Positions 1-37,503 of a stretch of DNA of 37,503 nucleotides are shown one piece after another (the first letter of the stretch is position 1; each line of letters starts with the position of its first letter). Source of the DNA: Alphaproteobacteria bacterium (lineage in GTDB: Bacteria > Pseudomonadota > Alphaproteobacteria > Reyranellales > Reyranellaceae). Below the pieces are notes generated by a model, which searched no databases, was not told the origin of the DNA, and saw nothing but the letters and a program-made list of their open reading frames with translations. A program made the position numbers and the translations under genes. The stretch spans positions 1 to 37,503 of the forward strand of contig VGCZ01000048.1 of the NCBI GenBank assembly GCA_016869975.1, written 5' to 3'.

Positions 1-97
1 GCGGCAAGCGGTGGTCCGCCATGCGGGACAAGATAATTGTGCCGTGGCCCGGCGGCGCTCTACTGTCGGCTCGCCATACGAACGAGGAGGGATTTTC

Positions 98-769
98 ATG
101 GGTGAAGCGATTGCGCTCAAGCCGGCGGACGGCGCGGCGGTCGGCGGCTATCTGGCCAAACCCTCGGGCGCGCCGAAGGGCCATGTCATCGTCGTGATGG
201 AGATCTTCGGCGTCAACAAGCACATCCGCAACGTCGTCGACCGTCTCGCCGCCGACGGCTATGTCGCGCTGGCGCCGCAGTTCTTCGATCGCCTCGGCCC
301 GAAGATTGAGCTCGGCTACACGCCCGAAACCATCCAGCAGGGCATCAAGCATGTCACCGCGCTGGGCTTCGACAAGGCGCTGGCTGACGTGCAGGCGGGC
401 GTCGACGTGCTGAAGGGCATGGGCGCGAAGAAGGTTGGCGTTACCGGCTTCTGCTGGGGTGGCACGATCACCTGGCTGAGCGCCTGCCGGCTAAAGATGG
501 ACGCGGCGGTCGGCTATTACGGCGGCGGCGTGCACGGCGCGCGCGCCGAGAAGCCGAAATGCCCGACCATGCTGCATTTCGGCGATAAGGACGCGCACAT
601 CCCGATGACGCACGTCAACGAGGTGCGCCAGGCGCATCCCGGCGTCATCGTCTACGACTACTCGGCCGATCACGGCTTCCACTGCGACGAGCGCGCGAGC
701 TACGACGCCGTCGCCTCGAAGCTCGCCTACGGCCGCACGCTGGAGTTCTTCGCCAAGCATTTGGCGTAG
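98..769 (+). CDS. Dienelactone hydrolase family protein
   Basis: Cytoplasmic alpha/beta-hydrolase of 223 residues, the usual length for the dienelactone hydrolase family, which hydrolyses dienelactones or related esters in aromatic degradation. The nucleophile elbow is GFCWGG, with Cys as nucleophile as in classical dienelactone hydrolases. The acid is probably the Asp in FGDKDAHIP, and the base is the His in DHGFHCDERASYD. The ATG at 98 is chosen because GAGGAGG lies just upstream and the domain begins at once; a longer reading from 11 adds an unlikely leader. The true substrate is unknown, since no aromatic-degradation genes adjoin it. Family assignment is firm, function is not. Confidence 0.88.
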   Translation: MGEAIALKPADGAAVGGYLAKPSGAPKGHVIVVMEIFGVNKHIRNVVDRLAADGYVALAPQFFDRLGPKIELGYTPETIQQGIKHVTALGFDKALADVQAGVDVLKGMGAKKVGVTGFCWGGTITWLSACRLKMDAAVGYYGGGVHGARAEKPKCPTMLHFGDKDAHIPMTHVNEVRQAHPGVIVYDYSADHGFHCDERASYDAVASKLAYGRTLEFFAKHLA

Positions 770-1430
770 CCTTCCGGGACCGCCGGATCTCCGAAATCTC
801 CACACGCCGGACGTCACCCAGTCGGTGGCGTTTCGGCTGGCCGTTAGAGAACCATCCGCGGTCGCGTCGGCACTCTCCATCTGGACGATGATCGGATCGC
901 TGGGCCGATTGAGCTGGCGATGCCGTCCTCCGATGGAGAGCCGCGCCGACAGCTGGCTTGCTGCTTGCTGCCCCATCAAGTCTACGCGCCGGTCGAGCCG
1001 GTCGCGCTGTTTGCTTTGGCTGAAGCGTTCTGTGGGTAGGAATCTTGCGTCGCGACGATGAATTGGCGTCCTCGCGATGCTGGGACGTCAATGGCCGGCG
1101 CAGCGTATCAGGTTGGCCGCAATGGCACGATAAACTGCGACCAAATCGACATTCAGGATCAGCCTCTCGACAGTCGGCACCCGCCTCCCGAGAGGTGAGT
1201 CACCCTGCGACGAAGCCGCAGGTTGGGCTCATGAATGCGGCACAGTTGCTGCTCTCGTGGTGGATGGTGAGACCGGAAGTCGGCCGTGCGTTGTGAGCGG
1301 TCCGCCTTGCCGGCATGACCGGTCGAGTTGCCCATGAGAGAGGGACAGTGAACCGGAAACTGACTTGGGTCGTAGGAGATAGAGAAACTGCCCAACCTCG
1401 GGTCTGACCGGGGTTGGGAGGAGGAGAGAC
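770..1430. other. Intergenic stretch at left edge of the light island
   Basis: About 660 bases without a convincing gene. Several overlapping short reading frames exist on both strands, but none gives a recognisable domain or a good ribosome site. It may contain decayed mobile DNA, though no transposase motif could be recognised. The last 80 bases hold a possible ECF promoter and the strong Shine-Dalgarno of the next gene. Confidence 0.5.
1349..1378 (+). promoter_or_regulatory. Possible ECF (RpoE-like) promoter of the photolyase operon
   Basis: TGAACC at 1349-1354 and TAGGAG at 1373-1378 are separated by exactly 18 bases. One base differs from the TGATCC -35 element found with the same spacing before the rhodopsin operon (9300-9329). 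The leader to the GTG at 1431 would be about 50 bases, longer than at the other two sites. This is a weak call based on pattern alone. Confidence 0.3.
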
Positions 1431-2069
1431 GTGGCGAATGTCTTGGTCATCGGAGCCAGCAAGGGCATCGGACTGGAAACCGTAGGGGTGGCCCTGAAAG
1501 CTGGCCACCGTGTGCGAGCTTTCTCTCGTTCGGGCGGCCGACTGAGCGTTGCTCATCCCGGCCTGGAAACACGCCGTGGCGACGCGCTCAACCCTGATGA
1601 CATAGACGGCGCCCTCGAAGGCATCGACGTGGTGATTCAGGCATTGGGCGTGGCGTCGCGTGACCTCATCTCACCTGTCACCCTGTTTTCCAATGCCTCC
1701 CGCATTCTTGTCCCGGCAATGGAAAGGCGGGCGGTGCGGCGACTGATTTCGGTGACCGGGTTTGGTGCTGGAGACAGTCGCGCCGCGATCAACTGCGCTC
1801 AACGTGTTCCATTTCGCCTTTTCCTCGGCCGCGCCTATGACGATAAGGACGTTCAGGAGCAGCTGATCAAAGACAGTACGCTCGATTGGACGATTGTCCG
1901 CCCGGGCGTTCTCGTGCCGGGTCCGGCATCCTATCGCTACAAAGTTCTGGTGGAGCCCGCGCAATGGCGTAACGGCTTCATCTCGCGCGCTGACGTAGCC
2001 GATTTCCTCGTCAAGCAAGTGGCAGCAACGGAGTTCTTGCGTCGGGCTCCGGTCATCGTGCGCTTCTGA
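1431..2069 (+). CDS. Atypical SDR, NAD(P)H-binding protein (copy A)
   Basis: A 212-residue Rossmann-fold protein beginning with the nucleotide-binding motif VIGASKGIG. It lacks the classical YxxxK catalytic pair and resembles the NAD(P)-binding NmrA/SDR_a5-like group, so it may be a redox sensor or a reductase of unknown substrate. The GTG start at 1431 is supported by GGAGGAGAG a few bases upstream. It heads a run of closely packed genes ending in the photolyase. A paralogue of identical length lies at 11376-12014; more than half of the residues appear identical by eye, including LIKDS and the WRNG...SR...VADFLV segment. Function is unknown; the context suggests light or oxidative stress. 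Confidence 0.82.
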   Translation: MANVLVIGASKGIGLETVGVALKAGHRVRAFSRSGGRLSVAHPGLETRRGDALNPDDIDGALEGIDVVIQALGVASRDLISPVTLFSNASRILVPAMERRAVRRLISVTGFGAGDSRAAINCAQRVPFRLFLGRAYDDKDVQEQLIKDSTLDWTIVRPGVLVPGPASYRYKVLVEPAQWRNGFISRADVADFLVKQVAATEFLRRAPVIVRF

Positions 2070-2077
2070 CGTCTTGA

Positions 2078-2497
2078 GTGGTGGCGCAAGTGAAAGAGTC
2101 CGACCCCAAGACCGTGGTTTTCTTCGACGGCTCCTGTCCTCTGTGTAGGGCCGAAATCAACTATTACCGACGGCGCGACAAGGGCCAGGCGCTGTGCTTG
2201 GTCGATGTTTCCGTACCAGGCGCACCAGTTCCGCCCGGCCTGGACCGCGACAAGGCGCTATCGCGGTTCCATGTCGTGGCGGATGACGGCAAATTGCTTT
2301 CAGGGGCCGCAGCATTTGCGGAGGTCTGGAAGAAGGTACCGGGCTGGCGATACGCTGGAAGGCTCGCGAGCCTGCCTGCGGTCAGTCGCGTGCTCGAATC
2401 TTGCTACCGGCTCTTCCTCCTGTTGCGTCCGACCCTTGTCCGCGCCTTCGTACTCGCGCAAGGCGCCAAAGCGATGTTTCGCGCGCGTCGCCCATGA
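2078..2497 (+). CDS. DUF393 (DCC family) thiol-disulfide oxidoreductase-like protein
   Basis: A 139-residue protein of the DUF393/DCC family. It starts with the family hallmark VVFFDGSCPLCRAEINYYRRRD, a thioredoxin-like CxxC site (CPLC). The rest follows the usual pattern, with an LSGAAAFAEVW segment and a hydrophobic C-terminal half. The GTG at 2078 lies 8 bases after the previous stop; another GTG follows directly at 2081 and is a possible alternative. The end overlaps the next gene by four bases (ATGA), indicating translational coupling. Family members are putative redox proteins without a settled substrate. The setting between SDRs and a photolyase suggests a stress or redox role, which is inference. 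Confidence 0.85.
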   Translation: MVAQVKESDPKTVVFFDGSCPLCRAEINYYRRRDKGQALCLVDVSVPGAPVPPGLDRDKALSRFHVVADDGKLLSGAAAFAEVWKKVPGWRYAGRLASLPAVSRVLESCYRLFLLLRPTLVRAFVLAQGAKAMFRARRP

Positions 2498-2949
2498 GAT
2501 ACCTGGTCGATGACATGCTGCATGGGTTTCGAAGTACACCCGTTGCGGCTCAATGGCTCGGGTTATTGGGGTTGATTCCCTTCGGGGCGACCGTAGTCGC
2601 AGGCCTCATCCCGGCCCTACAGCTGCACAGTGTGGCACTACAGGCGCTGCTGGCCTATGGGGCGGTGATTCTGTCGTTCTTGGGTGGCATCCGCTGGGGC
2701 CTGGCAATCGTCAAGGCCGGTCACGCCGACCTGTTCTCGCCGCTCCTGATCAGCGTTCTGCCATCCCTTCTTGGTTGGATCGCCCTGTTGGTGTCGGGTT
2801 CAACGGGGCTTTTGCTGCTGGCCTTCGGATTCTCCGCGCTCCTGCTGGCAGACCTCCGACTTCCAATGGCACCGGATTGGTACGGCGCCCTGCGATTGCC
2901 GCTGTCGGTTGGCGCTATCGCCGCATTGCTGATGGGAGTCCTATTCTGA
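2494..2949 (+). CDS. DUF3429 family membrane protein
   Basis: A 151-residue integral membrane protein with about five hydrophobic helices. After a short cytoplasmic start it carries LGLLGLIPFG, then LLAYGAVILSFLGGIRWG, which is the recognisable DUF3429 core motif, followed by ISVLPSLLGWIALL and two more helices. The ATG at 2494 overlaps the DUF393 stop (ATGA), and its own stop TGA shares a base with the next ATG at 2949. Family members are often found next to DCC-family and photolyase genes in Proteobacteria. The molecular role is unknown. Confidence 0.8.
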   Translation: MRYLVDDMLHGFRSTPVAAQWLGLLGLIPFGATVVAGLIPALQLHSVALQALLAYGAVILSFLGGIRWGLAIVKAGHADLFSPLLISVLPSLLGWIALLVSGSTGLLLLAFGFSALLLADLRLPMAPDWYGALRLPLSVGAIAALLMGVLF

Positions 2950-3626
2950 TGTCAAACAACGTCGCGATCATCGTCGGCGCAAGCGGAGGAATCGGAAGTG
3001 CATTGTGTGAGTCGCTGAGAGATGCGGGTGACTTTGGTGACGTTGTCGGGCTCAGCCGGCCGGAGATCGACCTCTGCGACGAAGCAAGCATCGCTCGGGT
3101 GGCCAGCCGGCTTCCAAGAGGCGACGTACGGCTTGTCATCAACGCAGCTGGCATTCTCCATGATGCGGGCCGGCGCCCTGAGAGGAGCCTACGCGACCTT
3201 GATCCCGCTTTTCTTTCCCGATTGTTCGCGGTCAATGCCATCGGTCCTGCTTTGTTGATGAAGCACTTTCTCCCCTTGATGCCTCGGCAGGGTCGCGCTG
3301 TGTTCGCCACCCTTTCGGCGCGGGTCGGCAGTATCGGCGACAACAGGCTAGGTGGCTGGTACGGCTACCGCGCTTCCAAGGCCGCATTGAACCAGTTGAT
3401 ACGCACCGCCGCGATCGAGTTTGCACGCAAGCATCCGGAGGCCATTTGCGTGGCTCTTCATCCGGGGACTGTCGCGACGCGACTCTCCGCTCCGTTCGTG
3501 GGTCAAGGGAAATCGCCCCAAAGCCCCAACGATGCGGCGAAGCACCTACTGAGGGTAATTGCCGCGCTGAAGGTCGAAGATAGCGGCTGTTTCTTCGACT
3601 GGCGCGGTACGTCGGTACCTTGGTGA
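2949..3626 (+). CDS. SDR family oxidoreductase (C-factor-like)
   Basis: A 225-residue classical-type short-chain dehydrogenase. The cofactor loop is IVGASGGIGSAL near residues 8-19, NAAG is at the middle of the Rossmann fold, the catalytic Ser lies in ATLSARVGSI, and the Tyr/Lys pair is YGYRASKAALN. The HPGTVATRLSAPF segment is typical of the C-factor/csgA-like SDR branch. The start overlaps the DUF3429 stop by one base. It probably reduces or oxidises a small carbonyl or alcohol using NAD(P)H; the substrate cannot be read from the sequence. It sits four genes into the photolyase operon and is followed after three bases by the DUF2256 gene. Confidence 0.88.
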   Translation: MSNNVAIIVGASGGIGSALCESLRDAGDFGDVVGLSRPEIDLCDEASIARVASRLPRGDVRLVINAAGILHDAGRRPERSLRDLDPAFLSRLFAVNAIGPALLMKHFLPLMPRQGRAVFATLSARVGSIGDNRLGGWYGYRASKAALNQLIRTAAIEFARKHPEAICVALHPGTVATRLSAPFVGQGKSPQSPNDAAKHLLRVIAALKVEDSGCFFDWRGTSVPW

Positions 3627-3629
3627 GCC

Positions 3630-3806
3630 ATGGGCAAGATGCGTCGCAAGAGCGATCTGCCAACCAAGCTTTGCCCGGCTTGTGGTCGCCCCTTTGCGTG
3701 GCGGAGAAAATGGGCGAGCAACTGGGCCGAGGTCAGGTACTGCTCTAAACGCTGCGGCGGCGAATATCGCTCCGCGAGGAGCGCCCTGCCGGCGAAGCGG
3801 CTATGA
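3630..3806 (+). CDS. DUF2256 small zinc-ribbon-like protein
   Basis: A 58-residue protein. It has two cysteine pairs, LCPACGRPF near residues 14-22 and YCSKRCGGEY near 38-46, framing WRRKWASNWAEVRYC, which is the DUF2256 signature. It probably binds a metal. The ATG at 3630 follows the SDR stop by three bases, and its TGA overlaps the photolyase ATG by four bases (ATGA). DUF2256 genes are typically found beside cryptochrome or photolyase-like genes, so it may assist the photolyase or its iron-sulfur cluster; this last point is inference. Confidence 0.88.
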   Translation: MGKMRRKSDLPTKLCPACGRPFAWRRKWASNWAEVRYCSKRCGGEYRSARSALPAKRL

Positions 3807-5347
3807 AGACTTTACGCCTAGTGCTTGGCGATCAGCTGTCGACTGGTGTAGCGGCTCTCACCGGTATCGATCGGGCGAACGACGTTGTACTGATGCTCGA
3901 GGTTGAAGACGAGTGCCGCTACGTTCCGCATCATCAGCAGAAAATCGTTCTGTTTCTGAGCGCCATGCGGCACTTCGCCGAGGAACTTCGTCAGTCGGGA
4001 ATCAACGTCGACTATGTCCGGCTCGACGATCGCGCCAACACCGGTACCCTCACTTCGGAGCTCGGGCGCGCTCTGGCCCGACATCGACCCCAGCGCCTGG
4101 TTCTGACCGAGCCAGGCGAATGGCGAGTGCTCGCCATGGCCGAGGGCTGGTCAAACCGTTTCGGCCTGCCAGTCGAGCTGCGTACGGATAGTCGTTTCTT
4201 CTCGACCAGGGCGAGGTTCCGCGCCTGGGCCGATGGCCGTCGCAGTTGGCGAATGGAGCATTTCTACCGCGAGATGCGTCGGGAGCACGACATCCTGATG
4301 GACGGTGATCAGCCGGCTGGCGGGGCGTGGAACTTCGACACGGAAAACCGCAAGAGACTGCCCGACGGAACGCCGCTGCCATCCCGGCGGCGCTACGCTC
4401 CGGATCATACAACCCGTCAGGTCGCGGAACTCGTGGCTGATCGCTTTGGCGCGCACATTGGCAACGCCGAGACATTCGACTGGCCCGTAACCCGCTCCCA
4501 GGCCTTGAAGGCCTTGGACGATTTCCTGGTGAATGGACTGCCTTGGTTCGGCGACTACCAGGATGCAATGAAGGAGGGTGCTCCTTTTCTTTATCATTCC
4601 CTGCTGGCGCCGGCTCTCAACCTCGGCCTGTTGTCGCCGCGAGAAGTCTGCGCTGCGGCCGAAAAGGCTTGGCGCGCGGGTCGTGCGCCGATCAATGCCG
4701 TTGAAGGTTTTGTCCGTCAGATCTTGGGCTGGCGGGAGTATGTTCGTGGCATCTACTGGGAGATGATGCCGGGTTACGCCGATTCCAATGCCTTGGAGGC
4801 CCACAGGCCCCTACCGGATTTCTACTGGACCGGCGAGACCGACATGCGGTGCCTGCGCGAGGCGATCACCAGTACCCGGAAGTATGCCTACTCGCACCAT
4901 ATCCAGCGGCTGATGATCACAGGAAACTTCGCGCTGCTTGCGGGCATCGCGCCGCGCGAGATCGAACGCTGGTACCTCGCCGTATATGCCGACGCTGTCG
5001 AATGGGTTGAGATGCCCAATACGTTGGGTATGGCTGTCTTTGCGGATGGAGGCCGAATGGCGTCCAAACCCTATGCGGCTTCAGGCGCCTACATCAATCG
5101 TATGTCCGATTTCTGTGCGGGCTGCTCTTACAGCGTTGCTCTCAAGACAGGGCCACGAGCCTGCCCATTCAACTACCTCTACTGGGCATTTCTCATTCGC
5201 AACGAGGATCGCCTGAAAATGAATCCGCGAATGGCGATGCCCTACCGCACGCTCTCGAAATGGTCTGCTGCAGAGAAGAAGAGGTACCTTGGCGAGGCGG
5301 AAGCATTTCTTGATAAGATTCTGCCAATCGATAACCGAGGCAGCTAA
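3803..5347 (+). CDS. phrB: Iron-sulfur (6-4) photolyase / bacterial cryptochrome (PhrB/CryB type)
   Basis: A 514-residue member of the prokaryotic FeS-BCP photolyase family, which repairs UV-induced (6-4) photoproducts in DNA using FAD and light. The four cysteines that hold the 4Fe-4S cluster in Agrobacterium PhrB (350, 438, 441, 454) occur here at exactly those residue numbers: MRCLRE, DFCAGCSY and RACPF. The active-site HH pair falls at 365-366 in YAYSHHIQRL. The N-terminal antenna domain opens with LRLVLGDQLS. Known homologues bind dimethyl-ribityl-lumazine as antenna. Its start overlaps the DUF2256 stop by four bases and it ends the operon. All key residues are intact, so it should be active. 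Confidence 0.94.
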   Translation: MKTLRLVLGDQLSTGVAALTGIDRANDVVLMLEVEDECRYVPHHQQKIVLFLSAMRHFAEELRQSGINVDYVRLDDRANTGTLTSELGRALARHRPQRLVLTEPGEWRVLAMAEGWSNRFGLPVELRTDSRFFSTRARFRAWADGRRSWRMEHFYREMRREHDILMDGDQPAGGAWNFDTENRKRLPDGTPLPSRRRYAPDHTTRQVAELVADRFGAHIGNAETFDWPVTRSQALKALDDFLVNGLPWFGDYQDAMKEGAPFLYHSLLAPALNLGLLSPREVCAAAEKAWRAGRAPINAVEGFVRQILGWREYVRGIYWEMMPGYADSNALEAHRPLPDFYWTGETDMRCLREAITSTRKYAYSHHIQRLMITGNFALLAGIAPREIERWYLAVYADAVEWVEMPNTLGMAVFADGGRMASKPYAASGAYINRMSDFCAGCSYSVALKTGPRACPFNYLYWAFLIRNEDRLKMNPRMAMPYRTLSKWSAAEKKRYLGEAEAFLDKILPIDNRGS

Positions 5348-5869
5348 ACAGTCATCGCAAAGCGGAAACTTTTGCGTTCTCTGCCCGAAACGAGGCTGTC
5401 GTTACCGATCGCCGCGACCAAGCCGGCAAAGCCCCCCCCGCACGCCGCGCCCGGGCGCCGGTCCCGCCACCAGTCAGCAAGGATCGCCCCCCTTGGCGAC
5501 CATACTGCCGTAAACGACTTAGTATCGAACAGCGGTTTACAGCAAGTAGGCCGCGCGGCCGCGCGCGGCCCAGGCGGGTCGAGGCGATGACGATGGCAGA
5601 CCTGACCTTCTACCTATTTCTCATACGTCGACTGATTGAGTGTGTTTCGCCTTTGACGGTACCTCGGAGTCCCGGCCGCGCATCAGGTGAGTTTTCCGAC
5701 CTCAGAAGCACCCGACAGGCCAGGATCGTGTCCCGAGCCCGAGACTAGCTGCCAGAAGGTCAGCAAGACAGAGCCGGGCCGGGGCTGGATCGCTCAGGCG
5801 GCCACGGCCACAGCCCAATGATGGGATCATCGCTGATGGGCGCGATGAGTCCAGGGTGATAAAGCGGGG
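5348..5869. other. Gene-free stretch after the photolyase
   Basis: About 520 bases with no supported gene. It contains a C-run followed by GC-rich simple sequence near 5430-5460 and a self-complementary GGCCGCGCGG-type stretch near 5550-5570. No clear terminator with a U-tract was seen after the photolyase stop. It probably includes debris linked to the adjoining IS256 remnant. Confidence 0.5.
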
Positions 5870-6192
5870 GCCTCGCTGACGGGCCGGTGTCCATGCTGAG
5901 CACTTTGCGTCGGCCGTTGCTGGTAACGCCGATGGCAACCGAGATGATGTGGCCGGCCCAGCTGACCTTCACGTAGGTCGCGTCGATCCGCAGATAGGGC
6001 AAGTCAGCCTCGCTCGGCCCGTCGAGTAAGGCGTTTACCCTCTCGTCAATCTCCTCCCAAGGCTTCGATACTTGGCTCTTGCAGATGCCGCTCGTACCGA
6101 TGGCCTAGCAAGCTCGTCGACCGATCGGGTCTAGACGTTCTGGATATAGGCCACCCGGATCACCGCGGTCAGCCCCTTCTCCGCCATCTGGA
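5870..6192 (-). mobile_element. IS256 family transposase remnant
   Basis: Reading the minus strand, fragments of a mutator/IS256-type transposase appear in order: EKGLTAVIRVAYIQNV followed by a stop, TRSVDELA, a shifted segment reading EEIDERVNALLDGPSEADLPYL, then RIDATYVKVSWAGHIISVA, GVTSNGRRKVLSMDTGPS. The IDATYVKV block carries the first catalytic Asp region of the family. In-frame stops and frameshifts, loss of both ends and no visible terminal repeats mean that it is dead. It lies about 45 bases beyond the stop of the Brp/Blh gene and may mark an old border of the rhodopsin segment. Confidence 0.8.
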
Positions 6193-6236
6193 TACGAATG
6201 GTCTACCCCAATGGAGCATGCATGCTGAGATCTGGC

Positions 6237-7130
6237 TCATGCAGGCCGAACCGACCGCCTGGCGGCCAGCGCCATAACGCACATGTGCGGCACGGTCAGC
6301 GCCGCAAGCGCAATGAAGACGATGCGCACGAGGTCGTCGTCCCAGCGCGGGCTGGCGATGTCGGCCAACCACGGCGAGGCCGACGCGAAGCAAAACAAGG
6401 CGAGGGCCGTGTATAGGGCAATAACGGCGAGCAAGCGGCGCCTAGTATGTGCGTTGGCGCCGGCGGCGGCTTGCCGCAGGTGTCTTGGGCTATGCAGGAA
6501 GCAGAAGTAAACGACGAAATAGGCAAGTGGTGGCAGAAGCGTCCCCAGCGTCGCCAGCGTCGTCAATTCGAGGGCTGCCAGCGTGGCCTTGCGAATGGCG
6601 AGACCGGCCGCAGCCAACAGCGCCACCAGAGTAAGGGCGGGACCGGCGTCACCGAGTACGCCAGCAAGCGTCTTCCCGCCCTCGCCGCCAAGAAGGGTGA
6701 GCAAGTGTTCGACCTCTACGGGCCAGTGCCACGCTGGAAACGCTAGTAGCGCGGTTCCGACCAACGGGCGGAGGACTGAGGGCAAGGGCCAGTCGCCAGC
6801 GAAGTGCCAGGCCGACACAGCGAGGAACAACGCAAGGCCGGCAGCGGGCGCTGCCAGCCAGCCGACGACGACGGACGCGGCGGCGGCGATATACACAACA
6901 TGGAACACCACGGCGCCGCGCCACGTGCGCCAGAGCGCTGCGCGCCATGCGATCCATGGGTCGAGCGCGCCGTGCGGCAGCCCGCCAATCACGACCGCCG
7001 CAGCAAGCAGCACGGCGATTCGGTGATCGTCGACTGTCGGCCCGGTGATGACGAGCACTACTGCGAGTGCGGCGATGGCTAGGAACACGAGCGTCTCCGT
7101 CCCGCCACCTCTTGAGGTATCCAAACTCAC
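6237..7130 (-). CDS. blh: Brp/Blh family beta-carotene 15,15'-dioxygenase
   Basis: A 297-residue polytopic membrane enzyme that cleaves beta-carotene to two retinals, the rhodopsin chromophore. Family histidine motifs occur in order: GLPHGALDPW near residue 50, SAWHFAGDW, FCFLHSPRH and TVPHMCVM near the end; these His residues hold the iron. The GTG start at 7130 has GGAGG five bases upstream and overlaps the preceding stop as GTGA, so a longer in-frame reading is rejected. It lies downstream of a broken lycopene cyclase and of the rhodopsin, all on the minus strand. A hairpin at 8045-8079 may reduce read-through to it. Confidence 0.9.
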   Translation of the reverse strand: MSLDTSRGGGTETLVFLAIAALAVVLVITGPTVDDHRIAVLLAAAVVIGGLPHGALDPWIAWRAALWRTWRGAVVFHVVYIAAAASVVVGWLAAPAAGLALFLAVSAWHFAGDWPLPSVLRPLVGTALLAFPAWHWPVEVEHLLTLLGGEGGKTLAGVLGDAGPALTLVALLAAAGLAIRKATLAALELTTLATLGTLLPPLAYFVVYFCFLHSPRHLRQAAAGANAHTRRRLLAVIALYTALALFCFASASPWLADIASPRWDDDLVRIVFIALAALTVPHMCVMALAARRSVRPA

Positions 7131-8040
7131 GAAGCCCTCCCGGCGGCAAGCTGCATCGCGGCCGCGCGCAGGAACGCCACCGGCGGCAGCGCCGCCATCA
7201 CCTGGACGACATCGCGGCATCGACCAAAGTCTGACAGGAATGGCAGCAGTCTGATCGGGGGGCCCGCCTCGGTGAGACGCTGAAAGTAGCCGAATACGCG
7301 TTCGGGTTGCGTGGCCGGCGCGCGCAGGAAAATCCCGTCCAGCCATCGACGCAGGTACGGCTCGCGCAGGTGGCCCTGAGGCTCATACTCGCGCACGGTA
7401 GCGTCGGCGCAGCCGTCGGCCCTGGCCGGCAATCGCAGGACACCGTAGCCCGAGTCCGCCCGCAATGTGCGTCCGGACGTTCCGGCACGGACAACGTCCG
7501 CTATCAACTCGTCCGAGGATGGATCGGGCTGGTTCAGCGGCAGCATCGCGTGTTCTTCGCGCACGCACGATGCCCCGACCCAGCCGCGTTCGACTAACAG
7601 GCCATCGACGCCTGCGGCCGGGGCGTTTAGGTTGAACGGGGCTGGCGCAAAGCGGACCATTTCAACCAGCGCGTTGCGCGGACAGCGATCGGGTACGGGC
7701 AATGTCGAACCCCCTCGCGCCACAGAGCATATCGCCCATGACCTCGGCTACGCCCGCGTCTGTCGGACCGTCGAGCGCGAGTTCACGTTCCAACAACGAC
7801 TGCAACAACGTCGAAAGTGCCACGCGCCCAGCGTCGAGTAGACGCGTGTCGAGCACCCGGCGGACATCTATGCAACCGAGGCTCCGGTCGACGGCGACAC
7901 CGGTGCCAAGAGGCCTCACGGCTGCGGCCTGAAGATCAAGTTGCAACGTCACCGTTTCATTCGAAGCGACGGCGAGACGCCCTGCGTCTCTGACACGCTT
8001 GATCGTACTATCGCCATCAATCGACGAGCCGCGAACAAGT
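7127..8040 (-). pseudogene. crtY: Decayed lycopene beta-cyclase (crtY), N-terminally truncated and frameshifted
   Basis: The minus-strand frame from 7723 to 7127 reads like the C-terminal half of FAD-dependent lycopene cyclases: NALVEMVRFAPAP, REEHAMLPL, SGYGVLRLPA, LDGIFLRAP, PFLSDFGRCRDVVQVMAALP. The preceding part is in another frame (to about 8040): LLDAGRVALSTLLQSLLERELALDGP, matching the mid-region where cyclases have an IDARG...GW..FLG..L pattern, then VMGDMLCGARGF. One indel near 7690 would join the two. The N-terminal dinucleotide-binding GxGxxG domain is absent, because the rhodopsin gene begins where it should be. If so, the enzyme cannot bind FAD. The alternative is a diverged short protein from 7723; the family call is by eye. 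Confidence 0.6.
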
Positions 8041-8044
8041 AGAA

Positions 8045-8079
8045 GGAGCGAAGCGCTGCCAGAAGCTGCGCTTCGCTCC
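8045..8079 (-). terminator. Hairpin terminator candidate after rhodopsin
   Basis: An 11-base perfect stem, GGAGCGAAGCG (8045-8055) with CGCTTCGCTCC (8069-8079), and a 13-base loop. On the minus strand it is followed by TTCTACTTGTT, a moderate U-tract. It lies 45 bases after the rhodopsin stop, so the rhodopsin could be transcribed largely apart from the cyclase remnant and blh. Confidence 0.6.
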
Positions 8080-8124
8080 AGCCCGAACGTAGGTCCCATG
8101 GCGAAAACGCTCCGGGACTGGTAT

Positions 8125-8883
8125 TCACGCCTTAACGCCGTCCAGCTCAGACTTTCTAATGGCGATCATAAAGATCACGACACCAAAGACTGCCTTCGCG
8201 ACGATGTCCGCGATCGTGTACCCGACCTCAATGGCTGCCGTCGCCGTACCGCCACCCAGCGCAAGCACAAACGGGGCGAAATAGACCACCGGGTAGAAGC
8301 ACCACGACAACACCGTCAGGTTCCGCGCAAGTCGAATCAGGCCGCGGACTTCGGATGATTGCCGAGAGATCGATTGCTCAAGACTCGTGTACAGTGTGTA
8401 GACAATGTACACAAACGGGATCATCGACAGCGCGCCCCAAATAAGCCGCGTGCTATCGATTCCGCCTGACACTTCGCCTGGGTAGCCGAGCGCAATCATC
8501 AGAGCTGCGGCACCGCCAAGGCTAACCGAGCGCGACACCGTTTCTGTTTGCGAGAGCCGCATCACCAAGATCAGTTCGATGAGAAGCAGCGGAACCGTCA
8601 GCAGCCAATCGACGTAGCGGTAGGATTGGTTGAAGACTACGCCGGTTGCTGTGATAACGCCCTTAGAGACGTCATAGGCGGCATCCCAACTATTGAAAAT
8701 TCGCCAATAGTGGTAAAGAGCGATGAACGTCACGAGACCGGTGATCGTCACAGCGGTTTTGTACTGAAGCGATACTTGGGATCGGCCGAGCCAGAAGAAC
8801 AGAGTGGCCGCCGCGAAGGTGGCAATGCCAAACGAGAACGCGTTTGCTACCAGCGTGTACTGGCCGACGCTAAGGGCATCCAT
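8125..8883 (-). CDS. Proton-pumping microbial rhodopsin (proteorhodopsin/xanthorhodopsin-like)
   Basis: A 252-residue seven-helix retinal protein of the cell membrane that should use light to export protons. Helix C reads YRYVDWLLTVPLLLIE: R89, proton acceptor D92, T96 and donor E103, the DTE pattern of outward pumps. L100 stands at the spectral tuning position (Leu105 of proteorhodopsin), predicting green absorption. H58 in LYHYW can pair with D92. K230 in ADIVAKAVFG is the Schiff-base lysine. In helix E, WGALSMIP puts G150 where bacteriorhodopsin has Trp138, the glycine that opens a carotenoid-binding window in xanthorhodopsin. It is preceded by CCGGAG as ribosome site and by a small membrane protein gene on the same strand. 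Confidence 0.95.
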   Translation of the reverse strand: MDALSVGQYTLVANAFSFGIATFAAATLFFWLGRSQVSLQYKTAVTITGLVTFIALYHYWRIFNSWDAAYDVSKGVITATGVVFNQSYRYVDWLLTVPLLLIELILVMRLSQTETVSRSVSLGGAAALMIALGYPGEVSGGIDSTRLIWGALSMIPFVYIVYTLYTSLEQSISRQSSEVRGLIRLARNLTVLSWCFYPVVYFAPFVLALGGGTATAAIEVGYTIADIVAKAVFGVVIFMIAIRKSELDGVKA

Positions 8884-8969
8884 GATTAACTCCGGTGATC
8901 CGTATCGAGGTTTCTTCTAACCTCAAGGCAAGCTATTGGAAGGTATCCAGCGTTGACTTCGCGAAGCTG

Positions 8970-9269
8970 TTAGCCACCCCAGACATCATCGTAGCGCGCG
9001 GTGCCATCGTTGGCCTTGTAATCGCGGTACGTGGCTGGAGACTGCTGCTGCGCTTTCGAGAAGGTGAAGCCTGTCAGAAGAAATCCACACGCGACCAGAA
9101 GGTGGAAAACCATGAGTTCGCCGTACCACAGCCAGGCGCCAGCTCCAGCGCAGAACACGGTGGTCCACATGGTGCCCAGCATGGCCATCACCTGGAACCT
9201 CTGCGCGGCGGGCAGGTTTCTCAGCGGGTTTACGTTCGAGTCCATCACAGCGCGATAGATTGACCACAT
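8970..9269 (-). CDS. Small two-helix membrane protein upstream of rhodopsin
   Basis: A 99-residue protein of no recognised family. Two hydrophobic segments, MLGTMWTTVFCAGAGAWLWYG and LMVFHLLVACGFLLTGFTF, are followed by a polar tail rich in Gln, Tyr and Asp that ends DDVWGG. GGAGAG lies six bases before the ATG. An ECF-type promoter (9300-9329) places its start about 30 bases downstream of the -10 element, and the rhodopsin gene follows after 86 bases, so both are probably one transcript. It may be a rhodopsin-associated membrane factor, but nothing in the sequence proves it. Confidence 0.7.
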   Translation of the reverse strand: MWSIYRAVMDSNVNPLRNLPAAQRFQVMAMLGTMWTTVFCAGAGAWLWYGELMVFHLLVACGFLLTGFTFSKAQQQSPATYRDYKANDGTARYDDVWGG

Positions 9270-9299
9270 AGCTACTCTCCCTATGAATGTTCGATATCA

Positions 9300-9329
9300 G
9301 GACTACGACAAGCGGCGTTTGTCGGATCA
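9300..9329 (-). promoter_or_regulatory. ECF (RpoE-type) promoter of the rhodopsin operon
   Basis: On the minus strand, TGATCC (9329-9324) and TAGTCC (9305-9300) are separated by 18 bases. TGATCC is the -35 element of singlet-oxygen RpoE promoters described in Rhodobacter sphaeroides, whose -10 is TAAGA-like. The start codon follows the -10 by about 30 bases. The same geometry recurs at the fasciclin gene (11190-11219), and an RpoE/ChrR pair lies 3 kb away. Confidence 0.62.
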
Positions 9330-9493
9330 GCCTGCGACAATATGAGATCGGCGGCGGTCGAATGTCTTGAACCGGGGGCAAGTCGTACCCCGGCGTCGTG
9401 ATCGTCGCCGAAAGCAGCGAGGTTCAAGACCCGCCGTTTGGCCGCGGGTATCAACACGGCCACCATACAAGTCTTCCTGCCATACAACGGCTT

Positions 9494-9703
9494 TCAGGCG
9501 CCTTTCAGGAAGTACCAGACTGCAGCCAGCCCGACTGCGAGGACCTGAAGTCGTACGCGCCACCACATCATCTGGTTGCCGCGCCGTAGGCCGTCGACAC
9601 CGCCGTGCCCGGCACGGATCATTCCGACGAAAACAGATCCGAGCGCCCCAAGCATGCAAAGCGCGGCAAGGATCAGAGCGAAATTGGATATAGCCTTGGC
9701 CAC
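9494..9703 (-). CDS. HIG1-domain / twin transmembrane protein
   Basis: A 69-residue protein with two transmembrane helices (LILAALCMLGALGSVFVGMI and LQVLAVGLAAVWYFL) joined by a loop reading RRGNQMMWWRVRLQ. This resembles the (S/N)N-x-M-x-x-RV-x-x-Q loop of bacterial HIG1 (hypoxia-induced protein) domains, which in mitochondria and alphaproteobacteria associate with respiratory oxidases. The start is GTG at 9703 with AAGGAG about nine bases upstream. It is on the same strand as the rhodopsin operon but upstream of its promoter, so it is probably transcribed separately. The link to light physiology is only by position. Confidence 0.7.
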   Translation of the reverse strand: MAKAISNFALILAALCMLGALGSVFVGMIRAGHGGVDGLRRGNQMMWWRVRLQVLAVGLAAVWYFLKGA

Positions 9704-10185
9704 GATGGCGGCTCCTTGGATTCTGGGGCGTCACAATGATATGAACCCGGGTAATCGATTCCCACCGCCCCTAGAGGTTTTCACTCGCAATGGCATCGAT
9801 AAACGCCTCTGCGCTGCGCAGATGAGGCTCATCGCCTTGTTATCTCGGATGTCCGGCAGAGCAGATCACCCGATGAAAAGGTTGGGTTTCACCGTCGACA
9901 GGCGATGCACTCACCGAGCGCCGTGCTCTGCCATCGTCGCCCAACCCGCGCCTCCCATGCTAGTGAAAAGAGTACGTTGTGGCCGGGGCATCGGATGTGA
10001 CGGCGCGAACCCGATCCTCACGGATTTACAGACGGCAGGTCTTCAGGAGACTGCATCCGCAATTGCTGAAAGAACGCGAGTCGTTCGCGAACCGGCGCCT
10101 AACGACTTTGGGCGAACAGCAGCCAGCGGTTTCGCGATGACATGAGCCCCTGAATGTCATCCAGATGTGACGAAAGTCCGTCGGT
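9704..10185. other. Gene-free stretch before an IS3 remnant
   Basis: About 480 bases with no supported gene. Long frames here are open on both strands but show no domain, no convincing ribosome site and poor codon character. Probably non-coding or decayed DNA. Confidence 0.45.
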
Positions 10186-10432
10186 GGGAGACGGACGAAA
10201 AAGCGATCGCCATACACGGCAGAGCAGATAATCCAGGTCTTGCGGGAGCAAGAATCCAGGGATGAAAAGACGGAGTCGTGCCGTCGGTATGGGATCAGCA
10301 GCGCGACGTTGCATAAGCGGAAGATGTTGCACGGAGGCCCCGAGGTTTCGGATGCGCGACGCCTGAGGAAGCTGCTGGTCGAGCAGATGTCGAACACTGC
10401 GGTGCCGAAGGACGCGGCAACATTAAACGGGG
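10186..10432 (+). mobile_element. IS3 family OrfA remnant
   Basis: The plus strand reads SPYTAEQIIQVLREQES, SCRRYGISSATLHKRK, HGGPEVSDARRLRKLL and VEQMSNTAVPKDA in one frame. These are the helix-turn-helix and leucine-zipper parts of an IS3-family OrfA (normal form EEQII..LRE.E.G, CR.HGIS..TFY.WK..YGG...S). About ten residues between the RRL and KLL segments (normally LEDEN..L) are missing, no start codon is present and OrfB does not follow. It is an inactive fragment. Confidence 0.85.
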
Positions 10433-10489
10433 CCGCCGGCGGCCATATGAGAGGCCACGGCTCGTAGAGCGGGAGCTTTACAAGTAGAA

Positions 10490-10511
10490 AAGACGCCCCG
10501 AAGGGCGTCTT
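10490..10511 (-). terminator. Rho-independent terminator of the fasciclin gene
   Basis: A nine-base perfect stem AAGACGCCC / GGGCGTCTT with a four-base loop (TTCG on the minus strand, a very stable tetraloop), followed on the minus strand by TTTTCT. It lies about 165 bases downstream of the fasciclin stop. Confidence 0.75.
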
Positions 10512-10676
10512 CGTCGAAGGCTGCTGTGATAGACGAATCTCGCGCAACAAATTTGCACAAGATAGCCCGAGTTGCGACTCGATCGCCGCTAGGAGTATTT
10601 CACCACGTCTACCGGGGATCCTCGTCCACGCTGACAACCGCGCTACTCTCAGAGCGTCACTGCTCAGCGGGTGAGG

Positions 10677-11159
10677 TTACTTCGGCATCAGGACGGTATC
10701 GATCACATGGATCACGCCATTGTCGGCCGCCACGTCAGCGGACAAGACCTTGGCGCCATTGACGTTCACGCCGCCCGACGTGGCATCGACCATGACCATA
10801 CCGCCCTCGACTGTCTTGGCGTCGGTCTTCTTGCCGGCAAGCGCCGAACTCATGACCTTCCCGGGCACCACGTGATAGGTCAGGATTTTCACCAACTGTG
10901 CCTTGTTCTCGGGCTTCAGGAGGTTCTCGACCGTTCCAGGGGGAAGCTTCTTGAAAGCCTCATCCGTCGGCGCAAATACCGTGAATGGGCCGGGGCCCTT
11001 CAGAACAGCGACAAGATCGGCCGCGGTCAGCGCGGCTGCGAGAGTTTTGAACTGGCCCGCTTTCACCGCTGTATCGACGATGTCTGCCGCTTGGGCGGTG
11101 ACGGACATGACCGAGACCAGCGCGCCGGCGGCGAGACTGAGGAAAGTTTTGCGCAGCAT
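10677..11159 (-). CDS. Secreted fasciclin (FAS1) domain protein
   Basis: A 160-residue exported protein: a signal peptide ([20 protein letters not shown], cut after AQA near residue 24), then a single FAS1 domain. Domain landmarks are [13 protein letters not shown], the H1 box [26 protein letters not shown] and the H2-like [15 protein letters not shown] at the very end. FAS1 proteins act in adhesion or at the envelope; bacterial single-domain forms are widespread and some respond to stress. A promoter with the same layout as the rhodopsin operon lies directly upstream, suggesting membership of the RpoE regulon. Confidence 0.93.
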
Positions 11160-11189
11160 TGTGTGGATCCTGAGCTTGTTGCAGACGCC

Positions 11190-11219
11190 AGTTTACGCTC
11201 GGCGTCGCTCTCCAGATCA
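11190..11219 (-). promoter_or_regulatory. ECF (RpoE-type) promoter of the fasciclin gene
   Basis: On the minus strand, TGATCT (11219-11214) and TAAACT (11195-11190) are separated by exactly 18 bases, and the ATG follows about 30 bases after the -10. It matches the rhodopsin operon promoter in spacing, position and five of six -35 bases, and resembles the TGATCC/TAAGA consensus known for singlet-oxygen RpoE. Confidence 0.6.
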
Positions 11220-11375
11220 CCGGGCCGCTGAGCATTCGACACAAATTCCTTTGTCGTGCTGCGAAGGACTTAGTGGGGCAGCATCAAGGCCCGATTGATT
11301 AGTCCGGCTCAATACACACTTGCTGCTCGGACGGCCGTTGCGGGTGAAGCCCGCGTGCTTCCGAGGAGTGTCTGA

Positions 11376-12014
11376 ATGGCGAGTGTCTTGATCATTGGTG
11401 CCAGCAAAGGCATCGGACTGGAAACGACACACCAATTGCTGGCGGCCGGGCATCAAGTGCGTGCGTTCTCCCGCTCGGTGGCAGAGAGTGAAATGTCCCA
11501 CCCACGCTTGGAGAAAATTCGCGGCGACGCACTGAATAGGCACAACATAGACGCCGCGCTCGAGGGAATGGACGTTGTCATCCAGGTGCTGGGCTTATCG
11601 TCACTGCTGGATCTTTTCCGGCCGGTTAGCCTGTTTTCTAACGCGACCCGTGTCCTGGTGAAAGCCATGGAGGCTAAGCCCGTGAAGCGGCTGATCTGCA
11701 TCACCGGTTTCGTGGCTGGCGACAGCCAGGCCAGCATTAGCTACCTCCAGCGCCGACCATTTCAGATTTTGTTTGGCCGGGCCTACGCCGACAAGTCCTT
11801 ACAAGAACAACTGATCAAGGACAGTTCGCTGGAATGGACAATTGCAAGGCCTGGATTCCTGACAAACGGAAGGCGGACCGGACGGTACAAGATCCTCGAC
11901 CGGGCTTCGGAGTGGAGGAACGGGATGATCTCTCGTCTGAATGTTGCGGACTTCCTGGTTCGGCAGGTCGAGGATCGAACCCACCTCGAAAAGACGCCTG
12001 TGCTGGTTTGCTAA
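11376..12014 (+). CDS. Atypical SDR, NAD(P)H-binding protein (copy B)
   Basis: A 212-residue Rossmann-fold protein, paralogue of the one at 1431-2069. It begins VLIIGASKGIGLET; both copies share RAFSRS, RGDALN, ALEG.DVVIQ, LFSNA.R.LV.AME, QEQLIKDS, EWRNG.ISR and VADFLV. The catalytic YxxxK of classical SDRs is absent. The ATG start has GAGGAG upstream. It is transcribed away from the fasciclin gene and lies 180 bases ahead of the sigma factor gene on the same strand. In some alphaproteobacteria SDR-like genes belong to singlet-oxygen regulons, so a stress role is plausible, but the substrate is unknown. Confidence 0.83.
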   Translation: MASVLIIGASKGIGLETTHQLLAAGHQVRAFSRSVAESEMSHPRLEKIRGDALNRHNIDAALEGMDVVIQVLGLSSLLDLFRPVSLFSNATRVLVKAMEAKPVKRLICITGFVAGDSQASISYLQRRPFQILFGRAYADKSLQEQLIKDSSLEWTIARPGFLTNGRRTGRYKILDRASEWRNGMISRLNVADFLVRQVEDRTHLEKTPVLVC

Positions 12015-12195
12015 CGCCTCGATCGCTGGGAGCTTCATTTGCTTCGCGAGGCGCGCTCGCTTCTCATGATCACGAGAGATGCTGGGGCAGTTGAGCAGTG
12101 CGGCACGGTGTCGGGGCCGCGCCGCGTATTGAAGCATCGCGCGTGCCGCCCGATTCATATGCATTCCCTACATCCGGCCGGGATAGGCTGCCCCG

Positions 12196-12750
12196 ATGTT
12201 GTCGGCCCAAGAGTCAGCCGAGCTGATCGAGGCCATCGCGGCTCGCCAGGATCGCGCGGCTTTCGCCAGCCTGTTCCGCCATTTCGCTCCCCGAGTGAAA
12301 GGCTTCATCATGCGCGGCGGCGCCGATGCGGAGGCCGCACAGGAAGTGGCTCAGGAGGCCCTGATGATAGTGTGGCGGAAAGCCGCCACCTTCGACCGCG
12401 CCCGTGCCTCGGCGGCCACCTGGATCTTCACCATCGCGCGCAACAAAAGGATCGATCTTCTGCGTCGGGCAGCCCGGCCGGTCGACGCCGAGGACTGGCT
12501 GATGGTCTACGCGCCGGAGAGCGAGAATGCCGACAAATCCATCCTGGCAGGACAAACGTACGACAGGGCACATCACCTGCTGGAGGGGCTCTCCGAAGAT
12601 CAACTGTCGGTGATTCGGAAGGCCTTTTTTGAGGACAAGTCGCATTCGGTCATCGCGGCTGAACTGCAGTTGCCTCTGGGAACGGTAAAATCCCGCATTC
12701 GTTTGGCTCTCGGGCGGCTGCGGGACGCGTTGAAGAAGGAACAGTCGTGA
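12196..12750 (+). CDS. rpoE: ECF RNA polymerase sigma factor, RpoE (ECF11-like)
   Basis: A 184-residue ECF sigma factor. Region 2 spans about residues 20-90, with FRHFAPRVKGFIMRGGAD, QEVAQEALMIVWRKA and ASAATWIFTIARNKRIDLLRR. Region 4 near 125-180 contains LSEDQLSVIRKAFFEDKSHSVIAAEL, LPLGTVKSRIRLALGRLRDAL. It should direct RNA polymerase to TGATCC-type promoters, two of which are seen in this window. It overlaps its anti-sigma gene by four bases (GTGA). In Rhodobacter sphaeroides the orthologous pair answers singlet oxygen made by light. No good copy of the same promoter was found directly in front of it, so autoregulation is uncertain. Confidence 0.93.
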   Translation: MLSAQESAELIEAIAARQDRAAFASLFRHFAPRVKGFIMRGGADAEAAQEVAQEALMIVWRKAATFDRARASAATWIFTIARNKRIDLLRRAARPVDAEDWLMVYAPESENADKSILAGQTYDRAHHLLEGLSEDQLSVIRKAFFEDKSHSVIAAELQLPLGTVKSRIRLALGRLRDALKKEQS

Positions 12751-13400
12751 GTCGCCATTTGGCCCCCGAAGAACTTCTGTTGGACTATTCCTCGGGCGCG
12801 CTTTCTCACGCCCCTTCGCTAGCCGTGGCAGTTCATTTGGCGCTCGTGCCCGAAGCCCGCCGGACCGTTGAACTATTGGATGCCGTCGGCGGCGCGCTGC
12901 TCGAGAACGAGTGCGCTGCGTTGCCGGACGATTGCGGCCTGGAGCGGGCGATGGCCCGGCTGGACTCGGTCGCATGCGAGCCGCCGGCTCTGCCGTCTGC
13001 GCGGCGTCCAGGCTTCGAGTGGGCTCCGACGCCGCTTGCCTCGTACATCAGGCCGGGTAGCGGCTGGCGCCGCATCCTGGGCAAGTTTGACGAAATTCGT
13101 CTCGAGGTCCCCGGCGATGCCTATCGCGCGTCGTTGGTGAGACTGGAACCGGGCCACAGCCTGCCGGAGCACAAGCATTCAGGGTACGAGTACACAGTTT
13201 GCCTGCAGGGCGGTTACACCGACGCGACCGGCAGTTATGGCGTAGGCGACTTTGCCGTCGGGCCAGGTGCAGAGCGGCATGAACCGATCGCCGATCCCGG
13301 TGAGCCGTGCATCGCTCTCATCATAGTCGAGACGCCGATTGTCCTGACGGGACCGTGGCGCCGCTGGCTGAACCCCCTGGTGAGCCGCCACATTATTTGA
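12747..13400 (+). CDS. chrR: ChrR-like anti-sigma factor lacking zinc-site cysteines
   Basis: A 217-residue homologue of ChrR, the anti-sigma factor that holds RpoE until singlet oxygen is sensed. The N-terminal domain (1-80) has His4 and His30, but the HxxxCxxC zinc motif reads HLALVPEA, with Val34 and Ala37 in place of both cysteines. The C-terminal cupin (about 110-190) keeps all metal ligands: H142, H144 and E148 in EHKHSGYEYT, and H178 in AERHEP, each one number above the R. sphaeroides residues. The GTG start overlaps the rpoE stop. The protein may fold without zinc or bind its sigma factor differently. Confidence 0.9.
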   Translation: MSRHLAPEELLLDYSSGALSHAPSLAVAVHLALVPEARRTVELLDAVGGALLENECAALPDDCGLERAMARLDSVACEPPALPSARRPGFEWAPTPLASYIRPGSGWRRILGKFDEIRLEVPGDAYRASLVRLEPGHSLPEHKHSGYEYTVCLQGGYTDATGSYGVGDFAVGPGAERHEPIADPGEPCIALIIVETPIVLTGPWRRWLNPLVSRHII

Positions 13401-13554
13401 CGCGGCTATCAGTTGGCCGCCTGAGCCATAGACTGACCGCTATCATTGCGCCACCTCTCTGTGGGAGACATCATGACTATGCGTTGGGATGAGATGCGGC
13501 GTAGATGACCGCGTAGGTCGGACTAGCAGCCCTTTTGCCAAGGAATGTAGCGAG

Positions 13555-14268
13555 ATGGACAGCTCAGGTGATGACAACGCCGCGACGGAAGGATCGGCGA
13601 TTTCGGCGCGCATTCGGGATCGCTTGGTTCGGGCAAAGCGGCGCTTCAACGCCAACGACAACATCGCGGACTTCATAGAGCCCGGTGAGCTCGACCTCCT
13701 GCTCGATGAGGTAACGGACAAAATGAAATCGGTCCTGGAAGGGCTGGTCATCGACATCGAGAACGATCACAACACACAAGGCACGGCGCGGCGCGTCGCC
13801 AAGATGTACCTCAACGAGGTATTCCGCGGGCGCTACCACGCGGCGCCGCCGGTGACCGAGTTTCCGAACGTCACTAGCCTCAACGAGTTGATGATCGTTG
13901 GCCCCGTTACAGTGCGGAGCGCCTGTAGTCATCACTTCTGCCCCATCATGGGCCGCCTGTGGATCGGCGTGATGCCCAATCAGCATTCCAACCTGATCGG
14001 GTTGTCGAAGTATGCCCGCCTTGCAGAATGGTTGATGACTCGACCACAAATCCAAGAGGAGGCCATCACGCAGATGGCCGAACTGCTGATGGACATGGTC
14101 AAGCCCGATGGCCTTGCGGTCGTTATGGAAGCGGACCATTTCTGTATGCAATGGCGCGGCGTGAAAGACACCTCCACCAAGATGGTCAACAGCGTCATGC
14201 GCGGATCGTTCCTCAAGGATCCTGCGCTGCGGCGTGAATTCCTTTCGCTCGTCACCATAAACAAGTGA
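13555..14268 (+). CDS. folE: GTP cyclohydrolase I
   Basis: A 237-residue GTP cyclohydrolase I, which turns GTP into 7,8-dihydroneopterin triphosphate for folate or other pterins. The zinc site is CSHHFCPIMG plus the later Cys in ADHFCMQWRG; NLIGLSKYARLAEW and RPQIQEEAITQMAELL are family motifs. The motif CSHHFCP differs from the common CEHHLLP, so it is a divergent member. The ATG at 13555 is chosen with AAGGA about ten bases upstream; an in-frame ATG at 13489 would add a poorly conserved leader. The BLUF gene follows after one base, so the two are translationally coupled. It may be an island-specific second copy rather than the housekeeping enzyme. Confidence 0.9.
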   Translation: MDSSGDDNAATEGSAISARIRDRLVRAKRRFNANDNIADFIEPGELDLLLDEVTDKMKSVLEGLVIDIENDHNTQGTARRVAKMYLNEVFRGRYHAAPPVTEFPNVTSLNELMIVGPVTVRSACSHHFCPIMGRLWIGVMPNQHSNLIGLSKYARLAEWLMTRPQIQEEAITQMAELLMDMVKPDGLAVVMEADHFCMQWRGVKDTSTKMVNSVMRGSFLKDPALRREFLSLVTINK

Positions 14269-14269
14269 G

Positions 14270-14707
14270 ATGCAAATGCTCGTCCGCTGCCTCTACGCCA
14301 GTCGAATTTCAACGCCGCTCGCAGCATCTGCGTTAGACGGAATTCTCGAACAGTCGCGGAAGAACAATCCCAAGCTCGGCATCACAGGCTTGCTTTGCTA
14401 CACTCACGATAGCTTTGTCCAAGTGGTCGAAGGGGGGCGAGAGCCAATCTCGGTCCTGCTCAGATCGATTTATCGTGACGAGCGGCACCAGAAGGTAACC
14501 ATTCTGTCGTTCGAGGAGATCGCCGAGCGGCAGTTCGGCAACTGGACGATGGGCAGTGTCAATGTCGAGAGCATCAACGCTGGCGTATTGTTGAAGTACT
14601 CCGAGAGTGTCACGTTCGATCCGTTCTCCTGCTCCAGTCAAGCGATGATGTCGCTACTCATGGAGCTTATTGCGGCAGGTTCGATCGTGAACCGCGGTAC
14701 CGCCTGA
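14270..14707 (+). CDS. BLUF domain blue-light photoreceptor
   Basis: A 145-residue protein made of one BLUF domain (about 1-100) and a short C-terminal extension, with no attached enzyme domain. All FAD-site residues align with AppA at identical spacing: Tyr9 (LYAS), Asn33 (NNPKLGITG), Gln51 (FVQVVEG), Trp92 and Met94 (FGNWTMG). It should sense blue light through FAD and signal by protein contact, as other short BLUF proteins do. The ATG lies one base after the folE stop. An in-frame ATG two codons on is an alternative start. The partner is unknown; the C-terminal extension with two nearby Cys (SCSS) is not recognised. Confidence 0.93.
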   Translation: MQMLVRCLYASRISTPLAASALDGILEQSRKNNPKLGITGLLCYTHDSFVQVVEGGREPISVLLRSIYRDERHQKVTILSFEEIAERQFGNWTMGSVNVESINAGVLLKYSESVTFDPFSCSSQAMMSLLMELIAAGSIVNRGTA

Positions 14708-14814
14708 CTTGTCGATTATCGCGCGCACTAAAGAGTAGATCGTTTTGGGCGTTCTTTGATTACCACACGCCAAGCGCTCTCGTGTCGCTCGCTTGCTCGC
14801 TGCAGTGGCGCGGG

Positions 14815-15085
14815 GCGTGGCTGTGAACCATGAAGAGCTGCGCCTGCCATACGGCGAGGACCAGTTGCAGGTGCGCCACTGCGGCGAGCGCAAGCGGGCG
14901 TTGGGCGCACGGGCTCCGACGATCCTGCCGCAGGGCGTCAACTGGCGCTGGTCGGTGGACTTCGTCAGCGACATGCTGCTCGACAACCAGCGCTTCCGTA
15001 TTCTGGCGATCGTCATGACTTTACGCGCGAATGCGAATGCACTTGGGTTGGCAATAGCCCGACAGGCGCCGGTCTTGTTTCCAAA
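14815..15085 (+). mobile_element. IS3 family OrfB remnant
   Basis: The plus strand reads GVAVNHEELRLPYGEDQLQVR, RKRALGARAP, LPQGVNWRWSVDFVSDMLLD and QRFRILAIV, then, after loss of one base near 15018, DFTREC in another frame. This is the start of the rve integrase core of IS3-family OrfB (normally RWS.DFV.D...DGR.FR.L.V.DDFTREC), with the first catalytic Asp in DFVSD. Both ends are missing. It sits between the BLUF gene and the pet operon terminator, at the right edge of the island. Confidence 0.85.
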
Positions 15086-15155
15086 CGGTGTAGCCGTAGG
15101 AGGAGCAATGCTCGATGGCATAAGAAGACCGGCGAGACTCGGCAGTCCCAAGAAG

Positions 15156-15181
15156 AAAGGCCGCCCACTTGGGCGGCCTTT
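15156..15181 (-). terminator. Rho-independent terminator of petABC
   Basis: A perfect stem AAGGCCGCCC / GGGCGGCCTT with a four-base loop, followed on the minus strand by TCTTCTT. It lies about 25 bases after the cytochrome c1 stop. The flanking A and T runs make it partly bidirectional. Confidence 0.88.
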
Positions 15182-15205
15182 GCAATTGAACGCTTGCGAC
15201 TACGC

Positions 15206-16015
15206 TCAGTGCACGTCGGCCCAGACCTTGCGCTTCACGGCGTAGAACAGGCCGGAGAGGATCAGCAGGAAGATCACCGCCTTCACGCCGGTCCTCTTGC
15301 GCTCCTCCATCTTGGGCTCCGAGGCCCAGGCGAGGAAGTGCGTGAGGTCCTTGGCGAGCTGCGGCAGGTCGTTCTTGATGCCGGCCGTGGTAGCTTCCTC
15401 GTTGTAGGCGATCTGGCCGTCGTTGAGCGGCTTCACCATGGCGATCTGGAAGCCCGGGAAGTACTTATTGAACTGCATGTTGGGCTGCAGCTTGAAGTCG
15501 GCCGCCAGCTTCAGCTCCTTCTTTTGTGCGTCGGTCAGCTTGGCGTAGTCCTCGTAGCCCAGCATCAGCGAGTAGAGATAGCGCGCGCCGTCGAGCCGCG
15601 CCTTGACCATCAGGCTGAGGTCGGGCGGATAGGCGCCGTTGTTGGCGGCGCGCGCCGCGGCCTCGTTGGCGAAGGGCGCGCGGAACCTGTCGGCCGGCCG
15701 GCCGGGCCGCTCGGCCATTTCGCCGGCGTCGTTGAGATCGCGGATCTGCACCTCCGCAGCGATCGCCTTTACCGCCGCTTCGGAGAGGCCGATGTCCCTG
15801 AGGTTGCGATAGGCGACCAGCGACAGCGAATGACACGCCGCGCAGACCTCCTTGTAGACCTGGAAACCGCGCTGCACGGCCTTGTAGTCGTAGGTGCCGA
15901 ACGGGCCCTCGAAGCTGAACTTGACGTCGAGCAGCTTGACCTTCGGGCCTTCGGCGAAGGCCGGGGCGCTGAGCGCGGCGAGGGCCACGGCCGCCGCGGC
16001 GAGAAGCTTACGCAT
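15206..16015 (-). CDS. petC: Cytochrome c1 of the bc1 complex
   Basis: A 269-residue haem c subunit of ubiquinol-cytochrome c reductase, located on the periplasmic face of the inner membrane. It has a signal peptide (MRKLLAAAAVALAALSAPAFA), the haem site CAACH near residue 45, the GAYPPDLSLMVKAR motif typical of cytochrome c1, the probable axial Met in IAMVKPLNDG, and a C-terminal anchor AVIFLLILSGLFYAVKR. The ATG at 16015 follows petB after 11 bases, and a longer in-frame reading into petB is rejected. Third gene of the operon; passes electrons from the Rieske protein to cytochrome c. Confidence 0.96.
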   Translation of the reverse strand: MRKLLAAAAVALAALSAPAFAEGPKVKLLDVKFSFEGPFGTYDYKAVQRGFQVYKEVCAACHSLSLVAYRNLRDIGLSEAAVKAIAAEVQIRDLNDAGEMAERPGRPADRFRAPFANEAAARAANNGAYPPDLSLMVKARLDGARYLYSLMLGYEDYAKLTDAQKKELKLAADFKLQPNMQFNKYFPGFQIAMVKPLNDGQIAYNEEATTAGIKNDLPQLAKDLTHFLAWASEPKMEERKRTGVKAVIFLLILSGLFYAVKRKVWADVH

Positions 16016-16026
16016 CGGTCGGCCCC

Positions 16027-17262
16027 CTAAATCGCGCTCTTCTTCAGCACCGATTCGGCGATGCTGTTGGGCAATGGCAACGGCCTCTCCAGCTTGCCGA
16101 GCACGGGCAGCAGGATCAGGAAGTGGAAGAAGTAGTACAGCGTCGCCACTTGGGACAGCGGCACAAAGTAGCCTTCCGGCGGGTTGGCGCCGCAATAGCC
16201 GAGGATGAAGCAGTCGAGCACCAGCACCCAGAAGAACCACTTATAGATGGGCCGGAAGCGCGCCGAGCGCACGCGGGCAGTGTCGAGCCAGGGCAGGATG
16301 TAAAGCACGGCAATCGCGCCGAACATCGCCAACACGCCGCCCAGCTTGTCGGGCACCGCGCGCAGGATGGCGTAGAACGGCAGGAAGTACCATTCCGGCA
16401 CGATGTGCGGCGGCGTTACCAGCGGGTTGGCCTTAATGTAGTTGTCCGGCTCGCCGAAGAAATCCGGCGCGAAGAACACGAAGATCGCGAAGATGGTCAG
16501 GAATGCGAGCAGCGAGAAGCCGTCCTTGGTGACGTAGTAGGGGCTGAACGGCAGCGTGTCCTGCGGACCCTTGGGATCGATGCCCAACGGATTGTTGGAG
16601 CCGGCTACGTGCATCGCCGCCACGTGCAGCACGACCACGCCGACGATGACGAAGGGCAACACGAAGTGCAGCGAAAAGAAGCGGTTGAGCGTCGGATTGT
16701 CGACCGAGAAGCCGCCCCACAGGAAGGTGACGATGTCCGGACCGATCACCGGGATGGCCGAGAACAGGTTGGTGATGACGGTGGCGCCCCAGAAGCTCAT
16801 CTGGCCCCATGGCAGTACGTAGCCCATGAACGCGGTGGCCATCATCAGCAGCAGGATGGTGACGCCCAGGATCCAAAGCAGTTCGCGCGGGTTCTTGTAG
16901 GAGCCGTAGTAGAGACCGCGGAAGATGTGGATGAAAACGGCAATGAAGAAGAACGACGCGCCGTTCATGTGCAGGTACTGCACCAGCCAGCCGTGGTTCA
17001 CGTCGCGATGGATGCGCTGTACCGAGTCGTGCGCGAAGTCGATATGCGGCGTGTAGTTCATCGCCAGCACGATGCCGGTGACGATCATGATGATCAGCAT
17101 GACCATCGCGATGCCGCCGAAGCTCCACCAGTAATTGAAGTTACGCGGCGTCGGGAAGACACCGTATTCGTGGTGCATGAAGGTGAAGATCGGCAGCCGC
17201 TTGTCGATCCAGCGGACGACTGCGTTGTTGAATGCCGGGGGGCCGCCCTGGGTCGAGGCCAT
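16027..17262 (-). CDS. petB: Cytochrome b of the bc1 complex
   Basis: A 411-residue full-length cytochrome b with eight membrane helices, the quinone-handling core of the bc1 complex. The two haem-b histidine pairs lie on helices B and D (for example [19 protein letters not shown] and [20 protein letters not shown]). The quinol-site motif PEWY is in [20 protein letters not shown], and [14 protein letters not shown] is the usual cd-loop motif. The ATG start lies 19 bases after the Rieske stop. The gene is uninterrupted and unfused, as in most alphaproteobacteria. Central to aerobic respiration; it would share the proton gradient with the rhodopsin. Confidence 0.97.
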
Positions 17263-17281
17263 GACTGTTCTTCCTCTCCAC

Positions 17282-17854
17282 TCAGCCGATCTTCAGGACG
17301 TCGCCGTCGAGGAAGCTGTAGTCTGGCACCTCGAGGTTCTTGGGCGCGGGTCCCTTGCGGATACGTCCCGACGTGTCGTAGTGCGAGCCGTGGCAGGGGC
17401 AGAACCAGCCGCCGAACTCGCCGCGTTCCGAGCCAACCTGCTGGCCGCTCGGCACACAGCCGAGATGGGTGCACACGCCGATCAGCACAAGCCACTCCGC
17501 CTTGTCCTTTTTGACGCGCTTGGCGTCGGTCTCGGGATCGGGCAATGCCGCCTTGTCGTCGGCCTGCGCCTTGGCGATTTCCTCCGGTGAGCGGCGGCGC
17601 ACGAACACCGGCTTGCCGCGCCACTTCACGGTGATGCTCTGGCCGACCTCGATGCCCTTGAGCGACAGCTCGATCGAGGCCAGCGCCAAGGTGTCGGCGG
17701 CCGGGTTCAAGTTGTTGATCAGCGGCCAAGTCGCGGCGGCCGCGCCGACCGCGCCTGTCGCCGCCGTGGCGACATAGAGAAAGTCGCGACGCGTCACGGC
17801 GTCACCGTGCCCGGCGTGCCCGCCGAGCGACGCGGTCTTGTTGGATGTCGCCAT
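17282..17854 (-). CDS. petA: Rieske iron-sulfur subunit of the bc1 complex
   Basis: A 190-residue 2Fe-2S protein, first gene of petABC. A twin-arginine export motif (TRRDFLYVA, near residue 21) precedes an uncleaved membrane helix. The cluster ligands are in CTHLGCVP and CPCHGSHYD, the classical boxes I and II. The C-terminus ends [14 protein letters not shown]. It oxidises ubiquinol and hands the electron to cytochrome c1. The upstream 235 bases separate it from trmL, which is transcribed the other way, so promoters for both must lie there; no certain -35/-10 could be picked. Confidence 0.96.
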
Positions 17855-18089
17855 CGAAAACGCCCCCAGAGACGGACGATCGACTCGCCCGGAAAACGCG
17901 GCACAATGAAGCGGAAAGCCCCTAGCCGTTCAAGGCTTTAATGCCCGTTCCGGCGCGCGGCTTCCATTCTCTGTGACAGGATGACGCACAAATCATCCTG
18001 CGTCGCGAGGATAGGAGGTCGCGAGCGGTCGGGCCAATGCGCGCGTTGTCGCTGCGGCGCCGTCGCGAGCCTTCCTCTTTCGACCTGCG

Positions 18090-18548
18090 ATGCGCCTCGC
18101 CCTGTTCCAGCCCGATATCGCCCAGAACGCCGGCACGATGCTGCGGCTCGCCGCCTGCCTCGGCGTCGAGGTCGATGTCGTCGAGCCCTGTGGCTTCGCC
18201 TTCGACGAGCGGCGCTTTCGTCGCGCCGGCATGGACTACCTCGACCGCGTCGACCTGCGTCGGCACAGCTCCTGGGCGGCGTTCGTGCGTGACGGATGGC
18301 GGGGTCGGCTGGTGCTGCTGACCACGCGGGCTGAGATCGCGCACACCGCCTTCGCCTTCCGGCCCGACGACACGCTGATGGTCGGCCAGGAAGGCGGCGG
18401 GGTTCCGCCGGAGGTCCACGACGCGGCTGACGCGCGAATCCGCGTGCCGATGGCCGCCGGTTTGCGCTCACTCAATGTCGCGCTCGCGGCCGCCGTGGTA
18501 TTGGGCGAAGCCCTGCGTCAGACCGACGGTTTTCCCAAGACACCATGA
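18090..18548 (+). CDS. trmL: tRNA (cytidine/uridine-34-2'-O)-methyltransferase TrmL
   Basis: A 152-residue SPOUT methyltransferase that methylates the wobble ribose of certain leucine tRNAs using SAM. Family motifs are [23 protein letters not shown] at the N-terminus, then [14 protein letters not shown] and the knot motif [28 protein letters not shown] (RSLN core). Length is normal. The start ATG at 18090 is placed directly at the MRLALFQP motif. It overlaps hemF by four bases (ATGA), so they form an operon. The gene is divergent from petABC. Confidence 0.93.
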
Positions 18549-19465
18549 CAACCGCGACCCATCAGCACGAACGCGCGCCCTCGGCCACGCCCTCACCGCT
18601 CGGCGACGATATCGAAGACCGAAAGACTGCGGCGCGCGCCTGGTTCGAGGGGCTGCGCGACCGCATCTGCGCCGCCTTCGAGAGAATTGAGGACGATCTC
18701 GCCGGCACGCATCGCGAACTGCCGGCCGGCCGTTTCGAGCGAAAGGCCTGGCAACGCGCCACGGAAGCGGGCGAGGCCGATCGCGGTGGCGGCGTGATGT
18801 CCGTCATGCGCGGGCGCGTCTTCGAGAAGGTCGGCGTCAACGTCTCGACCGTGCATGGCGAGTTCTCGCCCGACTTTCGCCAGCAGATTCCCGGCGCCAG
18901 CAAAGACCCGCGCTTTTGGGCGTCCGGTATCTCGCTGGTCGCGCATATGCGCTCGCCGCGCGTGCCGGCGGTGCACATGAACACGCGCTTCATCGCCACC
19001 ACCCGCGCCTGGTTCGGCGGTGGCGCCGATCTGACGCCGATGACGCCCAACGAACAGGACACGCAGGCCTTCCACGGCGCCTTGCGCGCCGCCTGCGATC
19101 GCTTCGACCCGGCCTACTACGAGCGCTACAAGCGCTGGTGCGACGAGTACTTCTATCTGCCGCACCGCGAGGAGCCGCGCGGCGTCGGCGGCATCTTCTA
19201 CGACTATCTCGACAGCGCCGATCGCGATCGCGACTTCGCCTTCACCCGCGCGGTCGGCGAGGCCTTCCTCGATATCTATCCAAGGATCGTGCGCACGCAC
19301 ATGAATGAGCCGTGGACGGCGGCGGAGCGCGAGCACCAGCTGCGCCGGCGCGGTCGCTACGTGGAGTTCAACCTGCTCTACGACCGCGGCACCAAGTTCG
19401 GCCTGATGACTGGCGGCAATGTCGAGGCGATCCTCATGTCGCTGCCGCCGGAGGTCTACTGGTAA
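18545..19465 (+). CDS. hemF: Oxygen-dependent coproporphyrinogen III oxidase
   Basis: A 306-residue HemF, which decarboxylates coproporphyrinogen III to protoporphyrinogen IX with O2 in haem synthesis. Conserved stretches include [68 protein letters not shown] and, near the end, [19 protein letters not shown] followed by [12 protein letters not shown]. The ATG overlaps the trmL stop. The 3' end overlaps by about 30 bases the opposing membrane protein gene. Placement opposite petABC groups haem supply with a haem enzyme complex. Confidence 0.97.
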
Positions 19466-19853
19466 GGCGCCAGGCGAGCAGGGGCGGCAGCAGCAGCTGC
19501 GTCAAGGGCAGGATCACCCAGATCGGGCCTTCGAAGAGCCGATAGCGATCGAGCAGGCTTGACGCGCTCTCGCTGAAGGTCAGCCGGCCATAGGCGGCGT
19601 CGAGCAGGACAGTCGAGCTCGCCCACAGCACGCCGGCGACGATGCCGGCGGCCAGAGCCTGCGGCCCGCGCGAGCGGCGTGCATGGATCAGCGCCAGCAG
19701 CGCGATGTAGGGTAACGGGATCAGCGTCTTGTAGGTGAGCGCCAGGCGCGGGCCCAGCAGCGCGGCGATCAGCGTGTCGCCCAGCGCGTGGTTGGCGAGC
19801 AGCGCCACCGCCTGCGCCAGCCACAGCGTGAAGATCAGGCCGGGCCGGATCAT
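19434..19853 (-). CDS. Hypothetical membrane protein
   Basis: A 139-residue protein with about four transmembrane helices ([52 protein letters not shown] and [20 protein letters not shown]). No family is recognised. The ATG at 19853 overlaps the stop of the CCA-adding enzyme gene by four bases (ATGA), so it is the last gene of that operon. A longer reading frame running through the CCA gene in another frame is rejected. Its 3' end overlaps hemF on the other strand. Confidence 0.72.
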
Positions 19854-21070
19854 CGCGCCGCGATCAGCCGCGCAAGCTCGGCGAGGCAGGCGTCGCGATC
19901 GGGCGCGAAATCGCGCGCGATCCACCAGGTCTCCACCGCCTCGATCAGCGCGCCGACATCGGGGCCCCTTTTGACCCCGGCGCGGATCACATCGGCGCCG
20001 CGAATCGGCAGCTCCGGCACCCGCCAATCGCGGGCGAGGCGATGCGCGGCGCGCAGCTGCTCGTCGTTGGCGGCGCCGCGGCGCGGCAGCAGCCGGTCGA
20101 TGTAGAGCGCGCCGCCCAGCCGGTAGACCTGCTGGCGCACGGCCTTCTCGTCGGTCGCGTCGATGACGGGTTCGGCCGCCAGCATCACCTCGAGGCGCAC
20201 GCTTTGCTGCGTCGAGAACTTCAGGCGCTTGGCGAAGGCCGCGGCATCGGTCGTCGGATCGAGCAAGGTGACGAGGCGGCGCAATCCGTCGCCCTCGCCG
20301 ACCACGCGCTCGCTGGCGATCAGATCGCGCAGGCGCGCGGTGCCCTGGTATCGCGGCAGCCAGTGATCGAACACGCCGCTGATGGCCATCGCCTCGACGA
20401 CGTCGACTGGATCGGGAGCGTCGAGCAGCTTCAGCAGCTCGGCGCGCACGCGCTCGGCCGACAGACCGCTGAGCTTGCCGGCGTGGCGGCGACAGGCGGC
20501 GAGGCCGTCGGGGTCGAGCGGCGGCCGCCCGTACCAGGCTTGGAAGCGGAAGAAGCGCATCACCCGCAGCACGTCCTCGGTGATCCGCGTGTCGGGATCG
20601 CCGACGAAGCGCACGCGCCGCTCTGCGAGATCGGCCTGCCCGCCGAAATAGTCCCACAGCACGCCCGACGCGTCGCAGGACATCGCGTTGATCGTGAAGT
20701 CGCGTCGCGCGGCGTCGGCGCGCCAATCGTCGGTGAAGGCGACGACGGCTCGGCGTCCGTCGGTCTCGACGTCGCGGCGCAGGGTCGTGAGCTCGAAGGG
20801 ACGCTTGTCGACGATCGCCGTGACCGTGCCGTGCGCGATGCCGGTCGGCGCGACCTTGATGCCGGCCGTCTGGAGCGCGCGCGTGACATCCGCGGGCGGC
20901 TTGTCGACGGCGATATCGAGGTCGCCGGGCGCCAGGCCCAGCAGCGCGTTGCGCACGCAGCCGCCGACGAAGCGCGCGCCGATGCCGGCCGCCCTCAGCG
21001 CCGACAGCAGGCGCGTGGTCGACGCGTCGACCATCCAGGGCTGCGGCGCGATGCGGTCGGCGCCGCTCAC
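19850..21070 (-). CDS. cca: CCA tRNA nucleotidyltransferase / poly(A) polymerase family
   Basis: A 406-residue class II nucleotidyltransferase that adds or repairs the 3' CCA of tRNAs. The head domain reads ARFVGGCVRNALLG, then APGDLDIAVDKPP with the DxD metal pair; later motifs are RRDFTINAMSCD, DYFGGQADLAERRVRFVGDPDTRITEDVLRVMRFFRFQ and the SAERVRAELLKLL segment. The GTG start at 21070 shares a base with the stop of the preceding gene; an upstream in-frame ATG at 21196 lies inside that gene and is rejected. It belongs to a four-gene operon starting with the NUDIX gene. A tRNA-poly(A) role split cannot be judged. Confidence 0.93.
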   Translation of the reverse strand: MSGADRIAPQPWMVDASTTRLLSALRAAGIGARFVGGCVRNALLGLAPGDLDIAVDKPPADVTRALQTAGIKVAPTGIAHGTVTAIVDKRPFELTTLRRDVETDGRRAVVAFTDDWRADAARRDFTINAMSCDASGVLWDYFGGQADLAERRVRFVGDPDTRITEDVLRVMRFFRFQAWYGRPPLDPDGLAACRRHAGKLSGLSAERVRAELLKLLDAPDPVDVVEAMAISGVFDHWLPRYQGTARLRDLIASERVVGEGDGLRRLVTLLDPTTDAAAFAKRLKFSTQQSVRLEVMLAAEPVIDATDEKAVRQQVYRLGGALYIDRLLPRRGAANDEQLRAAHRLARDWRVPELPIRGADVIRAGVKRGPDVGALIEAVETWWIARDFAPDRDACLAELARLIAAR

Positions 21071-21312
21071 TAGCGGGTCGGCCCCAGCAGGCCACCTGGC
21101 GCGGTGGACTCGGCGAAGAAGAAGATCCACAGCATGGCGCCGACCACCAGCGTCAGCCCGGCTATCGCCAGATTGGTCCAGGGCAGCGCCTGCCATTCAG
21201 GCAGGGTGCCGGCGAGCCTGCGCTCTCGCTTGATCCTCACCAGCCACGCCCACAGAAAGAACGCGACGGTCGGCGCGACCAGAAGCGCTAAGACACCCAG
21301 CGCGATGCGCAT
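21070..21312 (-). CDS. Small membrane protein, DUF6111-like
   Basis: An 80-residue protein with two transmembrane helices: ALGVLALLVAPTVAFFLWAWLV near the start, and TNLAIAGLTLVVGAMLWIFFF near residues 46-66, separated by a basic loop RIKRERR and a WQALPW segment. It lies between the NUDIX gene (6 bases upstream) and the CCA enzyme gene (1-base overlap), the position in which DUF6111 proteins are found in alphaproteobacteria. The family name rests on context and general form; the function is unknown. Confidence 0.7.
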   Translation of the reverse strand: MRIALGVLALLVAPTVAFFLWAWLVRIKRERRLAGTLPEWQALPWTNLAIAGLTLVVGAMLWIFFFAESTAPGGLLGPTR

Positions 21313-21318
21313 GCGAGG

Positions 21319-21945
21319 TCAGCCTCCCTCGGCGAGGATGTGGTAAAGGTTCTTGATCATCCCCGCCGTCGCGCCCCAGACATAGCGCTCGCCATAGGGC
21401 ATGGCGTAGTAGCGCCGCTCGCGGCCTTGCCAGGTGCGCGAATGGATATGGTGATTGGCGGGATCGAGAAAGAAATCCAGCGGCACCTCGAAGACGTCGG
21501 CGACCTCGCGCGGATCGGGCTTGAGCGTGAAGGCCGGGCGCACGAAGCCGATGATTGGCGTCACGGCGTAGCCAGTGCGCGTCACATAGGTATCGATCGG
21601 CCCCACCACCTCGACGAAGCTGCGGTCGATACCGACCTCCTCCTCGGTCTCGCGCAGCGCCGTGACTACCAGGCTGGCATCGTCAGCCTGCTTGCGACCA
21701 CCGGGAAAGGCGATCTGGCCGGCGTGGCTGGGCATGTCCTCGGTGCGCTGCGTCAGCAGCACGCTCAGCGCGCCGGCGCGATCGACCAGAGGTACGAGAA
21801 CGGCCGCGGCGCGCAATTGGGTGGGCGGCTCGTCGAGGCCGCTCAGCGCGAAATCGCTGCCGACATGGGGCGGCGGCACCAGCGCTCCCGACGCTATGGC
21901 GTCGCGCCGGGCTGAAAGTTTCTGCACAATCTCCTCGCGCGTCAT
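21319..21945 (-). CDS. NUDIX hydrolase, CoA pyrophosphatase-like
   Basis: A 208-residue NUDIX protein of the CoA/acyl-CoA diphosphatase branch. The branch motif LLTQRTEDMPSHAGQIAFPGG precedes the NUDIX box GGRKQADDASLVVTALRETEEEVGI, with REtEEEvG intact. The Glu five residues after the first Gly is Asp here, a common change in this branch. It probably hydrolyses CoA or related nucleotide diphosphates, needing Mg or Mn. It is the first gene of a minus-strand operon with the DUF6111-like and CCA enzyme genes, a pairing seen in many alphaproteobacteria. It is divergent from the MoxR operon. Confidence 0.9.
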   Translation of the reverse strand: MTREEIVQKLSARRDAIASGALVPPPHVGSDFALSGLDEPPTQLRAAAVLVPLVDRAGALSVLLTQRTEDMPSHAGQIAFPGGRKQADDASLVVTALRETEEEVGIDRSFVEVVGPIDTYVTRTGYAVTPIIGFVRPAFTLKPDPREVADVFEVPLDFFLDPANHHIHSRTWQGRERRYYAMPYGERYVWGATAGMIKNLYHILAEGG

Positions 21946-22056
21946 GCCTTGGCCCCGCCATATTCCAACGCTTGCGTCACCATGTCCGCGCGAACGTTAT
22001 TTGCCCTGCGGCGGCCGCTCTGAAATGCTGCTCCAGCAACCTCTGGGAGTTCATCC

Positions 22057-23088
<1,032 letters not shown>

Positions 23089-23106
23089 GGAACCCATCTC
23101 CCTCCG

Positions 23107-24012
23107 ATGGTCCGTCCCGACGATCCGATCGCGCTGCGCCAAGCCAATGTCCTGGCCGGCGCGTTGCCGCCTCTTCTGGTGGCCGCGCAGCGCGTCGCCT
23201 CGACCGTGCTGCAGGGCGTGCACGGCCGCCGCCGAGTCGGCCAGGGCGACGCCTTCTGGCAGTTCCGCCAGTATCGCCCCGGTGACTCGATCAATCGGAT
23301 CGACTGGCGCCAGAGCGCCAAGGGACGCGCAGTCTACGTGCGCGAGACCGAATGGGAGGCCGCCGCCAGCGTCTGGCTATGGCGCGACGGCTCGCCGTCG
23401 ATGGCGTTCACCTCGGGCCGCGGTGTGCCGATGAAGCGGGAGCGCGCCGAGATCATCCTGCTGGCGCTGGCAACCCTGCTGGTCGACGCCGGCGAGCGCG
23501 TGGCGCTGTTGGGTGGCGACCGGCCGATGACCGGCCATGCCGCGCCGCGGCGCCTGGCCGAGGGCATCGCGACGGACGCCATGGTCCGGCCGCATGACAG
23601 CCTGCCACCCTTGCTGCCGCTGCCCTCGCACGGCCATCTGGTGATGATCGGCGACCTGCTCGATCCGTTGCCCAAGATCGAGGAGATCGTGCGCGGCTAC
23701 GCCAGCCAGGGCGTGCGCGGCCATCTGCTGCAGGTTCTCGATCCGGCCGAGGAGGACCTGCCCTATGACGGCCATGTCCGATTCTCCGGCCTGGAGCGGG
23801 AGGGTGACCACCTGATTCGCCGCGTCGAGGCGGTGCGGGAGGCCTATAGCGGCCGCCTGCGCGCGCAGAAGGATGGTTTGGCGCAGATCGCCTCGTCGGT
23901 CGGCTGGACGTGGCGGGCGCATCGCACCGACCGGCCGCCGGAAACCGCGTTGCTGTCGCTCTATATTGCCATGGCTGATATGGGCGCCCGGCCCGTGCGG
24001 TGGGGCGCCTGA
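23107..24012 (+). CDS. DUF58 domain protein
   Basis: A 301-residue protein with the DUF58 signature GDAFWQFRQYRPGDSINRIDWRQSAK near residues 50-75, then RETEWEAAASVWLWRDGSPSM and the VWA-like fold beyond. DUF58 proteins are regular partners of MoxR ATPases. No membrane segments are visible, so it is probably cytoplasmic or peripheral. The ATG is preceded by AAGGA. The stop overlaps the next ATG at 24012. Its partner role with MoxR is inferred from constant genomic pairing. Confidence 0.9.
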   Translation: MVRPDDPIALRQANVLAGALPPLLVAAQRVASTVLQGVHGRRRVGQGDAFWQFRQYRPGDSINRIDWRQSAKGRAVYVRETEWEAAASVWLWRDGSPSMAFTSGRGVPMKRERAEIILLALATLLVDAGERVALLGGDRPMTGHAAPRRLAEGIATDAMVRPHDSLPPLLPLPSHGHLVMIGDLLDPLPKIEEIVRGYASQGVRGHLLQVLDPAEEDLPYDGHVRFSGLEREGDHLIRRVEAVREAYSGRLRAQKDGLAQIASSVGWTWRAHRTDRPPETALLSLYIAMADMGARPVRWGA

Positions 24013-26858
24013 TGCTGGCCCTGGGCACACTCGCCTTCGCGACGCCGTGGATGCTGGCGCTGCTGCTGTCGCTGCCGGTGATCTACTTCCTGCTGCGGCT
24101 GATGCCGCCGGCGCCGAAGCTGATCCGCTTTCCCGCGATCCGCCTGCTGCTGGGGTTGGAGCCCGAGGAGCAGACGCCCGTTCGCCTGCCCTGGTGGCTG
24201 CTGCTGCTGCGCCTGCTGCTGGTGACTCTGCTGATCCTGGCGCTGGCCCGGCCGCTGCTCAATCCGCAGGCAGAGCTGCCCGGCAGCGGCCCGCTTGTGC
24301 TGGCGATCGACGATGGCTGGTCGGCGGCGCCCAACTGGTCGGTCATGCAACGTCACGCCGAGCGCCTGACGGAACGCGCCGAGCGCGCCAAGCGTCCGGT
24401 CGTGATCCTCACGACGGCGCCGCCCGCGCTCGACGAGGCGCAGCCGCAGCGGGGCCTGCTGCGGCCAGACGAGGCGCGCGCCGTGCTGCGCGCGCTCAAG
24501 CCGAAGCCCTGGCCAGCCGATCGCGCCGCGGCGGCCAACGAGATCGGCCGCGTCAGCATTCCGCGGCCGGCGCATGTCGTCTGGTTGAGCGATGGCCTGG
24601 AGTCGCCTGACACCGCGCGCTACGGCGAGCGGCTGGCCGCTTTGGGCACGCTCGAGGTCGTGCGGCCGGCCGCGCCACGCGCGCCGATGGTGCTGATGCC
24701 GCCGGCTCTGGCCGGTCGCGAGCTGAAGGTGACGGCACGTCGTCCCTCGGGCGACGGACCGCGGCGCATCGCGGTGCAGGGCGTCGATGATCGCGGCGCG
24801 CTGCTGGCGCGCGGCTTCATCGACTTCGCGCCGACCGCGACCGAGGCGACGGGCACGCTCAACGTGCCGACCGAGATCCGCAATCGCATCATCCGCCTCG
24901 ACATCGAAGGCCAGACCAGCGCCGGCGCCGCGGCGCTGCTCGACGAGCGCTATCGCCGCCGTCCCGTCGGCATCCTCGGCGAGAAGCAGACCGCGAGCGG
25001 CCAGCCACTGCTGCAGGAAGTCTTCTTCCTCGAGCGCGCCTTGGAGCCCTACGCCCAGCTCAGCGTCGGCGACGCGGCCACCATCCTCAATCGCCAGACG
25101 GCGATTCTGCTGGTGCCCGACGGCGCCTCGCCCGGACCGGCGGAACGCGAGAGCGTCATCGAGTGGATGAAGAAAGGCGGCGTGCTGGTGCGCTTCGCCG
25201 GGCCGCGTCTGGCGGCCAGCGAGGACGATCTGGTGCCGGTCAAGCTGCGCCTGGGCGATCGCGCACTGGGCGGCGTGATGAGCTGGGGCCAGCCGGCGGC
25301 GATTGCCGAGTTCGCGCCGGGCAGCCCGTTCTATGGTCTGCGCGCGCCGCCGGACGCGCGAGTCGCGCAGCAGGTGCTGGCCGAGCCGGGGCCCGACGTG
25401 TCCGACAAGACGTGGGCTCGCTTGGCCGATGGCACGCCGCTCGTCACCGCCGAAAAGCGCGGCGAAGGCTGGCTGGTGCTGATCCACACCACCGCCAACA
25501 CGAGCTGGAGCAACATCGCGATCTCCGGCCTGTTCGTCGACATGCTGCAGCGCCTCGTGGCGCTGAGCCGCGGCGTGGCCGGCGATGCCGGCGGCCAGAC
25601 CTCGCTCAAGCCGTGGAAGACGCTCGACGGTTTCGCCCGCCTCGGGCAGCCGCCGCTCGGCACCCTGCCGTTGCCGCTCGACGCCGCCATCACGATGGTG
25701 CCGCGTCCTCAGACACCGCCCGGCCTCTACGGCGACGAGGCCTCTCAGGTCGCCTTCAACCTCGGCAACCGCGTGCCGCCGCCGGCGCCGCTGGCCAGCC
25801 TGCCGTCGGGCGCGACGACCGATACGCTGACTGAAGCTGGCGAAACCGATCTCACCAAGTGGTTCCTCACCGTGGCGCTCTGCTTGCTGCTTCTTGACCT
25901 GCTGATCTCGTTGTGGCTGCGCGGCATGCTGCCTTCGGCGCGCGGCCTGTCTCGCCGCGCGACGCCCGCGGCCCTGATCTTCGCCGCGTTGGCGATCGGC
26001 CTTGTGGCAATGCCCGAGCGTGCCGCGCAGGCCGCGTCGGAACTCGAGGAGACCGTCCTCGCGCAGTCGACGCCCGGCGGACGCCCGCCGCCGCCCGCGC
26101 CGCCGCGATCCGCGCCGCCACCGCGATCCGCGACGGTCGATCCCGCCGACGAGCCGCTGCTGCGCGCCACGCTCGAGACGCGTCTGGCCTACATCGTCAC
26201 CGGCAACGCCGAAGTCGACAACATCTCGCGCGCCGGTCTCGAGGGCTTGGGCGAGATCCTGCGCGCGCGCACCTCGGTCGAGCCCGGTGAGCCGATCGCC
26301 GTCGATATCGAGAAGGACGAGCTGCGGCTCTTCCCGCTGCTTTACTGGCCGGTGACCCAGGAGCAGGCGACCCCGTCTCCCAAGGCGATGGCGGCGATCG
26401 ACCGGCACCTGAAGACCGGCGGCATCATCTTCTTCGACACGCGCGACCAGCACATCACGCTCGGCCGCGGCGGCCTGAACCCCGATCTCAGGCGCCTGCT
26501 GCGCGGCATCGACGTGCCGCCGCTGGTGGCGATGCCCAGCGAGCATGTGCTGACCAAGGCGTTCTACCTGCTGTCGGATATGCCGGGCCGCTGGTCGGGT
26601 GGTCGGCTGTGGATCGAGGCCGGTGGCGGGCGCATCAACGACGGCGTGGCCACCATCATCATCGGCGCCAACGACTTCGCCGGTGCCTGGGCGGTCGATC
26701 GCGCCGGTCGTGGCACCTTGCCGGTGGCGCCCGGCGGCGAGGCGCAGCGCGAGCTCGCCTTCCGCTTCGGCGTCAACCTCGTGATGTACGCGCTGACCGG
26801 CAACTACAAGGACGACACCGTCCACATGAACGACATCATGCAGCGGTTGCGCCGATGA
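24012..26858 (+). CDS. BatA-domain / DUF4159 membrane protein
   Basis: A 948-residue protein. The N-terminal 80 residues form the BatA (aerotolerance-like) domain: FATPWMLALLLSLPVIYFLLRLMPP, LLRLLLVTLLILALARPLLNP, two membrane helices. A VWA-like region follows (VLAIDDGWSAAPNW). A further membrane segment near residue 620 (FLTVALCLLLLDLLISLWL) and another near 655 precede a proline-rich linker and a C-terminal DUF4159 domain from about 715 (RLAYIVTGNAEVDNISRAGL ... LLYWPV ... GGIIFFDTRDQ). The ATG at 24012 overlaps the DUF58 stop; the in-frame ATG at 24000 is less likely. This alphaproteobacterial layout is standard for the MoxR operon; function unknown. Confidence 0.9.
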   Translation: MLALGTLAFATPWMLALLLSLPVIYFLLRLMPPAPKLIRFPAIRLLLGLEPEEQTPVRLPWWLLLLRLLLVTLLILALARPLLNPQAELPGSGPLVLAIDDGWSAAPNWSVMQRHAERLTERAERAKRPVVILTTAPPALDEAQPQRGLLRPDEARAVLRALKPKPWPADRAAAANEIGRVSIPRPAHVVWLSDGLESPDTARYGERLAALGTLEVVRPAAPRAPMVLMPPALAGRELKVTARRPSGDGPRRIAVQGVDDRGALLARGFIDFAPTATEATGTLNVPTEIRNRIIRLDIEGQTSAGAAALLDERYRRRPVGILGEKQTASGQPLLQEVFFLERALEPYAQLSVGDAATILNRQTAILLVPDGASPGPAERESVIEWMKKGGVLVRFAGPRLAASEDDLVPVKLRLGDRALGGVMSWGQPAAIAEFAPGSPFYGLRAPPDARVAQQVLAEPGPDVSDKTWARLADGTPLVTAEKRGEGWLVLIHTTANTSWSNIAISGLFVDMLQRLVALSRGVAGDAGGQTSLKPWKTLDGFARLGQPPLGTLPLPLDAAITMVPRPQTPPGLYGDEASQVAFNLGNRVPPPAPLASLPSGATTDTLTEAGETDLTKWFLTVALCLLLLDLLISLWLRGMLPSARGLSRRATPAALIFAALAIGLVAMPERAAQAASELEETVLAQSTPGGRPPPPAPPRSAPPPRSATVDPADEPLLRATLETRLAYIVTGNAEVDNISRAGLEGLGEILRARTSVEPGEPIAVDIEKDELRLFPLLYWPVTQEQATPSPKAMAAIDRHLKTGGIIFFDTRDQHITLGRGGLNPDLRRLLRGIDVPPLVAMPSEHVLTKAFYLLSDMPGRWSGGRLWIEAGGGRINDGVATIIIGANDFAGAWAVDRAGRGTLPVAPGGEAQRELAFRFGVNLVMYALTGNYKDDTVHMNDIMQRLRR

Positions 26859-28972
26859 ACACGACGATCTCGGCGATCGCCTTCGATCCCCTGCTGCCGT
26901 GGGGCGTGCTGCTCGCCTTCGCCATCGTTGCGATCGGCTTGGCGTTCCTCGGTGCGACCAAACGCGCGCGGGGCCTGATCCTGCGCCTGGCGGCGATCTT
27001 CACCATCCTGGGCGCGCTGGCCAACCCCTCGCTGGTCGAGGAAGAGCGCAAGCCGGTCGATGACATCGCGCTGGTGATCACCGACGACAGCGATAGCCAG
27101 GGCATCGGTGAGCGCCGCCAGCAGGCCGCCGCTGCGCGCGCGGCGATGGTGCGCAAGATCGCCGGCCTGGGCGGCGTCGAGGTGCGCGAAGCGGTGCTGC
27201 CGCCATCCTCCCTGCAGCTCGGCAGCCAGGGTATCGGCGGCACGCGGCTGATCGGCACGCTGCGCAACGCGCTGGCCGACATTCCGCGCGAGCGCCTCTC
27301 GGCGGTGGTGTTGATCACCGACGGCCAGGTGCACGACGTGCCGCAGCAGCTCGCCGCCGATCTCACCGGCGCGCCGGTGCACGTCCTGCTTACCGGCAAG
27401 AAAGATGAAGCCGACCGGCTGCTGGTGGTCGAGCAGGCACCGCGTTTCGGCGTGGTCGGTCGCAACGTCACCATGAAGCTGCGCGTGGTCGACACCGCGC
27501 CGGACGCGCGCGGGCCGGTGCCGCTGATCGTCAAGGTCGGCAACGACGCGCCGATGCGGCTCAACGCGCCGCTGGGCCGCGCTTTCGAGGTCGAAATCCC
27601 GGTCAGCAATCCCGGCGCCAACGTCATCCAGGTCGAGGTGCCGCCGGGCACGCGCGAGCTGACGCTGGACAACAACCGCGCGCTCTTCGTCGTCAACGGC
27701 GTGCGCGATCGCCTGCGGGTCCTGCTGGTCTCGGGCGAGCCCTATCAGGGCGAGCGCGCCTGGCGCAACCTGCTGAAGGGCGATCCAGCCGTCGACGTGA
27801 TCCACTTCACCATCCTGCGCACGCCGTCGAAGGACGACTTCACGCCGACGCGCGAGCTGTCGCTGATCCAGTTCCCGATGAAGGAGCTGTTCGATCTCAA
27901 GCTGCGCGAGTTCGACCTGATCATCTTCGACCGCTACGAGACCGGCAATCTGATCACGCGGGAGTACTTCCGCAACATTGCGCAATACGTGCAGAATGGC
28001 GGCGCGCTGCTGGTCTCGGTCGGTCCGGTCTACGCGACGCCGCGCACGCTGCACCGAACGCCGCTGGGCGCGGTGCTGCCGGCAGCGCCGCTGGGCGAGG
28101 TGATCGAGCGTGCCTTCAAGCCGACCGTGACCACGCTGGGCGATCGTCACCCGGTGACCGCCGATCTCACCGGCGCGGGCAAGCCGGCGCCAATGGGCGT
28201 CGCCAACGCGCAGCGCGAGGAGCCGAGCTGGGGCCGCTGGTTCCGCCAGATCGCGACGCGCGCGGATCGCGGCCACACCCTGATGGCGGGCGCCGACAAC
28301 CGGCCGCTGATCGTGCTCGATCGCGCCGGCGAGGGTCGCGTGGCGCAGATTCTCTCCGATCACCTCTGGCTGTGGAACCGTGGCGTCGACGGCGGCGGTC
28401 CGCAGGCCGAGCTGGTGCGTCGCATGGCCCACTGGCTGATGAAGGAGCCCGACCTGGAGGAGGAGGCGCTGCGCGCCACCGTGCAGGGTGCGCGCATCGA
28501 GCTGCGCCGCCAGACCATGGCCGAGGGCTTCCGCCCGGTGACCATGACCGGCCCCGACGGCAGGACGCAGACGCTGACCCTCAATCCCGTGGCGCCGGGA
28601 CGCGCGATCGCCGGCATCGGCGTCGACAAGCCGGGCGTCTATCGCTTCGACGACGGCGAGAAGAGTGCCGTGGCGGCGGTCGGCAATCCCGACCCGCTGG
28701 AATTCGCCGACGTGCGCGCCTCGCCGGACAAGCTCCAGCCATTGGTCGAAGCCTCGGGTGGCGCGATGATCTGGCTCGGCGAGGCCGCTGACCCCGACGT
28801 GCGCGCCGTGCAGCCCGGCCGCACGATGGGTGGCTCCGACTGGCTCGGCATCCGTCGCAACGGCGGCTACACTGTCACTGGCGTCGACCGCTACCCGCTG
28901 CTGCCCGGCATCGCTATCGCGCTGCTCTTCCTCTTCGCCATCGGCTTCGCCTGGTGGCGCGAGGGCAAGTAG
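26855..28972 (+). CDS. Large membrane protein with VWA/glutamine amidotransferase-like domain
   Basis: A 705-residue protein that ends the MoxR operon. Two helices near the start (LLPWGVLLAFAIVAIGLAFLG and ILRLAAIFTILGALANPSLV) precede a VWA-like stretch (IALVITDDSDSQ ... AVVLITDGQVHDVP), then a class I glutamine amidotransferase-like part (LRVLLVSGEPYQGERAWRNLL, FDLIIFDRYE, NGGALLVSVGPVYATP). A single C-terminal helix (LLPGIAIALLFLFAIGFAWW) ends it. The ATG overlaps the previous stop (ATGA). The amidotransferase Cys nucleophile is not visible, so that part is probably structural. Role unknown. Confidence 0.85.
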   Translation: MNTTISAIAFDPLLPWGVLLAFAIVAIGLAFLGATKRARGLILRLAAIFTILGALANPSLVEEERKPVDDIALVITDDSDSQGIGERRQQAAAARAAMVRKIAGLGGVEVREAVLPPSSLQLGSQGIGGTRLIGTLRNALADIPRERLSAVVLITDGQVHDVPQQLAADLTGAPVHVLLTGKKDEADRLLVVEQAPRFGVVGRNVTMKLRVVDTAPDARGPVPLIVKVGNDAPMRLNAPLGRAFEVEIPVSNPGANVIQVEVPPGTRELTLDNNRALFVVNGVRDRLRVLLVSGEPYQGERAWRNLLKGDPAVDVIHFTILRTPSKDDFTPTRELSLIQFPMKELFDLKLREFDLIIFDRYETGNLITREYFRNIAQYVQNGGALLVSVGPVYATPRTLHRTPLGAVLPAAPLGEVIERAFKPTVTTLGDRHPVTADLTGAGKPAPMGVANAQREEPSWGRWFRQIATRADRGHTLMAGADNRPLIVLDRAGEGRVAQILSDHLWLWNRGVDGGGPQAELVRRMAHWLMKEPDLEEEALRATVQGARIELRRQTMAEGFRPVTMTGPDGRTQTLTLNPVAPGRAIAGIGVDKPGVYRFDDGEKSAVAAVGNPDPLEFADVRASPDKLQPLVEASGGAMIWLGEAADPDVRAVQPGRTMGGSDWLGIRRNGGYTVTGVDRYPLLPGIAIALLFLFAIGFAWWREGK

Positions 28973-28996
28973 CCAAGGCCGGGCGCGCGCCGACCC

Positions 28997-29335
28997 TCAG
29001 CCCGGACTGACGCGCTTCGCCCAGCGTTCGGCCCAGGCGTGCAGCGGCAGCAGCGCCTCGAGCAGGCGGCGGCCATCCTCGGTCAGGCGGTAGCCGCCAC
29101 CCTCGACCGTCTCGACGACGCCCGCTTCGCGAAGTTCCGCGAGACGCGTGTTGAGCACCGAAGGGCTGGGATTCCCGCAGCGCTCCCGCAGCGCCCGGAA
29201 GGTCGGTTGGCCTTCACGCAGCTCCCAGATCACCCGCTGAGCCCAGCGCCGGCCCAGCAGATCGAAGACGGCCATGATCGGCCGCCCCGTGGTCGAGCCG
29301 CGTACCGGCCGGCCGGGTCTGGGGATCTTCGCCAT
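28997..29335 (-). CDS. HxlR family transcriptional regulator
   Basis: A 112-residue winged-helix protein: VFDLLGRRWAQRVIWELREG is the HxlR core, followed by FRALRERCGNPSPSVLNTRLAELREAGVVE and the wing GGGYRLTEDGRRL. It lacks the N-terminal sensor Cys seen in some redox members. It is divergent from the carboxymuconolactone decarboxylase-like gene. Two identical-half-site palindromes lie between them, one touching its own start codon, so it probably represses itself and its neighbour. It converges on the MoxR operon. Confidence 0.88.
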   Translation of the reverse strand: MAKIPRPGRPVRGSTTGRPIMAVFDLLGRRWAQRVIWELREGQPTFRALRERCGNPSPSVLNTRLAELREAGVVETVEGGGYRLTEDGRRLLEALLPLHAWAERWAKRVSPG

Positions 29336-29353
29336 GCTACAAAATCAGTAGCA
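29335..29353. promoter_or_regulatory. Operator palindrome 1 (HxlR regulator)
   Basis: TGCTAC-N7-GTAGCA, a perfect 6-base inverted repeat that begins at the regulator's start codon. The same half sites and spacing recur at 29384-29402, 49 bases away. Binding here would block the regulator's own expression. Confidence 0.7.
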
Positions 29354-29383
29354 TACGACGGCCCGTGACGCTATGGTCCGCTG

Positions 29384-29402
29384 TGCTACGATTTTCGTAG
29401 CA
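29384..29402. promoter_or_regulatory. Operator palindrome 2 (HxlR regulator)
   Basis: TGCTAC-N7-GTAGCA, the same half sites as at 29335-29353. The spacer GATTTTC extends the symmetry on the left (TGCTACGA..TCGTAGCA). It sits 17 bases before the divergent decarboxylase-like gene, where it would cover its promoter. Confidence 0.7.
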
Positions 29403-29419
29403 GAGCGATGGAGCCCGCC

Positions 29420-29971
29420 ATGACCCCCCGCGTCGCGCCGCTGAACGCGCCCTATCCCGATGACGTCCAGGCCACGTTCGACCGCATCATGCCCGCTGGC
29501 GTCGAGCCGCTTGTCTTGTTCCGTACGCTCGCCTCGGTCCCGCGCGTCTGGGAGAAGTTCCGCGCCGGCTCGCTGCTCGACAGGGGGCCGCTCGACCTGC
29601 GCCAGCGCGAGATCGTCATCGACCGCGTCTGCGCGCGCTGCGACTGCGCCTATGAATGGGGCGTGCACGTCGCCTTCTTCGCCAAGCCTGTCGAGCTGAC
29701 CGAGGCCCAGATCCGGGCGCTGGCGACGGACAGCGCCGACGCCGCGGTATGGAGCGAGGAGGAGCGGCTGTTGATCCGTGCCGTCGACGCGCTGCACGAT
29801 ACGATCGATATCCCCGACGCGCTGTGGCGCGCGCTCGCCGCCATCTTCAGCCGCGAGCAGATTCTCGAGGTGATCGCGCTCTGCGGCTTCTATCGTACGG
29901 TCGCTTACTACTGCCGGGCGCTGCGCCTGCCGGCCGAGCCCTATGGCGTGGCGCTGCCCCGCGCGGTGTGA
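29420..29971 (+). CDS. Carboxymuconolactone decarboxylase family protein
   Basis: A 183-residue protein of the carboxymuconolactone decarboxylase/AhpD-like superfamily. The active motif reads VCARCDCAYEWGVHVAFF: the CxxC-type cysteines, Glu and His expected for peroxidase-like members with an EWxxH site. It also has ALCGFYRTVAYYCRAL near the end. The ATG at 29420 is preferred since GGAG stands six bases upstream; an in-frame ATG at 29408 is the alternative. It is divergent from an HxlR regulator with two operators between. Possible substrates are small peroxides or electrophiles; unknown. Confidence 0.86.
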   Translation: MTPRVAPLNAPYPDDVQATFDRIMPAGVEPLVLFRTLASVPRVWEKFRAGSLLDRGPLDLRQREIVIDRVCARCDCAYEWGVHVAFFAKPVELTEAQIRALATDSADAAVWSEEERLLIRAVDALHDTIDIPDALWRALAAIFSREQILEVIALCGFYRTVAYYCRALRLPAEPYGVALPRAV

Positions 29972-30064
29972 CAGCCGGACGTTACGGTTTGGAAACTTGA
30001 CGCGCGTCGTGGCGGGCCCATTTGTGGGGCCATCACCACATCGACCCCACGAGGGGAGGAACAG

Positions 30065-30775
30065 ATGATCGAGCTCCGCCCGTTCAAGAATCTTGGCAAG
30101 TCGGACCACGGCTGGCTGAAGGCCAATTTCCACTTCAGCTTCGCCAATTATCAGAACCGCAACCGCATGCACTGGGGTGCACTGCGGGTGTGGAACAACG
30201 ACCGTATCGCGGCGGGCACCGGCTTCGATCCGCATCCGCATCGCGACATGGAAATCGTGACCTACGTCATGAAGGGCGCGATCACGCATCAGGACAGCGT
30301 CGGTAACCAGGGCCGCACCGAGGCCGGGCAGATCCAGGTGATGAGCGCGGGCACGGGCATCACGCATGCGGAGTACAACCGCGAGCCGGAGGAGACCGAG
30401 CTGTTCCAGATCTGGCTGCTGCCCAACCAGCAGGGCGTCAAGCCGCGCTGGGAGACGCGCGATTTCCCGGCCGGCGCGCGCGACGGCAGGCTGGTGCCGC
30501 TGGCCTCGGGCTTCGTCAGCCACGAGAGCGAAGGCGCGATCCCGCTACATGCCGACGGCGCGCTCTACGCCGCGACGCTGAAGAGTGGCGACAAGGTCAG
30601 CCATACGCTCGACGGCCGGCCGGCCTATCTCGTGCCGGCGAAAGGCGCGGTGAGGGTCAACGGCGTCGCGGTCGACGCACGCGACGGTGTGGCGATCGCC
30701 GATGTCGAGGCGATCACCATCGAGGCCACGGCCGACGCCGAGATCGTCCTGGTCGAGACCGCGCCGCTGCAGTAG
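30065..30775 (+). CDS. Pirin family protein
   Basis: A 236-residue two-cupin protein. The first cupin has the pirin metal site FDPHPHRDMEIVTYVMKGAITHQDSVGN near residues 56-80 and GTGITHAEYNREPEETELFQIWLLP near 97-121, supplying three His and a Glu for iron. Bacterial pirins can be quercetinases or redox-linked regulators; this one cannot be narrowed down. GGGAGGAACAG precedes the ATG. A hairpin terminator follows 22 bases after the stop, so it is probably monocistronic. Confidence 0.92.
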   Translation: MIELRPFKNLGKSDHGWLKANFHFSFANYQNRNRMHWGALRVWNNDRIAAGTGFDPHPHRDMEIVTYVMKGAITHQDSVGNQGRTEAGQIQVMSAGTGITHAEYNREPEETELFQIWLLPNQQGVKPRWETRDFPAGARDGRLVPLASGFVSHESEGAIPLHADGALYAATLKSGDKVSHTLDGRPAYLVPAKGAVRVNGVAVDARDGVAIADVEAITIEATADAEIVLVETAPLQ

Positions 30776-30797
30776 CGCATCGGCGATGCCACAAGCG

Positions 30798-30820
30798 ACG
30801 GGCCGCCTCTGGCGGCCCGT
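30798..30820 (+). terminator. Terminator after pirin
   Basis: A ten-base perfect stem ACGGGCCGCC / GGCGGCCCGT with a three-base loop TCT, followed by TGTGCTTCC. The stem is strong; the U-tract is weak. Confidence 0.7.
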
Positions 30821-30901
30821 TGTGCTTCCGGCGCGCGGAACGCTGGGCTGGCGCCTCGTGCGTGAGGCCGTAGGATGCGCCCGACGCAAAGGAGGGGCGC
30901 G

Positions 30902-31675
30902 ATGGCCTACAAGGGATTCGATCTGACGGGGAAGGTGGCGCTGGTCACCGGCGGCAATGGCGGCATCGGCTTCGGCATGGCCGACGCGATGGCCGAGGCG
31001 GGCGCCGATATCTGCATCTGGGGCACCAACGCGGCCAAGAACACCGCCGCTGTCGAGAAGCTCAAGCGGCATGGCAAGCGCGTGCACTCCCAGCTTGTCG
31101 ATGTCGGCGACGAGAAGGCGGTCGAGCAGGGTTTCGCCGAGACGATCAAGACGCTGGGCCATGTCGACAATTGCGTCGCCAATGCCGGCGTGTCGGGCCG
31201 CGGTAAAGGCGCGATTCTCGAGATGACCACCGAGGAGTGGCATCGCGTGCTGCGCGTCAACCTCGACGGCGTGTTCTTCACCTTCCGCACGGCCGCCAAG
31301 CACATGGTCGAGCGCGGCAAGGGCGGCTCGCTGGTGGCGATGGCCAGCACCGCGGCGATCGAAGGCGCCGCGCGCAGCAGCCACTACGGTGCCAGCAAGG
31401 GCGGCGTCTGCGCCTTCGTGCGCGCGCTATCGGTCGAGCTGGCGCGCTACAACATCAGCGTCAATTCGATCCTGCCCGGCTGGATCGAAACGGCGATGAC
31501 CGCCAACGCCTTCAACAACGAGAAGTTCGCCGGCAACGTCAAGCCGCGCATCCCGCAGCGCCGCTGGGGCGTCGAACAGGATTTCGGACCGATCGCCGTC
31601 TACCTCGCATCCGACGCCTCGCGCTACACCACCGGCCGCGACTTCGTCATCGACGGCGGCTATACGCTGTTTTAG
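30902..31675 (+). CDS. SDR family oxidoreductase
   Basis: A 257-residue classical short-chain dehydrogenase. Cofactor loop TGGNGGIGFGMADAM near residue 16, NAG in CVANAGVSGRG, catalytic Ser in MASTAAIEG, YxxxK in SHYGASKGG, then NSILPGWIETAMT and the C-terminal GRDFVIDGGYTLF. It acts on a small alcohol or ketone with NAD(P). The ATG at 30902 follows AAAGGAGGGG. It is followed after 26 bases by a NIPSNAP gene, suggesting a shared degradative task. Confidence 0.93.
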   Translation: MAYKGFDLTGKVALVTGGNGGIGFGMADAMAEAGADICIWGTNAAKNTAAVEKLKRHGKRVHSQLVDVGDEKAVEQGFAETIKTLGHVDNCVANAGVSGRGKGAILEMTTEEWHRVLRVNLDGVFFTFRTAAKHMVERGKGGSLVAMASTAAIEGAARSSHYGASKGGVCAFVRALSVELARYNISVNSILPGWIETAMTANAFNNEKFAGNVKPRIPQRRWGVEQDFGPIAVYLASDASRYTTGRDFVIDGGYTLF

Positions 31676-31701
31676 CGCGCCAGAGCCAAGGGGAGGATCC
31701 C

Positions 31702-32337
31702 ATGATCTACGAGATGCGCACCTACACCATGTATCCCGGGAAGATGCCGGCCTATCTGAAGGCGGCCGAGACCATCGGTCGGCCGGCGCGCGGCGACAAT
31801 TACGGCATGAACCACGGCTACTGGACCAGTGAGTTCGGCCAGGTAAACCAGATCTGGCATCTGTGGTCCTATCCCAGCCTCGACGAGCGCGATCGTCTGC
31901 GCGGCGAGCTGCAGAAGAACCCGAAATGGACCGGTGAATACGTGCCGGCGATCCGTGACCTGATCATCCGCCAGGATCTGCAAATCTGGAACGCGGTGGT
32001 CGACTACAAGCAGCCCACGACCGAGGGCAACGTCTACGAGCTGCGGACCTACCGCACGCATCTCGGTCAGGCGCGTCCCTGGACCAACCTGATGAAGGAA
32101 TACCTGCCGGCGCGCGAGAAGTACTCGCCGATCCATGGCCTGTGGGTCGGCGAGTTCCCGCAGCCGAACTCGGTCTCGCATATGTGGGTTTACAAGGACC
32201 TCGCCGCGCGCACGGCGGCGCGTGCCGGGGCGACCAAGGACCCGAAGTGGCAGGAGTTCCTCGGCAAGGGCGCGCCGATGCTGGCCGAGATGCAGTCGGT
32301 CCTCCTGCTGCCGACCTCGTACTCGAAGTCGAAGTGA
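31702..32337 (+). CDS. NIPSNAP family protein
   Basis: A 211-residue protein with two NIPSNAP (ferredoxin-like) repeats: IYEMRTYTMYPGKMPAYLKA at the start, with GYWTSEFGQVNQIWHLWSYPSLDERDRLR, and VYELRTYRTHLGQARPWTNLM from about residue 113, with LWVGEFPQPNSVSHMWVYKDL. The family often accompanies catabolic enzymes; the function is unsettled. The ATG follows GGGGAGGATCCC. It is probably cotranscribed with the SDR upstream. Confidence 0.9.
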   Translation: MIYEMRTYTMYPGKMPAYLKAAETIGRPARGDNYGMNHGYWTSEFGQVNQIWHLWSYPSLDERDRLRGELQKNPKWTGEYVPAIRDLIIRQDLQIWNAVVDYKQPTTEGNVYELRTYRTHLGQARPWTNLMKEYLPAREKYSPIHGLWVGEFPQPNSVSHMWVYKDLAARTAARAGATKDPKWQEFLGKGAPMLAEMQSVLLLPTSYSKSK

Positions 32338-32475
32338 CGTCCTGGTGGATGGGGGCGGCGTCGATGGCGGCGCCGGACCTCGCCGCGACTGTCGCCGGGA
32401 TCCGCAGCGCTTGCATCGCCGCTGCAAGTGGCTGCGGTTGCGCTTGCTATATCCAGGTCAGGGTGAAATCTGGCT

Positions 32476-32552
32476 TGGCGCGCCCAGGAAGATTCGAACT
32501 CCCAACCTCCTGATCCGTAGTCAGGTGCTCTATCCAGTTGAGCTATGGGCGC
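32476..32552 (-). tRNA. tRNA-Arg (anticodon ACG)
   Basis: On the minus strand a full cloverleaf folds: acceptor GCGCCCA / TGGGCGC, D arm with AGCTCAACTGGATAGAGC, anticodon stem CCTGA / TCAGG with loop CTACGGA (anticodon ACG), T arm with GGGAGTTCGAATCTTCC, discriminator G and an encoded CCA at 32476-32478. The A34 would be edited to inosine to read CGU, CGC and CGA codons. It is transcribed against the NIPSNAP gene. Confidence 0.95.
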
Positions 32553-32880
32553 CTGTGGCCAAGTCACGCGGCCCGCATCGGCGGGTCGAGGCGCGGTAGG
32601 TAACCAAAACGTCGACCCGGCGCAAGCGAATACGCCCGGGGTTGCCAGAACGATCCGTTCGGGTCGCGCGGAGGGGTCAGGGTCGTTTGTTACGTTACGG
32701 CGGTGTCTCGCGACCTCGGATTGCCGCGGAGGAACTCCGTGCTTGTTGAAAAGTGGGGGTTTCAGTAGCTTCCGGGTACTGCTATTGGGGCTGGTGCCTT
32801 GGTGGCGCGTGGTCCATGGGGCTGCACGCTAGCCGTCGGGTGCCCAACGAAAGCGGATCGGACCAAGGTACGTGACACCG
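32553..32880. other. Intergenic stretch between tRNA-Arg and lipoprotein gene
   Basis: About 330 bases with no supported gene. It must hold the tRNA promoter on the minus strand and the lipoprotein gene promoter on the plus strand, but no clear boxes could be picked. No attachment-site repeat of the tRNA end was seen. Confidence 0.5.
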
Positions 32881-33593
32881 ATGGCGAAATGGACCACGCG
32901 AGCCGCTTGCATCCTGGCGGCGCTTACCCTCGGGGCGTGCGGCGACTTGTTCGGGGGCCCTGGCACGGTCGCGCCGTCGCGCCGGCATCGTCGGTCACGG
33001 CTCCGGGCGGAGCGACGGTATCGGCGCGTGTTCAGCAACTGCGGGCCGACCAGAACGCCGTCGCGTCGTCCCACCAGGCTCAGGTCAACCAGCTCCAGGC
33101 GCTGCGCAACGCGCTGGGTGGCGAGGCGCGCGGCTACAACACGGCTGTTAGCCAGATCACCTCGCGCCTCTCGGTGGGCACGACGCCCGCCAATCCCGAG
33201 ATGGTCGCCCGTTGGAACCAGGCGCAGGGCCATCTCGACAAGATTACCGGCGACATCGGCGTGCTGAACTCGCTGGCGACCCAGGTCACGACCCAGGCCT
33301 CGGTGGCCGGCCACCTGCTCGACACCATCCGCTCGACCTACAATGTCGGCGGCGCGGTCGATGAGGACCACCGCCAGCTGCGCCAGATCGAGGCCGACAC
33401 CAATCGCACCATGCAGGCGATCGATCGCCTGATCGGCGACCTCAACGGCGAGATCGCGCGCCAGAACGCCTTCCTCGCCGCCGAGCGCTCCAACCTCGCC
33501 GGGCTGAGCTATGGCGTCAGCGCCGGCCGCCTGGGCGGCGGCCCGGCAACCGCCGCCGGCGGGCCGCGCCCCTATCCGGGCCGGCGCTTCTGA
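32881..33593 (+). pseudogene. Frameshifted lipoprotein gene (coiled-coil-rich)
   Basis: The frame from the ATG at 32881 gives a lipoprotein signal (MAKWTTRAACILAALTLGACGD, lipobox LGAC), then degenerates into Arg-rich nonsense after GGPGTVAP. The true body continues in another frame from about 32975: APASSVTAPGGATVSARVQQL, then helical, Gln-rich sequence without membrane segments, ending GGPRPYPGRRF at 33593. The junction holds gtcgcgccgtcgcgccg, which looks like a tandem gtcgcgccg repeat that has lost one g; restoring it would give one intact gene of about 238 residues. It is either a real frameshift or an assembly error. No family is recognised. Confidence 0.72.
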
Positions 33594-33690
33594 CGGCTCT
33601 TGCCGCGCTCGCGGGATCGTGAGCGCGACGGACATCCAAGTTCGTCTTGATCGCATAGACTCCACACGTTTCGGTGCGGGAGGGCGGATC

Positions 33691-34131
33691 ATGCGTGGCG
33701 CATTGGGGATACTAACGGGCGTTTGGCTGGCGCTCGCCGCCTTATGGGCTGGGCCGGCGCTCGCCATCGAGCCGCCGTCCGACACCGATCGCGCCCAGAT
33801 CCGCGATATCATCAGCCGCCAGCTCGAGGCCTTCCGGCGCGACGACGGCGAAACTGCCTTCTCCTTCGCCGCCCCCGGCATCAAGAGCATCTTCGGCACC
33901 GTCGACAACTTCATGGCGATGGTGCGCAATGGCTACCAGCCGGTGCACCGCTGGCAGAGCTTTGCCTTCCGCGATATCCGCGCGGTCGAGGACTGGGTCG
34001 TCCAGAAGGTCCATATCGAGGCCCCGGACGGCTCGGCGGTGACGGCCTTCTATATCATGGAGAAGCAGCCCGACGGCACCTGGCGCATCGCCGGCTGCTC
34101 GCTGGCCGCGCCGGAGGAACGCTCGACCTGA
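33691..34131 (+). CDS. Secreted DUF4864 family protein
   Basis: A 146-residue exported protein: signal peptide MRGALGILTGVWLALAALWA with cleavage near GPALA, then DTDRAQIRDIISRQLEAFRRDDGETAFSFAAPGIKSIFG, FMAMVRNGYQPVHR and a C-terminal FYIMEKQPDGTWRIAGCSL. This is the DUF4864 pattern, an NTF2-like small periplasmic fold. The ATG at 33691 is chosen because the signal peptide starts there; the longer reading from 33511 overlaps the lipoprotein gene. Function unknown. Confidence 0.88.
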   Translation: MRGALGILTGVWLALAALWAGPALAIEPPSDTDRAQIRDIISRQLEAFRRDDGETAFSFAAPGIKSIFGTVDNFMAMVRNGYQPVHRWQSFAFRDIRAVEDWVVQKVHIEAPDGSAVTAFYIMEKQPDGTWRIAGCSLAAPEERST

Positions 34132-34206
34132 GGGACGTCGCATAGGCGTCGTGCGCGCGGGCGCATGGACGCCGACGCCGCGCGCCCATAGGGTGCGCCG
34201 CTTCCG

Positions 34207-35106
34207 ATGCCCGACCGCTCCGCCCATACCCGCGCGTTGGCCCTGCTCGCGCTCCTGACGCTCGTCTGGGGCACGAACTGGCCGCTATTCGCCATCGCCA
34301 TGCGCGAGTTCTCGATCTGGACGTTCCGGGTCATCGTCGTGATCGTCGCCGGTGCCGCGCTGTTCGCCGTGGCGCGCCTGCGCGGCGAGCGGCTGGCGGT
34401 GCCGCGCCATCTATGGCCCGCCTTGCTGTGGGCGTCGTTCTTCAACATCGCGCTCTGGAACATCCTCACGGCGGCGGCGGTGCGCTACATCCCCTCGGGC
34501 CAGGCTGCAGTGCTGGCCTACACCATGCCGCTATGGTTCGCCGCCATCTCCATGCTGTTCCTGCGCGAGCGGCCGGGCGGGCGCGTGCTGCTGGCGCTGG
34601 TCTTCGGCGCTGCCTCGGTGGCGCTGCTCGCCGTGCCAAATTTGCGGATCTACGCCGACGCGCCGCTGGGCATCCTGTGCGGTCTGGGCGCCGGCCTGGG
34701 CTGGGCGCTGGGCACCGCGGTGCAGAAGCGCACTGACTGGGGCGGTATGGGTCTGTCCCTGACCGCGTGGCAGATCGCGTTGTCGCTGCCGCCGATCCTG
34801 GTGGCCTCCGCGTTCTTCGCCGACTGGATCTGGATCGTGCCGTCCTGGACCAGCGTGCTGACCACGATCTACATCGCGCTGATCCCGATGAGTATCGGCA
34901 CGGCGACGTGGTTCGCCATCGTCGGCCTGCTGCCGGCCAATATCGCGGCGTTGTCGTCGATCGTTGTGCCGATCGTCGCCATGGTCAGCGGCAAGCTGCT
35001 GCTCGACGAGCCGCTGGGCGCGCCTCAGATCGCCGCGCTCGCCTGCGCGGTGATCGCGCTGGCGTTGGCGCTTCTCAAGCCGGTCCCGACGCCGCGCCCA
35101 TCATGA
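34207..35106 (+). CDS. EamA/DMT family transporter (copy 1)
   Basis: A 299-residue inner-membrane transporter with ten predicted helices in two EamA repeats. The first starts LALLALLTLVWGTNWPLF and includes RYIPSGQAAVLAYTMPLWFA; the second starts near residue 150 with GLGAGLGWALGTAVQKR and ends LGAPQIAALACAVIALALALL. EamA proteins export amino acids or other small metabolites; the substrate is unknown. Its stop overlaps the next gene's ATG (ATGA), and the two proteins are clear paralogues. Confidence 0.9.
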   Translation: MPDRSAHTRALALLALLTLVWGTNWPLFAIAMREFSIWTFRVIVVIVAGAALFAVARLRGERLAVPRHLWPALLWASFFNIALWNILTAAAVRYIPSGQAAVLAYTMPLWFAAISMLFLRERPGGRVLLALVFGAASVALLAVPNLRIYADAPLGILCGLGAGLGWALGTAVQKRTDWGGMGLSLTAWQIALSLPPILVASAFFADWIWIVPSWTSVLTTIYIALIPMSIGTATWFAIVGLLPANIAALSSIVVPIVAMVSGKLLLDEPLGAPQIAALACAVIALALALLKPVPTPRPS

Positions 35107-35996
35107 CGACGCGTCGCCTCGAAGGCGCCACCGGGCTGGTGCTGTTGCTGGGCGTGCTGTGGGGCTCGTCCTGGCCGATGTTCAACGTCGTGCTGCGCGA
35201 ACTCTCGGTCTGGACGTTCCGCGGTCTTGCCGTGCTTGGCGCCGGCCTGATGCTGCTGGCGATCGCGCGACTGCGCGGTGTGCCACTGAGCGTGCCGCGC
35301 GCCAGCTGGCCCGCGCTGCTGGGCGGCGCCTTCGGCACGGTAACGGTGTGGTACGTCGCCGCCACCGCCAGCGTGCTGTTCATACCCTCGGGGCAGGCCT
35401 CGATCCTCGGCTACACCATGCCGCTATGGGCGGCGCTGATGGCGGTGCTGCTGTTCGGCGAGCGGCCGACGCCGCGCCTGCTGCTGGCGCTGGCCTTCGG
35501 CGCCGGCACCGTCGCGCTGCTGGCGATTCCCAATCTGCGCGCGCTCGCCGGTGCGCCGAGCGGGATCGCCTGCGCGCTGATCGCCGCGATCGGCTGGGCC
35601 GCCGGTACCGTGATCCAGAAGCGCGCCGATTGGCGCGGCACGCATCCACTCACCCTGACGGCGTGGCAGATGACCTGGGGCTCCCTGCCGATCCTGCTCG
35701 GTGCGGCGATCCTCGCCGACTGGCGGCCCTTTGTGCCCTCTTGGCCGGTGCTGCTCGCCGCTATCCACCTCGCCATCGTGCCCACGGCGCTGGGCACGCT
35801 GGTGTGGTTCCGCATCGTGCACCTGCTGCCGGCCAATACGGCGGCGGTGTCGACGATCATCGTGCCGGTGATCGCCATGGCCGGCGGCGTGTGGGCGCAT
35901 GACGAACCGCTGGGGCCGTGGCAGCTGGGCGCGCTCAGCTGCTGCGTCGCCGCGCTGGCGCTGGCCCTGCTTAAACCCTCCGCCAGGCAGGGTTAA
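35103..35996 (+). CDS. EamA/DMT family transporter (copy 2)
   Basis: A 297-residue paralogue of the preceding transporter, with the same ten-helix plan: GLVLLLGVLWGSSWPMF, FIPSGQASILGYTMPLWAALMAVLLFGERP, AAIGWAAGTVIQKRADWRG and a C-terminal LGALSCCVAALALALLKP. Many positions match copy 1 (WTFR, PSGQA..LAYTMPLW, QKR.DW.G), so the pair arose by tandem duplication. The overlap suggests coupled translation, perhaps as a heterodimer as in some DMT pairs; this is inference. Confidence 0.9.
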   Translation: MTTRRLEGATGLVLLLGVLWGSSWPMFNVVLRELSVWTFRGLAVLGAGLMLLAIARLRGVPLSVPRASWPALLGGAFGTVTVWYVAATASVLFIPSGQASILGYTMPLWAALMAVLLFGERPTPRLLLALAFGAGTVALLAIPNLRALAGAPSGIACALIAAIGWAAGTVIQKRADWRGTHPLTLTAWQMTWGSLPILLGAAILADWRPFVPSWPVLLAAIHLAIVPTALGTLVWFRIVHLLPANTAAVSTIIVPVIAMAGGVWAHDEPLGPWQLGALSCCVAALALALLKPSARQG

Positions 35997-36065
35997 ACGA
36001 GTCTTGTTTGTTGCAAACGGCGCCGGTCTGGCGACACTGCGCCATCCAATCACCCGGAGGGACAC

Positions 36066-37496
36066 ATGACCGACCACCTTAAATTCTACATCAATGGCCA
36101 GTGGGTCGACCCCGCGAAGCCGAACGCAATCGACGTGATCAACCCGGCGACCGAGGAGCCCTGCGCAAGGATCAGCCTGGGCGGCGAGGCCGATGTCGAC
36201 AAGGCGGTGGCGGCGGCCAAGGCGGCCTTCCCGGCCTTCTCGCGCACGACCAAGGAAGAGCGCATCGCGCTGCTCGAGAAGATCCTCGAGGTCTACAAGA
36301 CCCGCTACGACGACATCGCCAAGGCGATCTCGATGGAGATGGGCGCCCCGATCACGCTCGCCATGAAGGCGCAGGCCGCCACCGGCGTCGGCCATCTGAT
36401 GCAGATGATCAAGACGCTCAAGGAGTTCGAGTTCGAGTCGCAGAAGGGCACCACTCTCATCGCGCACGAAGCCATCGGCGTGTGCGCCTTCATCACGCCG
36501 TGGAACTGGCCGATCAACCAGATCGTCTGCAAGGTCGGCCCGGCGTTGGCGGCGGGCTGCACCATGGTACTCAAGCCGAGCGAGATCGCGCCGCTCAACG
36601 CCATCATCTGGGCCGAGATCATGCACGCGGCCGGCGTGCCGAAGGGCGTGTTCAACCTGGTCAACGGCGACGGCCCGACGGTCGGTCAGGCGCTGTCGAA
36701 GCATCCCGACGTCGACATGGTCTCGTTCACCGGCTCGACCCGCGCCGGCGTGCTGGTCGCCAAGGCGGCGGCCGACACCGTCAAGCGCGTGCATCAGGAG
36801 CTGGGTGGCAAGTCTGCCAACATCATCCTGCCGGATGCCGACCTGAAGAAGGCGGTGACGTCGGGCGTCGTCAGCATGATGCGCAACAGCGGCCAGTCCT
36901 GCAACGCGCCGACCCGCATGTTCGTGCCGGCCAAGCAGCATGACGAGGCGCTCGCGGTGGCGAAATCGGTGGCCGAGTCGCTGAAGGTCGGCGATCCGAA
37001 GGCGGAAGAGACCGTGCTCGGCCCGGTCGTCAGCGAGACGCAGTACAACAAGATCCAGAAGCTGATCGAGGCCGGCATCGCCGAAGGCGCCACCGTCGCC
37101 ACTGGTGGCCCGGGCCGTCCCGACGGCTTCAACCGCGGCTACTACGTGCGGCCGACGATCTTCGGCAACGTCAAGAACAGCATGACCATCGCGCGCGAGG
37201 AGATCTTCGGGCCGGTGCTGTCGATCCTGCCCTATGAGTCCGAGGCGCAGGCGATCAAGGACGCCAACGACACCGTCTACGGCCTCGCCGCCTACGTGCA
37301 GGGCAGCGATCCGAAGAAGGTGCGCGAGGTAGCCTCGCAACTGCGCGCCGGCAACGTGCATCTCAACGGTACGCCGATGGACATGACGGCGCCGTTCGGC
37401 GGCTACAAGCAGAGCGGCAACGGCCGCGAATACGCTGCCTGGGGTCTTGAGGAGTTCCTCGAGGTCAAGGCTGTCATGGGTGTGCAGGCCGCCTGA
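36066..37496 (+). CDS. NAD(P)-dependent aldehyde dehydrogenase
   Basis: A 476-residue aldehyde dehydrogenase. Motifs: FITPWNWPINQIVCKVGPAL, VLKPSEIAPL, FTGSTRAGVLVAKAA, the general-base Glu in HQELGGKSANI, the catalytic Cys in SGQSCNAPTRM, and EEIFGPVLSILPYE. The C-terminus ends GYKQSGNGREYAAWGLEEFLEVKAV. It oxidises an aldehyde to the acid in the cytoplasm; the substrate cannot be told. CGGAGGGACAC precedes the ATG. The stop falls seven bases before the window end. Confidence 0.95.
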   Translation: MTDHLKFYINGQWVDPAKPNAIDVINPATEEPCARISLGGEADVDKAVAAAKAAFPAFSRTTKEERIALLEKILEVYKTRYDDIAKAISMEMGAPITLAMKAQAATGVGHLMQMIKTLKEFEFESQKGTTLIAHEAIGVCAFITPWNWPINQIVCKVGPALAAGCTMVLKPSEIAPLNAIIWAEIMHAAGVPKGVFNLVNGDGPTVGQALSKHPDVDMVSFTGSTRAGVLVAKAAADTVKRVHQELGGKSANIILPDADLKKAVTSGVVSMMRNSGQSCNAPTRMFVPAKQHDEALAVAKSVAESLKVGDPKAEETVLGPVVSETQYNKIQKLIEAGIAEGATVATGGPGRPDGFNRGYYVRPTIFGNVKNSMTIAREEIFGPVLSILPYESEAQAIKDANDTVYGLAAYVQGSDPKKVREVASQLRAGNVHLNGTPMDMTAPFGGYKQSGNGREYAAWGLEEFLEVKAVMGVQAA

Positions 37497-37503
37497 TCGG
37501 TCT

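What the first reader, a model, noticed from the sequence alone, without database searches (positions are those of the whole stretch)
9300..9329. Rhodopsin operon carries an RpoE (singlet-oxygen) type promoter
Seen: TGATCC-N18-TAGTCC about 30 bases before the first gene. The fasciclin gene has TGATCT-N18-TAAACT at the same distance, and the photolyase operon may have TGAACC-N18-TAGGAG. Known: R. sphaeroides RpoE uses TGATCC with a TAAGA-like -10. Placing a proton-pumping rhodopsin under a singlet-oxygen sigma factor would be a notable control mode.
Basis: partly seen in the sequence, partly recalled or inferred. Interest (0 to 1): 0.75.

Follow-up and report, generated by a model that had tools for sequence, protein, structure and literature searches.

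The report
Rhodopsin operon behind photostress sigma promoter
In this bacterium the genes for a light-driven proton pump and its retinal-making enzyme sit behind a promoter of the kind normally used to switch on defences against light damage, apparently because they landed inside an older light-stress gene group, so the cell may build its pump as part of its response to light damage.

Summary
TGATCC-N18-TAGTCC (9329-9300, minus strand) ends 30 bases before the ATG of the operon's first gene, a 99-aa orphan (o99); rhodopsin is second. The site matches in full the ECF11 (RpoE/ChrR) consensus TGATCC-N16-CGTA found by ChIP-seq in Pseudomonas syringae (PMC5507510). It is not chance: 18 of 18 close o99 loci carry it with at most one mismatch, 47-60 bases upstream (15 exact; shuffles 0.0029 per sequence). 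The window also encodes an RpoE-like sigma factor and a ChrR-family anti-sigma factor 3 kb away. In relatives o99, fasciclin, an NAD-binding protein and photolyase-side genes form a photostress island, often with sigma/ChrR; here rhodopsin, a crtY remnant and a beta-carotene dioxygenase lie directly behind o99. Of 80 named and 31 unnamed rhodopsin loci scanned, only another assembly of the same species shares the exact site. Caveats: no expression data; the linked ChrR lacks the cysteine zinc ligands proposed to sense singlet oxygen, so ECF11 control is well supported but singlet oxygen as signal is inferred; a second such sigma exists in the genome.

The parts
9304..9329 (-). ECF11-type promoter of the o99-rhodopsin operon: -35 TGATCC 9329-9324, N16, -10 CGTA 9307-9304
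   Evidence: consensus from PMC5507510
8970..9269 (-). o99: first gene of the operon, 99-aa orphan; no Pfam or NCBIfam family; hydrophobic middle suggests a membrane protein (by eye)
8125..8883 (-). rhodopsin with D92-T96-E103 and K230 (proton-pump type motif, meaning recalled)
   Evidence: PF01036 129.3 bits; conserved residues in A1; dN 0.18, dS 1.43 against L039
7127..8110 (-). crtY (lycopene cyclase) remnant: N-terminal part not found, rest in two frames
6237..7127 (-). beta-carotene 15,15'-dioxygenase (Brp/Blh) that makes retinal; start codon uncertain
   Evidence: PF15461 126.9 bits on ORF 6237-7346
11194..11219 (-). ECF11-type promoter of the fasciclin gene: TGATCT-N16-CGTA
   Evidence: 8 of 8 relative loci with a one-mismatch site at -59 to -61
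10677..11159 (-). fasciclin-domain protein
   Evidence: PF02469 137.3 bits
11376..12014 (+). NAD(P)H-binding protein nad2
   Evidence: PF13460 133 bits
12196..12750 (+). ECF sigma factor, closest solved relative R. sphaeroides RpoE (ECF11)
   Evidence: PF04542/PF04545; 2q1z_A E 4.2e-44
12747..13400 (+). ChrR-family anti-sigma factor with intact cupin ligands but without the zinc-finger cysteines
   Evidence: TIGR02451 150.3 bits, cut-off 124.5
13555..14268 (+). GTP cyclohydrolase I (FolE-like)
   Evidence: PF01227 144.6 bits on the longer ORF 13489-14268; TIGR00063 148.3 bits, below its cut-off of 181.6
14270..14707 (+). BLUF blue-light sensor protein
   Evidence: PF04940 101.4 bits
1349..1374 (+). 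probable ECF11-type promoter TGAACC-N16-CGTA of the photolyase-side operon
   Evidence: same variant before the SDR gene in 6 of 12 relative loci
1431..5347 (+). nad1 (1431-2069), DCC1-like (2078-2497), SDR (about 2940-3626), DPRP photolyase-related gene (3803-5347)

Best explanation
The site is a genuine ECF11 (RpoE/ChrR-type) promoter that belongs to a conserved photostress island (o99, fasciclin, NAD-binding protein, photolyase-side genes and often the sigma/ChrR pair). A rhodopsin-carotenoid cluster landed directly behind o99, lost the crt genes between rhodopsin and crtY and the start of crtY, and kept rhodopsin and the beta-carotene dioxygenase. A sigma factor of the ECF11 group, most likely the one 3 kb away, would read o99, rhodopsin and the dioxygenase as one unit when its ChrR-like inhibitor lets go under photo-oxidative stress; beta-carotene would come from the intact crt genes on contig C54. 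Shown by sequence: promoter match, footprint, gene order, sigma and anti-sigma families, intact rhodopsin frame. Inferred: the insertion history, co-transcription, which sigma acts, the inducing signal, and retinal supply.
For: Full match to TGATCC-N16-CGTA, the ChIP-seq consensus of the sigma PSPTO_1043. 18 of 18 close o99 loci, own included, in 15 genomes, with at most 1 mismatch at -47 to -60, 15 exact; shuffled rate 0.0029 per sequence. 10 of 10 motif columns held by at least 15 of 16 sequences against 1 of 68 other columns. Fasciclin 8 of 8 relative loci. RpoE-like sigma and ChrR in the window. 8 of 8 more distant ECF11-like genes fetched (44-62% identity) have the exact motif within 400 bases upstream. 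Of 14 other genomes with a close o99, 13 have only window-type ECF11 matches at E <= 1e-20 (70-82% identity; the split gene of G056 shows pieces of 63 and 80%). Island order without rhodopsin in relatives. No sigma70-like promoter and no terminator-like site in 7900-9500; o99-rhodopsin gap 86 bases. dN 0.18 and dS 1.43 for rhodopsin against L039.
Against: No transcript data. 39 of 39 window-type ECF loci (own included; one with only 122 bases upstream, two with an unclear start) have no such motif within 260 bases upstream, so the linked sigma gene is not visibly autoregulated. A second pair on C49, which does carry the motif, could be the real driver. The 14th o99-bearing genome, G047, keeps the promoters but shows no ECF11 match at E <= 1e-20. 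The linked ChrR lacks both zinc-finger cysteines, so singlet oxygen as signal is uncertain. Stem-like sequences without a T-run lie in the 86-base o99-rhodopsin gap (read by eye). 6 of 10 exact genome matches lie inside ORFs.
Confidence: 0.77

Rival explanations
1. The promoter is real and ECF11-type, but it is read by the second, C49-encoded ECF11-like sigma (or by both), not mainly by the linked one.
For: The C49 ECF is 60% identical to the window ECF and has the exact consensus upstream of its own gene; it groups with the ECF of the three other genomes of the genus (99/99).
Against: 13 of 14 other genomes with a close o99 have only window-type matches at E <= 1e-20 and keep the promoter; the three genus-mates, one only 67% complete, have no o99 match.
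Confidence: 0.3
2. The ECF11 promoter serves o99 only; rhodopsin is transcribed mostly from another, constitutive or light-regulated promoter, so the rhodopsin link is positional.
For: In relatives the promoter stands before o99 without rhodopsin beside it; the gap of 86 bases can form stems (read by eye).
Against: No sigma70-like promoter and no terminator-like site in 7900-9500 on either strand, a scan that covers only the sigma70 consensus and T-run terminators; same strand, short gap, same order in the second assembly.
Confidence: 0.2
3. The hexamers are a chance match and have no function.
For: Exact matches also occur inside ORFs (6 of 10 in the genome).
Against: Footprint in 18 of 18 close loci at nearly fixed distance, with conservation concentrated on the motif columns.
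Confidence: 0.02

Closest known systems
RpoE-ChrR (ECF11) regulon of Rhodobacter sphaeroides
   Same: RpoE-like sigma with ChrR-type anti-sigma encoded next to it; RpoE-type promoter; photolyase, an SDR and a GTP cyclohydrolase (FolE2) among the targets there, and such genes in the cluster here (PMC6852236, PMC7074977, PMC5507510, passages read)
   Different: The putative target here includes a rhodopsin and a retinal enzyme; ChrR lacks the HHCC zinc site; no Photo_RC match in the genome; the linked ECF gene has no motif of its own
PSPTO_1043/1042 regulon of Pseudomonas syringae
   Same: Identical promoter consensus TGATCC-N16-CGTA; phrB unit in the regulon; a bphO-bphP unit listed with the motif (PMC5507510, passages read)
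   Different: The words rhodopsin and fasciclin do not occur in that main text; the sigma gene there is autoregulated
Vibrio campbellii proteorhodopsin under RpoS1
   Same: An acquired rhodopsin wired into a stress sigma network (PMC3380642, passages read)
   Different: General stress sigma RpoS, direct or indirect action left open there; not ECF11
rhodopsin-crt-blh clusters (Alpha proteobacterium BAL199, Lysobacteraceae MAG)
   Same: Rhodopsin 72-76% identical, followed further down by crtY- and blh-like genes
   Different: No ECF11 motif with at most 1 mismatch within 600 bases upstream of rhodopsin, no o99 and no ECF11-like sigma/ChrR in the fetched stretch; three more ORFs between rhodopsin and crtY

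Membership tests
ECF11 promoter | TGATCC, 16 bases, CGTA | tested here: met
   all 10 letters at 9329-9304; consensus
ECF11 promoter | conserved upstream of orthologues | tested here: met
   18 of 18 close loci with at most 1 mismatch; of 3 weak homologues (28-36% identity) 1 has it and 2 do not
ECF11 promoter | transcription start just downstream and loss of expression in a sigma mutant | not testable with these tools
   needs RNA data
ECF11 sigma factor | closest to R. sphaeroides RpoE; gene followed by a chrR | tested here: met
   2q1z_A E 4.2e-44, next best 9.5e-20; chrR frame overlaps by 4 bases. No ECF-group model was run, so the group name rests on this
ECF11 sigma factor | autoregulated promoter (usual, as in PSPTO_1043) | tested here: not met
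   0 of 39 window-type loci within 260 bases; the C49 paralogue has it
ChrR family | TIGR02451 above cut-off | tested here: met
   150.3 against 124.5 bits; the narrower NF051881 is far below its cut-off, 115.1 against 300
ChrR as zinc-binding anti-sigma (ZAS) | ligands H6, H31, C35, C38 | tested here: not met
   window L, H, V, A at these places; of 45 sequences both Cys are present in 3, absent in 41, unreadable in 1
ChrR cupin-like domain | ligands H141, H143, E147, H177 | tested here: met
   present in the window and in 43 of 45 sequences in all, the other 2 being gaps there
proton-pumping microbial rhodopsin | PF01036, Schiff-base Lys, D-T-E motif in helix C | tested here: met
   the meaning of the motif is recalled
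proton-pumping microbial rhodopsin | light-driven proton transport | not testable with these tools
   needs expression

The most novel reading that the evidence does not exclude
A light-driven proton pump and its retinal enzyme have been captured by an ECF11 photo-oxidative-stress regulon through insertion behind an ancient stress promoter, in a bacterium without a detectable photosynthetic reaction centre; the light-damage signal reaches the pump through a ChrR that has lost its zinc finger and must inhibit and sense in another way, presumably by its cupin domain.
Probability: 0.5. Interest if true: 0.7.

Novelty: new variant of a known kind. Interest (0 to 1): 0.62.

Why it matters
How bacteria decide when to make rhodopsin is little known; PMC3380642 (2012) describes RpoS1 as the first regulator of proteorhodopsin expression identified. 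Here the sequence predicts a direct regulator, a promoter and a class of signal that one reporter could test. It would make rhodopsin phototrophy part of damage control, not only of starvation. The ChrR proteins without zinc-finger cysteines but with intact cupin ligands are a natural experiment on which half of ChrR senses singlet oxygen.

Tried and rejected
Chance match: rejected by the footprint. Autoregulation of the linked ECF gene: looked for and absent in 39 of 39 window-type loci and in the window-type gene of G007. The third ECF with a cupin neighbour in the own genome (C24, 41% identity) showed no motif within 260 bases either, its start being unclear; four further distant ECF matches (in G009, G039, G043, G044) were not examined.

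Generality of ECF11-driven rhodopsin: one search kept the best 80 of at least 553 relatives. Of these 80 (78 with at least 100 bases upstream) the exact motif within 600 bases before rhodopsin stands only in L038, which is 99.9% identical to the window over 11.3 kb; L058 has a one-mismatch site, where shuffled letters give 1.08 loci on average. Limit: only the stretch before rhodopsin itself was read, so a first gene further upstream could be missed.

Reaction centre as source of singlet oxygen: no Photo_RC match in the own genome. Fold of ChrR: mean pLDDT 41.6, unusable, so no fold search was made. Published rhodopsin/ChrR link: one search found no paper, searches list none that reports one by title or start of abstract; of these listings I opened for passages PMC9040609 (its one ChrR passage is in the reference list), PMC7074977, PMC6852236, PMC3818230 not at all; most others were not opened. 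PMC8245535 (passages) did not settle where L038 comes from.

Rows dropped: of 22 o99 loci 18 are close; of 3 weak ones one has the exact motif (L032) and two do not; L037 was not returned by the local tblastn. That the window is alphaproteobacterial, perhaps Reyranellaceae, is my recalled guess; one search found no paper with both Reyranella and rhodopsin.

Full report
Observation. On the minus strand TGATCC (9329-9324), 18 bases, TAGTCC (9305-9300) stands 30 bases before the ATG at 9269. The first gene is not rhodopsin but a 99-aa ORF without any family in Pfam or NCBIfam, called o99 here; rhodopsin (PF01036, 129.3 bits) starts after a gap of 86 bases. TGATCY-N16-CGTA occurs twice in the window, at the o99 and fasciclin positions, with 0.06 expected.

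What kind of promoter. A ChIP-seq study of the ECF sigma PSPTO_1043 gives the consensus TGATCC-N16-CGTA and likens it to the RpoE promoters of Rhodobacter and Caulobacter (PMC5507510, passages read). The window site has all ten letters. In the own genome the ten-letter pattern has 10 matches and its reversed control none. By my reading, 4 of 10 are placed like promoters: o99-rhodopsin, the second ECF/ChrR pair on C49, a DUF2141 protein on C5 and a BD-FAE-type hydrolase on C6 (families); the other 6 lie inside ORFs.

Footprint. Matches to o99 occur in 17 of 76 genomes of the order. Of 22 loci, 18 are close (own included; 15 genomes). 18 of 18 carry the motif with at most one mismatch at -47 to -60, 15 exactly; shuffles of the same 120-base upstream stretches reach this at a rate of 0.0029 (9000 shuffled sequences). 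Three further weak homologues: one exact, two without. Aligned on the motif in 16 sequences, 10 of 10 motif columns are held by at least 15 of 16, against 1 of 68 other columns. Fasciclin: 8 of 8 relative loci have a one-mismatch site at -59 to -61; the window has one at -60. SDR gene: 6 of 12 relative loci have TGAACC-N16-CGTA at -64 or -46. In those 6 a GTP-cyclohydrolase-like match on the other strand lies between o99 and SDR; in the other 6 none was matched there and SDR follows o99 on the same strand.

The sigma factor. The window encodes an ECF sigma (12196-12750) and a ChrR-family protein (12747-13400). The sigma's best solved relative is R. sphaeroides RpoE, 4.2e-44. The genome has a second such pair on C49 (60% identity). 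Of the more distant ECF11-like genes I fetched 8 (44-62% identity), and 8 of 8 have the exact motif within 400 bases upstream. Window-type genes do not: 0 of 39 loci within 260 bases, nor the 69% gene of G007. So the motif goes with this sigma group, but the linked sigma gene is not visibly autoregulated. Of 14 other genomes with a close o99, 13 have only window-type matches at E <= 1e-20, which suggests that this type reads the o99 promoter. The fourteenth, G047, has the promoters and no such match, possibly a gap in a fragmented assembly. In the tree the window ECF falls with the relatives of another genus and the C49 ECF with those of its own genus (two long branches, L194 and L195, are of unsure place).

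The island. In relatives the order is typically nad2, divergent fasciclin, o99, DCC1-like, SDR and, where the contig reaches it, photolyase, often with ECF-ChrR beside nad2 (not every contig reaches all genes and some lack fasciclin near o99). G007 has o99, nad1, DCC1-like, SDR and photolyase in a row behind one exact promoter. In the window the rhodopsin group follows o99, and nad1, DCC1-like, SDR and photolyase lie on the other strand, converging, behind their own TGAACC-N16-CGTA. The simplest history is an insertion with an inversion behind o99; this is inference. FolE-like and BLUF genes follow chrR. In R. sphaeroides the RpoE regulon includes photolyase phrA and folE2 (PMC7074977, passages read).

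The rhodopsin group. The nearest clusters (L039, 76%; BAL199, 72%) read rhodopsin, three ORFs, crtY, blh; I take the three for crtE, crtI and crtB from their order and sequence starts, without a family search. The window lacks them; its crtY lacks the N-terminal part and is split between frames, also in the second assembly L038. The dioxygenase frame is whole. An intact crtY (PF05834, 299 bits), a crtI-like and a crtB-like gene lie together on C54. Rhodopsin shows dN 0.18 and dS 1.43 against L039 (dS near saturation), in keeping with purifying selection. So a pump with retinal supply is plausible though the local crtY is dead.

How special. Of 80 named rhodopsin loci (the best of at least 553) the exact motif within 600 bases upstream occurs only in L038, which is 99.9% identical to the window over 11.3 kb; L058 has a one-mismatch site, as chance predicts. 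In the 79 others no match at E <= 1e-5 to o99, fasciclin or the photolyase gene was found; weak ECF matches (27-30% identity) occur in 4 and weak ChrR matches (33-39%) in 2. G056, of the same family, has a rhodopsin of its own (56%) on a contig without o99.

The signal. R. sphaeroides ChrR needs zinc in its N-terminal domain (H6, H31, C35, C38) to inhibit the sigma, and needs E147 and H177 of the cupin domain to respond to singlet oxygen (PMC6852236, passages read). A model peptide of the HHCC site reacts fast with singlet oxygen (PMC6432622, abstract and outline only). In the window ChrR the four N-terminal places read L, H, V, A. Of 45 sequences from the order both cysteines are present in 3, absent in 41 and unreadable in 1; all four cupin ligands are present in 43, the other two being gaps. 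So ECF11 control is well supported, but singlet oxygen as inducer is carried over from a system whose anti-sigma differs in a key site. The genome has no Photo_RC match, so any singlet oxygen would come from other pigments.

Mechanism, with steps marked. Shown by sequence: promoter, footprint, neighbours, intact pump and dioxygenase frames. Inferred: under photo-oxidative stress ChrR lets go of an ECF11 sigma (linked one about 0.7, C49 one or both about 0.3); the sigma starts o99 mRNA, which runs into rhodopsin and the dioxygenase, no sigma70-like promoter or terminator-like site being found between. The pump could then supply proton-motive force when light damages respiration or membranes.

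Known and new. Stress-sigma control of a rhodopsin is known for RpoS1 in Vibrio campbellii (PMC3380642, passages read). I found no paper joining rhodopsin to ECF11/ChrR control in searches of the held library, which lacks most subscription journals; most listed papers were not opened. I rate it a new variant of a known kind.

Noticed in passing
12747-13400 + and 44 other sequences of the order: ChrR-family anti-sigma factors here mostly lack the two zinc-finger cysteines (absent in 41 of 45, present in 3, unreadable in 1) but keep all four cupin metal ligands where these are covered (43 of 45).
   Followed up: partly
7127-8110 -: crtY in the rhodopsin operon is a truncated, two-frame remnant, also in a second assembly (L038); an intact crtY with crtI- and crtB-like genes lies on contig C54.
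   Followed up: yes
L038: Contig VGHA01000115.1, labelled Betaproteobacteria, is 99.9% identical to the window over 11.3 kb, so it is the same species; its label or binning deserves a check.
   Followed up: partly
13555-14707 +: A FolE-like GTP cyclohydrolase and a BLUF blue-light sensor follow chrR; pterin supply for the photolyase and a second light input are possible.
   Followed up: no
8970-9269 -: o99: orphan protein with a strongly conserved C-terminal end (ARYDD.WGG in 12 of 12 aligned), behind an ECF11-type site in 18 of 18 close loci; function unknown.
   Followed up: partly
G047 (L175): A genome that keeps ECF11-type sites before o99, fasciclin and SDR but shows no ECF11 match at E <= 1e-20.
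   Followed up: no
9330-10676: About 1.3 kb between the o99 promoter and the fasciclin gene without a recognised gene; only the ORF 9327-9734 was searched (no Pfam match).
   Followed up: no
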